Part shown: positions 1 through 64,000 of the stretch, piece after piece
How positions within the stretch are numbered: the stretch's first letter is position 1
How the letters are laid out: each line of letters starts with the position of its first letter
Assembly (NCBI GenBank): GCA_947499095.1
Contig: CANMMR010000003.1
Coordinates: forward strand, 186,001-250,000
Reading direction: 5' to 3'
Source: an uncultured Erythrobacter sp.
Lineage (GTDB): Bacteria; Pseudomonadota; Alphaproteobacteria; Sphingomonadales; Sphingomonadaceae
Length of the DNA: 64,000 nt
The notes under the pieces: generated by a model
Seen by the model: the letters and a program-made list of their open reading frames with translations, nothing else
Told to the model about the DNA's origin: nothing
Databases searched by the model: none
Made by a program: the position numbers and the translations under genes

Positions 1-859
1 ACTTGGCCGGGTCGGACATGGAGTGGCCGCGGTAGCGATAGGTTTCGCATTCCATCAGCACCGGCCCCTTGCCTTCGCGCACATGCTTGAAAGCGATCTC
101 TGCCGCCTGACGCACTTCGAGCACATCCATGCCGTTGACCTTCATGCCGGGGATGCGGAAGGCGGTGCCGCGGCGATAGAATTCGGTCTCTGCCGAGCTG
201 CGTTTTACCGCCGTGCCCATGGCGTACTGGTTGTTCTCGACAACGAATACAATCGGCAGGTTCCACAACGCCGCCATGTTGAACGTCTCGTAGACCTGGC
301 CCTGGTTCGCCGCGCCGTCGCCGAAATAGGCAAGGCACAAGCCACCATCGTCATTGTACTGATGCGCAAGAGCAAGTCCGCCGCCGAGCGAGACTTGCGC
401 GCCGACAATGCCGTGGCCGCCGTAGAACTTATGCTCGGTGCTGAACATATGCATCGAGCCGCCCTTGCCCTTGGAGATGCCCGCTTCGCGTCCGGTGAGC
501 TCGGCCATGATGACCTTGGGATCGATGCCATAGGCGAGCATGTGGCCATGGTCGCGATAGCCGGTAATCACGCTGTCGAGCCCCTCGGTCAGCGCCGATT
601 GCAACCCGACGGCGACCGCTTCCTGGCCGATGTAGAGGTGGCAGAAGCCGCCGATGAGGCCGAGACCGTAGAGCTGGCCGGCGCGTTCCTCGAACCGGCG
701 GATGAGCAGCATCTGCTCGTAGAAATGCTGCAGCTGCTCGCCGCTCGCCTTGTAGCGCTTGTCCTTTTCCAGCGCCTCCTGCAGCGAATGGAGGATAAAA
801 TCGGTATCCTCGGCGGGCGACTTTGCGGGGCTTTTCTTGCTCTTGGGGGCTTTAGCCAA
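1..859 (-). CDS. pdhA: Pyruvate dehydrogenase E1 component subunit alpha (partial)
   Basis: ThDP-dependent E1 alpha subunit that decarboxylates pyruvate in the pyruvate dehydrogenase complex. About 286 residues are visible; the C-terminus lies beyond the left edge. The translated minus strand shows YRDHGHMLAYG, the GGSMHMF segment and the ThDP/Mg motif GDGAANQGQVYE, all typical of PdhA. No ATG fits the reading frame near the N-terminus. I chose TTG at 859 because AGGATAGGA lies just upstream and translation gives a lysine-rich start (AKAPKSKKSP). It lies downstream of the ftsB-like gene on the same strand, a common alphaproteobacterial order; pdhB is expected to follow outside the window. The identity is firm and the start codon is probable. 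Confidence 0.93.
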   Translation of the reverse strand, partial: MAKAPKSKKSPAKSPAEDTDFILHSLQEALEKDKRYKASGEQLQHFYEQMLLIRRFEERAGQLYGLGLIGGFCHLYIGQEAVAVGLQSALTEGLDSVITGYRDHGHMLAYGIDPKVIMAELTGREAGISKGKGGSMHMFSTEHKFYGGHGIVGAQVSLGGGLALAHQYNDDGGLCLAYFGDGAANQGQVYETFNMAALWNLPIVFVVENNQYAMGTAVKRSSAETEFYRRGTAFRIPGMKVNGMDVLEVRQAAEIAFKHVREGKGPVLMECETYRYRGHSMSDPAK

Positions 860-990
860 GACATCCTATCCTTGTTCTTCCGGGGAGGAATATGTGCCGA
901 GCCTATAGGCACAGCCGCGCCTGCCGCGCAACACGCGGTGCGCATGTGCATACGAAAACCCTTACGGAATGCAGCCGCTTGGCGCGGAAC

Positions 991-1305
991 TCAGTCTTCC
1001 AGCTTGATGACGACCTCGTCCGGGTGGACGACGTTGAGCTGGCTGCGCAGCAGTTCGCCAACCATGTCCGGATCGGCATGGTCGTGATGCAGCAGCGCCA
1101 CGCGGTTCTTCAGCGCCTTGCGCTCTTTCTCGATCTCGGCGAGTTGGGCCTGGCGCTGATCGAGCAGGCGCAGGTTCTCGCTCCAGGCTAGGAGCCCCGA
1201 CGGACCCGCGATCGCAATTCCGCCCATTACGAGCAGCGCCGCCAGCGCGCCATGCTGGCTCGCCTTGCCCTTGCGGATCGCTGCGATGGAACCGGACCGT
1301 TTCAT
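991..1305 (-). CDS. ftsB: FtsB/DivIC-like septum formation initiator
   Basis: A 104-residue bitopic membrane protein of the divisome. It has a short basic cytoplasmic N-terminus, one hydrophobic segment at about residues 20-40, then a predicted coiled coil (about 42-75, with a run like AQLAEIEKERKALKNRV) and a short C-terminal region. This is the FtsB/DivIC architecture and length. By family knowledge it would bridge FtsL and FtsQ at the septum. It lies 131 bases upstream of pdhA, as in many sphingomonads. It is divergent from hppD. Confidence 0.85.
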   Translation of the reverse strand: MKRSGSIAAIRKGKASQHGALAALLVMGGIAIAGPSGLLAWSENLRLLDQRQAQLAEIEKERKALKNRVALLHHDHADPDMVGELLRSQLNVVHPDEVVIKLED

Positions 1306-1388
1306 AGTGTCACAGAATCACAGTTGCGCGGCCTGCGCAAGCACTATTGCGACCGGCGGAACTGCCGCTGCCCCGAGCCGTTCGATCC

Positions 1389-1417
1389 TTGACAAGAAAC
1401 GGTAACTTTTGTAACTA
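1389..1417 (+). promoter_or_regulatory. Probable sigma-70 promoter of hppD with a GTAAC direct repeat
   Basis: TTGACA (1389-1394), a 17-base spacer and TAACTA (1412-1417) form a good sigma-70-type promoter about 40 bases upstream of the hppD start. The sequence GTAAC-TTTT-GTAAC (about 1402-1415) is a direct repeat covering the spacer and the -10 region, so it could be an operator. The promoter match is seen; the operator role is inference. Confidence 0.55.
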
Positions 1418-1454
1418 GTTTCCATTGCAACCAATCATATCACCGAGGACCGAA

Positions 1455-2576
1455 ATGCCCGATCTCTTCGAAAACCCCATAGGCCTCGACGGTTTCGAAT
1501 TCGTCGAATTCTGCGCTCCGGAAAAGGGCGCGATCGAGCCGGTGTTCGAAGCGATGGGTTTCACCCACGTCGCTACGCACCGCTCGAAGGACGTGCACCT
1601 GTGGCGCCAGGGCGGGATCAACCTGATCCTCAACTACGAACCGCGCAGCGCCGCATGGTTCTTTGCCCGCGAGCACGGAGCCTCGGCCTGCGGCATGGGT
1701 TTCCGCGTCCGCGACGCGAAGAAGGCCTATAACGAATTGCTCGCGCGGGGGGCGGAGCCAGTGCAGGTCGAGACCGGGCCGATGGAACTGCGCATTCCCG
1801 CGATCCGCGGGATCGGCGGCGCGATCGTCTATCTTATCGACCGCTATGCCGATGACGACGGCGAAGGCCTGTCGATCTACGACATCGATTTCGAATATTT
1901 GCCGGGCGTCGAGAAATTCCCCGTTGGCGCGGGTTTCAACGTTATCGATCACCTCACCCATAATGTCTACAACGGCCGTATGAAATACTGGGCGGACTAT
2001 TACGAAACGCTCTTCAACTTCCGCGAAATTCGCTTCTTCGACATCAAAGGCGAATACACCGGCCTCACCTCCAAGGCGCTCACCGCGCCCGACGGTAAGA
2101 TCCGCATCCCGCTCAACGAAGAGGGCGAAGGCGGCAAGGGCCAGATCGAAGAGTTCCTGCGCGAATTCAACGGGGAAGGTATCCAGCACATCGCGCTGAT
2201 CTGCGACGATCTGGTCAAGTGCTGGGACAACCTCAAGGACCTCGGCGTGCCGTTCATGACCGCGCCGCCGGAAACCTATTACGAAATGCTGGAAGAACGG
2301 CTGCCGCACCACGGCGAGGACGTTAACGAGCTTAAGATGCGCGGCATCCTGCTCGACGGCACGACCGAAGGTGGAAGCCCGCGTCTGCTGCTCCAGATCT
2401 TTGCCGAAGCGCAGGTCGGCCCGGTGTTCTTCGAATTCATCCAGCGCAAGGGCGACGAAGGCTTCGGCGAAGGTAATTTCAAAGCCCTCTTCGAGAGCAT
2501 GGAGCGCGACCAGATCAAGCGTGGCGTTCTAAGCGTGGAGGACGCGGAAACCGTCGAAACGGAGCCTGCGGAATGA
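1455..2576 (+). CDS. hppD: 4-hydroxyphenylpyruvate dioxygenase
   Basis: Fe(II) dioxygenase that converts 4-hydroxyphenylpyruvate to homogentisate in tyrosine and phenylalanine breakdown. The protein has 373 residues, the usual bacterial length, with two VOC-fold halves. The expected iron ligands are present: H166 (in IDHLTHN), H245 (in IQHIAL) and E327 (in FFEFIQR). An ATG at 1425 is also in frame, but 1455 is preferred because CCGAGGA lies 6 bases upstream and it gives the canonical [10 protein letters not shown] start. The stop codon overlaps the start of the following VOC gene. Confidence 0.96.
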
Positions 2577-3145
2577 ACGAGACAGCCCCCCACCCAGTCA
2601 AGTTAGGCGGCGTCCACCACGCCGCCTACCGCTGCAAGGACGCCAAGGAAACCGTCGAATGGTACGGCAAGGTCCTCGGCATGGACTACACCACGGCCTT
2701 TGCAGAAGATCACGTCCCCTCGACCGGCGAATACGACCCTTACATGCACGTCTTCCTCGATGCAGGTAACGGCAACATCCTCGCCTTTTTCGAATTGCCC
2801 AACCAGAAGGATATGGGCCGCGATGAGAACACGCCGCAGTGGGTCCAGCATCTTGCCTTCAAGGTAGATAGCGAGGATGAACTGCTGGCTGCGAAGGAGC
2901 ATGTCGAAAGCCTCGGCATCGATGTGCTGGGCCCGACGCATCACGGCATCTTCAAGTCGATCTACTTTTTCGATCCCAACGGCCACCGCGTCGAACTCGC
3001 AACCGATATCGGGACCGACGAGCAATATGCGGAACTCAAGCGCGTCGCGCCGATGATGCTGGAAGAATGGAGCCAGACGAAGAAGGCCCCCCGGCATGCC
3101 GACTGGCTGCATGAACTCGCACGCAAGGAGCACGCCGCCAAGTAA
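2573..3145 (+). CDS. VOC (glyoxalase/dioxygenase superfamily) protein
   Basis: A 190-residue vicinal-oxygen-chelate protein with one full VOC module ([10 protein letters not shown]... and ...WVQHLAFKV) and paired beta-alpha-beta-beta-beta units; H and E residues sit where metal ligands are expected (GVHH, QHLAF, HRVEL). Its ATG overlaps the hppD stop by four bases (ATGA), so translation is coupled and a role in aromatic amino acid breakdown is plausible. The exact substrate cannot be told. A short helical tail (about residues 140-190) follows the VOC core. Confidence 0.85.
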
Positions 3146-3226
3146 CGGCGCTGTCCGGACCGGCTGAGTGCCGCCGGAACCCTTTGCAGCCATTCGGCGT
3201 TGCCCCGCAAAGGGAGTTCCATACAC

Positions 3227-4105
3227 GTGAATTACATCGGCACGCTGCGCGACCAGCTGCAGGACATGGGAACCGGGTTTATCGAAGCCCTGCCCAGCAT
3301 AGCCATTGCGCTCGTCATACTTTTCGTCACGTGGATCGTGGCTCGCTTCGCCGTGCGCATCTCGGACATGATCGTGGGCCGCACGGAAATCCGCGCGAGC
3401 CTGAAAAACCTGATCGACACGCTGGTTAAACTCGGCATCTGGCTAATCGGCCTATTCATCGCGGCGGTCGTGGTGATGCCCGACCTTACCCCCGCCAGCC
3501 TGCTCGCCGGGCTCGGCATCGGTGCCGTCGCGATCGGCTTTGCATTCCAGGATATTTTCGAGAATTTCCTCGCCGGTGTACTGATCATGGTGCGCGAGAA
3601 GATGCGCATCGGCGACATCATCGAATGCGAGGGCATTACGGGCAAGGTCGAGCACATCACCTTGCGCGAAACGCATGTGCGCAAGCTTTCCGGCGAACTG
3701 ACAGTCGTCCCAAACTCCATCCTCTTCAAGAATCCGGTCGAGATTTTCACCGATGTCGATCAGCGCCGTCACGAGGTGGTGGTCGGCGTGTCTTACGATA
3801 CGCAGCTCGATCATGCTGCTGATGTGATCCGCCGTGCGGTGGAAGACGTCGACGATGTGCTCGCCAGCAAAGGCGTCGATATCTTTGCGCAGGAGTTCAA
3901 TTCCAGTTCGGTCGATTTCCTCGTGCGCTGGTGGGCGGGCTCGACACCGCGCGCCGGTTGGGAAAGCAAAGACAAGGTCGTCCGCGCGATCAAGGCCGCG
4001 CTCGACGAAGCGAGCATCGAGATCCCGTTCCCCTATGTCACGCATACTTTCAAGGAAACGGTGCCGGTCAGCCAGCTGGGTGACACGACGAAGAAGACGC
4101 CGTAA
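3227..4105 (+). CDS. Mechanosensitive ion channel, MscS family
   Basis: A 292-residue small-conductance mechanosensitive channel of the inner membrane, which opens under osmotic downshock. There are three hydrophobic segments (about 17-40, 60-85 and 88-110). The third is the glycine/alanine-rich pore helix (LLAGLGIGAVAIGFAFQD), followed by the MscS beta domain (MRIGDIIECEGITGKVEHITLRE is split across 3600-3670) and the C-terminal alpha/beta domain. I chose GTG 3227 with AAAGGGAG ending 10 bases upstream; a TTG at 3200 is in frame but lacks a ribosome binding site. The gene stands between the hppD pair and the dehalogenase gene. Confidence 0.9.
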   Translation: MNYIGTLRDQLQDMGTGFIEALPSIAIALVILFVTWIVARFAVRISDMIVGRTEIRASLKNLIDTLVKLGIWLIGLFIAAVVVMPDLTPASLLAGLGIGAVAIGFAFQDIFENFLAGVLIMVREKMRIGDIIECEGITGKVEHITLRETHVRKLSGELTVVPNSILFKNPVEIFTDVDQRRHEVVVGVSYDTQLDHAADVIRRAVEDVDDVLASKGVDIFAQEFNSSSVDFLVRWWAGSTPRAGWESKDKVVRAIKAALDEASIEIPFPYVTHTFKETVPVSQLGDTTKKTP

Positions 4106-4171
4106 GGGTTTCGATGAAGGACTGATCGCGCGAGCTTCTTATCGTCGCGGCCTGCCCGGAGAGAGACACCC

Positions 4172-5086
4172 ATGGAAATCCTGCGCACGCTGTCCGAACG
4201 TTTCACCGACATCCCCGACTACCCCTTCGCGGAGAACTGGTTCGAGGTGGATCTCGGCGATGGGCTGACCGCCCGCCAGCATTACGTCGACGAAGGGCCG
4301 AAGGACGCTCCGCCGGTCCTGCTTTTCCATGGCGAGCCGAGCTGGTCGTTTCTCTATCGCAAGATGATCCCGATCCTCGCCAATGCCGGGTTTCGGGTCC
4401 TCGCGCCGGACCTCATAGGCTTCGGAAAAAGCGACAAGCCGGACGATATCGACTTCTACACCTATGCGCGCCACGTCGATTGGCTGAAGCAATGGCGCAG
4501 CGCGGTCGAACCGCGGCCCGCCGCCTTGTTCGTGCAAGATTGGGGCGGACTGCTCGGCCTGCGCATGCTGGCGCACGATCCGGACCTCTTCGCTTGCGTG
4601 GTCGCCAGCAATACCTTCCTGCCTGCAGGAGGCACCCCCTCGCAAGCGTTCCTCGCGTGGCGCGAATTCTCCCGCAATTCGCCCGACTTCCGTATCGGTG
4701 CGCTGCTCGACCGCGCGACAGCGACCGCGCGAAGCGAGGCGGAGATCGCCGCTTACGATGCCCCCTTCCCGACCGAGGCCCATAAAGCCGGCGCGCGGGC
4801 CTTCCCCAGCCTTGTCCCGGTGAAAGATGGCATGCCGGGCGTCGAGGACAACAAGGCCGCTTGGCCCGCACTCGCAGCTTACGACAGGCCGTTCCTGACG
4901 CTGTTCGGCGAAGACGATCCCGTCACCAAGGGTAGCGAGAAGGCCCTTATCGATCGCATCGCCGGGGCCGAGGGACAGCCGCACCGGACCCTGCCGACCT
5001 GCGGCCATTTCTGTCAGGAAGACCAGCCCGAAGCGCTCGCCGAGGGCGTGATCGCCATGGCACGCAAGGCGGGCCACCTCGCTTGA
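4172..5086 (+). CDS. Haloalkane dehalogenase (alpha/beta hydrolase, HLD-I type)
   Basis: Predicted to hydrolyse the carbon-halogen bond of haloalkanes to an alcohol and halide. The protein has 304 residues. Visible catalytic features are the nucleophile D123 in VQDWGG, halide-binding W124 and probably W163, the acid D249 in FGEDDP and the base H279 in CGHFCQED; HGEPSW (53-58) forms the oxyanion region. The acid after strand 7 places it in subfamily HLD-I (DhlA/DppA-like). An RBS-like GGAGAGAG lies at about 4158. The stop overlaps the start of an MFS transporter gene, which suggests joint expression. The native substrate is unknown. Confidence 0.9.
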   Translation: MEILRTLSERFTDIPDYPFAENWFEVDLGDGLTARQHYVDEGPKDAPPVLLFHGEPSWSFLYRKMIPILANAGFRVLAPDLIGFGKSDKPDDIDFYTYARHVDWLKQWRSAVEPRPAALFVQDWGGLLGLRMLAHDPDLFACVVASNTFLPAGGTPSQAFLAWREFSRNSPDFRIGALLDRATATARSEAEIAAYDAPFPTEAHKAGARAFPSLVPVKDGMPGVEDNKAAWPALAAYDRPFLTLFGEDDPVTKGSEKALIDRIAGAEGQPHRTLPTCGHFCQEDQPEALAEGVIAMARKAGHLA

Positions 5087-6261
5087 ACGAACTGTCGCGA
5101 CTGACCCGCGCCCAGGAATTCTCCCTGTGCGTCGCCGTCGCAGTCGTGACGGCCAATGCTTATTATATTCACCCCATCATCGGAGACGTGGCCGACCATT
5201 TCGGCGTCAATCACGCACGCATCGGCTTGGTCCCGGCGCTCAACCAGCTTGCCTTGGCAGTGGGCATCTTCCTCCTGCTCCCGCTCGGCGATCGGATATC
5301 GAACCGGCGGCTGACGATCATGTTCGCTGCAGGTCAGACGGCCTCACTGGCGCTCATGACGCTGGCGGGAAGTTTCGCGCTCTTCGTCGCCGGTTCGACG
5401 CTTCTCGGCTTCTTCACCATCGCGCCCTATCTGCTGCCGGCATACGCCTCCAAGCGGGTCGCACCCGAGCGGCTCGGGCAGGTTATGGCCTTGCTCACTG
5501 CCGGTGTGATCCTCGGCATCCTGATCGCCCGGGTCGGAGCAGGCGTGATCGCGGAATATGTCGACTGGCGCGCGGTCTACTGGCTTGCGACCGGACTAAT
5601 GCTGGCCGTGACCCTCGCCCTCCCACGGCTGATGGAAGGGGGGGAGCGCGATGCGACGGGGCGCGAAAGCTATGGCGCGCTGCTGCTGACAGTCTTTCCG
5701 TTGATCAGGGAATATCGCGAGATCGTAGTTTCAGGTGCAATCCAGGCACTCAACTTCGGTCAGTTCATCGCACTCTGGCTTGCGCTCGCTCTGTATCTGA
5801 CCTCGCCCAAGATGGGCTATGGCACCGACACGGTTGGCTATCTCGCCGGTATCGCTGCAGTCAGCATATTTTCCACACCGCGGCTCGGCCGCTGGGCGGA
5901 TGAGGTCGGCGCGCGCACAGCCCGCACGATCTTTGCCGCCGTCCAGCTATTCGGCGTGCTTTTGCTCTGGCCACTCGGCGGCGCGGTCATCACGCTGCTC
6001 ATACCCTTGATCCTGGCAAACCTCGTCGGCCCGGGCATCGATGTAACGGGTCGCATGACATTCCTGACCCTACGACCCGATCTACGCACGCGCCTGACCA
6101 CCATCTATGTCGTGCTTATGTTCATCGGGGGCGGCCTCGGCAGCTATGCCGGGACCGCAGCCTACGATGCGCTGGGGTGGGCCGGAACATGCATACTGCT
6201 CGCCATTTTCTCGAGCGTTCTGACCGCACTGGCGTTCTACGCGAAGCGCTATGACAAGTGA
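5083..6261 (+). CDS. MFS transporter coupled to the dehalogenase gene
   Basis: A 392-residue major facilitator superfamily protein with about 12 hydrophobic segments and the loop 2-3 signature region PLGDRISNRRLTI (about residues 66-80). It probably moves a small solute by proton exchange; the direction and substrate are unknown. The start is TTG 5083, which shares four bases with the dehalogenase stop (TTGA). No ATG is available nearby, so coupled translation is likely. The pairing suggests uptake of a dehalogenase substrate or export of a product, but this is inference. Confidence 0.85.
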   Translation: MNELSRLTRAQEFSLCVAVAVVTANAYYIHPIIGDVADHFGVNHARIGLVPALNQLALAVGIFLLLPLGDRISNRRLTIMFAAGQTASLALMTLAGSFALFVAGSTLLGFFTIAPYLLPAYASKRVAPERLGQVMALLTAGVILGILIARVGAGVIAEYVDWRAVYWLATGLMLAVTLALPRLMEGGERDATGRESYGALLLTVFPLIREYREIVVSGAIQALNFGQFIALWLALALYLTSPKMGYGTDTVGYLAGIAAVSIFSTPRLGRWADEVGARTARTIFAAVQLFGVLLLWPLGGAVITLLIPLILANLVGPGIDVTGRMTFLTLRPDLRTRLTTIYVVLMFIGGGLGSYAGTAAYDALGWAGTCILLAIFSSVLTALAFYAKRYDK

Positions 6262-6428
6262 GGTGGTGCGCCCGGCATGGCAAAAATGGGCACTCACATC
6301 ATTGGGAAATTTCGGTGGCGATGGCTGACGACATCGAGAATTACGATGATCGGCTGCGCCCACTGACCATTTAGTTAAGTGTGATGTCCCCAGAATTTCT
6401 GTCCACGTTCCGAAACGACCGCCGTAGT

Positions 6429-6932
6429 TTATCCGCCGCAGCCCTCTTTAGGCAAGCATCCGGCTCCTAACCCGATCTCTGAAGCAAGGATGACAGTTAG
6501 CCCATCCGAGCCCGACAATCTTTCGATACGCGTTACTCCACGAAGGTATTCGAAATCAAACTCGTTGATTAATTTATCCCCTTGGTAGGAGTGAATTTCG
6601 CATATACTAGAGAACCCCCCTTTATATTCTGTTTTTTTCTGACACGAAATATTGTCGCCGATAAAATTTCGCCCCTTGTGGATTGCTAGCATATCCTCAA
6701 AAACTAACGCTTCATTCTGTTCTTTGATTTCCATGTCATATGGTCTCAAAATTTGCCCCTTAGCGTCGACCCGCCCGACATTGATAATGTTCTGTGCCGC
6801 AGTTAATGTGTAAACAGTCTTATCCTGATCGATATATTTAGACGTTTTTTGACCGTTCGAGCAATTAATCTGCCCGCCTTCACCGCAGCTGGTCAAAATT
6901 AACGATACCCCTAATATTATAGAACTTTTCAC
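6429..6932 (-). CDS. AT-rich lipoprotein, possible immunity partner of the RHS toxin domain
   Basis: A 167-residue protein of unknown family. The N-terminus is a lipoprotein signal with lipobox LTSC (Cys at about residue 16), so the mature protein is probably membrane-anchored in the periplasm or outer membrane. Four more cysteines (in INCSNG, ISCQKK, SICEI, AGCLPKEGC) could pair. The gene starts two bases after the stop of the RHS fragment and shares its low GC. RHS toxins are normally followed directly by their immunity gene, so this is the obvious candidate; that role rests on position only. Confidence 0.55.
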   Translation of the reverse strand: MKSSIILGVSLILTSCGEGGQINCSNGQKTSKYIDQDKTVYTLTAAQNIINVGRVDAKGQILRPYDMEIKEQNEALVFEDMLAIHKGRNFIGDNISCQKKTEYKGGFSSICEIHSYQGDKLINEFDFEYLRGVTRIERLSGSDGLTVILASEIGLGAGCLPKEGCGG

Positions 6933-6934
6933 AC

Positions 6935-7912
6935 CTAGTTCCCTAATAATTTTCGAGCAGCATCGTCATATTCACGATCATGTGCCCCCCACCAATTGCG
7001 AACCCCTACAAAGACACTTTCGTTTGGTGCTGTGTGAATACTTTCATGAACCAAGGACTGCTGCCTTCGCAGGCTAAACGCAACCGCACTCTCACCGACC
7101 ATGCGTTTCATTGCTGGCTCGTAGATGTTTAAATTAAAGCGCGTGCTCCCATCCCCGCGTGGTCGAAACGGCGTAGCCAACGGACTTTTTTCTGCCGAAC
7201 GCATAGCTAGATCCCAATCCCCTCCACCCATTCTCGCGCTCACGTTTCCATCGTCATCGCTTCTGAAAGCCACATGTGACGCCATGAGCCCGTAAGAAAG
7301 AATTCGCGCATTTACAGTCAGGGTTTTATTTCCAACAGTGATATCGACATTTGTGTTTGGTTGATCGTTCAATTTTCGAACGGCCGCTGTCATATCCCGT
7401 TCAAATGCCTTAATTTGTTTATCAGAGAATCCGGCGTCTTTGAAGGACTGCTTGTCATCGACTTTACAATTGATTGTTCCGTCAAGTCTCGAACCCGACG
7501 ATGTGCTGATCATTGAACACGATTTTCCGGTCGGATCCACCCCATTTACCGGATCATTCCCGGTGTAGGCATACATATTCATGCCGTCTTCGTATCCGAT
7601 GGGATCGGTCTGCATGAACCGGCCGAGCAGCGGCGAGTAGATGCGCGCCTTGTAGTAATACATGCCGATCTCGGGCAGGTAGGCCTGCCCTGTGAACTGG
7701 AACCGCCCCAGATTGTTTGCGCCGGGTGTGCCCCATTCGTCATAGGTGTTGCGCCCGATCACCGCGCCCGAGCTGTCCGTGACCGCGATCACGCTGCCGC
7801 GCTCGTCGCGGTGGAGAAAGCGCTGCTTCGAGGGTGTGGTGTAAGTCCCGCTGCCCTCGAACCAGATCACCGGATCGTCGACGCCTGCCCCGTGCACATA
7901 GCGCCGCCGCAC
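6935..7912 (-). CDS. Truncated RHS protein: core end plus C-terminal HExxH toxin-like domain
   Basis: A 325-residue remnant of an RHS repeat protein. Residues about 3-130 are the end of the RHS core ([47 protein letters not shown], ending in DPTGK). After DPTGK the sequence changes to an unrelated, AT-rich C-terminal domain (about 131-325) with HESIH at 289-293, a zinc-metalloprotease HExxH pattern, and later H311 and E314 as possible third ligands. The N-terminal thousands of residues of a full RHS protein are missing: the gene begins with GTG at 7912, where a recombinase fragment starts on the other strand. It is probably not secreted as it stands. The toxin role is inference. Confidence 0.7.
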
Positions 7913-7914
7913 CG

Positions 7915-8400
7915 ATCGGCGCGGACGCCAAGCGCAAGCGCGACATCGCCACGCTGCGCAATGAGCGCACCGCCGCCGAGATCGCCATCCAGCGGCTCTT
8001 CGAATCGATCGAGGCCGGTCTCGTCGACCCCAAGGATAAGGATCTCAAGAAGCGTCTCGCGGGCCACCAGTCGAGACGCGCCGCGCTCGATGAGGAGATC
8101 AATCTGCTAGAACGCCAGTGCGGCAACAAGCACAACCGCGTCGATAGGGACACACTCGCCGCGTTTTCCGCCGGTCTGAAGAAGAAGCTCACCGATTCCG
8201 AAAACCCGGCTCTGCGCAAGAATTACGTGCAGGCCTTCGTCAGTGAGGTCGTGATGTCAAAGGATCAGCTTACCGTTCGCGGCCCGGTGGCCAGCCTGGT
8301 TCAGGCGGTAAGCGCGCCCGGTGCCGTCTCGGCACCGGTGCGCACTTCCATGGTAAACTGGCGCGCCCGACAGGATTCGAACCTGTGGCCCCCAGATTAG
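7915..8400 (+). pseudogene. C-terminal remnant of a site-specific (large serine type) recombinase
   Basis: The frame encodes about 160 residues that resemble the coiled-coil and tail region of large serine recombinases ([46 protein letters not shown]). The catalytic N-terminus and zinc region are absent, so the gene is dead. The frame continues into the antisense of the tRNA-Arg gene and stops inside it (stop at 8398-8400), typical for integrases next to a tRNA attachment site. Upstream of about 7915 the frame is only the antisense of the RHS gene. The recombinase type is judged from pattern only; a tyrosine integrase is less likely. Confidence 0.6.
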
Positions 8401-8435
8401 GAATCTGGTGCTCTATCCGACTGAGCTACGGGCGC
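8359..8435 (-). tRNA. tRNA-Arg (anticodon CCU)
   Basis: The minus strand folds into a full cloverleaf: acceptor stem GCGCCCG/CGGGCGC (8435-8429 with 8369-8363), D stem GCTC/GAGC, anticodon stem CCAGA/TCTGG with loop TTCCTAA (anticodon CCT), T arm ACAGG-TTCGAAT-CCTGT, discriminator G and an encoded CCA (8361-8359). It reads the codon AGG. Its 3' end borders the recombinase remnant, so it has served as an integration site. Confidence 0.95.
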
Positions 8436-8472
8436 CCGGCGGTGCGTTTAGCAGACAGAAAGCGAGTGGCAA

Positions 8473-8952
8473 TCAGTTGAGTTCGTCGGGCGGAGCGACC
8501 GGGAACAGCAATGGCGCCACGGTGATGCCTTCGGCGACCATCTCCTCTGCTTCGTCCTTTGTCGCCTTGCCGTGGATCGGAGCCTCGTCGGTCTCGCCGT
8601 AATGCATGGAGCGGGCCTTGTCGGCGAAACTGTCGCCGACCCAGGTGCTCTTTTCAAGCGCCTTGGCCTGGGCTTTCGCCAGGATTTCCAGAGCTTGCTT
8701 GACTTCCGCCGGCAGTTCGCCGCGGATCATCGGCCTTGTTTCGTCGCCCGTCGGGTTGGCGTCTCGCGGCGCCTCGGTGCGATTGCCCTTCGCCGAAACC
8801 GCCGGGGCCATGGGGGCTTTACCGACTTCTCCGCTGCCGCATTCTGGGCAATTAAGAATGCCGCGCTCGCGTTGGCTGTCGTAGTCGGCGGACGAGCCGA
8901 ACCAGCCTTCGAAGCGATGGCCCTCGCTGCATGAGAGGTCATAAACGATCAT
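8473..8952 (-). CDS. DUF1178 family protein
   Basis: A 159-residue conserved alphaproteobacterial/betaproteobacterial protein. It starts with MIVYDLSCSEGHRFEGWF and has a zinc-ribbon-like pair of cysteine sites (C8 and CPECG at about 35-39), then a variable linker and a helical C-terminal region (about 78-130). Its function is not established. It is the last gene of the run grxC-amidohydrolase-DUF1178, nine bases after the amidohydrolase stop, an order found widely in alphaproteobacteria. Confidence 0.9.
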   Translation of the reverse strand: MIVYDLSCSEGHRFEGWFGSSADYDSQRERGILNCPECGSGEVGKAPMAPAVSAKGNRTEAPRDANPTGDETRPMIRGELPAEVKQALEILAKAQAKALEKSTWVGDSFADKARSMHYGETDEAPIHGKATKDEAEEMVAEGITVAPLLFPVAPPDELN

Positions 8953-8961
8953 GGTGGCAGC

Positions 8962-9780
8962 CTAAGAGGGTATCCGCCGACGATTTTCAAGGCTCGGGAC
9001 CTGTCGGCGGATTTCGGGGATCCGGGCCATGTCGAGATCGGCGAACGCCAACCCGGCCTCTTGGCCGCCCATGTCGAGCATGATTTCGCCCCACGGATCG
9101 ACCACAAGGCTGTGACCGTAGGTGCGGCGACCGTCGGCATGCTCGCCCACCTGCGCAGCAGCCACCACGAAGGCGCTCGCCTCGATGGCACGGGCGCGCT
9201 GCAGGACGTGCCAATGCGCCTCGCCGGTCGGAACGGTGAACGCCGCGGGGACCGCAATCGCATCGCAGCGGCGCTGGGCCAGGGCCTCGAACAGCGCAGG
9301 GAAGCGGATGTCGTAACACACGGTCAGACCTAGCCGTCCGAGCGGCGTCCCCTCGACCGTGACCACCTGATCTCCGGCGGCATAGGCTTTCGATTCCCGC
9401 CAGCTTTCTCCGGTCGAGAGGTTGACATCGAACATGTGTATCTTGTCGTAACGCGCCGCAATCGCGCCATCCGGGGCGATGACGAAGGCGCGATTGGCCC
9501 AGCGGCCGTCCCCGACGTCGACAGCCAGCGATCCGAGCGCAACCCACATGCCCGCCTTCGCTGTCGCGTTTTGCGCTGCGTCGAGCGCCGATGTCTTTGC
9601 CTCAGGCCTGATGTTCGCGGCTGCGCGTTTGCGGTCCCGGTCGAGCAGCCCCGACATCTCGGGCGTGAACAGCATTTCCGCGCCAGCATTACCCGCTTCG
9701 CGCACGGCTTCCGATATGCTGCGGGCGTTTTCATCCGGATCGATGCCGGATGTCATCTGAAGCAGGGCTATGCGCGTCAT
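8962..9780 (-). CDS. Carbon-nitrogen hydrolase (Nit1/deaminated glutathione amidase type)
   Basis: A 272-residue nitrilase-superfamily amidase. The Glu-Lys-Cys triad is visible: E in FTPEMSG (about 42), K in RYDKIHMFDV (about 115) and C in TVCYDIRFP (about 154). The close match of motifs such as HMFDV and the neighbouring glutaredoxin gene point to the Nit1-like repair enzymes that hydrolyse deaminated glutathione; the substrate assignment is inference. The ATG (9780-9778) follows the grxC stop with no gap, so the two are cotranscribed. Confidence 0.9.
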   Translation of the reverse strand: MTRIALLQMTSGIDPDENARSISEAVREAGNAGAEMLFTPEMSGLLDRDRKRAAANIRPEAKTSALDAAQNATAKAGMWVALGSLAVDVGDGRWANRAFVIAPDGAIAARYDKIHMFDVNLSTGESWRESKAYAAGDQVVTVEGTPLGRLGLTVCYDIRFPALFEALAQRRCDAIAVPAAFTVPTGEAHWHVLQRARAIEASAFVVAAAQVGEHADGRRTYGHSLVVDPWGEIMLDMGGQEAGLAFADLDMARIPEIRRQVPSLENRRRIPS

Positions 9781-10044
9781 TCAGCCTTCCAGGAGCGCAT
9801 CCAACTTGCCTTCGCGCTCGAGCGCGGCGAGCTCGTCGGAGCCGCCGACATGCGTGTCGCCGATGAAGATCTGCGGCACAGTGCGCGCATTGGGCGCTCG
9901 CTCGAGCATTTCGGCGCGCTTCGGGCCGCCCATGGTGATGTCGTGATCGGTGTAGTCGACTCCCTTCTCGTCGAGCAGGCGTTTGGCGCGAACGCAGTAT
10001 CCGCAGCCGAATTTCGTATAGATGGTAACGTCGGGGTGGCTCAT
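9781..10044 (-). CDS. grxC: Glutaredoxin 3
   Basis: An 87-residue dithiol glutaredoxin that reduces disulfides with glutathione in the cytoplasm. The active site is CGYC (about 14-17), with the cis-Pro motif TVPQIFI and the GGSDEL glutathione-binding turn. Length and order of motifs match GrxC. I chose the ATG at 10044 (MSHPDVTIYTK); the longer frame upstream has no family similarity and would run into the hsp20 control region. It is the first gene of the grxC-amidase-DUF1178 operon. Confidence 0.93.
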   Translation of the reverse strand: MSHPDVTIYTKFGCGYCVRAKRLLDEKGVDYTDHDITMGGPKRAEMLERAPNARTVPQIFIGDTHVGGSDELAALEREGKLDALLEG

Positions 10045-10089
10045 CGATGTCCTCGCAATCCGGCCCTGATCTAGCGCTCGCCCGGAAAT

Positions 10090-10119
10090 CTTGAAAGCGC
10101 TTTCACCGAACCTATGTTG
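10090..10119 (+). promoter_or_regulatory. RpoH-type heat-shock promoter of hsp20
   Basis: CTTGAAA (10090-10096) and CCTATGTTG (10111-10119) are separated so that CTTG is followed by 17 bases and then CCTAT. As I recall it, this is the alphaproteobacterial RpoH pattern (CTTG-N17-CyTATnT). It lies about 85 bases upstream of the hsp20 start, leaving room for the thermometer RNA. Confidence 0.6.
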
Positions 10120-10122
10120 ATC

Positions 10123-10203
10123 GTGTCGCCACGGATCGTGGCGGCGACGGGGTGCCAAGAAGGGCCCCGCCTATATGAATCGCTCAGAAGAGGATTTGTT
10201 CAA
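10123..10203 (+). promoter_or_regulatory. ROSE-like RNA thermometer in the hsp20 leader
   Basis: The leader has a first hairpin CGCCAC/GTGGCG (about 10128-10144). The hairpin next to the start codon is AAUC(G)CUC (10178-10185), loop AGAA, GAGGAUU (10190-10196). It buries the ribosome binding site AGAGGA, with G10182 bulged opposite it. The UCGCU-AGGA pairing with one bulged G is the hallmark of the ROSE class that controls small heat-shock genes. The fold was worked out by hand. Confidence 0.65.
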
Positions 10204-10674
10204 ATGAATCGTATGGATATGACCCAGTATCGTCGTTCGACCGTCGGTTTCGACCGTCTTTTCGACCTGATGGAGCGCCAGGCACGCAATGCCGGCGGCG
10301 ACAATTATCCTCCTTTCAACATCGAGCGTCGCGGCGAGGACGAATACCGCATTACTTTGGCGGTAGCCGGATTCCGGCCCGGCGATCTCGATATTACGGC
10401 TCAGCAAAATTTGCTCGTCGTTCAGGGCCGTAAGCGCGATGAGGAAGCCGACGGAGAAATGCTGCATGTCGGCATCGCCAATCGCGGTTTCGAACGTCGC
10501 TTCGAACTGGCCGATTATGTCCGCGTAGAGAACGCCGACCTGGCCGACGGCCTGCTGATCATCGATCTGCTGCGCGAAGTACCCGATGCGATGAAGCCGA
10601 AGAAGATCGCGATCGGCGGACAGAAGCCGCTCGAAATCGTCAAGGATGACGAGGACGATAGCGCCGCTGCCTGA
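10204..10674 (+). CDS. ibpA: Small heat-shock protein (Hsp20/IbpA family)
   Basis: A 156-residue ATP-independent chaperone that holds unfolding proteins. An alpha-crystallin domain covers about 35-125 (FNIERRGEDEYRITLAVAGF near its start, then ...FERRFELADYV and the short DGLLIIDL strand), followed by a charged C-terminal tail. The ATG at 10204 is preceded by AGAGGA and gives a normal N-terminus (MNRMDMTQYRR); the frame extends further upstream only by chance. Expression is probably controlled twice: by an RpoH-type promoter and by a ROSE-like hairpin. A GC-rich hairpin follows the gene. Confidence 0.93.
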   Translation: MNRMDMTQYRRSTVGFDRLFDLMERQARNAGGDNYPPFNIERRGEDEYRITLAVAGFRPGDLDITAQQNLLVVQGRKRDEEADGEMLHVGIANRGFERRFELADYVRVENADLADGLLIIDLLREVPDAMKPKKIAIGGQKPLEIVKDDEDDSAAA

Positions 10675-11007
10675 TCCGCGCTCAATTCTAAAAATTGCTG
10701 ATCAAACGTTTAGGGGGCGGAACGAAAGTTCCGCCCCCGCGACGTTGAACGCCGCCTTACCTCGAAATCGGCCGTCCGGGTCGCAGAAGACAGCCGTCTT
10801 CGAGAAAAGCCCCACCGCATGGCGGCACCGCAAGTATCTCGAATTGCCGCGATATTCTCTGCGACAACGAATGTAGTCTGCACCAGATACATCAAAAGAT
10901 AAACCCGAAATTCCGCAGAAATTCGAGGTTTGTCGCGTCTATACAAACATCGAAATTATCGGCGCAACGATTTCAACGACTTGCCGATTCGTATAGCGCG
11001 AAAAGTT
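10675..11007. other. Intergenic region between hsp20 and pyrG
   Basis: This is a 333-base gap with no supportable protein gene. It holds the strong hairpin at 10713-10738 and a smaller one, GAAGAC-AGCC-GTCTTC, at 10786-10801. The part after about 10850 is richer in A and T than the neighbouring genes. A small RNA cannot be excluded. Confidence 0.5.
10713..10738. terminator. GC-rich hairpin between convergent hsp20 and pyrG
   Basis: A perfect 11-bp inverted repeat GGGGGCGGAAC / GTTCCGCCCCC with a GAAA loop lies 39 bases after hsp20, in the gap where hsp20 and pyrG converge. No T tract follows on either strand, so it is at best a weak intrinsic terminator; it could also protect an RNA 3' end. 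Confidence 0.45.
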
Positions 11008-12642
11008 TCAGACGAGCCGCGCCTGTTCTAGCGCAGCGCCGATAAATCCGGCGAAAAGCGGGTGCGGATCGAAGGGTTTGGACTTGAGCTCCGGGTGGAA
11101 CTGCACGCCCACGAACCACGGATGGTCAGGACGCTCGACGATTTCGGGCAGCAGGCCATCGGGGGACATGCCGGAGAAGATCAATCCCTGCTTTTCGAGC
11201 GGCTCGATATAGGCTCCGTTGACCTCGTAACGGTGTCGGTGCCGCTCGGAGATGTCGCTCGCGCCGCCGTAGATAGTCGACACGTGACTATTCGCAGCAA
11301 GCTTGGCCTCATAAGCGCCCAGGCGCATGGTGCCGCCGAGATCGCCACCCGCTTCGCGAGTCTGGAGCCCCTCTTCGGTCATCCACTCGGTGATGATGCC
11401 GACGACCGGTTCGGATGTTTCGCCGAATTCGGTCGAGCTGGCCTCGCCGAAGCCCGCAGAGCGCGCACCTTCGATGCAGGCCATCTGCATGCCCAGGCAT
11501 ATCCCGAAGAACGGCACCTTTCGCTCACGCGCGAAGCGCACGCTCGCGATCTTGCCTTCCGACCCGCGCTCGCCGAATCCGCCGGGTACGAGAATGCCGT
11601 GCATCGGTTCGAGCTGCGCTGCGATGTCGCTGTCGCCCTGCTCGAAGACTTCCGCGTCGATCCACTTGATGTTGACCTTGACGCGATGCGCCATGCCGCC
11701 GTGGATCAGCGCTTCGTTGAGCGACTTGTAAGCGTCCTGCAGGCCGACATACTTGCCCACTACGCCGATCGTCACTTCGCCTTCGGGGTTCGAGTGGCGA
11801 TCGACCACATCGTACCAGCGCGACAGGTCCGGGTCGGGCGCATCGGTGATACCGAAACCGCGCAGCACCTCTGTGTCGAGGCCTTCGCCATGGTATTGTA
11901 GCGGAACGGAATAGATCGACGGCGCATCCAGCGCCGGGATGACCGCTTCCTTGCGGACATTACAGAAATTGGCGATTTTCTGCCGCTCGCTGTCCGGGAT
12001 CGGATGCTCGGCGCGGCAGAGCAACACGTCTGGCTTGATGCCGAGGCTGGCAAGTTCGCGCACAGAGTGCTGGGTGGGCTTGGTCTTCAGCTCACCTGCA
12101 GCGGCGATATAGGGGACGAGCGTCACATGGACACTGAGCGACTGCATCGGCTCCAGCTCGTTCCTGAGCTGGCGGATGGCTTCCATGAATGGCAGGCTCT
12201 CGATATCGCCTACTGTACCGCCGATCTCGCACAGGATGAAATCGTGGTCCCCCTGGTCGGCGAGCGCGAATTCCTTGATCGCATCGGTGACATGCGGGAC
12301 CACCTGCACGGTCGCGCCGAGATAGTCCCCACGGCGCTCCTTGGCGATGATCTGCTGGTAGACGCGGCCCGAGGTGACATTGTCGCCCTGGTGCGCCGAA
12401 ACGCCCGTGAAGCGCTCGTAATGTCCCAGGTCGAGGTCGGTCTCAGCCCCGTCGTCGGTCACATAGACCTCGCCATGCTGATACGGGCTCATCGTGCCCG
12501 GATCGACGTTGAGATAGGGATCGAACTTACGGATGCGGACCTTGTAGCCGCGCGCCTGCAAAAGGGCAGCAAGCGATGCTGCCATGAGACCTTTGCCGAG
12601 CGAGGAGACCACGCCGCCGGTGATGAAAATATACCGCGCCAT
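11008..12642 (-). CDS. pyrG: CTP synthase
   Basis: Amidates UTP to CTP using glutamine and ATP. The protein has 544 residues, the normal length. The N-terminal synthetase domain starts [18 protein letters not shown] with the P-loop-like [11 protein letters not shown]. The C-terminal class I glutamine amidotransferase domain has the nucleophile cysteine in [10 protein letters not shown] and His/Glu in FHPE near the C-terminus. It starts the leftward order secG-pyrG that sits beside tpiA, a layout shared by many alphaproteobacteria. There are 103 bases between secG and pyrG. Confidence 0.97.
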
Positions 12643-12745
12643 GGGAGTCGGGCCTTAAGCTGAGGATCGGAGTCGGTGCAAGCGCAAAGCCGTGCGATTG
12701 CGCGGCTCGTACCGCGCAATCCACAATTTCACGATCTGGGTTTGT

Positions 12746-13102
12746 TTATTCGGTCGAGCTGGCCAGCGGATCGTCGCTGACAGGTGCAGCATCACCGGTC
12801 GTTGCCGGACCGAGCGGATCGGCGGGTACTGCGGGAGTGACATTGCGGTCAAGCGTCGATTCGAGGGAATCCGCGCTGGTCGTTTCGACGGCGACCGCCG
12901 CCAGTACGATCGACAGGACCACAAAGAGCACTGCAAGCCACTTGGTCGACCGGGTCAGGAAGTCCGCTGCACCGCGAGCACTGAGCATGCCGGAAGGGCT
13001 GCCCCCGATACCCAGCCCGCCCCCTTCGGAGCGTTGCATCAGGATCACGCCAACGAGCACGGCGGCAACGATGGCCTGGAGGACGGTGAGAAACAGGAAC
13101 AT
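12746..13102 (-). CDS. secG: Preprotein translocase subunit SecG
   Basis: A 118-residue inner-membrane SecYEG subunit. There are two hydrophobic segments (about 2-22 and 52-72), with the SecG signature between them (VILMQRSEGGGLGIGG) and LSARGAADFLTRSTKW before the second. The C-terminal tail is long, acidic and rich in proline and alanine, as is usual in alphaproteobacteria. I chose ATG 13102 (MFLFLTVLQ); an earlier in-frame codon adds 13 residues before the membrane helix without family support. It lies between tpiA and pyrG on the same strand. Confidence 0.93.
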   Translation of the reverse strand: MFLFLTVLQAIVAAVLVGVILMQRSEGGGLGIGGSPSGMLSARGAADFLTRSTKWLAVLFVVLSIVLAAVAVETTSADSLESTLDRNVTPAVPADPLGPATTGDAAPVSDDPLASSTE

Positions 13103-13189
13103 GACTTCGGGTACTCTTCGGTAGAAATGTGCGGCCCGCATCTAGGCTCGCAGGCTGCAAACGGCAAGTGCGCCTGGTTCGCGCGGAGT

Positions 13190-13951
13190 TCAGGCGTCCT
13201 CGGTTTCCGACGCTGCCACGACGATGCCGAGGAAGCTTTCCGCGCTCAAGCTCGCGCCGCCGACGAGGGCCCCGCCCACTTCGGGCAGCGAGAGGATCTC
13301 CTTCGCGTTCTCGGGCTTCACCGAGCCACCGTAGAGAATGCGAACGTCTGCCGATGCTTCGGCCCCGTAAGTCTCGTCGAGCAGTCCGCGGATCGCCTTG
13401 TGCATCCCTTCGATATCCGCGGAGGTCGCCGTGCGACCGGTGCCGATCGCCCAGATCGGTTCGTAGGCGATCGTCAGGCGCTCGGCAGGATCCTCGAACG
13501 AACCGAGCGCAGACTTGATCTGGCCGAGGACGAAAGCTTCGGCATCGCCCGCATCACGGGTCTCGAGGGATTCGCCGCAACACAGGATCACGCGCAATCC
13601 GGCCTCGATCGCCGAATCGATCTTCGCGTTGATTAATTCGTTCGTCTCGCCGTGGTCCTGCCGCCGCTCGCTATGGCCGACGATCACGAACTTCGCCCCG
13701 GCATCGGCCACCATCGCGGCATTGATATCGCCCGTATGCGGACCCTCGGCTCCGGGATGACAGTCCTGCGCGCCGACGCCGATCTGCTCGGCCTCGCGAT
13801 GAACCGCGTGAATCAGCGTGTATGGAGGTGCGACCGCGACCTCCACCTTCATGTAGCGTTGTGCGGCACGATCGATGGCGCGTGCTTCTGAAAGCATCGC
13901 CCGTGTGCCGAACATCTTCCAGTTTCCAACGATATAGGGCCGTTCGGCCAT
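13190..13951 (-). CDS. tpiA: Triosephosphate isomerase
   Basis: Interconverts dihydroxyacetone phosphate and glyceraldehyde 3-phosphate. The 253-residue protein shows NWKM near the N-terminus (catalytic Lys), the catalytic His in IVGHSERR and the catalytic Glu in AYEPIWAIGTG, then the phosphate-binding GG motifs (ILYGGSVKPEN, GALVGGASL). It is divergent from ppiD with about 200 bases between them, and lies upstream of secG. Confidence 0.97.
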   Translation of the reverse strand: MAERPYIVGNWKMFGTRAMLSEARAIDRAAQRYMKVEVAVAPPYTLIHAVHREAEQIGVGAQDCHPGAEGPHTGDINAAMVADAGAKFVIVGHSERRQDHGETNELINAKIDSAIEAGLRVILCCGESLETRDAGDAEAFVLGQIKSALGSFEDPAERLTIAYEPIWAIGTGRTATSADIEGMHKAIRGLLDETYGAEASADVRILYGGSVKPENAKEILSLPEVGGALVGGASLSAESFLGIVVAASETEDA

Positions 13952-14153
13952 TGCGATTTCCTGCGAAGAGTGGATGATTGGCCGCTCGCTATAGGAGCGT
14001 TGTGTTGCGCCCCGCTAGACAAGCTTTCTTCGCGCGTCAAAACCCTTTGCAACCTGTTGCGGCGAGGTCGCAGGGGGGATAAAGGCTGCCGCCAAGGGCG
14101 ACCGCTCGCTGCGGAAGCCATCGATCCACGTCTATTCGGGACCGCCCGCACAC

Positions 14154-16088
14154 ATGCTCACTTTCTTTCGCAATATCTTCAAGACCAAGATCGGCCTTGC
14201 CTTCGCGCTCGCCTTTCTCGGACTGATCGCGCTCGCCTTTGCCAGCGCGGACGTCTCGAGCACCGGCACCTTCGGCGGTGTCGCAGGGGGTGACCGAGTG
14301 GCCGTGGTGGGCAGCGAGAAGATCGGGACCGCCGATCTGGTGCAGGCTGCGAACAACGGCCTCGATCGCGTCAGGCAGGAAAATCCGACGCTGTCGATGG
14401 AAGGCTTTCTTGCGCAAAATGGCCTGGAACGCTCGCTCGATGCCCTGATCGATCGCTTCGCAATCCGTGCCTATGCCGAGAAATACGGTATCCGGGCGGG
14501 CGCCAATCTGGTGAACAGCGAAATCCGCATGCTCCCGGCATTCCGCGGAGCCGACGGCAATTTTAGCGAAGACGTTTATCGTCAGGCGCTCGCGCAGGCG
14601 CGTATTTCCGATGCTCAAGCGCGTGAGGATTTCGGCACTGGCCTGCTGTCGCAGCAACTCTTCGTACCGGCGACTTTCGGCGCGACCGTGCCGGACAAGC
14701 TTGCCTATCGCTACGCCCAGCTGCTGAAAGAGCGTCGGCAAGGTATGATCGCTTTGCTTCCGTCCGCCAGTTTCGCGCCGACCGGCGATCCTTCCGACGC
14801 GACGCTCAGGGCCTATTACGAATCCAACGGTGCCGACTTCATCCGGCCCGAACGCCGCGTCGTGCGGTTCGCAACGTTCGACAGCAGTGCGCTTGGCGAT
14901 CGGATCGAACCGACCGAGGCAGAAATCGCCGAACGATATGAAGCCGACCGCGAACAGTATGCGGCGAGCGAAACGCGCGACGTCACTCAGCTCATCGTAC
15001 CGACACAGGCCGCGGCCAATTCCTTGCGCGAGCGTATCGCGGGCGGTGCAAGCTTCGATGCCGTGGCGCGCGAGGCCGGGCTGCGTTCGACGCCATTGAC
15101 CGGACTCGATCGCGAGGCACTGACCTCGCAAGCCTCCGAAGCCGTTGCCGCAGCATATTTCTCGGCCGGAGAGGGCGCGATCACGCAGCCGGCGCGAAGC
15201 CCACTTGGCTGGCACATCGCACGGATCGATAACGTCGAAACGCGAGCGGCACGGACGCTCGCACAGGTTCGCGACGAGGTTGCCGCGACCGTGCGCGAGG
15301 AGAAGCGCGTTCAGGGGCTCGCCGACCTCGCCAATGAAATCGACGATCAGCTGGCCGATGGTGCCACCTTGCGTGAGGTGAGCGAGGAGCTCGATCTCGA
15401 GCTGACGACCACGCGCCCCGCCATTGCCAATGGCCGCATCTACCAGACGCAGGAAACTCTTCCCGACGTGCTTGCGCCCGCTTTGCAGACCATCTTCCAG
15501 ATGGACGAGGAAGAGCCCGAAATTGCTCCTCTCGAAGGCGGGCAGACCTACCTCGTTTACGAGGTGGCCCAGATCACAGCATCGGCCAAGGCCCCCCTCG
15601 CCGAGATAACGGATCGCGTCGAGGCGAACTGGCGCATTTCGGAAGGCCTGAAGCGCGCCCAAGCCGCTGCCGACCGGGTGACGAAGCGCGTTCGTGGGGG
15701 CGCATCGCTTGCCGCCGCCGTCGCGGAGGAAGAGACGAACCTGCCCGCACCCGAGAGCGTCGATCTGACGCGCGAGCAACTTGCCGCCCAGCGCGAACGC
15801 CGCATTCCGCCGCCGCTCGCCCTGCTCTTCAGCATGGCCGAAGGCACCACCAAGAAGCTCGAAGCTGCGCAGAAGATCGGATTCTTCGTCGTCAACCTGG
15901 AAGATATCAGCATGGACGATATCGCCGAGGACGATCCGATGATCGCACAGGCAAAGTCCCAGCTCGGCCCGGTGATCGGCGAAGAATATGCCGATCAGCT
16001 GCGGCTTGCGATGCGGGAAGAGCTCGGCGTAGAGCGCAACGACGACGCGATCGAAGCCGTACGTCGCCAGCTGCTTGGCACGAACTGA
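14154..16088 (+). CDS. ppiD: PpiD-like periplasmic folding chaperone (SurA_N/parvulin)
   Basis: A 644-residue inner-membrane-anchored chaperone that helps outer-membrane and secreted proteins leave the Sec translocon. It has one transmembrane helix (about 13-33) after a short basic stretch (FFRNIFKTKIG), a SurA_N-like domain (about 40-160), and a parvulin-like domain whose end is seen in ARSPLGWHIARID (about 345), with a long helical C-terminal part. The cis-trans isomerase may be weak, as in other PpiD proteins. It overlaps trpE by 14 bases and so leads the trp run, an arrangement common in sphingomonads. Confidence 0.9.
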   Translation: MLTFFRNIFKTKIGLAFALAFLGLIALAFASADVSSTGTFGGVAGGDRVAVVGSEKIGTADLVQAANNGLDRVRQENPTLSMEGFLAQNGLERSLDALIDRFAIRAYAEKYGIRAGANLVNSEIRMLPAFRGADGNFSEDVYRQALAQARISDAQAREDFGTGLLSQQLFVPATFGATVPDKLAYRYAQLLKERRQGMIALLPSASFAPTGDPSDATLRAYYESNGADFIRPERRVVRFATFDSSALGDRIEPTEAEIAERYEADREQYAASETRDVTQLIVPTQAAANSLRERIAGGASFDAVAREAGLRSTPLTGLDREALTSQASEAVAAAYFSAGEGAITQPARSPLGWHIARIDNVETRAARTLAQVRDEVAATVREEKRVQGLADLANEIDDQLADGATLREVSEELDLELTTTRPAIANGRIYQTQETLPDVLAPALQTIFQMDEEEPEIAPLEGGQTYLVYEVAQITASAKAPLAEITDRVEANWRISEGLKRAQAAADRVTKRVRGGASLAAAVAEEETNLPAPESVDLTREQLAAQRERRIPPPLALLFSMAEGTTKKLEAAQKIGFFVVNLEDISMDDIAEDDPMIAQAKSQLGPVIGEEYADQLRLAMREELGVERNDDAIEAVRRQLLGTN

Positions 16089-17595
16089 GACGCCCTTGTT
16101 CACCGCTCTCGAAGGCCTCGACCAGGCGCGCACCGAGCTGGGCGAGGGTCGCCCCGCGCTGGTCTGGCGCAGCATCGTAGCCGATACCGAAACGCCGGTC
16201 AGCGCGGCGCTCAAGCTGTTCGAGGAAGGGCGCGGCGATTTCGTACTCGAGTCGGTCGAGGGTGGCGAAACACGCGGGCGCTATAGCCTGATCGGTATCG
16301 CGCCAGATTTGGTGTTCCGCGCGCGTGGTGACGAGGCGGAAATCAACCGCGACTGGCAGACGGATCGCGACGCTTTCGTTCCGTGCGGGTGCGGCGCGCT
16401 GGATGCGCTGCGCGCGCTGGCTAAAAACTGCCAGTGCGCGACGCCCGCAGAACTTCCGCCCGCCCTCGCCTGCCTCGTCGGCTATTTCGGTTACGAGACA
16501 ATCGGCCTGGTCGAGAAGCTCCCGCGTGCTCCGGAGAGCGACGTCAATTTGCCGGACATGCTCTTCGTCCGCCCCACAGTGATCCTCGTCTTCGACCGGC
16601 TCAGCGACACGTTGTTCTGTATTGCACCGGTCTGGCCTGACGGATCGCTCGACATGGCGCAAGAGCGGATCGACGAAGTTCTGCGCAAGCTGTCACTGCC
16701 TCTCACGAAGTCTGCCGACCGGTATCCCGACCATGTCGAACCACAGCTCACCTCGACTATCGAGGCGGACGATTACCAGGCAATGGTCTTGCGCGCGAAA
16801 GATTACATCGCGGCCGGCGACATATTCCAGGTCGTTCTCTCGCAACGCTTTACGTCGCCTTTCGAGCTGCCGCCCATGGCGCTCTATCGTTCGCTCCGGC
16901 GCATCAACCCGTCTCCCTTCCTCTACTTCCTCGACCTTCCCGGCTTCGCCGTGGTCGGCTCGAGCCCGGAAATCCTCGTGCGGGTGCGCGAAGGCGAGGT
17001 TACGATCCGACCGATCGCCGGCACCCGGCCGCGCGGCGCAACCCAGGAGGCGGATCGGCTCGCCGAGAAATCGCTTCTGGCCGACCCGAAGGAGCGCGCA
17101 GAACACTTGATGTTGCTCGATCTCGGGCGCAACGACGCAGGACGCGTGGCGGACGCCGGCAGCGTCGAGGTCACGGAGAGTTTTACGGTCGAACGGTACA
17201 GCCACGTCATGCATATCGTCAGCAACGTCGTCGCCCGCCTAACCGAGGGCAAGGACGCGCTAGATGCGCTGTTTGCCGGGTTTCCGGCAGGTACCGTCAG
17301 CGGTGCGCCCAAGGTGCGCGCCTGCGAGATTATCGCCGAGCTGGAACCTGCAACGCGCGGCCCCTATGCGGGCGGCGTCGGCTATTTCGCGCCGGACGGA
17401 TCGGTCGACAGCTGCATTGTCCTGCGCACCGCCGTGGTGAAAGATGGGATCATGCATGTGCAGGCCGGGGCGGGCATCGTGGCGGATAGCGATCCAGCCT
17501 ATGAACAGCGCGAATGCGAAGCCAAGGCCGGCGCCCTGCTCGCCGCGGCAAAGGACGCAGTGCGGCTCGCAAACGAAGCGGGATACGGCCAGTGA
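16075..17595 (+). CDS. trpE: Anthranilate synthase component I
   Basis: Chorismate plus ammonia to anthranilate, the first step of tryptophan synthesis; it works with TrpG. The protein has 506 residues. The N-terminal part has the ESVEGGETRGRYSLIG region involved in tryptophan feedback. The C-terminal chorismate-binding domain shows GDIFQVVLSQRF, PSPFLYFL, the IAGTRPRG motif and HLMLLDLGRND. The start codon is uncertain: TTG 16075 overlaps ppiD, TTG 16096 is the next choice, and neither has a clear ribosome binding site. The stop overlaps a GTG start of the next gene. Confidence 0.94.
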   Translation: MARTETPLFTALEGLDQARTELGEGRPALVWRSIVADTETPVSAALKLFEEGRGDFVLESVEGGETRGRYSLIGIAPDLVFRARGDEAEINRDWQTDRDAFVPCGCGALDALRALAKNCQCATPAELPPALACLVGYFGYETIGLVEKLPRAPESDVNLPDMLFVRPTVILVFDRLSDTLFCIAPVWPDGSLDMAQERIDEVLRKLSLPLTKSADRYPDHVEPQLTSTIEADDYQAMVLRAKDYIAAGDIFQVVLSQRFTSPFELPPMALYRSLRRINPSPFLYFLDLPGFAVVGSSPEILVRVREGEVTIRPIAGTRPRGATQEADRLAEKSLLADPKERAEHLMLLDLGRNDAGRVADAGSVEVTESFTVERYSHVMHIVSNVVARLTEGKDALDALFAGFPAGTVSGAPKVRACEIIAELEPATRGPYAGGVGYFAPDGSVDSCIVLRTAVVKDGIMHVQAGAGIVADSDPAYEQRECEAKAGALLAAAKDAVRLANEAGYGQ

Positions 17596-18425
17596 GAGTT
17601 GCAATTGCCCTGATCGCGCTCGGCAGCCTGGCAGCTTGCGAACAGCAACCTGCCGGCGAACCTGTCGCTCGTGCCAGGATTGACGGGCAGGCGCCATCGC
17701 CTTCACCTCAGCCCAGCGAGACGGCTACCGTCGCAAGCTCGGTGGAAAGCGCCTGCCGGTCCATCATCTTCGAGGACACACCCCTTACCCACTGCCTCGC
17801 CAATCCCGCCCGCCACCGGATCAGCATGGACCTGGGGCCGTCGGGCGAAGCGCCCTATCGCAGCCTGACAGCGTTCTCGCGCCAACGCGGCGAGAACGGT
17901 GTCGCCTTTGCGATGAACGCCGGCATGTATGACGACGAGGGCGAGCCGATCGGTTACTTCGTGGAAGGCTCGGAACGACTCAAGACTCTCAACACCGCCG
18001 ATGGCGAAGGCAATTTCCACCTCAAGCCCAACGGCGTGTTCTACGGCACGGCGGGCGAATGGCACGTCCGCACGACCGAAGATTTCCTCACCAATGTGAC
18101 CGAGCGGCCGGAGTTCGGCACGCAGTCCGGGCCGATGCTGGTGATCGACGGCAAGCTGCATCCTGAAATAACGCAGGACGGCCCCTCCCGGCTGGTCCGC
18201 AACGCAGTCGGCGTCGATGGGCGGGGCCGGGCCCATTTCGTGATTTCGAACGCGCCGATTTCCTTCGGCAAGCTCGCGCGCTTCTATCGCGATGAATTGA
18301 AGACGCCCAATGCTCTGTTCCTCGACGGGAACGTCTCGCAATTGTGGAACCCGGCGACCGACCGGCTCGATACCGGCGCGCCGATCGGCCCGATCGTGGT
18401 CGTCGAAAAGAAGGACAGCGAATGA
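17592..18425 (+). CDS. Phosphodiester glycosidase family (NAGPA/DUF2233) lipoprotein
   Basis: A 277-residue exported protein. The N-terminus is a very short lipoprotein signal with lipobox LAAC (Cys at 16), then a Pro/Ser-rich linker and the NAGPA domain (about 60-275; FAMNAGMYDDEGEPIGYFVE, NGVFYG, QSGPMLV, NAPISFG, LFLDGN). Homologues cleave phosphodiester-linked sugars, but the substrate here is unknown. GTG 17592 overlaps the trpE stop (GTGA), so it is translationally coupled. It is not a tryptophan gene, and separates trpE from trpG together with the peptidase gene. Confidence 0.82.
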   Translation: MRVAIALIALGSLAACEQQPAGEPVARARIDGQAPSPSPQPSETATVASSVESACRSIIFEDTPLTHCLANPARHRISMDLGPSGEAPYRSLTAFSRQRGENGVAFAMNAGMYDDEGEPIGYFVEGSERLKTLNTADGEGNFHLKPNGVFYGTAGEWHVRTTEDFLTNVTERPEFGTQSGPMLVIDGKLHPEITQDGPSRLVRNAVGVDGRGRAHFVISNAPISFGKLARFYRDELKTPNALFLDGNVSQLWNPATDRLDTGAPIGPIVVVEKKDSE

Positions 18426-19384
18426 CCGAACAGCGCCGTGGCCTCTATCCGGAGATCGAACCCTACGAAACCGGGATGCTGGATGTCGGCGAGGGTCATT
18501 CGCTCTATTACGAACGGGTCGGCACGCCAGGCGCGAAACCTGCGGTTTTCCTGCATGGCGGCCCGGGCGGCGGAATGTCGCCCGATCACCGGCGCCAGTG
18601 GGATCCCGAACTCTACGACATCCTGCTGTTCGACCAGCGCGGATGCGGCAAGTCGCTGCCTTTCGCCGAGATCGAGCATAACGATACCTGGCGCATCGTC
18701 GCCGATGTCGAGCGGCTGCGCGAGATGTGCGGGCATGACCAGTGGCAGGTCTTCGGCGGTAGCTGGGGCGCGACGCTCGCCCTCGCGTACGCGGAGACCC
18801 ATCCCGACCGCACGAGCGAGCTGGTGCTGCGCGGCGTATTTCTCGCGCGCCAGACCGAGAAAGACTGGCTCTACACATACGGCGCCAGCGAAATCATGGC
18901 CGAGCAGTGGGACCAGTTTACCGGCCTCATCCCCGAAGATGAGCGTGGCGATCTGGTGAAAGCCTATTACAAGCGCCTGACCAGCGATAATGAGGAAACA
19001 CGCCTCACTGCCGCGCGCGAATGGTCGCTGTGGGAAGGCAACGTTGCCACGCTGTTGCCAGACCCTGCCCTGCTGGACACCTTCGCCGATCCGGCCAAGG
19101 CGGTGCCTTTCGCCCGGATTTGTGCGAAATTCTTCCTCGAGGACTTCTTTCTTGAGGAGGCGCAATTGTTGAAGAATGTCAGCGCGCTGGCAGGCATACC
19201 CGGAATTATCGTTCAGGGCCGCCACGACATTTGCACGCCGCCGACATCCGCTTGGGCGCTCAAGAAAGCCTGGCCGGAAGCGGATCTGTGGATCGTCGAT
19301 GACGCGGGACACTCCGCAGCGGAACCGGGCATCATCGATGGTCTCGTGCGGGCGACCGACAAGCTGGCTGGCAAGCAGGCGTGA
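18422..19384 (+). CDS. pip: Prolyl aminopeptidase (proline iminopeptidase)
   Basis: Removes N-terminal proline from peptides; an alpha/beta hydrolase of family S33. The 320-residue protein shows HGGPGGGMS (oxyanion region), FDQRGCGKS, the nucleophile serine in [13 protein letters not shown], the acid in GRHDICTP and the base His in [10 protein letters not shown] 18422 overlaps the preceding stop by four bases. It lies between the glycosidase gene and trpG inside the trp run, 61 bases before trpG. Confidence 0.93.
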
Positions 19385-19445
19385 CGTCGCGGGCAGCTTA
19401 ACTTGCTTGAAAGCCCGAAGCCGTACCGCCATTGAGCGATCCGCA

Positions 19446-20060
19446 ATGACCGACAGCCGCTCCATCCTCGTCATCGACAATTACGACAGCTTCACCTTCA
19501 ACCTCGTCCATTACCTGATGGAAATGGGCGCCGAGGTGGAGGTGGTGCGCAATGACGCCATTTCAGCGGGCCAGGCGATGGGCAGCGGCGCGGCGGGTTT
19601 CCTGATCTCGCCCGGCCCCTGCACACCGAACGAAGCAGGTGTCAGTCTCGACCTTGTGGCGGCATGCGCGGATGCGGGCAAGCCGCTGCTCGGCGTGTGC
19701 CTCGGCCATCAGGCGATCGGCCAGCACTTTGGCGGCAAGGTCGTTCGCGGCGGGCTGATGCATGGCAAGACGTCACCCGTGAAACATGACGCCAGCGGCG
19801 TATTTGCCGGTCTGCCGTCACCTTTCACTGCTACCCGCTATCACTCGCTGATAGTCGACGACATTCCCGAGTGCCTTGCGGTCAACGCCACCAGCACGAC
19901 GCCCGGCCTCGACGGCAGCAGCGTTATGGGTTTCCGTCATCGCGACTTGCCGATCCACGGCGTGCAATTCCACCCCGAAAGTATCGCCACCGAGCATGGT
20001 CATGCGCTGCTTGCGAATTTCCTCTCGCTGTGCGGAATCGACGCGAAGGTACCGGCATGA
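19446..20060 (+). CDS. trpG: Anthranilate synthase component II (glutamine amidotransferase)
   Basis: Supplies ammonia from glutamine to TrpE. The 204-residue class I amidotransferase shows the start [18 protein letters not shown], the oxyanion loop [11 protein letters not shown], the nucleophile Cys in [10 protein letters not shown] and the His-Glu pair in [12 protein letters not shown] 19446 gives the standard N-terminus; the frame also extends upstream through the pip tail by chance. The stop overlaps the trpD start by four bases. Confidence 0.96.
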
Positions 20061-21049
20061 AGACGCTACCCGCAGCAGAACAGCATCTGGGCGAGCAGGA
20101 GGCCGAGGAGGTCTTCGGCTGGATACTGGATGGCGAGACGAGCGCCGAAGAAATCGCCCGGTTCCTGCGCGAGATGTCCACCCGCAGCGAGACGTCCGAT
20201 GAAATCGCGGGCGCAGCGCGGGCCTTGCGGACGCGGCTGATCCCGATCGATGCGCCGGAAGGAACGGTCGATTGCTGCGGCACAGGTGGTGACGGGCATC
20301 ACACGCTCAATGTTTCCACCGCAGTCAGCCTGCTGGTCGCGGCGTGCGGTGTTCCTGTGGCCAAGCACGGTAATCGGGCGGCGAGCAGCAAATCTGGCGC
20401 AGCAGACACACTCGAAGTGCTCGGCCTCGATATGGAGGCCGCAGGAAGAACCGCCGAGAAGTCACTGTCTGAATTGGGAATTTGCTTCCTTTTCGCGAAG
20501 AATCATCATCCTGCGATGGGGCGGATTCAGCCCATCCGCCAGCAACTCGGCGTGAGAACGATTTTCAACCTCATGGGGCCTCTCTCCAACCCGGCCGGCG
20601 TGAAGCGTCAACTCATCGGGATTGCGCGCCCGGCCTATGTACCGATCTACGCGGCGGCAAAAGCCAAGCTCGGCACGGAGCGTACCTTCATCGCTTCAGG
20701 CGACGAGGGGCTGGACGAGCTCAGCCTTGCCGGTGGCAACGAACTGGCCGACGTCACTGGCAATGAGTTCGAGATGCGGCGGGTGAACCCCGTTCAGGCG
20801 AACCTGCCACATGCGCCGGTCGAGGCGATCCGCGGGGGCGACCCATCGCATAACGCCAAGGCGCTGGAGACGCTGTTGCTCGGCGCGCCCGGGCCCTATC
20901 GCGACGCCGTGCTGTTCAATGCCGCCGCTACGCTGATCGTGGCAGGCAAAACCAAGGACTGGACCACAGGTACCGAAATGGCTGGCGAGGCAATCGACAG
21001 CGGTGCTGCCCGGCAACTGCTTGCGGACTGGATCGCGATCGCCAAATGA
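20057..21049 (+). CDS. trpD: Anthranilate phosphoribosyltransferase
   Basis: Joins anthranilate to PRPP. The 330-residue protein shows the PRPP/metal loop [29 protein letters not shown] for anthranilate and PRPP binding, and the [11 protein letters not shown] and [16 protein letters not shown] blocks. Metal-binding Asp-Glu lie in GDEGLDEL. It is coupled to both trpG and trpC by four-base ATGA overlaps. Confidence 0.97.
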
Positions 21050-21831
21050 ACAAGCTGGTCGAAATCTGTGAAATCAAGCGCAGCGAAGTGGCCGAGCGCA
21101 AGCAGAAGCATTCGCTCGATTCGCTCGATGTGCAAGCCATGAACCAAACTCCGCCGCGTGGCTTTCGCTCCGCGCTGGAACGCGCGCAGCAAAATGGCTT
21201 CGGCCTCATCGCAGAAATCAAGAAAGCTTCGCCGTCCAAGGGTCTGATCCGGGAGGACTTTCACCCCGCGCATCACGCACGTGACTACGCCGATGGCGGT
21301 GCGGCCTGTCTTTCCGTCCTGACCGATGCGCCGTACTTCCAGGGCCACGAGGACTACCTGGTCGAAGCTCGCGCTGCTTGCGATTTGCCGGCCCTGCGCA
21401 AGGACTTTATGGTCGACCCCTGGCAAGTCGCCGAGGCTCGCGCGCTCGGGGCAGACGCTATCCTAATCATCGTCGCAGCGTTGGACGACAGCGAAATGCG
21501 CGAGATCGAAGCGGCCGCGAGGGAGCGCAAGATGGACGTGCTGGTGGAAGTACACGACGAGCGCGAAATGGAACGCGCGCTGGCGCTTCAATCGCGACTC
21601 ATCGGCGTAAACAATCGCGATCTGCGTACCTTCACCACCGATCTTGCGACCACCGAACGGCTCGCAGCCCTCGCCCCTGAAGACGCCCTTCTTGTCGGTG
21701 AAAGCGGCATCTCGACGCATGCCGATTGTCAGCGCCTTTCCCGTAGCGGGGTTCGCAGCTTTCTCGTCGGCGAGAGTCTGATGCGGCAAGCCGACCTCGC
21801 TACTGCGACACGCGCCTTGCTTCAGGCCTGA
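21046..21831 (+). CDS. trpC: Indole-3-glycerol phosphate synthase
   Basis: Closes the indole ring in tryptophan synthesis. The 261-residue TIM barrel shows the conserved [13 protein letters not shown] (catalytic Lys), the [14 protein letters not shown] block, [24 protein letters not shown] and VGESGI, with LVGESLM near the end. It is a stand-alone TrpC, with no fused TrpF. The last gene of the trp run in this window; trpF, trpB and trpA are elsewhere. Confidence 0.97.
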
Positions 21832-21926
21832 CCCAGCACTCCGGCACGTATCGCGAACGCCTGTTCTCCACAAGAAAGGTCCGAATCGGCTGAATTGCTT
21901 GACTTGCCGATATTCGTTGCCTAATT

Positions 21927-21941
21927 GTTCCGCATTCGTTC
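21927..21941 (+). promoter_or_regulatory. LexA box (SOS operator)
   Basis: GTTC at 21927-21930, seven bases, then GTTC at 21938-21941: an exact match to the alphaproteobacterial LexA box GTTC-N7-GTTC. It is 38 bases upstream of the lexA start codon, so lexA very likely represses itself. Confidence 0.85.
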
Positions 21942-21979
21942 ACAGGGTTGTGAACAGGCGGCACGGGAGTTGCGCAGAT

Positions 21980-22678
21980 ATGCTGACAGCCAAGCAGCAC
22001 GAATTGATCCGCTTCATCCAGCAACGGCTGGAGGAGACCGGCATTTCACCCAGTTTCGAGGAAATGAAGGAAGCGCTCGACCTCAAGAGCAAGTCCGGCG
22101 TCCATCGCCTGATTTCCGCGCTCGAAGAACGCGGCTTCATCCGTCGCCTGCCCAATCGGGCGCGCGCTCTCGAAGTCGTGAAACTGCCCGAAGATGCGGT
22201 GACAGGTGCGAGCCAGCCCAAGCCCGCGAACGACACTGGCGCAACCATGGCGGCTACGGTGACGGCGAAACCCGTCGCCCCGGAACCGGCGAACGACATC
22301 ATCGATGTGCCGCTGCACGGTCGGATCGCGGCTGGCGCGCCGATCGAAGCGATCGAGGGTCAAGCGAGCATGCCTGTTCCTGCCGCGCTGCTCGGGCCGG
22401 GCGAGCATTACGCGCTCGAAGTGTCGGGCGACTCGATGGTCGAGGCAGGGATTTTCGACGGCGACTTCGCTCTGGTGCGCCGGTCCGACACCGCGCGCGA
22501 CGGGGAGATCGTCGTGGCGCTTGTCGATGACGAAGAAGCTACGCTGAAATATCTGCGTCGCGATGGCGGGCGCATTCGCCTCGATCCTGCGAATGGGGCC
22601 TACGAACCGCAGGTTTATGAATCCCATCGAGTGAAGGTTCAAGGCAAGCTTGCCGGTTTGCTACGGCGCTACCACTGA
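21980..22678 (+). CDS. lexA: LexA repressor
   Basis: SOS repressor and self-cleaving protease (232 residues). The N-terminal winged helix-turn-helix (about 1-65; [49 protein letters not shown]) binds the operator. The hinge is longer than in E. coli (about 70-105). The C-terminal S24 domain has the cleavage bond A118-G119 (RIAAGAP), catalytic S152 (GDSMVEAG) and K190 (ATLKYL). ATG 21980 has GGGAG 11 bases upstream. A LexA box precedes it, so it is under SOS autoregulation. Confidence 0.96.
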
Positions 22679-22753
22679 CGCTCGACGAGATAGGTTCGGT
22701 TTGGGAGAGGGGCGCGGCGTCGGCTGCGCCCTCTCTTCTTTCGTAGGTTGTTT

Positions 22754-24877
22754 TTATTGGGAGCCCGCGTTCCGCCGGACGCGAGGGCGGAACCAACCGT
22801 GCTCGCCCTGCCCTTCGGCCACGGTATCGATCCGCTCTTCGGCAAGGTAAATGGCGGTACCGCCTTCCCGCTCGAGAAATCGGCGATCGGCCTTGAGCCA
22901 CCGAGGGTCGCACGAGCGTGGCAGGAAGCGGTCGGCGATGACGATGTCGGACCTGTCGCAGGCGGCGGCAAGCGCTCGCTCCTCGATCAACTCCCGGCTT
23001 CGCGCGACGAGCAAATTCCATTCTCGACCATCCCTCTCGAGGCGCAAGCCGCAAAAATCCCTGCTGCATCGAGCGCCCGGCCATTCGGCCAACGGTACAG
23101 GCTCGCCGTCAAGCGCAGCGACCTCTCGCAGGTTCTGCTGGGCGTAGCTGCCTTCGCTGTCTCGCAATACAAGGAGTGGGCCATCCGCGCTGGCAATACC
23201 CACATCGCGGCCATCCCGCGTGATTACGATGTCCGGAGCGGGTGTGGCCCACATCCAGATCGAGGCGACGGCGATAGGAAGCGCACCCCACAGGCGCGCT
23301 CTCCCATGCCATAAAGCCAACCAAAGGGCGCCGACAGCGAAGATCGCCATCGCCGCCATCGGCATCTTTGGGGCGAGCTTCACGGCACCCGGCTGAGCAG
23401 ACACGAGATGCGCGATCCACAACAGAACATCTAGCGATTTGCCGACCAACCACCATGCCGGCGCTCCCAGCCCGACCACGTCCATCGCCAGCGCCAGCGC
23501 GACAAGTGGCATGGATACGAAGGTCACGAGCGGTATCGCGAACAGGTTTGCCACCGCCCCGTAAATCCCGGCACGATGGAAGTGGAACAGTACGATCGGC
23601 ATCAGGGCGAGCTCGATGACAAAACCAGTGAGGAACAGCATCAGCGCGCGGCGGCCAAAACGGCGCATGCCGCTTTCCTCGCGCGGCGCGAGGAATTCGC
23701 GAAACGGTTTCGCATTGTGTAGCGCCACGATGGCGAGCACGGCGGCAAAACTCATCTGGAAGCTCGGTCCGACAAGCGATTCCGGCCATAAGAACAGCAC
23801 TGCGATTGCTGCGACCGCGACTAGGCGCAAAGAGAGCGGCTCGCGCCCGAGCGCCAGAGCCGTCAGGACCAAAATTGCGCCGATGCAGCTGCGCACCGTC
23901 GGCACCTGAGCGCCGGTCAAAAGCGTGTAGGAGATACCGGCAATAGCAGCGATTGCCGCGGCGACAATTGGTAGCCTGACTCGCAGCGCAAGCCATGGCC
24001 ACAGGGCCAGCAGCTTGAGTGCGATAAGATAGGTGGCGGCAATAATCGCGCTTACGTGCAGGCCGCTGATCGACAGCAAATGCGTGAGGCCGGCATCGCG
24101 CATGGCCACCTCGTCCGCTTCGGAAATCGCGCCGCGATCGCCGCTGGCGAGAGTCGCAGCGATCGCGCCGGGAGCACCGTAGAGACGTTCGCGAACATGG
24201 CCCGACAAGCGTCGCTGGACCTGCGCGATCCAGCCCTCGCCGCCCCCGCCGGCCTCTTCGACGATTTCTATATCGCCCACCACGCTGCCGGTGGCTGCAT
24301 AGCCGTCGAACCACGCCCTTCGCGCGAAGTCGTAAGCGCCGGGGACGATGGGCGGCGATGGCGGCATGAGGCGCGCGGACAGCCTGACCCGTGCGCCCTC
24401 TCGCAACCCGCTATCGGCCTCGGCCAACGGCACGTTGACTCGATAGGCCCTAGCGATCCCGTCCTCGGCATCGCGGGCCGCCAGTACGAGCCGGATCCGG
24501 TCTCGCGCGGACTGGTCCTCGCGTTCGAGAATGCGGGCATCGAGCCGTTCGAACGTCGGTCGCTCGATCGGCTGTGCACCGATCAATTCGGAGCGCGCCC
24601 ACACCAGCCCGATGCCCGCGGCGATGACAAGCGACGTGGCGACAGTCGCAGCGAGCAGATAGGCGCGCTCGTCACGATCGCGCCAGGCGGCGAGTGCTGC
24701 GAGGGCGACCAGCACCAACCCGACGATCGTCGCAGACCATTGCCATGGCGTGTCGAGCAGAAACCACAGCCCGATGCCGCCGCCGAAAGCCACCGCCAAC
24801 CACGGTCCGCGGTCAAATCCTGCCCCGGCCAAGCCGGCCTCGCAACGGTCTGCAAATCTGGACATCGCGCCGCGCAT
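22754..24877 (-). CDS. comEC: ComEC/Rec2-type competence membrane protein
   Basis: A 707-residue polytopic protein for DNA transport across the inner membrane in natural transformation. The N-terminal part has hydrophobic helices and a DUF4131-like OB region (about 30-190). The Competence domain follows (about 210-490) and shows [15 protein letters not shown] and [12 protein letters not shown]. The C-terminal region (about 560-707) sits where the metallo-beta-lactamase domain usually is but lacks a clear HxHxDH. I chose ATG 24877 (MRGAMSRF); a second ATG lies at 24865. It is divergent from gltX; no other competence gene is visible. Confidence 0.88.
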
Positions 24878-24986
24878 GCGCCAAGGGCGCGGCACAGCCT
24901 GCACGGATCCCCCGTCCGTCCCCCCCATCGGTACCGAAGGCGTCCCGCGTGTCGCCATGCAAGTGTTTGAAAGGAAGCGAGAGCCA

Positions 24987-26438
24987 ATGGCAAGCGATAG
25001 TGGAACGCCCGAAGGAAAGGTCGTAACCCGCTTTGCCCCTTCGCCCACCGGATATCTCCACATCGGCGGCGCGCGCACGGCACTGTTTAACTGGTTGTTC
25101 GCCCGGCACCACGGCGGCCGCACGCTCCTGCGGATCGAGGACACAGACCGCAAGCGCAGCACGCAGGACGCGATCGACAAGATCATCGAAGGGCTCGACT
25201 GGCTCGGCCTGGATTTCGACGATGCGCCGCTATTCCAGTCCGACCGCGCTGAACGCCATGCCGAAGTGGCGCGGCAGCTTCTTGCAGCAGGCCACGCGTA
25301 CAAATGCTACGCCACGCCAGAGGAGCTCGAGCAGATGCGCGCCGACCAGCGCGCAGCAAAGCAACCGATGCGTTACGACCGTCGCTGGCGCGACCGCGAC
25401 GAGAGCGAGGCTCCCGAAGGGGCGCCCTTCGTTATCCGTCTTAAAGTGCCGACCGAGGGCGAGACGACCATCGAAGATGCCGTCCAGGGTCCGGTGACCG
25501 TGAAGAACGCCGAGATCGACGATTACGTACTGCTCCGCGCCGACGGTACGCCGACCTATATGCTCGCGGTGGTCGTCGACGATCACGATATGGGTGTCAC
25601 TCACGTTATCCGTGGCGACGATCACCTCAACAACGCCTTCCGCCAGCTCCCCGTGATCCGCGCGATGGACGCGATCGAGGGCGGCTGGCCCGATCCGGTC
25701 TATGCTCACGTGCCGCTGATCCACGGTCCGGACGGCGCAAAAATGTCGAAGCGCCACGGCGCCGTCGGTGTCGAAGGTTATCGCGACGAAGAAGGCGTGC
25801 TGCCGGAAGCGCTGTTCAACTACCTGCTGCGCCTCGGCTGGGGTCACGGCGATCGCGAGGAGATCAGCCGCGAGGAAGCGATCGAGCTGTTCGACCTCGA
25901 CGGAGTCGGCAAGGGTCCTGCCAGGTTCGACATCAAGAAGCTGCAGAACCTCAACGGTCACTACATTCGGGAGGCCGATGATGGTCGCCTGGCTCGCATC
26001 GTGGCCGAGAGGCTGGACGGTGATGCAGATTTCGATTTGCTCGAGCAGGCGATGCCAGTACTTAAAACCCGTGCCAAGTCCGTCGACGAACTCGTTGAAG
26101 GGTCGCAATTTCTTTTCGCGAAGCGGCCTCTCGACATGACCGAAAAAGCGGCCGGCCTGCTCGACGATGAAGCGCGCCAGCGGCTCGCGGGCCTGTCGAA
26201 AATGCTGCATGTGCAAAATGACTGGACAATCGAGGCTCTCGAAGCCACTACGAAATCGTATGCCGAGCAGCTCGAACTGGGTCTCGGCAAGCTCGCGCAG
26301 CCCATGCGCGCGGCATTGACGGGGACGACAACGTCCCCCGGCATTTTCGATGTGCTGGTCCTCCTGGGCAAGGAAGAAGCGCTCGCGCGGATCGATGCGC
26401 AAGCCGCCGACGCCCCGGAGCCAGACGGAAACCGTTGA
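24987..26438 (+). CDS. gltX: Glutamyl-tRNA synthetase
   Basis: Charges tRNA-Glu (483 residues, class I synthetase). The HIGH-type motif is [14 protein letters not shown] near the N-terminus and the KMSKS-type motif is AKMSKRHGA (about 250). [13 protein letters not shown] and the helical anticodon-binding part follow. ATG 24987 has AAGGAAG 10 bases upstream; the longer frame upstream is the antisense of the comEC start. The stop overlaps the ribosome binding site of gltA. Confidence 0.95.
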
Positions 26439-26448
26439 GGAGACACGC

Positions 26449-27735
26449 GTGGCCGACAACAAGGCAACTCTCGACCTGGGCGACCAGACCCAGGAATTCC
26501 CCGTACTTCAGGGCAGCGTCGGCCCCGATGTCATCGACATCCGCAAGCTGTACGGCGGCACCGGCAAGTTCACTTACGATCCCGGCTACAAGTCCACCGC
26601 CAGCTGCGAAAGCGCGCTGACCTATATCGACGGTGAAGAAGGCGTCCTGCTCCATCGTGGTTATCCCATCGGCCAACTGGCCGAACATTCGAGCTTCATG
26701 GAGGTCGCCTACCTGCTTCTAAACGGCGAACTGCCGGGCAAGGAAGAGCTGGACGATTTCGACTATACGATCACGCGGCACACCATGCTGCACGACCAGC
26801 TGCGCCAGTTCTACCAGGGTTTCCGCCGCGACGCGCACCCGATGGCGATCATGTGCGGCGTGGTGGGTGCCCTGTCGGCGTTCTATCACGACAGCACCGA
26901 CATTTCCGATCCCGAACACCGCAAGATCAGCAGCCACCGCCTGATCGCCAAGATGCCGACAATCGCAGCCTGGGCCTACAAGTATGCCATCGGCCAGCCC
27001 TTCATGCAGCCGGACAACAATCTCAGCTACACCGGCAACTTCCTGCGCATGACCTTCGGCGTTCCGGCCGAGGAATACGAAATCCATCCGGCGATCGAGA
27101 AGGCAATGGACCGGATTTTCATCCTCCATGCCGATCACGAGCAGAACGCTTCGACCTCGACCGTGCGTCTTGCCGGTTCGTCAGGCGCGAACCCGTTCGC
27201 CTGCATCGCAGCGGGTATCGCCTGCCTTTGGGGGCCTGCGCATGGCGGCGCCAACGAAGCCGCGCTGAACATGCTGCAGGAGATCGGTACGCCCGACAAG
27301 ATCCCGCATTATATCGAGCGGGCAAAGGACAAGAACGATCCGTTCCGCCTGATGGGCTTCGGCCATCGCGTCTACAAAAACTACGACCCGCGCGCGACGG
27401 TGATGCAGAAGACGCTCCGCGAAGTGTTCGAGGCACTGAATGTCAGCGATCCGGTGTTCGAGACCGCGCTGCGCCTTGAAGAGCTCGCGCTGAACGACGA
27501 TTACTTCAAGGAAAAGAAGCTTTTCCCGAACGTCGACTTCTACTCGGGCATTATCCTGAATTCGATCGGCTTCCCGACGACCATGTTCACCGCGCTCTTC
27601 GCCCTCGCCCGCACCGTCGGTTGGGTGGCGCAGTGGAACGAGATGATCTCCGATCCCGGCCAGGTCATCGGCCGCCCGCGCCAGCTCTACACTGGCCCGA
27701 CCGAGCGTGATTACGTGCAGATGGACAAGCGGTAA
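26449..27735 (+). CDS. gltA: Citrate synthase (type II)
   Basis: Condenses oxaloacetate and acetyl-CoA at the entry of the TCA cycle. The 428-residue protein has the extended N-terminal domain of the hexameric type II enzymes and shows [28 protein letters not shown] (catalytic His), [15 protein letters not shown] (second His) and NVDFYSGI (catalytic Asp). The start is GTG 26449, with GAGGAG six bases upstream. It lies 10 bases after gltX and is followed by a strong terminator. Confidence 0.97.
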
Positions 27736-27760
27736 GCCCGGCTTCCGCACTTACAGATCA

Positions 27761-27785
27761 AAGGGGCGCTTCGGCGCCCCTTTTT
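27761..27785. terminator. Intrinsic terminator between convergent gltA and the kinase-like gene
   Basis: The stem AAGGGGCGC / GCGCCCCTT has a TTCG tetraloop and is followed on the plus strand by a T run (27781-27785). It lies 26 bases after gltA. On the other strand it starts just after the end of the leftward gene at 27790, with an A-rich side that gives fewer Ts, so it acts mainly on gltA. Confidence 0.88.
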
Positions 27786-27789
27786 CGTG

Positions 27790-29232
27790 TCAGACGTCCG
27801 TGTCGTTTTGCGGGATATCGCGCCCCGGACCGTCCCGCTTTTCCGCTCGCATCTCATCGGCGGCCGGAACGGAAAGTGTGAAGCGCGCGCCCTGCCCCGG
27901 CGCGCTCTCGACCGTGAGATCGCCGTCCATCGCGCGTGCGATCCGGCGTGAAATATAGAGCCCTAGGCCAGAGCCACCATCGCCGCTGCGCCCCAACCGC
28001 TCGAACTTCTCGAACACCCTCGCCTGTTGTTCCTCGTCGAGACCGTGACCCTGGTCTGCCACAGTGATGAGCGCGCGGCTGCCGATCCGGTCGAGCCGGA
28101 TCCAGACCTGACTGTCTTCAGGCGCATAGCGTATGGCGTTACCGACGAGGTTGAGCAGGATCTGCAACACCCGCCGGAATTCGGCGATGGCCAGCTGGCT
28201 TTCGCCTTCTACGGGAGGCACCAGTGTGATGCCTTTCTCCTGCGCACGAACCCCGAGGATGCCGCAGGCCCGCCGCGCGACATCGGCAAGCTCGATGCGG
28301 TCCGGCGCGGTAACGAACTGGTCTGACTCGACGACTTCTAGGTCTGAGAGGTCGTCGATCAGCGCCAATAGATGCTGGGCCGCGGCAGCGATATCGGCCG
28401 CATAGGAACTGTATTCGTCAGCAATCGGCCCCGCTAGCTTCGTTCTGATCGTTTCGGCGTTGGCGATGATGCGATTGATCGGTTGGCGAAGGACCGGCGT
28501 GAGGTCGCGACCGAAGGATGCGCCTTCGATACCGGCACCATTCTCCGCAGCTTCTACGCCCGCAGCAGGCGTGTCAGCAGTCAGGTAGAGGGCGAAGCCT
28601 GCACTACCCGGCTCGCTCTTGCCGAGCGGTTCCAGATGCGCCGTCCATGCGCGCTTGGACCCGTCGATTTCGCAGCGCGAACCATCGAGCAAGCGCCAGT
28701 GGAGCGGCTGCTCGTGCGTGCTGCCTGGCAAATGGACGAAATCGGTCCAGGGCCGCCCAATCCCCGCGCGAGCAGCTTCTACGAACCCCGCAAGGTCGCG
28801 CGCCTCGGTCTCTACCGACAGTATGCCCTGCGATGGGCTCAGCCGCACGGTGCAATCCGCGAGATGCCGGTTTATCTCGATCCGGCGACGCGCTGCGTCA
28901 AGCTCGTTTTCCGGCGGCAGTTCCTCGCTGTGCCAGCTCACGACATCGATCGCGCTCTGCGAAATATTCCCGTCGTCATCGAACTTGGGAGTAATTTCCA
29001 CCCAGGCGGTGATGCTGTTGTCGCCATCGATAGCGGTGAATTGCCGCGCAAGGCGAAGGCCGTAGGTGTTGGCCTTGTCGACCAGCGCCTGCAGTTCGGG
29101 AATGGCGATCGGACCTCCGATCTGTCCGCTGCAGGCTTCCTGCAAGCTCGCCAGCGGTTCGCCGGCTTCCACGAGCCGCCCTTCGCCATCGGCTTTTGCG
29201 GATGCGATATAGCTTGTGCCGACGCTGGCCAT
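27790..29232 (-). CDS. Histidine-kinase-like protein without the phospho-accepting histidine
   Basis: A 480-residue soluble protein: a PAS-like N-terminal part (about 35-220), a dimerisation helix region (about 245-300) and a complete HATPase_c domain (about 335-460). The ATPase motifs are all there: N box (LLNLVGNAIRYA), G1 (DQGHGL), F box (FEKFERLG) and G2 (GSGLGLYISRRI). In the helix where kinases have SHELRTPLN, this protein reads TPVLRQPIN, so the histidine is replaced by proline. It may signal by binding or phosphorylate nothing. ATG 29232 lies two bases after the upstream gene; it is the last gene of a four-gene run. Confidence 0.8.
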   Translation of the reverse strand: MASVGTSYIASAKADGEGRLVEAGEPLASLQEACSGQIGGPIAIPELQALVDKANTYGLRLARQFTAIDGDNSITAWVEITPKFDDDGNISQSAIDVVSWHSEELPPENELDAARRRIEINRHLADCTVRLSPSQGILSVETEARDLAGFVEAARAGIGRPWTDFVHLPGSTHEQPLHWRLLDGSRCEIDGSKRAWTAHLEPLGKSEPGSAGFALYLTADTPAAGVEAAENGAGIEGASFGRDLTPVLRQPINRIIANAETIRTKLAGPIADEYSSYAADIAAAAQHLLALIDDLSDLEVVESDQFVTAPDRIELADVARRACGILGVRAQEKGITLVPPVEGESQLAIAEFRRVLQILLNLVGNAIRYAPEDSQVWIRLDRIGSRALITVADQGHGLDEEQQARVFEKFERLGRSGDGGSGLGLYISRRIARAMDGDLTVESAPGQGARFTLSVPAADEMRAEKRDGPGRDIPQNDTDV

Positions 29233-29234
29233 GG

Positions 29235-30200
29235 TCAGACGATCCCCATTGTGCCGGCTTCGACAAGCCATTTCTTCGCTTCGGCCGGCGTGATCCCATC
29301 GAGCCCGCCTGGCGGGCTGCTTTGTGGGTGTAGCCGCAGAAGCTGGGTATTTGCTTCCGCCGCGTCGAGACCGCAGCCGCGCAGCGCCAGCGCGAGCCGC
29401 GCGACCTGCTGTTCGTTCGTAGCAAGCACAGCAAGGTTGCGCGACTGGTTCGACCGCGCCGCCAGTGCTGTAATGAACAGCGCGACACCGGCCTGTTCCA
29501 CGTCGAGCGCTTTCCGCACATCGTCACCAAGCCCCGCCACGAGCCGCGCGAGCAGCGACAGGCGGGCCGAGCTCTCGTCATAGGCGTTGCGCAGCTTCGC
29601 TTCTGCGCGGATCATGGCATCGGACCGGCGATCGCCCCCGAAATTGCGCCACCCCAGCAGCAGTTCGTGGAACAGGTCTCCAGGCAGTTCGGCAAGCGAA
29701 AGCTCCATGCGCCGCTGCGACTGAGCGAAGCGCGCCTGCGCCGCCAAAGCCCCCATCGCCGCGCTGGCCTGACCGCTGTCGGGCGAAGCGATCAATGTTT
29801 GAAGTAGCGGGGAAAGCACCGGGTCGATGCCGTATTGCGCTTCCATCCGCGTCGCCAATTGCCACTCAAGCGCGAGGGCATGGCAATGCGAGAGGATGCG
29901 CGGACTGGTGAACAAATGCTGCGCCAGCGCTTCGCCATGCTTGTCGGCAAAGGCTTCGCGACCTGCTTCCCCTGTCGCCTCCGCCTGCGCCCGAAGGATC
30001 TGCCAGGCAAGATCGTGGCACATCCCGCGAATCCGCGCGACGATCTCGTCGCTGAACAACGAATGGTCCGGTGTTGCGAGCAAATGCTCCAGTATCGGCG
30101 TAACCCGCGCAAGCACGGCATTCCCGCCAGCCAGGGAATCGCGCAATTCTCTTGCTTGGTCCGCTGAGGCAGCGTCAGGCACCGGAATCTCCATCTTCAT
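29235..30200 (-). CDS. Hypothetical helical protein in the signalling-like cluster
   Basis: A 321-residue protein that I do not recognise. It has no signal peptide or membrane segment, appears almost wholly alpha-helical, and is rich in Ala, Leu and Arg. A helical-repeat or DUF2336-like scaffold is possible but not supported by any motif. Its stop is two bases before the kinase-like gene, and the upstream gene ends 35 bases away, so it belongs to the same transcript. Proteins in this position could connect the kinase-like and HPt-like proteins. Confidence 0.7.
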   Translation of the reverse strand: MKMEIPVPDAASADQARELRDSLAGGNAVLARVTPILEHLLATPDHSLFSDEIVARIRGMCHDLAWQILRAQAEATGEAGREAFADKHGEALAQHLFTSPRILSHCHALALEWQLATRMEAQYGIDPVLSPLLQTLIASPDSGQASAAMGALAAQARFAQSQRRMELSLAELPGDLFHELLLGWRNFGGDRRSDAMIRAEAKLRNAYDESSARLSLLARLVAGLGDDVRKALDVEQAGVALFITALAARSNQSRNLAVLATNEQQVARLALALRGCGLDAAEANTQLLRLHPQSSPPGGLDGITPAEAKKWLVEAGTMGIV

Positions 30201-30235
30201 GCCTTCGCGCTATCATGGACATGGTTAAGTCGACG

Positions 30236-31414
30236 TTAGTTGCCACGGTAAGGCACAAGGAAGAGCGAAGTCAGCACCAGCAGGGCCATGATCGCAGTGA
30301 CCGGCTGGGTAATCCCTAGAAACGCGCACGGAACCAGCAATGCGCTGATTGCTATCCGGTCGCGGTAGGTCTCGCCCCAATTGTCGTCCCGCAGGCGAGC
30401 ACCTAGCCGCAAGAGACCGAACAGCACCGCCGGAACGAACAGTCTCAGCCAACCGGTATCTTCGGGAGAGGCGGCCGCGATGAGGATCGCCAGCACCGGA
30501 TCAGTCGACCAGTCCAGCGCTTTCGCCAGCGCCGATCTTCGCGCGCCGAATTGCCCCGCCCGCGCGATGCGCTCCACCGTCTCTCCCGCCGCGCCGAGCA
30601 GGGCCATGACCGTACCGAGCGCCAGTGCGGGTACCGGCATGCCGAGAGCCGCGGATGTCAAAGCGCCGATCCCGCTAACCGCTGCGCCCAGCGCTGGAAG
30701 TCTCGCGCCCTTTTTGCCCAATGTGTCGCGCGCAAGCCGGGCGCCGACCCGCTCTGCGACCGCAAGTCCGGGCGCCGTGAAGGGTGCTGGCGATGCATGG
30801 GTCTTGATCCAGCGTTCTTCCCTGTCGGCCAGGTCTTCGATGCTGGGGTCGATATGCCACTGACCGTCCTCGATCAGCCGCTTTTCCAACGGCAGGACCT
30901 TGACCCCGGATTGCAGCGACAGCCGCAGCAGGCTGGCAACCACGTCGCTATCAGGCGGCAATTCGGCGAGGCGTTCGACTACCGAACCGGGCGCGAGCAA
31001 AGCGCCCGACCACGCAAACTCGGGATCTATCCGCTCGTAGCCCCTCGGCACGGCGTCTTCGGCTGGAAAGGCCAGCACCGCCGGGCGAGCAACATTGCGG
31101 AGCACAGCAGCATCGGAAGGCAGGACGCCGGGAGCAAGCACGAACAACTCGTCCGCAGCAGTCACAAGACCCGAGAGCGCTCGCGGGTTCTGCATGGCGA
31201 CGAAGCGGACGCCGGATTGTTCGGCACGTCTCTGAGCCTCCGCGACCTCGCGGCCGATCCCTTCGACGAGACAGGCAATGGTTTCACAGCCGGCCGCCAG
31301 CGCGAGATCGATCTGCCGGTCGATGATGCGTGCGCCCGCGAAATTGCGATAGGCCGCACGCACCGGTGCCGGGGTGATGGCATCATCGAGCGTGGAAAGT
31401 AGGGCGACGCGCAA
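30236..31414 (-). CDS. Nucleotidyltransferase-like domain fused to a membrane domain, function unknown
   Basis: A 392-residue protein. Residues about 1-160 look like a Rossmann-type nucleotidyltransferase fold (MRVALLSTLDD..., a region RIIDRQIDLALAAGCETIACLV). Residues about 230-390 have several hydrophobic segments (for example ALGMPVPALALGTVMALLGA), a size and layout like CDP-alcohol phosphatidyltransferases, but the DGxxAR...GxxxDxxxD signature is missing. The start is TTG 31414 with GGAGAG about five bases upstream. It is second in the run that ends with the kinase-like gene. A non-catalytic relative of IPCT-DIPPS enzymes is one possibility. Confidence 0.6.
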   Translation of the reverse strand: MRVALLSTLDDAITPAPVRAAYRNFAGARIIDRQIDLALAAGCETIACLVEGIGREVAEAQRRAEQSGVRFVAMQNPRALSGLVTAADELFVLAPGVLPSDAAVLRNVARPAVLAFPAEDAVPRGYERIDPEFAWSGALLAPGSVVERLAELPPDSDVVASLLRLSLQSGVKVLPLEKRLIEDGQWHIDPSIEDLADREERWIKTHASPAPFTAPGLAVAERVGARLARDTLGKKGARLPALGAAVSGIGALTSAALGMPVPALALGTVMALLGAAGETVERIARAGQFGARRSALAKALDWSTDPVLAILIAAASPEDTGWLRLFVPAVLFGLLRLGARLRDDNWGETYRDRIAISALLVPCAFLGITQPVTAIMALLVLTSLFLVPYRGN

Positions 31415-31493
31415 AACGCTCTCCGGTTGGGCTGCTGCGCTGGCACTCTAGTTTTGCCCGGACGGCTAAGCCACCCCAGTCGGTGGATTTCCC

Positions 31494-31799
31494 TCAGTCC
31501 CGGAAAGCGAGTTCTTCGCTGAAGTTACGAATACGGACGACTATTCCCGGGTCGCCCGGTGCGCCCTCCAATGCTTCTCGGGCCAGCGCCGCTAATTCAT
31601 GCGCGTGGAAGCTGGCAGCCAGTCCCTGGAGGCGTTCGGCAGCGACCAGCCAGTTTCCGTCGCACCGCGCTCTGCCCAGCAGATCGGCCTGCCGTGCCAC
31701 GCTCTGTGCGAAAGCAGCCTTCAACTCGGCCTGCAGCGCCTCGTCGGCACCGGCAGCCGCTCCGATCGCGGCTTCGAAATCTGACGAATGATAGGCCAT
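31494..31799 (-). CDS. HPt-like protein with glutamate in place of the phospho-histidine
   Basis: A 101-residue helical protein that matches the HPt four-helix pattern. The stretch AAERLQGLAASFHAHELAAL lines up with the usual AAHxLKGxAxxxGAxxLAxL, so glutamate stands where the histidine should be and glutamine stands at the lysine. It cannot take part in normal His-Asp phosphotransfer; glutamate could mimic the charged state. An upstream ATG at 31844 is in frame, but ATG 31799 (MAYHSSDFE) fits better. It is the first gene of the leftward run and is divergent from the coiled-coil gene. Confidence 0.6.
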   Translation of the reverse strand: MAYHSSDFEAAIGAAAGADEALQAELKAAFAQSVARQADLLGRARCDGNWLVAAERLQGLAASFHAHELAALAREALEGAPGDPGIVVRIRNFSEELAFRD

Positions 31800-31885
31800 A
31801 GCGGGCTTGACCAGGCATAGATCAGTTAAAGTGGGTTTAAGCATGAACGAAACGTGGTAGATTCCGGCTTATGAGGAAGCGCTCC

Positions 31886-34516
31886 ATGATCAAGGCGGTC
31901 TCCGACGAGACATCGGTCGAAGAAATCGAAATCGAGGGTTCTCAGAACCCTATCGAAGAAAGCTCGGACGAGTTCGAGGAATCCTACGATGCGGATGTGG
32001 AAGAGTACGAGGAATTCGTCGCCGAAGACGATGACCGCTCACTCCGTCGCCAGTGGGTCGCGCCGGCTCTTGCCCTGACTTTTATCGTCGCTTGGACCGC
32101 CTTCTTCGTGTGGGCGAACCGGAGCGAAATGCTCGTAGGCGGCACGGCGCAGCAATGGACCGGCTGGATCACCAGCTGGGCTATCCCGGTCCTACTGGTG
32201 GTGAGCTTGTGGATGCTGGCCGTCCGCAATTCCCGGCGGGAGGCGCGCAGGTTCGGCGAAGTTGCACGGTCGCTGTCGGAAGAGTCGGCGCGGCTCGAAG
32301 CCAAGCTGGCCGTGGTGAACCGAGAACTCAGCCTCGCGCGCGAATTTCTCGGCTCGCAGACGCGCGATCTGGAATATCTCGGCCGCTCGGCAAGCGAACG
32401 GATTTCCGAACATGCCGACCGGCTTCAATGCCTCATCCACGACAATGGCGAGCAGGTGGATGCGATCGCCCGCGTCAGCGACACGGCACTAGAAAACATG
32501 GACAAACTTCGGGACAATCTCCCGGTCATCGCCAATTCGGCCAAGGATGTCTCGAATCAGATCGGCAGCGCCGGGAGGACGGCGAAATCCCAGCTGGACG
32601 AGCTGGTCGCAGGCTTCCGCCGGCTCAACGAATTCGGCACTGCGAGCGAGCGGCAAGTCGCTTCCCTGCGCGAGCGCGTCGATGAGGCACTCGTTGCGTT
32701 CGAGGCGCAGACCGAGCAGCTGGGGACCATTGCAGAGCAGCGTTTCGCGGTCCTCCGAGAGGAGAGCGAAGCATTCCGCGGCGAACTGGACGGGCGGGAA
32801 GTCGATGCCCTCGCCGCCATGCGCGGTCGAGCCGAAACCCTGCGGACAGAACTTGCCGAAACCGGGCAGCAGACGTCGGCGGAGCATGAGGCTGCTGTCG
32901 CGCATTTGCGGGTCCAGCTCGACAGCTTGCGCGATGAAGCAGCGGCGATCGCTGCCGAGGTGCGGGACGGCGAAGCAACGGCTCTGGCGAGTTGGGGCAA
33001 CCAGATTGACGCCATGCGCGAACGGCTTGAGCGGACCGTCGAAGAGATCAAGGCGATAGACCAGTCCGCGCTCGACTCCGCGAATGAGAAGCTGAAGGCC
33101 CTCTTCGCCGAAGCCCAAGCCGTCGACGCCCGAATCAGCGAACGCAACCGCCTGTTCGACGATCAAACGGCCCGGCGACAGGCGAATTTCGACGCTGCGG
33201 AGGAAGCGGCTCTGGCGACCATGCATGAGCGGCTCGAAGCGCTCGACGGCGCGCTGGCTGCCAAGCGTGCCGCTCAGCTGGAGCAGGCCGACGCGCTTGC
33301 TCGGGAAGGCGATGCGCTGGCGGAAAAGATCGGCCGTCTCGGTGAAGTATTCGATGCCGTCCACCGGCAGGGCCAGGAAGCCAGCGGCAGCGTTGCAGAG
33401 GGCGTCGACGCGCTCAACGCGAAGCTGGTCGAAAGCCGCGAAGCGCTCGACGGGACAGATATGGCCGTGGCAGCATTGACGGATGCGAGCGTGCGCCTGC
33501 TCGAACTCATCCAGGCGAGCGCCCAGCAGAGCCGCAACGACCTACCCAATGCGATGACGGCGAGCGAGGAACGGCTCGCAGCCATCGAGACCCGTGCCCG
33601 CGAAGTCCACTCGCTGCTCGACCAAGCCCGGCAGGCCGGTGAGCAGGCCAGCGCAAGCATGGACACCGCCGGGAACCAGGCCCGTGACGCCATGGAAGAG
33701 ATCGACCGCTTCCAGGCCGATTTCGGGGAGACCACCGCAGCCCAAGTCGCCGGCATCGAACGGCTCCGCGCGAGCGTCGCAGCGCTCGGCTCCGAAAACG
33801 AGGCAGTGGCGGCGAAAGCGCAGGAAGCATTGCGCGAGGCGATCGAGGCGCTTCAAACCAGCGCACGCTCGGCCCTTGCAGCGATCGAAAGCGAGCAGGC
33901 CGACCGAATCGACAAGATTGCGGCGAAAGTCGGCGAAAAGAGCGCCGAATCGATCGAGAAGGCGCTGGCGGAACACACCGACGATGCGCTGGCGAAGCTG
34001 GAAGAGGCGACGACACGGTCCTCCGAAGCTGGACGTGAAGTTACGCGGCAGCTGCGCGACCAGCTCGCCAAGGTGAACGAACTGACCGGCAATCTGGAGA
34101 GCCGTATCGCCCATGCGCGCGAACGCGCGACCGAGGACGTCGATAACGACTTCTCACGGCGCGTCGCGCTGATCACCGAAAGCCTGAATTCCAATGCCAT
34201 CGACATCGCTAAGGCCCTATCGACCGAGGTGACCGACACGTCCTGGGCAAGCTATTTGCGCGGCGACCGGGGCATTTTCACGCGCCGTGCCGTGCGTTTG
34301 CTGGACAACACCGAAGCGCGGGAGATCGCCGAACTCTACGATGCGGACCACGATTTCCGCGAGCACGTGAGCCGCTACATCCATGACTTCGAGGCAATGC
34401 TACGGACGATGCTCAGCACCCGCGACGGGCACGCCGTCAGCGTCACTTTGCTGTCGAGCGATATGGGCAAACTCTATGTGGTGCTGGCACAGGCCCTCGA
34501 ACGCCTGCGGCAGTAG
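31886..34516 (+). CDS. Large membrane-anchored coiled-coil protein (TipN-like)
   Basis: An 876-residue protein: an acidic cytoplasmic N-terminus (1-50), two transmembrane helices (about 57-78 and 94-113), then an almost continuous coiled coil rich in Ala, Glu, Arg and Gln (about 118-760) and a compact C-terminal part (about 770-876, SWASYLRGDRGIFTRRAVRLL, SDMGKLYVVLAQALERL). Architecture and size match Caulobacter TipN, a polarity factor of about 890 residues with two N-terminal helices. Homology is not shown. I chose ATG 31886 because GAGGAAG lies seven bases upstream; ATG 31871 has none. Its stop abuts that of the DUF1467 gene. Confidence 0.7.
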   Translation: MIKAVSDETSVEEIEIEGSQNPIEESSDEFEESYDADVEEYEEFVAEDDDRSLRRQWVAPALALTFIVAWTAFFVWANRSEMLVGGTAQQWTGWITSWAIPVLLVVSLWMLAVRNSRREARRFGEVARSLSEESARLEAKLAVVNRELSLAREFLGSQTRDLEYLGRSASERISEHADRLQCLIHDNGEQVDAIARVSDTALENMDKLRDNLPVIANSAKDVSNQIGSAGRTAKSQLDELVAGFRRLNEFGTASERQVASLRERVDEALVAFEAQTEQLGTIAEQRFAVLREESEAFRGELDGREVDALAAMRGRAETLRTELAETGQQTSAEHEAAVAHLRVQLDSLRDEAAAIAAEVRDGEATALASWGNQIDAMRERLERTVEEIKAIDQSALDSANEKLKALFAEAQAVDARISERNRLFDDQTARRQANFDAAEEAALATMHERLEALDGALAAKRAAQLEQADALAREGDALAEKIGRLGEVFDAVHRQGQEASGSVAEGVDALNAKLVESREALDGTDMAVAALTDASVRLLELIQASAQQSRNDLPNAMTASEERLAAIETRAREVHSLLDQARQAGEQASASMDTAGNQARDAMEEIDRFQADFGETTAAQVAGIERLRASVAALGSENEAVAAKAQEALREAIEALQTSARSALAAIESEQADRIDKIAAKVGEKSAESIEKALAEHTDDALAKLEEATTRSSEAGREVTRQLRDQLAKVNELTGNLESRIAHARERATEDVDNDFSRRVALITESLNSNAIDIAKALSTEVTDTSWASYLRGDRGIFTRRAVRLLDNTEAREIAELYDADHDFREHVSRYIHDFEAMLRTMLSTRDGHAVSVTLLSSDMGKLYVVLAQALERLRQ

Positions 34517-34789
34517 TCAGTCGGCGGAAGGTCCCCAGAAAATCAGGTCTTCAGGGCTGATCCAGCCATTGATGTAATTCGCGACGTAGAGCGTCGTCAG
34601 GATGGCAGCGAGTACGACTGCGCGCACCACGAGTCGCCCCGGACGGAATTCGACCGGAGCGCTATCGGCCTGCCCTGGCACCTTCTCCACGCCAGCCTCG
34701 TCATGCGTGCGAACGCCAAAGGGCAGCAGCACGAAGGCGCTGAACACCAGGAACAGGAAATAGATCGCTAGGACGCTGGTCCACTGCAT
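34517..34789 (-). CDS. DUF1467 family membrane protein
   Basis: A 90-residue protein with two hydrophobic helices (about 4-24 and 55-75), the family signature LPFGVRTHDEAG and a C-terminal NWISPEDLIF-like motif. It is conserved in alphaproteobacteria and has no known role. It is the last gene of the nuo-birA-coaX-rnj run, nine bases after rnj. It converges directly with the coiled-coil gene, with no spacer. Confidence 0.9.
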   Translation of the reverse strand: MQWTSVLAIYFLFLVFSAFVLLPFGVRTHDEAGVEKVPGQADSAPVEFRPGRLVVRAVVLAAILTTLYVANYINGWISPEDLIFWGPSAD

Positions 34790-34798
34790 GGGCCGACC

Positions 34799-36448
34799 TT
34801 AAAGATTGGGGAGGATGACGCGCACCTGCGGGCGCTTGCCCGACCAGCGCTGTGCAGCACGCCGGGCGGCAAGCCGAGCCGCTTCATGGACCAGTGCCGG
34901 GTCCTTGCGCGCATTGCCCTTGAGCTTGCCGATCGCCGCCGCGATATCGGCTTGCGCCTCCTCGACGAAGTCGGGATAATCCTCGTCCAGCGGCAGGCCC
35001 AGGCTGTCGAGCCGGGGATTGAAGTCGCCATCAAGCGCGACGATTACCACGCCCTCGCGCATGAGCCGGCGGCGCATGGTGATCGCATCGCCATCCGCGG
35101 GCGCGATGATATCGCCATCGAGCACGAGCCGCCCTGCCCTCACTTCGGCAATCTTGCCCGGAGCGCCGGGTGCGAGGCGAACGATATCGCCGTTCTGCTG
35201 CACGACATTCGAGGGAATCGCGTTGGTCGCGCCGAGCCGCGCCTGCTCCTGCATATGACGCATCTCGCCGTGGACCGGCACGAGGACATCCGGGCGGATC
35301 CAGCCATACAGCGCCTCGAGCTCGGGGCGGCCGGGATGGCCGGACACATGAATCATGCTCTGCCGGTCGGTCACCATCGTGATCCCGCGCGCTGCCAGCT
35401 TGTTCTGTACCGCCCCGATGCTGATCTCGTTGCCCGGGATCTGGCGGCTCGAGAACAGCACCACGTCACCGCGCACAAGTTCGAGCGGGTGGTTTTCGTC
35501 GGCGATCCGGGCCAGGGCCGCGCGTGGTTCGCCCTGCCCTCCGGTCGCGAGGATCAGCAAATCACCGCGTGGCAGGCCCATCGCCGTGTCGAAGTCGACC
35601 GGATCGGGGAAATCCGTGAGATAGCCATTCGCCTGGGATACTTCGATGATCCGGTCGAGCGAGCGCCCGGCCACGCAAATCTGACGCCCGGTCTCTCGCG
35701 CGACATCGCCGAGGGTCTGCAGTCTCGCGACATTGCTGGCGAAGGTCGTCACTAGCACGCGCTTGCCGCTGTGACGCTGGACCTCTTCGAGCAGGCCCTT
35801 GTAAACCGCCCCTTCTGAGCCGCTCGGCGCAGGATTGAAAACATTCGTACTGTCGCAAACAAGTGCCAGCACGCCATCGTCTCCGATCTCGGTCAGCTCT
35901 TCCTCGGTGGTCGGCTGGCCGATGATCGGATCTTCGTCCAGCTTCCAGTCGCCAGTGTGGAAAATGCGGCCATGCGGTGTGTCGATGAGGAGCGCGTTGC
36001 CCTCCGCGATGGAATGGGCGAGCGGAATGTAGGTGACCTCGAACGGCCCGACCGCGAAACTACCGTGATCGTCCTCGATAATGTTGAGTTCGATCTCGTT
36101 CTCGATACCCGCTTCCTGCAGCTTGCGCCGCACCAGCTCCGCCGTGAACGGCGTCGCATAGATCGGCACGCCGAGGTCGGCGGCGAAGTACGGGACAGCG
36201 CCGATGTGGTCCTCATGAGCATGGGTGATCACGATGGCTTCAAGCTGCTCTACGCGATCCTCGATAAATTCGAGATCGGCGAATACGAGATCCACACCGG
36301 GATACTGGTCGCCCGAAAAGGTCATACCCAGATCGACCATCAACCAGCGACCTTGGCAGCCGTAGAGATTGACATTCATGCCAATCTCGCCCGAGCCGCC
36401 GAGCGCTAGGAACAGCAGTTCGTCTTCCGGAGTAAAATCTTTCTTCAC
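34799..36448 (-). CDS. rnj: Ribonuclease J
   Basis: Endo- and 5'-to-3' exoribonuclease of the metallo-beta-lactamase/beta-CASP family, used in alphaproteobacterial RNA turnover (549 residues). The zinc-binding motif is [16 protein letters not shown] (about 75-90), with [12 protein letters not shown] and CDSTNV later. The beta-CASP region and a C-terminal domain follow (VHGEMRHM). ATG 36448 overlaps the coaX stop by four bases. Confidence 0.95.
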
Positions 36449-37218
36449 GCTGCGCGCTCCGCCAGCAAGGCCAGCCCTTCCAAGGTGAGGTCCGCATCGA
36501 CCACGTCGAACAGGTCGGTGTGCTCGTCGAACAGGATGGCGAGCCCGCCGGTGGCGACCACCTTGGCCGGACGACCTACTTCCTTCTTCATGCGCGAGAT
36601 CAATCCTTCGATAAGCGAGACGTAGCCCCAGAACACGCCGATCAGCATCTGGTCCTCGGTGTTGCGACCGATGACGCTATCGCTCTTCGGCTTATCGATT
36701 GCGATGCGCGGCAGCTTGGCCGTGTTGCCCACCAGTGCATCGAGCGACAGATTGATACCCGGGGCTATGACTCCGCCCTTATAGGTGCCGTTGAAGTCGA
36801 TGGCGTCGAATGTCGTGGCCGTGCCGAAATCGACGACGATCAGATCGCCTTCGTATTTCTCATGCGCAGCCAGCGTGTTGAGTGCGCGGTCGGCGCCGAG
36901 CGAACTCGGCTGTTCGATGTCCAGCTCGAAACCCCAGTCGGCGTCGCCCTGTCCTGCGACGAGCGGTGTTTTGCCGAGGTACTTCTCTGACAGGACAGTA
37001 AGGTTGTGGATCGCCCGGGGGACGACCGATCCGATTATGACCTGCTCGATATCGCTCTTATCGAAGCCCTGAAGCTTCGCGAGCTGAAGCAGCCAGACGG
37101 CATATTCGTCGCCAGTGCGCCGCGGATCGGTGGCGATGCGCCAGCGCGCCTTGATGGTCCGCCCATCGAAGAGGGCGAAGACCACATTGGTGTTACCGAC
37201 ATCGGCAGCGAGCAGCAT
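36445..37218 (-). CDS. coaX: Type III pantothenate kinase
   Basis: Phosphorylates pantothenate in the first step of CoA synthesis. The 257-residue ASKHA-fold protein shows [13 protein letters not shown] (P1 phosphate-binding loop), the GADRALN motif and [11 protein letters not shown]. It belongs to the class that needs a monovalent cation and is not inhibited by CoA. It lies three bases after birA and overlaps rnj. Confidence 0.95.
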
Positions 37219-37221
37219 GGC

Positions 37222-37944
37222 TCATCCCTCCTGTTTGGCGAGCATCACGTCGCCAGCATGGATGACACGCCGCGCGCCATCCGCCAAGCGCAGCGAAAGC
37301 GCGCCCTCGGTTGTCAGTCCAGCGAATTCCGCGGTGATCGGTTCCTCACCGGGAGGGTGGACGGTGAGCCGGGCGCCGACAGGATGGGCAGCCTCTTCCC
37401 AGCGGCGCACGAGTGGTTCGAGTCCATAGGTCCGCCAGCGCTCGAGTTCGCGATCGAACGACGCAGCGAGCGCTTGGGCGAAATGGTCGCGATCGGGCGC
37501 CGGGCCGAGCGCGCTCAGGGCAACCGTCTCGCGATCCGGAAGATCGGGCGCAGCGGCGAGATTCACCCCGACGCCCACTACGATGGCGTCTCCCTCCCTC
37601 TCCAACAAGATTCCGGCGAGCTTGGCAGAGCCGAGCATGAGGTCGTTGGGCCACTTGAGCATCGGGACTTGCGGCGGCGACAACAGAAGAGCGACCGCCT
37701 CGTAGAGGGCAAGTCCGGTCATCAGGGCAAGGCTGGCGGGTTGCGGATCGCGCGGATGGGGCCGCACGATGGTTGAGCCCATGAAATTGCCGGATCCGTC
37801 GAACCAAGTCCGGCCCTGGCGACCGCGTCCGGCAATCTGCCGGTCGGCGACGAGCCAGTGCCCTTCGTGCACTGCCTCCCCGCGGCGAAGCTGCTCCGCC
37901 AGATCGCTATTGGTCGAGCCTGTTTCGGCGACGACGCGGATCAC
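37222..37944 (-). CDS. birA: Biotin--[acetyl-CoA-carboxylase] ligase
   Basis: Attaches biotin to the carrier subunit of acetyl-CoA carboxylase (240 residues). The catalytic part is seen as ETGSTNSDLAE, QIAGRGRQGRTWF (biotinyl-5'-AMP loop), KWPNDLML and KLAGILLE, followed by a C-terminal SH3-like domain. There is no N-terminal DNA-binding domain, so it is a group I ligase without repressor function. GTG 37944 overlaps the nuoN stop (GTGA). Translation upstream in this frame is the shadow of nuoN. Confidence 0.93.
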   Translation of the reverse strand: MIRVVAETGSTNSDLAEQLRRGEAVHEGHWLVADRQIAGRGRQGRTWFDGSGNFMGSTIVRPHPRDPQPASLALMTGLALYEAVALLLSPPQVPMLKWPNDLMLGSAKLAGILLEREGDAIVVGVGVNLAAAPDLPDRETVALSALGPAPDRDHFAQALAASFDRELERWRTYGLEPLVRRWEEAAHPVGARLTVHPPGEEPITAEFAGLTTEGALSLRLADGARRVIHAGDVMLAKQEG

Positions 37945-39404
37945 ATCGCAGCGGCGAAGCTCGCCGCAGCAGCCGCACTCCAGTCGCCGAGCGGGATGGT
38001 CAGGAAATAGCCGAGCGGCGAGATAATCGCGACACTGAGGCCCAGAACGATCCAGTGGCCGATCGGGCTTTCTGTTTCCACTTCGCGCGTGGCATCGTCG
38101 AAGAACATCACCTTGACGAACTTGATGTAGTAGAAGGCACCGATGACGCTTGCGGCGATGCCGATGGCGGCCAGTGCGACCAGATCGGCCTGTACGGCTG
38201 CCTGGAAGACCACGAACTTGCCCCAGAAGCCGAACAGCGGCGGTATGCCTGCGAGGCTGAACATGAGCGCCAGCAGGCACCACGCCAGCGCGGGCCGCTT
38301 GGTGGAAAGCCCGGCGATGTCGTCGAAGGTTTCAAGGTTCTGCCCCATCGGGTCGCGCAGCATCAGCAGCGCAGTAAAGCTGCCGACCGTCATCGCGACG
38401 TAGATCGCCAGATAGGTCATCACGCCGGCGACCCCTGCAGGGGTCGCCGCGGCGAGCCCGATGAGGATGAAGCCGACATTGTTGATCGAGGAGTATGCGA
38501 GCAGGCGCTTGAGGTTCTGCTGCCCGATCGCGCCCAGCGCACCGACCACGATGGACGCGAGCGCGGCAAAGATGACGATCTGGCGCCACGCATCCACCTC
38601 GCCTGCAAACGGCTCCATCGCCATGCGGACGAGCATGGCCATGGCCGCCACCTTGGGTGCTGTCGCGAAGAAAGCGGTGACCGGTGTCGGCGCGCCTTCA
38701 TAGACGTCGGGCGTCCACATGTGGAACGGCACGGCGCTGACCTTGAAGGCAAGGCCCGCCAGCACGAAGACGACGCCGAACAGCGCGCCGGCCGAGAACT
38801 CGACAGCGAACGCTGCGCGGATACCTTCGTAATTTGTGCTGCCGGTGAAGCCGTAGACAAGGCTCACACCGTAGAGGATGATGCCCGATGCGAGCGCACC
38901 GAGGACGAAGTACTTGAGGCCCGCTTCCGCCGAGCGAGTGTCGTTGCGCAGGAAGCTGGCAAGCACGTAGCTCGACAGGCTCGACATCTCGAGGCCGATG
39001 TAGAGCGTCATCAGATCGGTCGCAGAAGCCATCATGCCCATGCCGACGGCATTGAACAGCATCAGCACCGGATATTCCGGGCGATAGGCCCCGCGCTGGT
39101 CGAAGAAGCGCGGCGTGACCATCAGCACGGCGGTGGTCGCGAGATAGATGAGGATCTTCGCGAAGCTGCCAAAGGTATCGGCGCGATAGAGATCGCCGAA
39201 CGCGCGACCTGCCGTCTCACTGGCGGCGAGATCGAACAGGTGCCCGCTGAACAGCGTTGCGCCAACCAGCGCCGAGACGGCGAGGATGGTGACCAGGCGC
39301 GCCGAGCGGGGGCCGCCCCAGGCCGATACGAGCAGCAGCACAAGGCCGACGATCGAGAGCCCGACCTCGGCGCCGGTGAAATAGAGGGAACTGGCGAGAT
39401 TCAT
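37941..39404 (-). CDS. nuoN: NADH-quinone oxidoreductase subunit N
   Basis: An antiporter-like proton-pumping subunit in the membrane arm of complex I (487 residues, about 14 hydrophobic segments). The Proton_antipo_M region includes the conserved Glu in YIGLEMSSLSSYVL and the Lys in FKVSAVPFHMWTPDVYEGAP and in QNLKRLLAYSSINNVGF. It shares one base with the nuoM stop (TGATG) and four with the birA start. Confidence 0.96.
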   Translation of the reverse strand: MNLASSLYFTGAEVGLSIVGLVLLLVSAWGGPRSARLVTILAVSALVGATLFSGHLFDLAASETAGRAFGDLYRADTFGSFAKILIYLATTAVLMVTPRFFDQRGAYRPEYPVLMLFNAVGMGMMASATDLMTLYIGLEMSSLSSYVLASFLRNDTRSAEAGLKYFVLGALASGIILYGVSLVYGFTGSTNYEGIRAAFAVEFSAGALFGVVFVLAGLAFKVSAVPFHMWTPDVYEGAPTPVTAFFATAPKVAAMAMLVRMAMEPFAGEVDAWRQIVIFAALASIVVGALGAIGQQNLKRLLAYSSINNVGFILIGLAAATPAGVAGVMTYLAIYVAMTVGSFTALLMLRDPMGQNLETFDDIAGLSTKRPALAWCLLALMFSLAGIPPLFGFWGKFVVFQAAVQADLVALAAIGIAASVIGAFYYIKFVKVMFFDDATREVETESPIGHWIVLGLSVAIISPLGYFLTIPLGDWSAAAAASFAAAM

Positions 39405-40948
39405 CAGTGCGCTCCCTCCGCATCATGTGCGGCTGCGACAAAATTGGCGTTGCGCTCCATCGGCTCGCCGACCCGGAGCTGGCTGTCGCCCTCCGACGCG
39501 GCGCGCGCCATACGCACCTCCAGAGCGGCGATATCCTGACGCATCGGGGCGAGAAAACTTTCCGGATAGACGCCCATCCACAGCGTTGCCGCAGCGATGG
39601 GTGCGAGCATCATCCACTCGCGTGCGTTGAGATCAGGCATGCGGGCAGCATCGGCATTGCGTTGCTCCCCGAAGGCCACTCGGCGGTAGAGGTAGAGCAT
39701 GTAGGCAGCACCGAGGATGATGCCCGTGGTGCAGACCAGCGTAACCAGCGTCGAAACCTTGTAGAGGCCGGCCAGCGCGAGGAACTCGCCGACGAAGTTG
39801 CTGGTCCCCGGCAGGCCGATGCTGGCCATGGTGAACAGCAGGAAGAACAGAGCGTATTTCGGCATGTTGATGCTGAGCCCGCCATAGCGGTCGATCTCGC
39901 GCGTGTGCAGCCGGTCGTAGATCACGCCGACGCACAGGAACAGCGCGCCGGACACGAGGCCGTGGCCAAGCATGACCATCATCGCGCCCTCGATGCCCTG
40001 CACATTGAAGGCAAAGAGGCCCGCCGTAACGATCGCCATGTGCGCGACCGAGGAATAAGCGATCAGCTTTTTCATGTCATGCTGCACAAGCGCGACGAGC
40101 GAGGTGTAGATCACCGCGACCATCGACAGCGCGAATACCAGCCATGCGAACTGGGCGCTCGCTTCAGGGAACATTGGCAGGCTGAAGCGGATGAAGCCAT
40201 ACCCACCGAGCTTCAGCAACACGCCTGCCAGGATCACGGACCCTGCGGTCGGCGCCTGGACGTGCGCATCGGGCAGCCAGGTATGCACCGGCCACATCGG
40301 CATCTTCACCGCGAAGCTCGCGAAGAAGGCCAGCCAGAGCCAGGTCTGCGCCTGCGGGCTGAAGTCGTAATTGAGCAGCGTCGGGATATCGGTGGTGCCC
40401 GCTTCGTTCACCATCCACATCATCGCGATCAGCATCAGCACCGAGCCGAGCAGCGTGTAAAGGAAGAACTTGTAGCTCGCGTAAATGCGGTTGTCGCCGC
40501 CCCACACGCCGATGATCAGGTACATCGGAATGAGGCCTGCCTCGAAGAAGATGTAGAACAGGAACATGTCCTGCGCGGCGAACACGCCGATCATTAGCAC
40601 TTCCATCAGCAGGAAGGCCGCCATGTATTCGCCCACGCGCTTGGTGATCGCGTCCCAGCTGGCAAGGATGCAGATCGGCATTAGGAAGACACTGAGCATG
40701 ATGAGCATCAGGGCGATGCCGTCGATCCCGAGCGCGTAGCTGAAACCGGCGAAGACCTCCGCGCGCTCGACGAACTGCCACTGGGCGCCGCCGATATCGA
40801 AATTGAGCCACAGCAGCACGCCGAGCGCGAGATCGAACAGCGTTGCGAACAGTGCAACCATCCGGGCGCTCTGCGCACCAAGGAACAGGCAGGCGATGGC
40901 GGCAACGAGCGGCACCGCGAGCATCAGCGAGAGGATGGGGAATTCCAT
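39404..40948 (-). CDS. nuoM: NADH-quinone oxidoreductase subunit M
   Basis: An antiporter-like proton-pumping subunit of complex I (514 residues). The conserved Glu lies in FYIFFEAGLIPMYLIIG, the key Lys in FAVKMPMWPVHTWLPDAH, and QHDMKKLIAYSSVAHM holds the second Lys. It overlaps both nuoL and nuoN by one base (TGATG), so these three subunits are translationally coupled. Confidence 0.97.
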   Translation of the reverse strand: MEFPILSLMLAVPLVAAIACLFLGAQSARMVALFATLFDLALGVLLWLNFDIGGAQWQFVERAEVFAGFSYALGIDGIALMLIMLSVFLMPICILASWDAITKRVGEYMAAFLLMEVLMIGVFAAQDMFLFYIFFEAGLIPMYLIIGVWGGDNRIYASYKFFLYTLLGSVLMLIAMMWMVNEAGTTDIPTLLNYDFSPQAQTWLWLAFFASFAVKMPMWPVHTWLPDAHVQAPTAGSVILAGVLLKLGGYGFIRFSLPMFPEASAQFAWLVFALSMVAVIYTSLVALVQHDMKKLIAYSSVAHMAIVTAGLFAFNVQGIEGAMMVMLGHGLVSGALFLCVGVIYDRLHTREIDRYGGLSINMPKYALFFLLFTMASIGLPGTSNFVGEFLALAGLYKVSTLVTLVCTTGIILGAAYMLYLYRRVAFGEQRNADAARMPDLNAREWMMLAPIAAATLWMGVYPESFLAPMRQDIAALEVRMARAASEGDSQLRVGEPMERNANFVAAAHDAEGAH

Positions 40949-43005
40949 CAGAACAGCACCCAGGTGACAGCGGCGACGAGCCCGAGGAGCATCACCAGCG
41001 CATAGCTATAAAGATATCCGGTCTGGAATTTCTTCGCGCCGACCGAACCTTTCTCCACCACCCAGGCCACGCCATTGGGGCCGAAGCGGTCGATCGTGCC
41101 GACATCGCCGAGTTTCCAGAACTGGCGTCCGAGCCAGAAGGCAGGAACGATGAAGAGGTAGTGGTAGAGCTCGTCGAAATACCACTTGTTGTAGAAGAAC
41201 CGGTAGATCGGGCCGAGCTGTTCGGCACCCTTGGCGGGGATCGTCGTGTCCTTGATATAGGCCAGCCAGGCAATGGCGAGGCCGATCAGCATGACGAAGG
41301 TCGCCGTCAGCTTCACCCAGTAAGGCACGTTGTGCAGCGCGTGGATCAGGTTCTCGTTGAAATAGATCGAGCCGTCCCAGAAATTCGCGCCGTCGATGAA
41401 GGCGTCCTTGAAGACGAAGCCGGCAAACACGGCACCGATCGAGAGGATGCCGAGCGGGATCAGCATGCTGAGCGGACTTTCATGCGGGTGGTAGCCGCCC
41501 GTTCCCGCCTCGTAGTTCGGCGACGGCACGGCGTGCGTAACATCGTGGCCGGCATCTTCCTGCACGGCGGGATTGTGATCTTCGGGTTCGTCATGGCCGT
41601 GGTGGACGGCATGCTGGATATGCTCGCTATCGGCCCAGCGCGGCTTGCCCCAGAAGGTCAGGAACATCAGGCGCCAGCTGTAGAAGCTGGTCAGCAGGGC
41701 CGCGATGGCACCCATCCAGAAGGCGAACATGCTCATTTCCGTGCCGCGCGCGAAGGCGGCTTCGAGAATGGCGTCCTTGGAATAGAAGCCTGCAAATCCG
41801 AACACGTAGAGCACGCCGACTCCGGTGATTGCGAGCGTACCCGCCATCATCGCCCAGAAGGTCAGCGGGATTTCCTTACGCAGCGCACCGTAATAGCGCA
41901 TGTCCTGCTCGTGATGCATGGCGTGGATGACCGAACCTGCGCCAAGGAACAGCAGCGCCTTGAAGAAGGCGTGCGTGAACAGGTGGAACATCGCCGCGCC
42001 ATAGGCACCGACACCCGCAGCAAAGAACATGTAGCCCAGCTGCGAACAGGTCGAATAGGCGATGACGCGCTTGATATCCCACTGCGTCGTACCGACGGTG
42101 GCGGCGAAGATGCAGGTAGCGGCACCGATAAAGGTCACCACGCCGAGCGCGACCGGCGCGGTCTCGAACATGGGCGACAGGCGGCAGACCATGAACACGC
42201 CAGCGGTCACCATGGTGGCGGCATGAATCAGTGCGGAGACCGGCGTCGGGCCTTCCATCGCATCCGGCAGCCAGGTGTGCAGGCCGAGCTGCGCCGACTT
42301 GCCCATCGCGCCGATGAACAGGAGGATGCAGAGCACGTCCATCGTCGCGACGCGGTAGCCGAGGAAGCCGATCGTCGCGCCGCTCATCGCAGGTGCAGCG
42401 TCGAGGATCTCGGGGATCGAAACCGTGCCGAACACCAGGAAGGTGCCGAAGATGCCGAGCATGAAGCCGAGGTCGCCGACGCGGTTGACGACGAAGGCCT
42501 TGATGGCCGCGGCGTTGGCGCTGGGCTTCTTGAACCAGAATCCGATGAGCAGGTAGCTGGCGAGGCCCACCCCTTCCCATCCAAAGAACATCTGGACGAG
42601 GTTGTCCGCCGTCACCAGCATCAGCATGGCGAAGGTGAAGAGCGAGAGATAGGCGAAGAACCGCGGCTGGTCCGGGTCCTCCTCCATATAGCCCCAGCTA
42701 TAGAGGTGAACGAGCGCCGATACGGTAGTGATGACCACGAGCATGACGGCGGTCAGAGTATCGACGCGCAGGGCCCAGTCGAAAGCAAGATCGCCAGACT
42801 GCATCCATTGGAGCACCGGCACGACGGTGGCGGTGCTATCGCCCAGCCAGAAGCCGATGAAGACCGGCCAGCTGAGCGCGCAGCTGATGAATAGCGCACC
42901 CGTCGTGATCGACTTGGCAACGACGCTCGGCGCGGACTTGTTGATGAAGCCGCCGACGATCGCTGCCAAAAGGGGCAGGAAGACGATGAACAGGATGGGA
43001 TGCAC
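40948..43005 (-). CDS. nuoL: NADH-quinone oxidoreductase subunit L
   Basis: The distal proton-pumping subunit of complex I (685 residues) with the long lateral helix at the C-terminal end. Motifs include [49 protein letters not shown] (seen in two blocks) and [21 protein letters not shown] histidine- and acid-rich loop (about 460-500) is typical of alphaproteobacterial NuoL. It begins six bases after nuoK. Confidence 0.97.
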
Positions 43006-43011
43006 CGGTGC

Positions 43012-43317
43012 TTACCCCCTCAACCGGTCGACGTCGTCGACGGCAATCGTGCCGCGACCACGGAAATAGATGACGAGGATGGCAAGCCCGATGGCCGCCT
43101 CGCCCGCCGCGACTGTCAGGACGAACATGGCGAATATTTGCCCGACCAGATCGCCGAGGAAGGCGGAAAAGGCGACGAGGTTGATGTTCACCGCGAGCAG
43201 GATGAGCTCGATCGCCATCAGGATGACGATGATGTTCTTCCGGTTGAGGAAGATGCCGAGCACGCCCAGCACGAACAGGATCGCGCTGACAACAATGTAA
43301 TGTTCGATGCCGATCAC
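43012..43317 (-). CDS. nuoK: NADH-quinone oxidoreductase subunit K
   Basis: A 101-residue subunit with three transmembrane helices. The two conserved membrane glutamates are in [18 protein letters not shown] and [17 protein letters not shown] 43317 overlaps the nuoJ stop by four bases. Confidence 0.97.
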
Positions 43318-43937
43318 AGCTCAACCCCCTTGCCGATGCCCGGCTGCTTCATCACAGTCGCCTCTTCCGGGCGGCGGCGGTTCTGCTTGCCGATATCCTG
43401 CTGGCCGCGCGCATCAGCGGGGCCCTTGCGATGGGTCAGGACGATCGCGCCGACCATGGCCACCAGCAGGATGATGCCGGCCGCTTCGAACAGGAAAATG
43501 TAGTCGCGGTAAAGCAGCGCGCCGATGCTCTCGATGTTCGAGCGGTCGAGCAGCGGGGCCGACGTACCGTCCGGCGTGCCCAGCTCGATCGCGCCGACGC
43601 GATAGGCGCCGATGCCCAGCACGAGTTCGGCCAGCAATATGGCCGCAATGGCGATACCGAGGGGGAAATTCTTGATGAAGCCTGCGCGCAGTTCCGCAAA
43701 ATCGATGTCCAGCATCATGACGACGAACAGGAACAGCACCGCGACCGCGCCTACGTAGACGATGACCAGCAGCATCGCGATGAACTCCGCGCCCACAAGC
43801 ACCATGAGCCCCGCCGCATTGAAGAAGGCAAGGATCAGCCAGAGGACCGAATGCACCGGGTTGCGCGACATGATGACCATGACGGCGCTGGCGATCACCA
43901 GGACGGCGAACAGGTAAAAGGTGATGGTCTGAATCAT
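43314..43937 (-). CDS. nuoJ: NADH-quinone oxidoreductase subunit J
   Basis: A 207-residue membrane-arm subunit with about five hydrophobic helices and the motif [25 protein letters not shown] split over 60-85 (the third helix, with the pi-bulge region). The hydrophilic tail after about residue 175 is charged and somewhat longer than usual. It starts 27 bases after nuoI. Confidence 0.95.
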
Positions 43938-43964
43938 GAGCCCCGTTTCTCGTTGGCGCGGCGG

Positions 43965-44453
43965 TTAGCGATAGGGCGCGTCGGCTTCAAGGTTTGCGGC
44001 AATCGCCCGCTCCCACTTGTCACCATTCGCGAGCAGCTTGGCCTTGTCGTAAAGCAACTCCTCGCGGGTTTCCGTTGCATATTCGAAGTTCGGGCCCTCG
44101 ACCACGGCATCCACCGGGCAGGCTTCCTGGCAGAAGCCGCAATAGATGCACTTCGTCATGTCGATGTCGTAGCGCGTGGTGCGGCGGCTGCCGTCTTCAC
44201 GCGGCTCGCTCTCGATCGTGATCGCCTGCGCCGGGCAGATCGCCTCGCACAACTTGCAGGCGATGCAGCGCTCTTCCCCGTTGGGATAGCGGCGCAGCGC
44301 GTGTTCGCCGCGAAAACGCGGGCTGATCGGGTTCTTCTCGAACGGGTAGTTGATCGTCACCTTGGGCTTGAAGAAATATTTCAGCGTGAGGGCGTGTGCC
44401 TTCACGATTTCCCACAGGGTGAACGACTTTACGAGATGCGTGATCGTGCTCAT
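43965..44453 (-). CDS. nuoI: NADH-quinone oxidoreductase subunit I
   Basis: A 162-residue 8Fe-8S ferredoxin-like subunit that carries clusters N6a and N6b between NuoG and NuoB. Two CxxCxxCxxxCP motifs are present: [12 protein letters not shown] (about 63-74) and [12 protein letters not shown] (about 102-113). ATG 44453 overlaps the nuoH stop by four bases; the longer frame upstream is the nuoH shadow. Confidence 0.97.
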
Positions 44454-45511
44454 GCCGCGCCTCCGAAGTGACCGGTTGCCATCAGATAGCCCGAAATTAC
44501 GACGATGAAGAACAGGCTGAGCGGGAGGAAGACCTTCCAGCCAAGCCGCATCAGCTGGTCGTAACGATAGCGCGGAACGGTTGCCATGACCCAGCTGAAC
44601 ATGAAGAAGAAGAAGAATGTCTTGAGAAGGAACCAGATGATGCCCGGAATGTCGAACCACGGGATCAGGTCGATATTCAAAGGCGGCAGCCATCCGCCGA
44701 AGAACAGCAGCGTGTTCAGAGAGCACATCAACAGGATGTTCGCATATTCGCCCAGCCAGAAGAGCGCGAAGCTCATCGACGAATATTCGGTCTGGTACCC
44801 GGCGACGAGTTCGCTTTCGGCCTCGGTCAGGTCGAACGGCACACGCTGCGTTTCCGCCAGACAGGAGATGAAGAACATCACCCAGATCGGGAAAATCAGC
44901 GGGTGGACGACAAAGGCGTTGATCAGGCCGAGCCCGAAAGCCTCCTGCCCCAGCACGATACCTGTCAGGTTGAAGGTCCCGGCGAACAGCACGATACAGA
45001 CCAGGATGAAGCCGATCGAGACTTCGTAGGAGATCATCTGTGCCGCGGCGCGCATGGCCGAGAAGAACGGATATTTGGAGTTACTCGCCCAACCGCTCAT
45101 CACGACGCCGTAAACAGACAAGGAACTGATCGCGAGGATGTAGAGCAAGCCCACATTGATGTTGGCGAGCACCACGCCTGCGTCGAACGGAATTACCGCC
45201 CAGGCTGCCAGAGCGACAGTAAACGTCACGATCGGCGCAAGGATGAAGATGCCCTTGTTCGCCGCGCTCGGAATGATGGTTTCCTGCAGGAAGACCTTAA
45301 GCCCGTCGGCAAAGCTTTGCAGAAGGCCGAACGGGCCGACCACATTGGGTCCGCGGCGCAAGTTGATCGCCGCCCAGACCTTGCGGTCGACATAGATGAT
45401 CATGGCAACCGCAAGCATGAGTGGAAGCGCGATCAGAAGGACACCGGCGATCGTCGCGGTGAACCACGCGAACTCGTAATTCATGCCGAGGGATTGGAAG
45501 AATTCGGTCAT
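44450..45511 (-). CDS. nuoH: NADH-quinone oxidoreductase subunit H
   Basis: The 353-residue membrane subunit that forms part of the quinone site. It has about eight helices and the conserved segments [21 protein letters not shown] (seen across 45300-45400), [21 protein letters not shown] and [13 protein letters not shown]. It overlaps nuoG by four bases. Confidence 0.97.
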
Positions 45512-47496
45512 TCCGCGGCCTCCGCCAGATTTTCGCCGTGGAGCAATTCTGCCGAGCAGCGCTGCATTACCTCGCTGGCGCGGGCGATCGGGTTGGTGAG
45601 GTAGAAGTCCTTGATGGGATAGGCACTGATCGTCCCTTCCGCCTTCACCTTGGCATCAGCCTTGGGCAGAGCGCCATAATCGGCGAGGCCTTCTTCGCCC
45701 AGTGCGGGCACTTCCGCGATCATGGCGGCCTGCAACTCGGCGAAGCTGTCGAAGCCGACCTCCACCTTCAGCGCATCGGCCAGCGCGCGCAGGATCGTCC
45801 AGTCCTCCCGAGCGTCACCGGGAGCGAAGACGGCCTTCTCGGCGAACTGCACGCGGCCTTCGGTGTTGACGTAGGTCCCGTCTTTCTCGGCATAGCTTGC
45901 CGCAGGCAGGATCACGTCCGCCGCATGCGCACCCTTGTCGCCGTGATGGCCGATATAGACCTTGAGAGCATCGGCAAACGGCTCGAAATCCATCTCGTCC
46001 GCGCCGAGGCTCAGGACCACCTTGGGCTTGGCATTCACGATATCAGCCATGCCGCCGCTCTGCGAGAATCCGAGCATCAAACCGCCCATGCGCGCCGCGC
46101 TGAAATGGAGGACATTGAACGCCGCACCGAACTTCTCGGCCAGCGCCAGCGCCTTGCCATGCGCGCCCTTGAGGCCAGCGCCACCGACGATAATCGCCGG
46201 GCTTTCGGCATCCTTCAGCGCATCGCCGAGGGCCTTGGGCAGCTTGTTGAGCACGCCGAGATCCTCGCCAAGGAATTCGGCCGGATAGGTCGTATCCCAC
46301 CACGGGCCGACCACGAATACCTTCGCGCCGCGCTTCACCGCCTTGCGGATGCGGACATTCACGAGCGGCGCCTCCCAGCGCACATGGCTGCCCACGATCA
46401 GGATCGCATCAGCATTCTCGATACCGGCGAAGGTCGAGTTGAAATTGACCGCGGCGAGGTTGGACGTGTCGTAATCCATGCCGGTCTGACGGCCTTCGAT
46501 CAGCGTCGAACCGCAGGCCTTCAGCAGAGCCTTGGCCGCGAACATGGTTTCGCAGTCAAGCATGTCGCCCGCAATGGCCGCGATGCTCTTGCCCGGCTTG
46601 GCCTTGGCGATGGCCTTGAAGGCTTCGTCCCAGGTCGCAGCCTGTAGCTTGCCGCCCTTGCGAATGTACGGCTTGTCAAGGCGGCGGCGCATCAGGCCGT
46701 CGACCTGGTAGCGGGCCTTGTCCGAGATCCACTCCTCGTTGACGTCGTCATTGATGCGCGGGAGCGCGCGCATGACTTCGCGGCCCTTGCTGTCGAGGCG
46801 GATGTTCGATCCGACCGCATCGGAGACATCGATGCTGAGCGTTTTCTTGAGCTCCCACGGCCGCGCCTCGAAAGCATAAGGACGGCTGGTGAGCGCCCCG
46901 ACCGGGCACAGGTCGATCACATTGGCCGACAGCTCGTGCTCGGCCGCCTGCTCGAGATAGGTGGTGATCTGCATGTCCTCGCCGCGATAGAGCGCGCCGA
47001 TTTCGTCCACCCCCGCGATCTCTTCGGAGAACCGCACGCAGCGGGTGCAGTGGATGCAGCGAGTCATGACCGTTTTGATCAGCGGGCCCATGTATTTCTC
47101 GGTCACCGCGCGCTTGTTCTCGTGATAGCGCGTCGCGCCGCGACCATAGGTCATCGACTGGTCCTGCAAGTCGCATTCGCCGCCCTGGTCGCAGATCGGG
47201 CAGTCGAGCGGATGGTTGATGAGCAGGAACTCCATCACCCCTTCGCGCGCGGTCTTGACCATCTCGGTGTCGGTGCGGATTTCCTGCCCGTCGGTGGCTG
47301 GAAGCGCACAACTCGCCTGCGGTTTGGGCGGGCCAGGCTTCACTTCGACGAGGCACATGCGGCAGTTGCCGGCGATCGACAGCCGCTCATGATAGCAGAA
47401 GCGCGGGATTTCCTTCCCCGCAAGCTCACACGCCTGCAGGACGGTAGCGCCGTCCGGAACCTCGAGTTCCTGTCCGTCTACGGTGACTTTAGGCAT
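45508..47496 (-). CDS. nuoG: NADH-quinone oxidoreductase subunit G
   Basis: The largest peripheral-arm subunit (662 residues). The N-terminal ferredoxin fold has the 2Fe-2S site [15 protein letters not shown] (plus a further Cys), the His-ligated cluster site is [19 protein letters not shown], and N4 is [11 protein letters not shown] molybdopterin oxidoreductase-like C-terminal domain follows, without an active cofactor. ATG 47496 shares one base with the stop of the preceding secreted-protein gene (TAATG). Confidence 0.96.
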
Positions 47497-48224
47497 TACG
47501 ACTTAGCCTTTTTCGACGCTTCCATGCCAGTCAGCGCCTTGTAAAGTGAATGGGCAAGCAGGGCACGGAGAGACGTTGCGTCGAAGGTGGCTTCGATCCC
47601 TTCAGTTAGGCATGGGCCGAGGAAAGGAACTATAGCCTGTATGGCGGCCGTCTCGTCATCGCTAGCTGGCGTACTTTCGAACAGGCGATAGAGTTCGGGG
47701 CCCGCCGCCTGCGCTGTGCACATTCCAATCATTTCGCTGCCATTGCGCGGAATAAGCGCGGGATCCTGCCAGTCTTCTCGCGGAAGGAGGCCGAGATCGG
47801 AAGCATCTTCGATGTCGAAATCACGGTCGATGAAAAATTCGGCAAAGCCACCGATAGCAGAGACGGGATCGTAGCGCATCTCCACGCCTCTGCCGCCAAG
47901 CCCAGAAAAACAGTCCTCGCGCCGGTCGACTGATTGCGAGAAACTTGGAACGACTCGTCCAATTTCTGCCGTCTGCTCCACGCTCATATACTCATGTTCG
48001 AGCACCTTCGCTGCCCCTGTCCGATCCAACGACGCCATGCAGCGAAAATAGGCATTGATTCCCGGACGAGGAGACTGATTGCGGCGTGTCGAATGTGCTC
48101 CAGTCAAACCCCCGGTTCCACGCTCGATGCGCGTACCAATCGGGGGATCGGCTGCAGCCGGAACTGCATGTACAAGAGTGGTGACAGTCAGCACCGCAGC
48201 CAATAGTGCCTTGCTATTCTTCAT
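47496..48224 (-). CDS. Secreted four-cysteine protein of unknown function inside the nuo operon
   Basis: A 242-residue protein with a typical Sec signal peptide (basic MKNSK, hydrophobic core, AXA site at about PAAA-DPP, residue 26). The mature part has four cysteines (in YFRCMAS, EDCFSG, GMCTAQ, GPCLTE) that could form two disulfides. I recognise no family. The ATG overlaps the nuoF stop by four bases and the TAA shares one base with nuoG, so it is tightly coupled to complex I genes. It could be an accessory or assembly factor acting in the periplasm, or a gene that landed there; no sequence evidence separates these. Confidence 0.75.
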
Positions 48225-49513
48225 TCCGCAGCCTCTGCGAATTTCGCATTGTGTTCTTCGATCCGGCGTTCGAGCTCGGGGCGGAAGTGGCGGATGAGAC
48301 CCTGGATCGGCCAGGCGGCCGCGTCGCCGAGCGCGCAAATCGTGTGGCCTTCGACCTGCTTGGTGACCTGCTGCAGCATGTCGATTTCCTCGATCGCCGC
48401 ATCGCCCGTGCGCAGGCGTTCCATCATGCGCCACATCCAGCCCGTGCCTTCGCGGCAGGGGGTGCACTGGCCGCAGCTCTCGTGCTTGTAGAAATAGCTG
48501 ATCCGGCTGATCGCGCGGACGATGTCGGTGGACTTGTCCATCACGATGATCCCGGCGGTGCCGAGGCCAGAGCCTAGTTCCTTGAGCCCGTCGAAATCCA
48601 TGATCGCCTGACGCATCTGGTCGCCAGGGATCAGCGGAACCGAGGAGCCGCCCGGGATGACGGCCAGCAGATTGTCCCATCCGCCGACGATGCCGCCGCA
48701 ATGGGTGTCGATGAGTTCCTCGAACGTGATGCTCATCGCTTCTTCCACGACGCAGGGCTTGTTCACATGGCCGCTGATCTGGAAGAGCTTGGTGCCCTTG
48801 TTGTTCTCGCGCCCGAAGCTGCTGAACCAGCTCGCGCCGCGGCGCAGGATCGTCGGGACGACGGCGATACTCTCGACGTTGTTGACCGTAGTCGGGCAAC
48901 CATAGAGCCCCGCGCCTGCCGGAAACGGCGGCTTGAGGCGCGGCTGGCCCTTCTTGCCTTCAAGACTTTCGATCATCGCGGTCTCTTCGCCGCAGATGTA
49001 AGCACCCGCGCCGCGATGCAGGAAGACGTCGAAATCGTAGCCCGACTTGCTGGCGTTCTTGCCGATCAGGCCCGCATCATAGGCTTCGTCGATCGCTGCC
49101 TGAAGCGTCTCGGCCTCGCGGATATACTCGCCGCGGATGTAGATATACGCCGCGCGGGCCCGCATGGCGTAACCGGCAACCAGCGCGCCTTCGATCAGCT
49201 TGTGCGGGTCGTGGCGGATAATCTCGCGGTCCTTGCACGAACCGGGTTCGGATTCGTCGGCATTGATGACGAGGAAACTGGGGCGCCCGTCCTTGCTTTC
49301 CTTCGGCATGAAGGACCACTTGAGGCCGGTCGGGAAGCCTGCCCCGCCCCGCCCGCGCAGGCCGGACGCCTTCATTTCCTCGATGATATTGTCATGCCCG
49401 CGCGCGATCAGCGACTTGGTATCGTCCCAGTCGCCGCGCTGCTGCGCTGCCTTCAGGCCCCAGTCCTGAAAGCCGTAGACATTGGTGAAGATGCGGTCCT
49501 TATCGGCAAGCAT
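48221..49513 (-). CDS. nuoF: NADH-quinone oxidoreductase subunit F
   Basis: The NADH- and FMN-binding subunit (430 residues) that takes electrons from NADH. The FMN/NADH glycine-rich loop is [16 protein letters not shown] (about 54-69), and the N3 cluster site is [12 protein letters not shown] (about 355-366) with a later Cys. ATG 49513 shares one base with the stop of the 47-residue gene upstream (TGATG). Confidence 0.97.
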
Positions 49514-49656
49514 CAGGCGAATCCTCCGAATACGAAGATGGCGGCGGCAATCAGGATCGCTGCGAGCACGACCGTCTTGACGATGCCCTTGAACACCTTC
49601 CACGCGATGACGATCAGGATCAGCGCGACGATGATGGAGATGATATTGCTATCCAT
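49513..49656 (-). CDS. 47-residue membrane microprotein between nuoE and nuoF
   Basis: A 47-residue, almost entirely hydrophobic protein: [20 protein letters not shown], then the basic spacer VFKGIVKT, then a second hydrophobic run ending FGGFA. It could cross the membrane once or twice. Its ATG shares one base with the nuoE stop and its TGA shares one base with the nuoF start, so both junctions are TGATG. The fit within the operon supports a real gene. No homologous family is known to me. It may be a small complex I-associated or assembly-related protein. Confidence 0.65.
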
Positions 49657-50324
49657 CACCACTCGCTCCGGTAATCGTGATTGGCGTCCACCATTTCCGA
49701 AAGCGAGCTGAGCGCATTGGCAGGCTCGCTGGTGTGGCGGCCGGGCTCCTGGGTACCGGTCTTCGGCTGCTCGCCTGCGGCCAGCGCGTCGAGGATCGCA
49801 TCGAGGCGCTCGGGCGTGAGATCCTCGTAATTGTCGTCGTTGATCTGGACCATCGGCGCGGTGGCGCAATTACCCATGCATTCGACCTCGGTCAGCGTCC
49901 AGAGGCCGTCGTCGGAAACGTGACCCTTGCTCATCCCCCGCTTTTTGCAGGTTTCGATCAGCCCATCCGAGCCGCGCAGCATGCAGGGCGTCGTGCCGCA
50001 GACCTGCACGTGGTACTTACCGACCGGCTTCATGTTGTACATGAAATAGAAAGTCGCAACCTCGAGCACGCGGATCACCGGCATGTCGAGATAGTCGGCG
50101 ACATATTCGATCACCGGCAGCGGCAGCCAGCCCTGCGTGTTCGTCTCCTCGCCGACCTGTCGCTGGGCAAGATCGAGCAGCGGCATCACCGCCGAGCGCT
50201 GGCGCCCTTCGGGATAGCGCGCGATCGCCTTGTCGGCACGCGCGCGGTAGCTCTCGGTGAACTCGAAGCCACCCCAGCGGTCGCGCAGTTCGGGAGTGTC
50301 GGGTGCGGGGGAACGGTCAGCCAT
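49656..50324 (-). CDS. nuoE: NADH-quinone oxidoreductase subunit E
   Basis: A 222-residue thioredoxin-like subunit with the 2Fe-2S cluster N1a. The ligands are in VCGTTPCMLRG and VECMGNCATAPM. The C-terminal extension (about 165-222) is longer than in E. coli and rich in polar residues. ATG 50324 lies inside the end of the 52-residue gene upstream (8-base overlap). Confidence 0.96.
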   Translation of the reverse strand: MADRSPAPDTPELRDRWGGFEFTESYRARADKAIARYPEGRQRSAVMPLLDLAQRQVGEETNTQGWLPLPVIEYVADYLDMPVIRVLEVATFYFMYNMKPVGKYHVQVCGTTPCMLRGSDGLIETCKKRGMSKGHVSDDGLWTLTEVECMGNCATAPMVQINDDNYEDLTPERLDAILDALAAGEQPKTGTQEPGRHTSEPANALSSLSEMVDANHDYRSEW

Positions 50325-50475
50325 GCTTCCACCGGCGACGAATGGTCAGAAAACTCATTGGCAATCCAGTTGCGAAGGCGAGCCAAATGAAGGCTTCGTT
50401 TTTCGTTATGAAAAAGGCAGCCATTGCTACGACAAACGCGACGAGCAAGGCATTCTCGATTCGAACACTGCTCAC
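50317..50475 (-). CDS. 52-residue membrane microprotein between nuoD and nuoE
   Basis: A 52-residue protein begins at GTG 50475 (overlapping the nuoD stop, GTGA) and ends at TGA 50319-50317, eight bases into nuoE. It has two hydrophobic stretches (about 9-23 and 29-44) and a basic C-terminus (TIRRRWKHG). It is slightly richer in A and T than the nuo genes around it. Both overlaps support translation from the nuo mRNA. Function is unknown. Confidence 0.6.
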
Positions 50476-51683
50476 CGGTCACACTCCCCGAACACGACGT
50501 CGATGGCACCAAGGATGGCGGTGGCGTCGGGCAGCATGTGGCCGCGGCTCATGAAGTCCATCGCCTGCAAATGCGAGAACGCAGTCGGGCGAATCTTGCA
50601 GCGATAGGGTTTGTTCGACCCGTCGCTGACGAGGTAGACGCCGAATTCGCCCTTGGGGCTTTCGGTGGCGACATAGACTTCGCCCGCAGGCACGTGGAAG
50701 CCCTCGGTATAGAGCTTGAAGTGGTGGATCAGCGCTTCCATCGACTGCTTCATTTCGGCGCGCTTGGGCGGCGCGACCTTGCGGTCGTCGCTGGCCACGG
50801 GGCCGGACGGCATGTCACGCAGGCACTGCTTTATGATCTTCGCGCTTTCGTAGACTTCCTTCACGCGCACCACGAAGCGGTCGTAGCAGTCCGAATTGGT
50901 GCCGACGGGAATGTCGAACTCCATCCGCTCGTACACGTCATAAGGCTGCGACTTGCGCAGGTCCCATGGGATGCCGGCAGCGCGGATCATCGGGCCGGAG
51001 AAGCCCCAGGCCACCGCATCGTCCTTGCTCACTACGGCGATATCGACATTGCGCTGCTTGAAGATGCGGTTGTCGAGCACGAGGCTCATCGCATCGCCGA
51101 ACAGTTCGGGCAGGCGCGTGTCGAGCCATTCGCCGATATCGACCAGCAGCTTTTCCGGCACGTCCTGATGGACGCCGCCCGGACGGAACCAGGCCGCGTG
51201 CATGCGCGCGCCCGAAGCCCGTTCGAAGAAATTCATGCAGTCTTCGCGCAGTTCGAACACCCACAGGTTGGGCGTCATCGCGCCGACGTCCATCACATGC
51301 GCGCCGATGTTGAGCATGTGGTTGCAGATGCGCGTCAGCTCGGCGAACAGCACACGCAGGTACTGCGCCCGTTCCGGCACTTCGACGTTGAGCAGCTTCT
51401 CGATCGCGAGGACGTAGCTGTATTCCTGCGCCAGCGGACTGCAGTAATCGAGCCGGTCGAAATAGGGCAGCGCCTGCAGATAGGTCTTGTTCTCGATCAG
51501 CTTCTCGGTGCCGCGATGCAGCAGGCCGACATGCGGATCGATCCGCTCGATGATCTCGCCGTCGAGCTCCATCACCATGCGCAGCACGCCGTGCGCCGCG
51601 GGGTGCTGGGGCCCGAAGTTGATCGTGTAGTTCGTGATGACTTCGTCGCCGGTGGTGGGCGACTCTTCGAGCTGCATACTCAT
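50472..51683 (-). CDS. nuoD: NADH-quinone oxidoreductase subunit D
   Basis: The 49-kDa subunit (403 residues) that forms the quinone site with NuoB. It shows [49 protein letters not shown] and [11 protein letters not shown] motifs. ATG 51683 overlaps the stop of the lipoprotein gene (ATGA); a TTG two codons earlier is also in frame. Confidence 0.97.
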
Positions 51684-52222
51684 GCGCAAATCCAGTTGCC
51701 GGAGTAACTCTGCGATTTGCCCGCTGCATCGGTCACGGTGACATTCGCCGGGCGGGTCTGGCCCTCGCCGGCAGTGGGAGCGACCGAGACGGTGAAGCCC
51801 TCGCCTTCGAAATTCGTGCCGGACTTTACGGCATCGAGCCCGCCAGTGGCCGCATCGGTCATGACGAGCGCATCGCCAACTCGGACGACGGCCTTCCCGG
51901 GCAGCGACTTGTCGCGCATGCCGGCTGCGATGATCATTTCCTGCTCACCGACCATGAAGGTGCATCCACCCTCGCGCGGACCGAGATTGACCCCGCCGAC
52001 ATCGCCGAGCTGCTGGAGCGCGGTGACGTCTACCCGCGCAGGCGGCGCTTCGACAGCAACGTTCGGCGCATTGGGATCGGGCTGCGACGGATCGAGCGCC
52101 GCGCCCTCGCCCGAACCGCCGATGCGGCTGGCGAAATCGTCGGCGCTTTCCTGCTCGGCAGGCTCCTGCGAGGAGCAGGCGGCCAGAGCGAGCATAGCAA
52201 GGGGAAGAAACGCGCGCATCAT
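51680..52222 (-). CDS. Lipoprotein of unknown function between nuoC and nuoD
   Basis: A 180-residue lipoprotein. The signal [16 protein letters not shown] has lipobox LAAC (Cys 16), then an acidic/proline-rich linker and a compact C-terminal domain (about 60-180) with two cysteines (GGCTFMVG and the penultimate residue in NWICA). I do not recognise the fold. The start shares one base with the nuoC stop (TAATG) and its own stop overlaps nuoD (ATGA). Like the other insertions it lies on the transcript of complex I. Confidence 0.75.
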
Positions 52223-53109
52223 TAGTCGTCCTTCTTCTTGGCCACAGGCTTACGCTTGGCGGGAGCCTTTTTCCTCTTCGTTTCGGTCGCCTTGGCGGTG
52301 TCGGTAGTCTTGCCTTTGCGCTTGGGTCGTGCCGCGCGGTCTTCGGTCGGCTCGGGCGGGTCGGTAGCCTCGCCGCCGTCCTTTTCGGCCGGAGCGCCCG
52401 CACTCACCTTGTCGGCGGCGTGCTTGTCGGTCTTGGCGCCCGCGCCGGTATCCGACGGTTTTTCCGTAACCTTGGGATCGTCGATCGGCGGCGTGTCCGC
52501 CTTCTCGTCGCCCGGCAGCACATAATCCGCGCCTTCCCACGGCGACATGAAGTCGAACTGGCGCAAATCCTGCGCAAGCTCGACGGGCTCGTAGACCACG
52601 CGCTTCTCGTCTTCGGAGTAGCGCAGTTCGGTATAGCCGGTCAGCGGGAAATCCTTGCGGAAAGGATGCCCTTCGAAGCCGTAATCGGTGAGGATGCGGC
52701 GCAAGTCGGTGTTCCCGGCGAAGAGCACGCCGTACATGTCGAACACCTCGCGCTCGAGCCAGCCCGCATTGGGCCACAGCGTAGTGACCGTCGGCACGGG
52801 CGTATCCTCGCTCGCGCGGCATTTCACCATGATCCGGCTGTTGGTTGTGAGCGAGAGCAGCATGTAAACAATCTCGAACCGCTCGACCCGCGAAGGATAG
52901 TCGGCTCCGGCGATTTCCATCAGCTGCTGATAGGCGTGATCGTCGCGCAGGATGCGAAGCACCTCTTCGATGCTGTCGCGCTTTACGTGCAGCAGCAGCT
53001 CGCCATGCTCTTCGTGGGCGTCGACCAGATGATCGCCCAGCGCAGTCGAAAGTGTGCCTTTCAGCCCGTCGATCAGCGTGAAGCGGGGCGCGGAATGTAG
53101 CGTTGCCAT
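52222..53109 (-). CDS. nuoC: NADH-quinone oxidoreductase subunit C with a lysine-rich C-terminal tail
   Basis: The 30-kDa peripheral subunit. Residues 1-200 contain the family core with the signature ERFEIVYMLLS, REVFDMYGVLFAGNTDLRRI and GHPFRKDFPLTGY. The protein has 295 residues, while NuoC is normally about 200; the last roughly 85 residues are Lys-, Ala-, Pro- and Asp-rich, end in KKKDD and probably lack structure. The tail does not contain a recognisable domain. It starts 10 bases after nuoB and shares one base with the lipoprotein gene. Confidence 0.93.
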   Translation of the reverse strand: MATLHSAPRFTLIDGLKGTLSTALGDHLVDAHEEHGELLLHVKRDSIEEVLRILRDDHAYQQLMEIAGADYPSRVERFEIVYMLLSLTTNSRIMVKCRASEDTPVPTVTTLWPNAGWLEREVFDMYGVLFAGNTDLRRILTDYGFEGHPFRKDFPLTGYTELRYSEDEKRVVYEPVELAQDLRQFDFMSPWEGADYVLPGDEKADTPPIDDPKVTEKPSDTGAGAKTDKHAADKVSAGAPAEKDGGEATDPPEPTEDRAARPKRKGKTTDTAKATETKRKKAPAKRKPVAKKKDD

Positions 53110-53119
53110 ATCCTCGCCC

Positions 53120-53737
53120 CTACCTCTGGATCGTGCCCGATCGGCGGATCTTGCGCTGCAGCTGCATCACGCCATAGAGCAGCGCCTCGGCCGTCGGCGG
53201 GCAGCCGGGGACATAGATGTCGACCGGCACGATGCGGTCGCAGCCGCGCACCACCGAATAGCTGTAGTGGTAATAGCCGCCGCCATTGGCGCAGCTGCCC
53301 ATGCTGATCACGTATTTCGGATCGGACATCTGGTCGTAGACCTTGCGCAGCGCCGGAGCCATCTTGTTGCACAGCGTGCCGGCGACAATCATCACGTCCG
53401 ACTGGCGCGGGGACGCGCGCGGGGCGACGCCGAAACGCTCCATATCGTAACGCGGCATGTTCACATGGATCATCTCGACAGCGCAGCACGCGAGGCCGAA
53501 GGTCATCCACCACAGGCTGCCGGTGCGCGCCCAGTGGAACAGGTCCTCGGTGCTGGTAACGAGGAAACCCTTGTCGTTCACCTCGGTCTGCAGCGCGTTG
53601 AAATAGTCCGCATCGGGCTGGCGTACTTCGCCGCCCTTGGCGGTCGGCAGCGCGCTGTCGCGCATGCGCTGGCCGTCGAGCGCGGGGTTCAGCGAAGCGG
53701 TGCCGACGAGGGCGGGATCGGTGTTCGGGTTGCTCAT
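53120..53737 (-). CDS. nuoB: NADH-quinone oxidoreductase subunit B
   Basis: A 205-residue subunit carrying cluster N2, the last electron carrier before quinone. The ligands are the tandem cysteines in [20 protein letters not shown] and [11 protein letters not shown]. There is an N-terminal extension of about 55 residues before the core, as in other alphaproteobacteria. ATG 53737 overlaps the nuoA stop by four bases. Confidence 0.97.
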
Positions 53738-54108
53738 TGCCAGTCCAGCGCCCCCATCTTCCATTCATAGGCGAGACCGATGGCGAGGATGCCGAGGAAG
53801 ATCATCATCCCGGCCCAGCCCATCCAGCCGGTCACGTCGAGGCTCACCGCCCAGGGGAACAGGAACGAGGCCTCGAGATCGAACAGCAGGAAGCTGATCG
53901 CCACGAGGTAGAATTTCACATCGAACTGGCTGCGCGGGTCCTCAAAAGCGGGGAAGCCGCACTCATATTCGCTCAACTTCTCGGCATCGGGATTGTGCGC
54001 GCCGGTGAGGCGCGAGACACCCATCGGCAGGAACACGAAGGCTGCCGAAAGGATGACCGCGATGAACAGGAAGATGAGGATTGGCAGATATTGTTCGAGG
54101 TCGACCAC
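53734..54108 (-). CDS. nuoA: NADH-quinone oxidoreductase subunit A
   Basis: A 124-residue membrane subunit with three transmembrane helices and the conserved quinone-site loop ([20 protein letters not shown], residues about 42-60). It is the first gene of the complex I operon; the 163 bases upstream (54109-54271) should hold the promoter, though I could not assign clear -35 and -10 boxes there. Confidence 0.96.
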
Positions 54109-54271
54109 GTAGAGTTCCTTGCCGCGGAGGCGATTCCGCTTGGGTACGGTTCGCGCACGCCTCTAGGCCCCTCGGCGGGCAGGTGCAAGGGTGCGGCACG
54201 CGCAAATCCCGCACAATCGATTGCGGGAACCGGGACCGGATGCTCCGCACCCGGCCGCGCATCCGGCGAGC

Positions 54272-55702
54272 CTATTTCAAGGCGGACTTGATCGCCTTGT
54301 CGGTCGCGGCACCATAGGGCGGCTTGAGACCGCCGAGCTTGGCGATGTCGATCTTTGGCTGGCTGTAAACGCTGCGGGCATGGCTGAATTCGCGGAAGCC
54401 CTCGACCCCGTGATAGCTGCCCATGCCGGAAGGCCCGGTGCCGCCGAACGGCAGATCGTCCATCGACACATGGAAGATCACGTCGTTCACCGTCACGCCG
54501 CCGCTGATGGTCTTGGTCAGCACCTTCTCGCGTTCGTCGCTGCTCTCACCGAAATAATAGAGGCCGAGCGGGCGATCGTTTTCGTTCACGTAATCGATCG
54601 CTTCCTCGACGCGGCTGTAGGTCTTGACCGGGAGGACCGGCCCGAAGATTTCCTCCTGCATCGCCTTCATATCGTCGGTGACGTTCTTGAGGATGGTCAG
54701 CGGCATCTTGCGCTGGTTGGCATTGCCGAAGTCCTCATTGCCCGGGTTGACCTCGATCACCTCGGCACCCTTTTCCTTCGCATCGGCAACGAGGCCCTTG
54801 AGGCGCTGGAAGTGATGGTCGCTGACGATGCTGGCGTAGTCCTCGTTCTCAAGCATGGTGGGATACATGTTCGCGGTGCCCTGCCAGACGCCGTGGATCG
54901 CTTCGTCCTGTCGGCTTTCCGGCACATAGAGATAGTCCGGGGCAAGGCATATCTGACCCGCATTGAGCATCTTGCCGAGCGCGATACGCTCGCCCGCCTT
55001 GACGAAGTCGGCGCTCTCGCCGAGGAAGACCGGGCTCTTGCCGCCTAGTTCCAATGTCACCGGGACGAGGTTCTTCGCCGCAGCTTCCATGACCTTTCGA
55101 CCGGTTGCGGTGGAACCGGTGAAGACGAGATGGTCGAAGGGCAATTCGGAAAACGCCGCGGCGACTTCGGGCCCTCCGGTGAAGACCGCGCACTCGTCAG
55201 GGGTAAAATATTCCTCGACGAGTTCCCGCGTCAGCAGGCTGGTCTTCTCGGTAAACTCGCTCGGCTTGATCATCGCGCGATTGCCTGCAGCGAAGACCTG
55301 CATCAGCGGACCGAAGCTGAGATTGACCGGGAAATTCCACGGGCTGAGGATGCCGATGACGCCCTTCGGCTCGTACCGCACTTCCGCCTTCGCACCCATC
55401 AGGCCGAGCGGGAACTGAACGTGTCGCTTGTCCGGCCGCGCCCATTTATCCATGTTCTTGAGGCAGTATTTGCCGAAGTTCATCGTGCCGACGATATCGG
55501 TCATCATCGATTGCTGGGGCGAGCGGTTGCCGAAATCGGCGCTCATCACCTTGCACAGATCGTCGGCATGAGTCTTCAGCAGGTTGATGGCGCGCTCGAT
55601 GCGATCCTTGCGCAGAGCCATCGGCTCTGGGCGGGTCTGTGTGTGTGCGGCGCGCTGTTTGCGCAGCACGTCTTCCATCTCGCTCTTCCGGTCGTCCGCC
55701 AT
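54272..55702 (-). CDS. Coniferyl-type aldehyde dehydrogenase
   Basis: An NAD(P)-dependent aldehyde dehydrogenase of 476 residues that resembles the CalB family. Catalytic Cys is in NAGQICLAPDY, the general base Glu in VTLELGGKSP, NAD contacts in GILSPWNFPVN and FTGSTATGRKVM. It lacks a membrane-anchor tail. ATG 55702 has GGAGAGAG five bases upstream, whereas ATG 55714 lies inside that site. It is on the same strand as nuoA and is divergent from the thiolase gene. The substrate could be an aromatic or medium-chain aldehyde. Confidence 0.92.
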   Translation of the reverse strand: MADDRKSEMEDVLRKQRAAHTQTRPEPMALRKDRIERAINLLKTHADDLCKVMSADFGNRSPQQSMMTDIVGTMNFGKYCLKNMDKWARPDKRHVQFPLGLMGAKAEVRYEPKGVIGILSPWNFPVNLSFGPLMQVFAAGNRAMIKPSEFTEKTSLLTRELVEEYFTPDECAVFTGGPEVAAAFSELPFDHLVFTGSTATGRKVMEAAAKNLVPVTLELGGKSPVFLGESADFVKAGERIALGKMLNAGQICLAPDYLYVPESRQDEAIHGVWQGTANMYPTMLENEDYASIVSDHHFQRLKGLVADAKEKGAEVIEVNPGNEDFGNANQRKMPLTILKNVTDDMKAMQEEIFGPVLPVKTYSRVEEAIDYVNENDRPLGLYYFGESSDEREKVLTKTISGGVTVNDVIFHVSMDDLPFGGTGPSGMGSYHGVEGFREFSHARSVYSQPKIDIAKLGGLKPPYGAATDKAIKSALK

Positions 55703-55808
55703 CGCTCTCTCCATTTGATCTTGCTGCGGCGCAGCACTAGGTAGAAGCCAACCTTAATTAGGTCGCCATTGGCAACCGATATCACAGAACCAGAGGACCA
55801 GCACAAGC

Positions 55809-57005
55809 ATGACCCAGTTCAGCGCAGCCGACCCCGTCGTCATCCTGTCGTACGCACGCACCCCGATGGGAGGCATGCAAGGCGCCCTCGCCGATGTTTC
55901 GGCGACCGATCTCGGCGCGACTGCCGTGAAGGCTGCTGTCGAGCGCTCGGGCGTGCCGGTCGACCAGTTCGACCGCACCTATATGGGCTGCGTCCTGCCT
56001 GCAGGCCTCGGCCAGGCACCTGCCCGCCAGGCCTCGATCAAGGCAGGTCTGCCGAAATCGGTTCAGGCGACCACGGTCAACAAAGTCTGTGGCAGCGGCA
56101 TGCAGACGGTTATCATGGGCGCAGAAGCGCTGGCCACGGGCGATGTGAACTACATCGTCGCCGGCGGCATGGAGAGCATGACCAATGCGCCCTACCTGCT
56201 GAAGAAGCACCGCAGCGGGGCGCGACTGGGCCATGACACCACCTACGATCACATGTTCCTCGACGGGCTTGAGGATGCCTATGAGGAAGGGCGCGCCATG
56301 GGCACCTTCGCTCAGGACACCGCGAACGACTACCAGCTGACACGCGAACAGATGGACGAATATTCCATCGAGTCGCTGCGCCGCGCGAATGCCGCCATCG
56401 AAAGCGGCGCCTTTGCGGACGAAGTCGTCCCGGTCAGCTTCTCCACCCGCCGCGGCGACGTGACGGTCGAGCATGACGAGCAGCCCGGCAAGGGCAAACC
56501 CGACAAGATCCCGACCCTTCGTCCTGCTTTCGCCAAGGACGGTACCATCACGGCTGCGACCTCGTCCTCGATCTCCGACGGCGCGGCCGCCGTAGTGTTG
56601 ACGCGCGAAAGCGTCGCCAGGGAAAACGGGCAGGAGCCGGTCGCGAAGATCGTCGCTATGGCTGCGCATGCGCAAGAGCCGAGCGAGTTCACCGTCGCCC
56701 CGGTGGGTGCCATCAACAAGGTCCTAGAAAAGGCCGGTTGGTCAGCGGAAGAGGTCGATTTGTGGGAAGTCAACGAAGCCTTCGCCTGTGTCGCTATGTT
56801 CGCCATGCGCGACATCGGCATTCCGCATGACAAGATCAACGTGAACGGCGGCGGCACCGCCCTCGGCCATCCCATCGGTGCCAGCGGCACGCGTATCATC
56901 GTGACGCTCCTCAATGCGCTCAAGCAGCAGGGCAAGAAGCGCGGCATTGCCTCGCTCTGCATCGGTGGCGGCGAAGCCACGGCAGTCGCAGTCGAACTGG
57001 TCTGA
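55809..57005 (+). CDS. Acetyl-CoA C-acetyltransferase (thiolase II)
   Basis: A 398-residue biosynthetic-type thiolase that condenses or cleaves acetoacetyl-CoA. The nucleophile is C94 in NKVCGSGMQ; NEAFACV, the catalytic His in GGGTALGHPIGASGTR and the second Cys in LCIGGGEATA follow. It could act in ketone body, PHB or fatty acid pathways (AtoB/PhaA); no phaB neighbour is seen, so the pathway is open. A purine-rich site (CAGAGGACC) lies about 12 bases upstream of ATG 55809. Confidence 0.95.
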   Translation: MTQFSAADPVVILSYARTPMGGMQGALADVSATDLGATAVKAAVERSGVPVDQFDRTYMGCVLPAGLGQAPARQASIKAGLPKSVQATTVNKVCGSGMQTVIMGAEALATGDVNYIVAGGMESMTNAPYLLKKHRSGARLGHDTTYDHMFLDGLEDAYEEGRAMGTFAQDTANDYQLTREQMDEYSIESLRRANAAIESGAFADEVVPVSFSTRRGDVTVEHDEQPGKGKPDKIPTLRPAFAKDGTITAATSSSISDGAAAVVLTRESVARENGQEPVAKIVAMAAHAQEPSEFTVAPVGAINKVLEKAGWSAEEVDLWEVNEAFACVAMFAMRDIGIPHDKINVNGGGTALGHPIGASGTRIIVTLLNALKQQGKKRGIASLCIGGGEATAVAVELV

Positions 57006-57063
57006 CGTTTTCTGCGGCACTTCCCCCGGACCTGCGCGTTGGTGCGGCGAAAGGGGAAGTGCC

Positions 57064-57495
57064 ATGAAGACCAAGCTTTTTGTTGCTGCCGCAACGGTAG
57101 CGCTCGCCGCCTGCGGATCCAACGAGGAACCCGCTCCCGAACCGATGGACACCGCAACGCCGGCCGAAACGACGCTCGGCAGTACGGCTACCGGCGACAT
57201 GACCGGAACCTACGAGGTTCAGATGGCCGACGGCAGCGTCACCATGCAGCAGATCAATGCCGACGGCACCTATGTCGATACCACGCCGGACGGTACCGAG
57301 ACCGAACGCGGCACCTGGCGCCAGGAAGGTTCGCAGATGTGCTTCGATCCCGAAGGCACCGAGCCTGAGGAATGCTACGCCGGTGGCGCGCCGGGCTCAG
57401 ACGGTAGCTTCCAGATGCGCGATGCGGATGGCAACACCACCGCGACCGTGCGCAAGGTCGACGGCAATGGAGTCGCTGCCGAAACGACCTTGTAG
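57064..57495 (+). CDS. Putative lipoprotein
   Basis: A 143-residue protein with a lipoprotein signal (MKTKLFVAAATVALAAC, lipobox LAAC, Cys 17), an acidic Pro/Thr/Glu-rich linker and a small beta-rich C-terminal domain (about 45-135) with two Cys (MCFDPEG and EECYAGG). Similar acidic lipoproteins are frequent in Erythrobacteraceae, with no known function. A GGGGAAG site lies just upstream of ATG 57064. A terminator follows. Confidence 0.8.
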   Translation: MKTKLFVAAATVALAACGSNEEPAPEPMDTATPAETTLGSTATGDMTGTYEVQMADGSVTMQQINADGTYVDTTPDGTETERGTWRQEGSQMCFDPEGTEPEECYAGGAPGSDGSFQMRDADGNTTATVRKVDGNGVAAETTL

Positions 57496-57513
57496 AGTGT
57501 CAACCTGATAACG

Positions 57514-57543
57514 AAAAAGGCGGCTCGTACGGGCCGCCTTTTT
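57514..57543. terminator. Bidirectional intrinsic terminator
   Basis: The inverted repeat AAAAAGGCGGC / GCCGCCTTTTT (57514-57524 and 57533-57543) has an eight-base loop. It ends in T runs on both strands, between the lipoprotein gene and the converging SH3 gene. Confidence 0.88.
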
Positions 57544-57547
57544 CATG

Positions 57548-58015
57548 TCATGGTGTCCCTGCGCCCCACAACCGATCCTGCGCGATCCAGCCACGGCGGT
57601 TCGCGATAGTCACTTCGCACCAACCATCTTCGCAGTCGCCCAAAGCCGCGACGACGCCCGGCTCGACTCGCCACTTAAGCGCGGCATCTGCCGCCGGACC
57701 GGCGCGCATGTCGGCAGGCCCCTCGCCGACAACGATCGCGCCGTGATCCGGGCTCAGCAGACGGGCCACGACCCAACCCTTGTCGCCCGCAGGATCTTCT
57801 ATCAGCCGCCAGCCTTCCATCACGCGAACGACCTTCACCGGCAAGCCGGGACGGCGATACACCCAGTCGATCTTGTAATCGGCGCTCGGCCCGACCCGCA
57901 TGTTGAGCTCGCTTGCGCGGATGGTCGCCCAATAGGGCACCTCGCGCTCCTGCGCTGCCACAGAAGCGGGCAGACCGACGAGGCAGACGAGGGCGATGAG
58001 GAGGCGCGCGATCAT
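57548..58015 (-). CDS. Secreted SH3-domain protein
   Basis: A 155-residue periplasmic protein. The signal peptide (MIARLLIALVCLVGLPASVAAQ) is followed by two bacterial SH3 units (about 30-90: ASELNMRVGPSADYKI; about 95-150: ADMRAGPAADAALKW), with EDGWCEVTIANRRGWI at the end. Such proteins bind peptidoglycan or peptides. I chose ATG 58015 with AAGGG upstream, rather than an earlier in-frame ATG. It converges with the lipoprotein gene at the terminator. Confidence 0.85.
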   Translation of the reverse strand: MIARLLIALVCLVGLPASVAAQEREVPYWATIRASELNMRVGPSADYKIDWVYRRPGLPVKVVRVMEGWRLIEDPAGDKGWVVARLLSPDHGAIVVGEGPADMRAGPAADAALKWRVEPGVVAALGDCEDGWCEVTIANRRGWIAQDRLWGAGTP

Positions 58016-58099
58016 GGCGAAACCCTTATAGGATTCTGCGCTCCCACGGCAACCGCGCTTGACCATCACCCCGCCCTCGCCCTAGCGCTTTTGACCAGC

Positions 58100-59116
58100 A
58101 TGGAAAGCGCCACTGAACAGGTCGAGAAACGCCTCACCCGCACGCCGCGGGTGTTCGTCACCCGTCACCTCATGCCCACGGTCGAAGAGCGGATGGGCGA
58201 GTTGTTCGATGTGACACTCAATGGCGAGGACCGGCCGCTGACTCGCGACGAACTCGTCGCTGCCATGCAGAGCTGCGATGTCCTCGTGCCGACGGTCACC
58301 GATCGGATCGACTGCGACATGATCGCCGAAGCGGGCGAAGATCTCGGCCTCATCGCGAATTTCGGCGCGGGGACCGAACATCTCGACCTGAAGGCCGCGC
58401 ATGATCGCGGAATCATGGTCACCAATACTCCCGGCGTCTTCACCGACGACACCGCAGACCTCGCCATGGCGGGCATCATCGGCGTGCCGCGCCGTATCCG
58501 CGAAGGCGTGCAGCTGATCCGCAGCGGAGAGTGGACGGGCTGGACGCCAACGGCACTGCTCGGGACCAAGCTGGCGGGCAAGGTGCTCGGCATCGTCGGC
58601 ATGGGCCGCATCGGGCAGGCCGTCGCCCACCGCGCTCGCGCCTTCGGCCTGCGCATCGCCTATCACAATCGCAAGCGCCTGCCCGAAGCGGTCGAGCGCA
58701 TGTTCGATGCCGTCTATGTAGAGAACCTCGACGATCTGGTGGCGCAGGCGGACATCCTCACCCTCCACTGCCCGGCGACGCCGGGAACGCACCGACTGAT
58801 CGACGAGCGGCGCATCGGCCTGATGAAACCGGGCGCTAGCCTGATCAACACCGCGCGCGGCGATCTGGTCGATCAGGAAGCGCTGATCGCCGCGCTGGAG
58901 AACGGCCAGCTATCCGGCGCGGGGCTCGATGTCTATCCCGACGAACCCAACGTCGACGAACGCCTCATCCGCCACCCCAACGTGATGACCCTGCCCCACA
59001 TCGGCAGCGCCACGCGCGAAGGCCGCGAGGAATCCGGCCTGAAAGTCATCGCCAATATCCGCATGTGGGCCGACGGGCATCGCCCGCCCGACCAGGTGCT
59101 GACCGGCCTCGGCTGA
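58100..59116 (+). CDS. D-2-hydroxyacid dehydrogenase (glyoxylate/hydroxypyruvate reductase type)
   Basis: A 338-residue NAD(P)H-dependent reductase. The Rossmann motif is GKVLGIVGMGRIGQAVA (about 154-170), the substrate/Arg segment INTARGDLVD and the catalytic Glu-His relay includes DEPNVDERL and LPHIGSAT. An N-terminal extension of about 15 residues precedes RVFVTR. ATG 58100 is the first sensible start; the very long frame upstream is antisense to the SH3 gene. Confidence 0.92.
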   Translation: MESATEQVEKRLTRTPRVFVTRHLMPTVEERMGELFDVTLNGEDRPLTRDELVAAMQSCDVLVPTVTDRIDCDMIAEAGEDLGLIANFGAGTEHLDLKAAHDRGIMVTNTPGVFTDDTADLAMAGIIGVPRRIREGVQLIRSGEWTGWTPTALLGTKLAGKVLGIVGMGRIGQAVAHRARAFGLRIAYHNRKRLPEAVERMFDAVYVENLDDLVAQADILTLHCPATPGTHRLIDERRIGLMKPGASLINTARGDLVDQEALIAALENGQLSGAGLDVYPDEPNVDERLIRHPNVMTLPHIGSATREGREESGLKVIANIRMWADGHRPPDQVLTGLG

Positions 59117-59169
59117 CCATCACCGAAGTCCACTTGCCATCGACGGGCAAGCCTGTATCGCCGCGCCCC

Positions 59170-59598
59170 ATGGACGAATTCTCAGCCAAGATCGAAGCGC
59201 TCGAACACCTCTGGATGCGCTCGTGGATGCAGCGCGATCGCAACCAGATGAAGTCGCTCGCCGCGCGGGATTTCATCTTCCTCCTGGGGTGTAGCAAGCC
59301 CGTGATCCTCGACCGCGCCAGCTGGCTGGAAGCCGCGACCACGCGCTTCCGCTGCACCGGCTATCGCTTCGACGAGGTCTATGTGCGCCGCCACGGAAAC
59401 GTCGCCGTCTTCGCCACGCGCCTGGGGCTGGAAGCCTCCATCGAAGGCCGCGACTGGACCGGCGACAGCTGGGTCGTCGACCTGTGGCAGAAGGCGCGGG
59501 TGAGCCGCAAATGGAAGCTGATCGAACGCACGCTCTCAAGACCCGACACTGACGAAAAATTGCCGGACGCCATCAGGGCGATGCAGCTCTGGCGCTAA
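59170..59598 (+). CDS. NTF2-like (DUF4440/SnoaL-type) protein
   Basis: A 142-residue protein with a cone-shaped NTF2 fold pattern: an N-terminal helix (EFSAKIEALEHLWMRSWMQR), the AARDFIFLLG strand, and beta strands ending in VDLWQKARVSRKWKLIERTL. It could be a small enzyme or a binding domain. The ATG at 59170 lacks a good ribosome binding site, but lies 53 bases after the dehydrogenase gene. It converges with the monooxygenase gene. Confidence 0.75.
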   Translation: MDEFSAKIEALEHLWMRSWMQRDRNQMKSLAARDFIFLLGCSKPVILDRASWLEAATTRFRCTGYRFDEVYVRRHGNVAVFATRLGLEASIEGRDWTGDSWVVDLWQKARVSRKWKLIERTLSRPDTDEKLPDAIRAMQLWR

Positions 59599-59602
59599 AG
59601 CC

Positions 59603-61009
59603 TCAATCCCCCGTCAGGATCCGCTCGACCAGTTCCTTCACCGTGGGGGTGAAGTTGTTCGAGTAAAACGGGTCCTGCTTGAAGCGGTAGGCCGCGTGCC
59701 CCGCGAAGGCGAGGTTTTCGTCAGGGTCGCCGCCGTGGGCGATGTCCTGCAGGGTCTTCTGGATGCAGAAGCTGCGCGGATCGGCGAGACGGCCGGTGGT
59801 GTGGTTGTCGTGATCCTTCCAGCTGGAAAACTGGCAGTGTGACAGGCAGCCCATGCATTCCTGCTGATCGGTGCGGATCTGCTCGGCACTTTCGGGTGTG
59901 GTGAAGACCACCGTGTCGTCAGGCGTCTTGAGCGCTTCGGTAAAGCCTTCGTGCATCCAGCTCTGCGCCTTGCGCTGGTCGCCGGGATGGACGTAAAAAT
60001 ACTTCGCCTTCCCGTGATCGGCGAGCGGGATGGTGCCCTCTTCCTCGTCGCGCTTGAAGATCGGGATCTGGCGTTCGCTGCGGTGCATCAAATCGTAGAG
60101 GAACGGCGTCTTCACCGCGCTGGAGTAGAAGCCCGTGGGGCTGAACTTGTGCAGCAGTACATCGCCCGGCTCGACCGTGCGCAGCATGTCCTTCCACACC
60201 TGCGGGATCGGGCTTTCATGGGTGAGCAGCGGGCGCGTGCCGAACTGGAAGGCGATCTTGCCTAGCTCGGGATTGTCGATCCAGTCGTTCCACTCGCGCA
60301 GGAACCAGACGCCCCCGGCCATGACGATTGCGGTATCCTCGCTGACGCCTTCGTTGCGCATGGTTTCGCGCAAGGCTTTCACGCGGGGATAGGGATCCTC
60401 GGGCTTGGTCGGGTCCTCGGCATTGGAGAGGCCGTTGTGGCCACCCGCCAGCCAGGGGTCTTCATAGACAACCGCCGCCAGCAGGTCCGGCACCTTGGAA
60501 TAGCTCCGCTTCCACAAGGCACGGAACGCGCGCGCGGAAGAGACGATCGGCAGGTAATGCACGTTGTAACGCTGGGCGATCTCGGCCAGCTTGTAAGGCA
60601 TGCCGGCCCCGCACGTGACTCCGTCGATCTTGTCCGCACAATTGTCGAGCACGCCTTCGAGCACCTGCTGCGCGCCGCCCTGTTCCCACAGGACGTTAAT
60701 GTTGATCGCGCCCTTGCCGTCGGCGATCTCGTAGGCGCGGTTCACCTGTTCGGTGGCCCCGTCGATGGCGTAGCGGACCAGTTGCTCGAAACGCTCCTTG
60801 CGGGTCGCCTGCGGATAGACTTGCGGAATCGGGTTGCCGTCCTCGTCATAGCTGTCGGCATTGACCGCGCTGACCGTGCCGATGCCGCCCGCAGCGGCCC
60901 AGGCGCCCGAGCTCATGTGATTGGTGGCCGACACGCCCTTGCCGCCCTCGATCAGCGGCCAGACTTCCTTGCCGCCGTAAACGATGGGTTTGAGACCCTT
61001 GAAACTCAT
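59603..61009 (-). CDS. Nitronate monooxygenase-like flavoprotein with a C-terminal Cys-rich extension
   Basis: A 468-residue TIM-barrel FMN protein of the 2-nitropropane dioxygenase/enoyl reductase superfamily, seen in VSATNHMSSGAWAAAGGIGT, GVTCGAGMPYKLAEI and VMAGGVWFLREWND. The C-terminal 130 residues exceed the usual length and hold ECMGCLSHCQF (three Cys), like a metal site. The substrate is unknown. ATG 61009 shares one base with the stop of the methyltransferase gene. Confidence 0.82.
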   Translation of the reverse strand: MSFKGLKPIVYGGKEVWPLIEGGKGVSATNHMSSGAWAAAGGIGTVSAVNADSYDEDGNPIPQVYPQATRKERFEQLVRYAIDGATEQVNRAYEIADGKGAININVLWEQGGAQQVLEGVLDNCADKIDGVTCGAGMPYKLAEIAQRYNVHYLPIVSSARAFRALWKRSYSKVPDLLAAVVYEDPWLAGGHNGLSNAEDPTKPEDPYPRVKALRETMRNEGVSEDTAIVMAGGVWFLREWNDWIDNPELGKIAFQFGTRPLLTHESPIPQVWKDMLRTVEPGDVLLHKFSPTGFYSSAVKTPFLYDLMHRSERQIPIFKRDEEEGTIPLADHGKAKYFYVHPGDQRKAQSWMHEGFTEALKTPDDTVVFTTPESAEQIRTDQQECMGCLSHCQFSSWKDHDNHTTGRLADPRSFCIQKTLQDIAHGGDPDENLAFAGHAAYRFKQDPFYSNNFTPTVKELVERILTGD

Positions 61010-61773
61010 TATGCTTTCTCTCTCTTCGTCGGCCGCTCGATAGGCGGCGCCTCGTGCGCGACACTGTCGCCGCGGCACGGTTCGATCTCTCCGGGTTCGG
61101 GCCTCGTAGCGGCTGCTTTGAACTGTGCATAGTAGCCGAGCAATTCCGGCGCGTCCTTGAAGGCGACCAATTCATAGCCGACCCGCTCAAGCTCACAGGA
61201 TAGCAGCAACGGGTCTATCCCGTGCTGGTCGGTCGGGCGATCCTTGTCGACCACGATGACTTGACCATCTTCTCGCAGCGACGGCCACAGCCGCCAGAGG
61301 AATTCGTAGGGCTGTTCGATCTCGTGATACATGTGGACCATGAACACGCGGTCGAAGCTGTTGGCGGGCAGGCGCGGATCGGCCGGTTCGCCGCGGCGGA
61401 TCGAGACATTGTCGAGCCGCTGACGCTCCACCCGGCGGCCCAGGCGCGCCAGGGCATCCCCATCGATATCCTGCGCCAGTACGCGGCCGTTTTCGCCGAC
61501 GCGTTTGGCGAGGCGGAGCGTGTAATAGCCATTGCCTGCGCCGATATCGGCCACGGTCATGCCGGGTTCGAGTTCGGCGAGGTCCATCACCGTCTGCGCC
61601 TCGCCGCGGCTGTCGCGCTGGTCTTCACTGTCGATGGAATAGGTGCCGATGCCGGACACAGGCCGATCGGGTGCTGGAAATTCGGCCGGCTCGTTTCCCG
61701 CGCTCAGCAGCCCGCCGTCGCAGGCGGCGAGACTGGCTGCGATGAGAGGGAGAAGAACGAGGCCGGGCCTCAC
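61009..61773 (-). CDS. SAM-dependent methyltransferase carrying a lipoprotein signal
   Basis: A 254-residue class I methyltransferase. The SAM-binding motif is TVADIGAGNGYYTLRLA (about 73-89), with DIDGDAL and FMVHMYHEIEQP as the later conserved blocks. The N-terminus MRPGLVLLPLIAASLAAC is a lipoprotein signal (Cys 18), odd for an enzyme that uses cytoplasmic SAM. GTG 61773 overlaps the prfB stop (GTGA) and the gene ends in the monooxygenase start. The signal could alternatively be an uncleaved inner-membrane anchor. Confidence 0.8.
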   Translation of the reverse strand: MRPGLVLLPLIAASLAACDGGLLSAGNEPAEFPAPDRPVSGIGTYSIDSEDQRDSRGEAQTVMDLAELEPGMTVADIGAGNGYYTLRLAKRVGENGRVLAQDIDGDALARLGRRVERQRLDNVSIRRGEPADPRLPANSFDRVFMVHMYHEIEQPYEFLWRLWPSLREDGQVIVVDKDRPTDQHGIDPLLLSCELERVGYELVAFKDAPELLGYYAQFKAAATRPEPGEIEPCRGDSVAHEAPPIERPTKREKA

Positions 61774-62897
61774 TCCGCGTCCTCCACCTCGACCGTTTCG
61801 CCGGTCACCCGCTGCGCAAGTGCGGCGGAAATGAACGGATCGAGCGCGCCGTCGAGGACATCGTCGGGCGTGGGAGACTGAACGCCGGTCCGCAGATCCT
61901 TCACCATCTGGTACGGCTGGAGGACATAGCTGCGGATCTGGTGGCCCCAGCCGATGTCGCTCTTTTCCTGGTATTCGCCCGATGCCGCCGCTTCACGCTC
62001 GGCCATTTCGCGCTCGAACAAGCGCGCTTTCAGCATGTTCATCGCGGTGGCGCGGTTCTTGTGCTGGCTGCGGTCGTTCTGGCTGGCGACGACGATCCCG
62101 GTCGGCTGGTGAGTGATGCGAACCGCGGAGTCGGTCGTGTTGATGTGCTGTCCACCCGCACCGCTGGCGCGGTAGGTGTCGATCTTGAGGTCGGCGGGAT
62201 TAATCTCGATATCGATGTCGTCGTCGATCACCGGATAGACCCAGACCGAGCTGAAGCTGGTGTGGCGCCGCGCGCTGCTGTCATAGGGGCTGATGCGGAC
62301 GAGGCGGTGGACGCCGCTTTCGGTCTTCGCATAGCCATAGGCATTGTCGCCCTTTACCAACAACGTGGCGGACTTGATGCCCGCCTGGTCGCCCGCCTGG
62401 TATTCGACCGTCTCGACCTTGTAGCCGCGCTGTTCGGCCCAGCGGGCGTACATGCGGAAAAGCATTTCCGCCCAGTCCTGGCTTTCGGTTCCGCCAGCCC
62501 CTGCGTGGATTTCGATATAAGTGTCGTTGCCGTCGGCTTCGCCCGAAAGCAGCGCCTGCACCTTGTCGCGATCGGCCCGCTCGGCGAGGCCTTCCAGCGA
62601 GGAGAGCCCTTCGCCCACGACCTCGTCGTCGCCCTCGGCCTCGCCCATCTCGACGAATTCGATGGCGTCGGACATTTCGCTCTCGATTTCGCGCACGGTG
62701 GTAATCGCGGTTTCGAGACGCTTTTGCTCCTGCGTGATTGCCTGCGCCTGCTTGGGATCGTCCCACAGCGCCGGATCCTGCACGCGCGCGTCGAGTTCGT
62801 CGAGGCGGCGCAGAGCGCGCTCCCAGTCGAGCGACTGGCGGACGAGCGCAAGCGCGGCTTCGATCCTCTCGATATGGGCCTGCCCTTCGGCACGCAT
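61770..62897 (-). CDS. prfB: Peptide chain release factor 2
   Basis: Ends translation at UGA and UAA (375 residues). The GGQ motif is in GAGGQHINTTDSAVR, preceded by HAGAGGTESQDWAEM; the SPF-type recognition motif appears as ISPYDSSARR. The reading frame is continuous, with no programmed frameshift. ATG 62897 has AAAGGA seven bases upstream. It follows pbp1A with an 89-base gap and overlaps the methyltransferase gene. Confidence 0.96.
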   Translation of the reverse strand: MRAEGQAHIERIEAALALVRQSLDWERALRRLDELDARVQDPALWDDPKQAQAITQEQKRLETAITTVREIESEMSDAIEFVEMGEAEGDDEVVGEGLSSLEGLAERADRDKVQALLSGEADGNDTYIEIHAGAGGTESQDWAEMLFRMYARWAEQRGYKVETVEYQAGDQAGIKSATLLVKGDNAYGYAKTESGVHRLVRISPYDSSARRHTSFSSVWVYPVIDDDIDIEINPADLKIDTYRASGAGGQHINTTDSAVRITHQPTGIVVASQNDRSQHKNRATAMNMLKARLFEREMAEREAAASGEYQEKSDIGWGHQIRSYVLQPYQMVKDLRTGVQSPTPDDVLDGALDPFISAALAQRVTGETVEVEDAE

Positions 62898-62986
62898 GGC
62901 GAATTCCTTTAAAACTTGCGGCAAATGACTTGCCACCGCCCCCTAACGCGCGGGGAGCGATTGTAAAGCTGGGGAGCCGGTGGCGG

Positions 62987-64000
62987 CTAGTAGATACCGC
63001 CCTGTTCCTCGACGAAATCGTCGGGGCGCTCCACTTGGCGAGTGGAAGCCGCACGTTGGCTCGGACCCTGCCTTGCACGGCGGATCAGTTCGAGGATCTC
63101 GTTGCGCTTGGCGGCGATCACATCGGAGCGGGTGGAGCGCGGCGGTTCGGTATCCGGCTTGAAAGCCTCCCAGATGATCGCCGCCTTCGGATCGTCGGAC
63201 GGTGTGCCATCGAACACGCGCTTGCCCGTACGCCGGTCGACCTTGACCATGCGCACGCCGGGCGGGGCGACGAAATCTTCCGCATTCCAGCGCTCGCGCG
63301 TGGCCTCCACAAAACGCTTCATGATCGGCGCAGCGGTATTGCCGCCCTGCACCCAGCCACCCAAATTGCGCGGCTGGTCGAAGCCCACATACATGCCCGC
63401 AACGATGTCCGGCGTGCCGCCCACGAACCAGGCATTGGTCGGGCCATTGGTGGTTCCGGTCTTGCCGAACAGCGGCAGCTCGAGGCTGCGCAGGCGCACG
63501 GCGGTGCCGCGGGTCACGACGCCCTGCAGCATGTGCACGACCTGGAACGCGGTGCGCGGATCGAGGACCTGCTTTCCGCGGGGCTCGAAGCGCGGCATCG
63601 GCTGGCCGTCCCACTGCTCCATATTACAGCCGGTGCATTCGCGATTGTCGGAGCGGAAGATCACCTTGCCGCGGCGGTCCTGCACGTAATCGATGACAGA
63701 GCCATCGGTCTGCCGGCCCCAGTTGGCCAGCGCGGCGTAGCCGTTCACCATGCGTGCGACCGTCGTGTCTCCGGCGCCCAACGCGAAGGAGTAATACGGT
63801 TCGTAATCGCCGATCCCGACGCGCTTGATGGTCTTGACCACATTGTCCATGCCGGTCGTGTCGGCGATATGGATGGTCATCAGATTGCGGCTCTGTTCGA
63901 GCCCCCAGCGCATGGTGTGCACACCGCCGCCGCCGCCGCCGAAGTTGCGGAAGCATTTCTCGCCGAGGTTGGCGCCCTGCCAGACGCAGAAGGTCTGGTC
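62987..64000 (-). CDS. mrcA: Penicillin-binding protein 1A (partial, C-terminal part)
   Basis: A bifunctional class A penicillin-binding protein cut by the window end; 337 C-terminal residues are visible. The transpeptidase domain shows SRN in GLEQSRNLM (second motif), and KTGTTNGPTNAWFVGG (third motif). The active-site serine SxxK lies beyond the edge. The end of the protein (RQVERPDDFVEEQGGIY) is charged. It leads the run to prfB. Confidence 0.93.
   Translation of the reverse strand, partial: DQTFCVWQGANLGEKCFRNFGGGGGGVHTMRWGLEQSRNLMTIHIADTTGMDNVVKTIKRVGIGDYEPYYSFALGAGDTTVARMVNGYAALANWGRQTDGSVIDYVQDRRGKVIFRSDNRECTGCNMEQWDGQPMPRFEPRGKQVLDPRTAFQVVHMLQGVVTRGTAVRLRSLELPLFGKTGTTNGPTNAWFVGGTPDIVAGMYVGFDQPRNLGGWVQGGNTAAPIMKRFVEATRERWNAEDFVAPPGVRMVKVDRRTGKRVFDGTPSDDPKAAIIWEAFKPDTEPPRSTRSDVIAAKRNEILELIRRARQGPSQRAASTRQVERPDDFVEEQGGIY

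Follow-up and report, generated by a model that had tools for sequence, protein, structure and literature searches.

What does a signalling operon do when its kinase-like protein and its HPt-like protein both lack the phospho-histidine? The question is raised by a locus in the window, i.e., the whole stretch of 64,000 nucleotides analysed here, which comes from an uncultured Erythrobacter sp. and has its nearest named relatives in Erythrobacter and Qipengyuania records. Annotation of two-component proteins goes by fold, and this block of genes would be read as a phosphorelay accompanied by a biosynthetic enzyme. Pseudo-kinases and pseudo-HPts are already known singly; in the open-licence literature on DUF2336, ZMO1962, ZMO1961, and pseudo-histidine kinases and pseudo-HPts, we found no report of this operon or of its combination of pseudoenzymes.

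Four tightly ordered leftward genes had been predicted at 27790-31799, and they do follow one another head to tail, all of them on the minus strand. They encode an HPt-like protein (31494-31799, 101 aa), a fusion of nucleotidyltransferase-like and helical membrane-type domains (30236-31414, 392 aa), a DUF2336-like all-helical protein (29235-30200, 321 aa), and a kinase-like protein (27790-29232, 480 aa) with a PAS-like N-terminus followed by HisKA and HATPase_c domains. The open reading frame of the latter was listed from 29271; judging from the sequence, translation probably begins with the ATG at 29232, immediately after the upstream stop. On the kinase side of the block, Pfam identifies gltA (citrate synthase) and gltX (glutamyl-tRNA synthetase) on the plus strand. 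At the other end, the HPt-like gene adjoins a divergent plus-strand gene (31871-34516) for a coiled-coil protein of 881 aa.

The kinase-like protein matches the Pfam models HATPase_c (1.5e-28) and HisKA (1.1e-5). Its phospho-histidine site is occupied by Pro246 (codon 28497-28495), where the window reads DLTPVLRQPI instead of a His box. In HMMER alignments with solved kinases and with paralogues from the same genome, this proline stands opposite their histidine, in agreement with the original prediction; a pattern picks out a canonical His box in five of the seven same-genome paralogue loci considered (all but L005 and L007), a set that leaves aside four further paralogue places. Among the 149 distinct family rows with a letter in this column, from 151 sequences in total, 119 have Pro and only two have His, both from a Zymomonas-like genus, and none has Tyr, the residue of DivL. 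The residue after the lost histidine is V, A, I, S, or G in 149 of 149 rows, and never acidic. At the level of sequence, the predicted intactness of the ATPase is borne out by a complete HATPase_c domain and by the residues of the N, G1, and G2 boxes, which are kept in 149-150 of the 151 distinct rows. The PAS-like character of the N-terminal region is a weak assignment made by eye, since PAS models match 1 of 56 family members each.

The HPt-like protein of the window has no Pfam Hpt match of its own. It is assigned through its relatives, of which 21 of 46 match the Hpt profile with E values of 1 or less, the best being 1.5e-4; a search of the family profile against solved structures yielded weak matches to unrelated proteins alone. 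The glutamate predicted in place of the histidine is Glu55 (codon 31637-31635, window letters AAERLQG). In the 138 distinct rows of the family, this column contains Met (51), Leu (27), Gln (19), Glu (12), Trp (11), and others, and His in five. The flanks are near-invariant, with Trp at -5 in 138 of 138 rows, Ala at -1 in 133, and Arg at +1 in 135, and this preservation around a freely varying column was counted in favour of a reading without phosphorelay. When 298 family genomes were scanned with a pattern that detects only genes with the motif CD[GA]NW, 140 matches were obtained in 139 genomes, two of these matches having His. Residue 65, ten positions after the lost site, is His in 102 of 138 relatives and Gly in 25; canonical HPt domains have Gly at this position.

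The missing histidine is thus a lineage-wide feature of both proteins, and the losses are not a matter of chance because they extend over the whole family. Relatives that keep a histidine do exist, but they are rare, namely seven rows with the residue in one of the two proteins each; no locus was found to have it in both the kinase and the HPt. On the tree, one pair of these seven rows goes together and the others are isolated; we counted five changes for the HPt-His rows, three for the Pro/other state of the kinase, and one for the kinase-His state. The tree was built by FastTree from 148 rows of the kinase-like protein; of its 145 inner branches 44 are open, its long branches carry a flag, and such counts do not tell gain of His from loss. 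Taken at the level of sequence, the intact N, G1, and G2 boxes together with the non-acidic residue after the lost histidine fit a system that would use binding or ATP-driven switching instead of phosphorelay.

The gene cluster itself is kept by many sphingomonad bacteria. We analysed 176 loci chosen by a match to the fusion, DUF2336-like, or HPt-like gene, and found the fusion gene in 173 of them, the coiled-coil gene in 171, the kinase gene in 159, the DUF2336-like gene and gltA in 149 each, and the HPt gene in 148; these counts are not prevalences, as the loci were preselected and some genomes entered twice. That the four genes form a conserved block, together with the coiled-coil gene, was observed in 128 of 176 loci, all 128 having the same order of divergent coiled-coil, HPt, fusion, DUF, and kinase genes, with the coiled-coil gene beside the HPt gene. 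In 119 of 119 five-gene loci with gltA in the stretch, gltA comes next after the kinase gene on the opposite strand. In single-sequence searches at E up to 0.001, the fusion gene was detected in 113 of 149 family genomes, and the DUF2336-like gene in 32 of 147 genomes of the order. Profiles at the same threshold detected the fusion gene in seven of 289 genomes of the class, four from the same family and three short weak matches outside it, and the HPt gene in nine of 289, four from the same family and five weak matches outside (E 2.5e-7 to 7.1e-4). In loci L101, L108, L273, L298, and L303, the coiled-coil and fusion genes were found along with gltA, and the kinase, DUF2336-like, and HPt genes were not, perhaps reflecting a joint loss of these three.

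The four genes could have separate functions and merely share a promoter. Compatible with this are four loci, and five more with gltA, in which the kinase, DUF2336-like, and HPt genes were not found but the fusion and coiled-coil genes are present, although some of these stretches may be cut. Against it, both order and orientation are the same in each of the 128 five-gene loci, and three losses of chemistry are gathered within one operon, so that we hold separate functions to be rather unlikely. If the proteins do form a complex, the loci where the HPt, DUF2336-like, or kinase gene was not found imply that it would not be obligatory everywhere.

The third of these losses concerns the fusion protein. 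The predicted fusion of a nucleotidyltransferase-like and a membrane part proved to be a full-length structural relative of the archaeal IPCT-DIPPS. The family profile matches this enzyme from Archaeoglobus fulgidus (4MND) with E 5.2e-5, and the AlphaFold2 model (pLDDT 93.2) aligns with it over 361 residues with Z 24.6 and rmsd 4.9, so that the same two-domain fold extends over the whole length of the protein; the next structure matches, at Z 18.0, are also CDP-alcohol phosphotransferases. In Pfam, NTP_transf_3 is matched by four of 29 members (best 4.2e-4). What the window protein lacks, compared with 4MND, is the nucleotidyltransferase loop and the CDP-alcohol phosphotransferase signature. 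GxGxR is the nucleotide loop motif of nucleotidyltransferases, and the 74-row alignment of the family contains none, residues 8-19 being variable. The CDP-alcohol phosphotransferase signature is given in a published report (PMC4634129) as D1xxD2G1xxAR...G2xxxD3xxxD4. It is not kept in the family: its columns vary among the 74 rows, with D305 alone conserved in that stretch (71 of 74), and the HMMER alignment sets non-Asp consensus letters against all four signature aspartates of 4MND. The protein therefore looks like a third pseudoenzyme, in addition to the two that had been predicted, with its catalytic signatures apparently lost.

Conserved instead are the motifs GFERID...AWAG and LP.D.D..SALLRIALQ, and these unusual motifs leave room for some other activity. 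It may be supposed that the fusion protein catalyses some novel reaction, of the nucleotide-sugar or the lipid type, and is regulated by the other members of the operon. Such a role would agree with the strong conservation of both motifs and with the full IPCT-DIPPS fold, but the missing GxGxR loop and the variability of the phosphotransferase Asp columns, other than that of D305, make it improbable in our view.

The remaining protein of the operon, described originally as a helical unknown, is all-helical, and its AlphaFold2 model is a confident one (pLDDT 93.8). The word "unknown" may have to be qualified: DUF2336 (PF10098) is matched by six of 53 family members (best 1.3e-23), the window's own protein having no match, and a link to this domain is suggested through these relatives. 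The model had no convincing relative in the PDB (best Z 4.5, best Foldseek E 0.08), which does not show that the fold is new, and no report on DUF2336 was found in the open-licence literature.

Phosphate could still be moved by the kinase and HPt proteins if another residue had taken over. A histidine elsewhere in the dimerisation region is indeed conserved, 144 of 149 rows having it in the second DHp helix, and the HPt family has its +10 histidine in 102 of 138 rows. However, in our alignment the helix-2 histidine is also present in the canonical kinase 5UHT, which we take to be HK853, and so does not give the impression of an acceptor that has moved. The +10 position of the HPt is Gly in 25 of 138 rows, at a distance of some three helix turns from the usual site, and the residue after the lost kinase histidine is never acidic. 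Phosphate transfer by such a route thus seems very improbable. The suggestion that the genes are relics on their way to loss, to which the lost phospho-histidine sites and the parts missing from some loci might point, is barely credible in view of the dN/dS of the four genes, which is 0.08-0.27 relative to three congeners (with dS above 1 and near saturation, hence not a precise value), the many near-invariant positions, and the oxygen phenotype in Zymomonas described below. These dN/dS values indicate purifying selection on all four genes, and three of the four operon proteins look enzymatically dead yet selected for.

We return to the reading based on binding and ATP-driven switching. That the operon encodes an ATP-binding signalling complex working without phosphorelay, with the kinase-like protein as a switch or adaptor in the manner of DivL, is in our analysis the likeliest of the readings considered, though it falls short of probable. 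More tentatively, it may be specified as a sphingomonad complex made mostly of pseudoenzymes, in which an ATP-gated pseudo-kinase, a pseudo-HPt, and a membrane pseudo-IPCT-DIPPS serving as a sensor or anchor would control aerobic growth. The complex, its gating by ATP, the signal, and the role of each partner are what we infer. The kinase-like protein would keep its ATP site, and phosphate would not be carried at the usual place of the dimerisation helix. A signal on the PAS-like region and the state of the catalytic domain, bound to ATP or ADP, would together set the shape of the kinase, and this shape would gate the binding of partners, as with DivL in Caulobacter. The pseudo-HPt might dock on receiver or kinase surfaces and accept no phosphate, acting as a docking or decoy partner. 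The pseudo-IPCT-DIPPS, and perhaps also the divergent coiled-coil protein, could provide the membrane anchor or the ligand-sensing part, whereas the DUF2336-like protein might be a bridge. The output would support aerobic growth.

Precedents exist for two of the components. AHP6 and other plant pseudo-HPts have the HPt fold with the phospho-histidine replaced and act as decoys in plant signalling; they are plant proteins, and are likened to the HPt of the window by description only. The closer parallel is DivL of Caulobacter (4Q20), which, like the kinase of the window, is an alphaproteobacterial HisKA-HATPase protein without phospho-histidine, and which works by binding. DivL has Tyr at the site where the window kinase has Pro, and its operon partners differ. 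With the family profile, 4Q20 reaches 96.6 bits, less than the 139.1 bits of the best canonical kinase. A published study describes DivL as a sensor that has no kinase or phosphatase activity, binds ATP weakly, and acts through the binding of DivK~P (PMC4211667). The weak binding of ATP is a difference from the protein described here, whose ATP boxes appear intact by sequence.

An experimental indication of the output comes from Zymomonas mobilis. Published reports identify ZMO1964 as glutamyl-tRNA synthetase (PMC4033097), ZMO1963 as citrate synthase (PMC4578398), ZMO1962 as a putative histidine kinase, and ZMO1961 as uncharacterised (both PMC10746277). Thus, ZMO1964-1961 has the same order of gltX, gltA, kinase, and next gene as the window, the likeness being one of gene order alone. 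According to the latter report, an oxygen-specific phenotype was assigned to the ZMO1961-ZMO1962 unit by CRISPRi, among genes for aerobic growth (PMC10746277); this phenotype covers the whole transcription unit and not single genes. In addition, ZMO1962 is named in two other reports, in one among proteins lowered in hydrolysate (PMC12502597) and in the other as a gene lowered at high temperature (PMC8237431).

Among the genomes considered here, the block is present in the Zymomonas-like genus, with gltA beside the kinase gene. This genus is very likely Zymomonas itself; RnfC and paired GH68 genes occur in four of the four genomes tested. In its two loci L127 and L283, the kinase has His in the phospho-histidine column, followed by Ser, and the HPt gene was not found. 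The Zymomonas-like system may thus be a less altered form, and for the same reasons the forms without histidine may not share its phenotype. The published oxygen-specific phenotype in Zymomonas mobilis makes the block directly testable. A family-wide block with three of four members apparently devoid of chemistry and yet selected would also be a natural test of what these three folds, of kinases, HPt proteins, and CDP-alcohol phosphotransferases, can do minus catalysis.

Finally, the divergent gene and the region that separates it from the operon deserve a description. By eye, the 881-aa protein has two N-terminal membrane-like stretches followed by a long coiled coil, an architecture which presumably resembles that of Caulobacter TipN. 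Between the divergent coiled-coil and HPt-like genes lies a conserved element, TTAAACCCACTTTAAC, at 31825-31840 on the minus strand, with a family consensus of about TAAACCCCGC-TTAACC. Control by CtrA was considered and rejected: the element of the window is an exact TTAA-N7-TTAA, but this spacing occurs in just 17 of 118 upstream regions, and TTAAN7TTAAC gave 7 strand hits versus 6 for the reversed control in the window genome, and 5 versus 7 and 6 versus 6 in two congeners. TTAA[CTG] is located 22-40 nt before the ATG of the HPt gene in 115 of 118 distinct upstream regions, and the two-part form AAACC-N4-7-TTAAC was found in 82 of 118 upstream regions versus 54 of 10171 control windows. The position of the two-part form of the element varies little, its TTAA starting 27-31 nt upstream of the ATG of the HPt gene in 88 of the 90 upstream regions that have this form.
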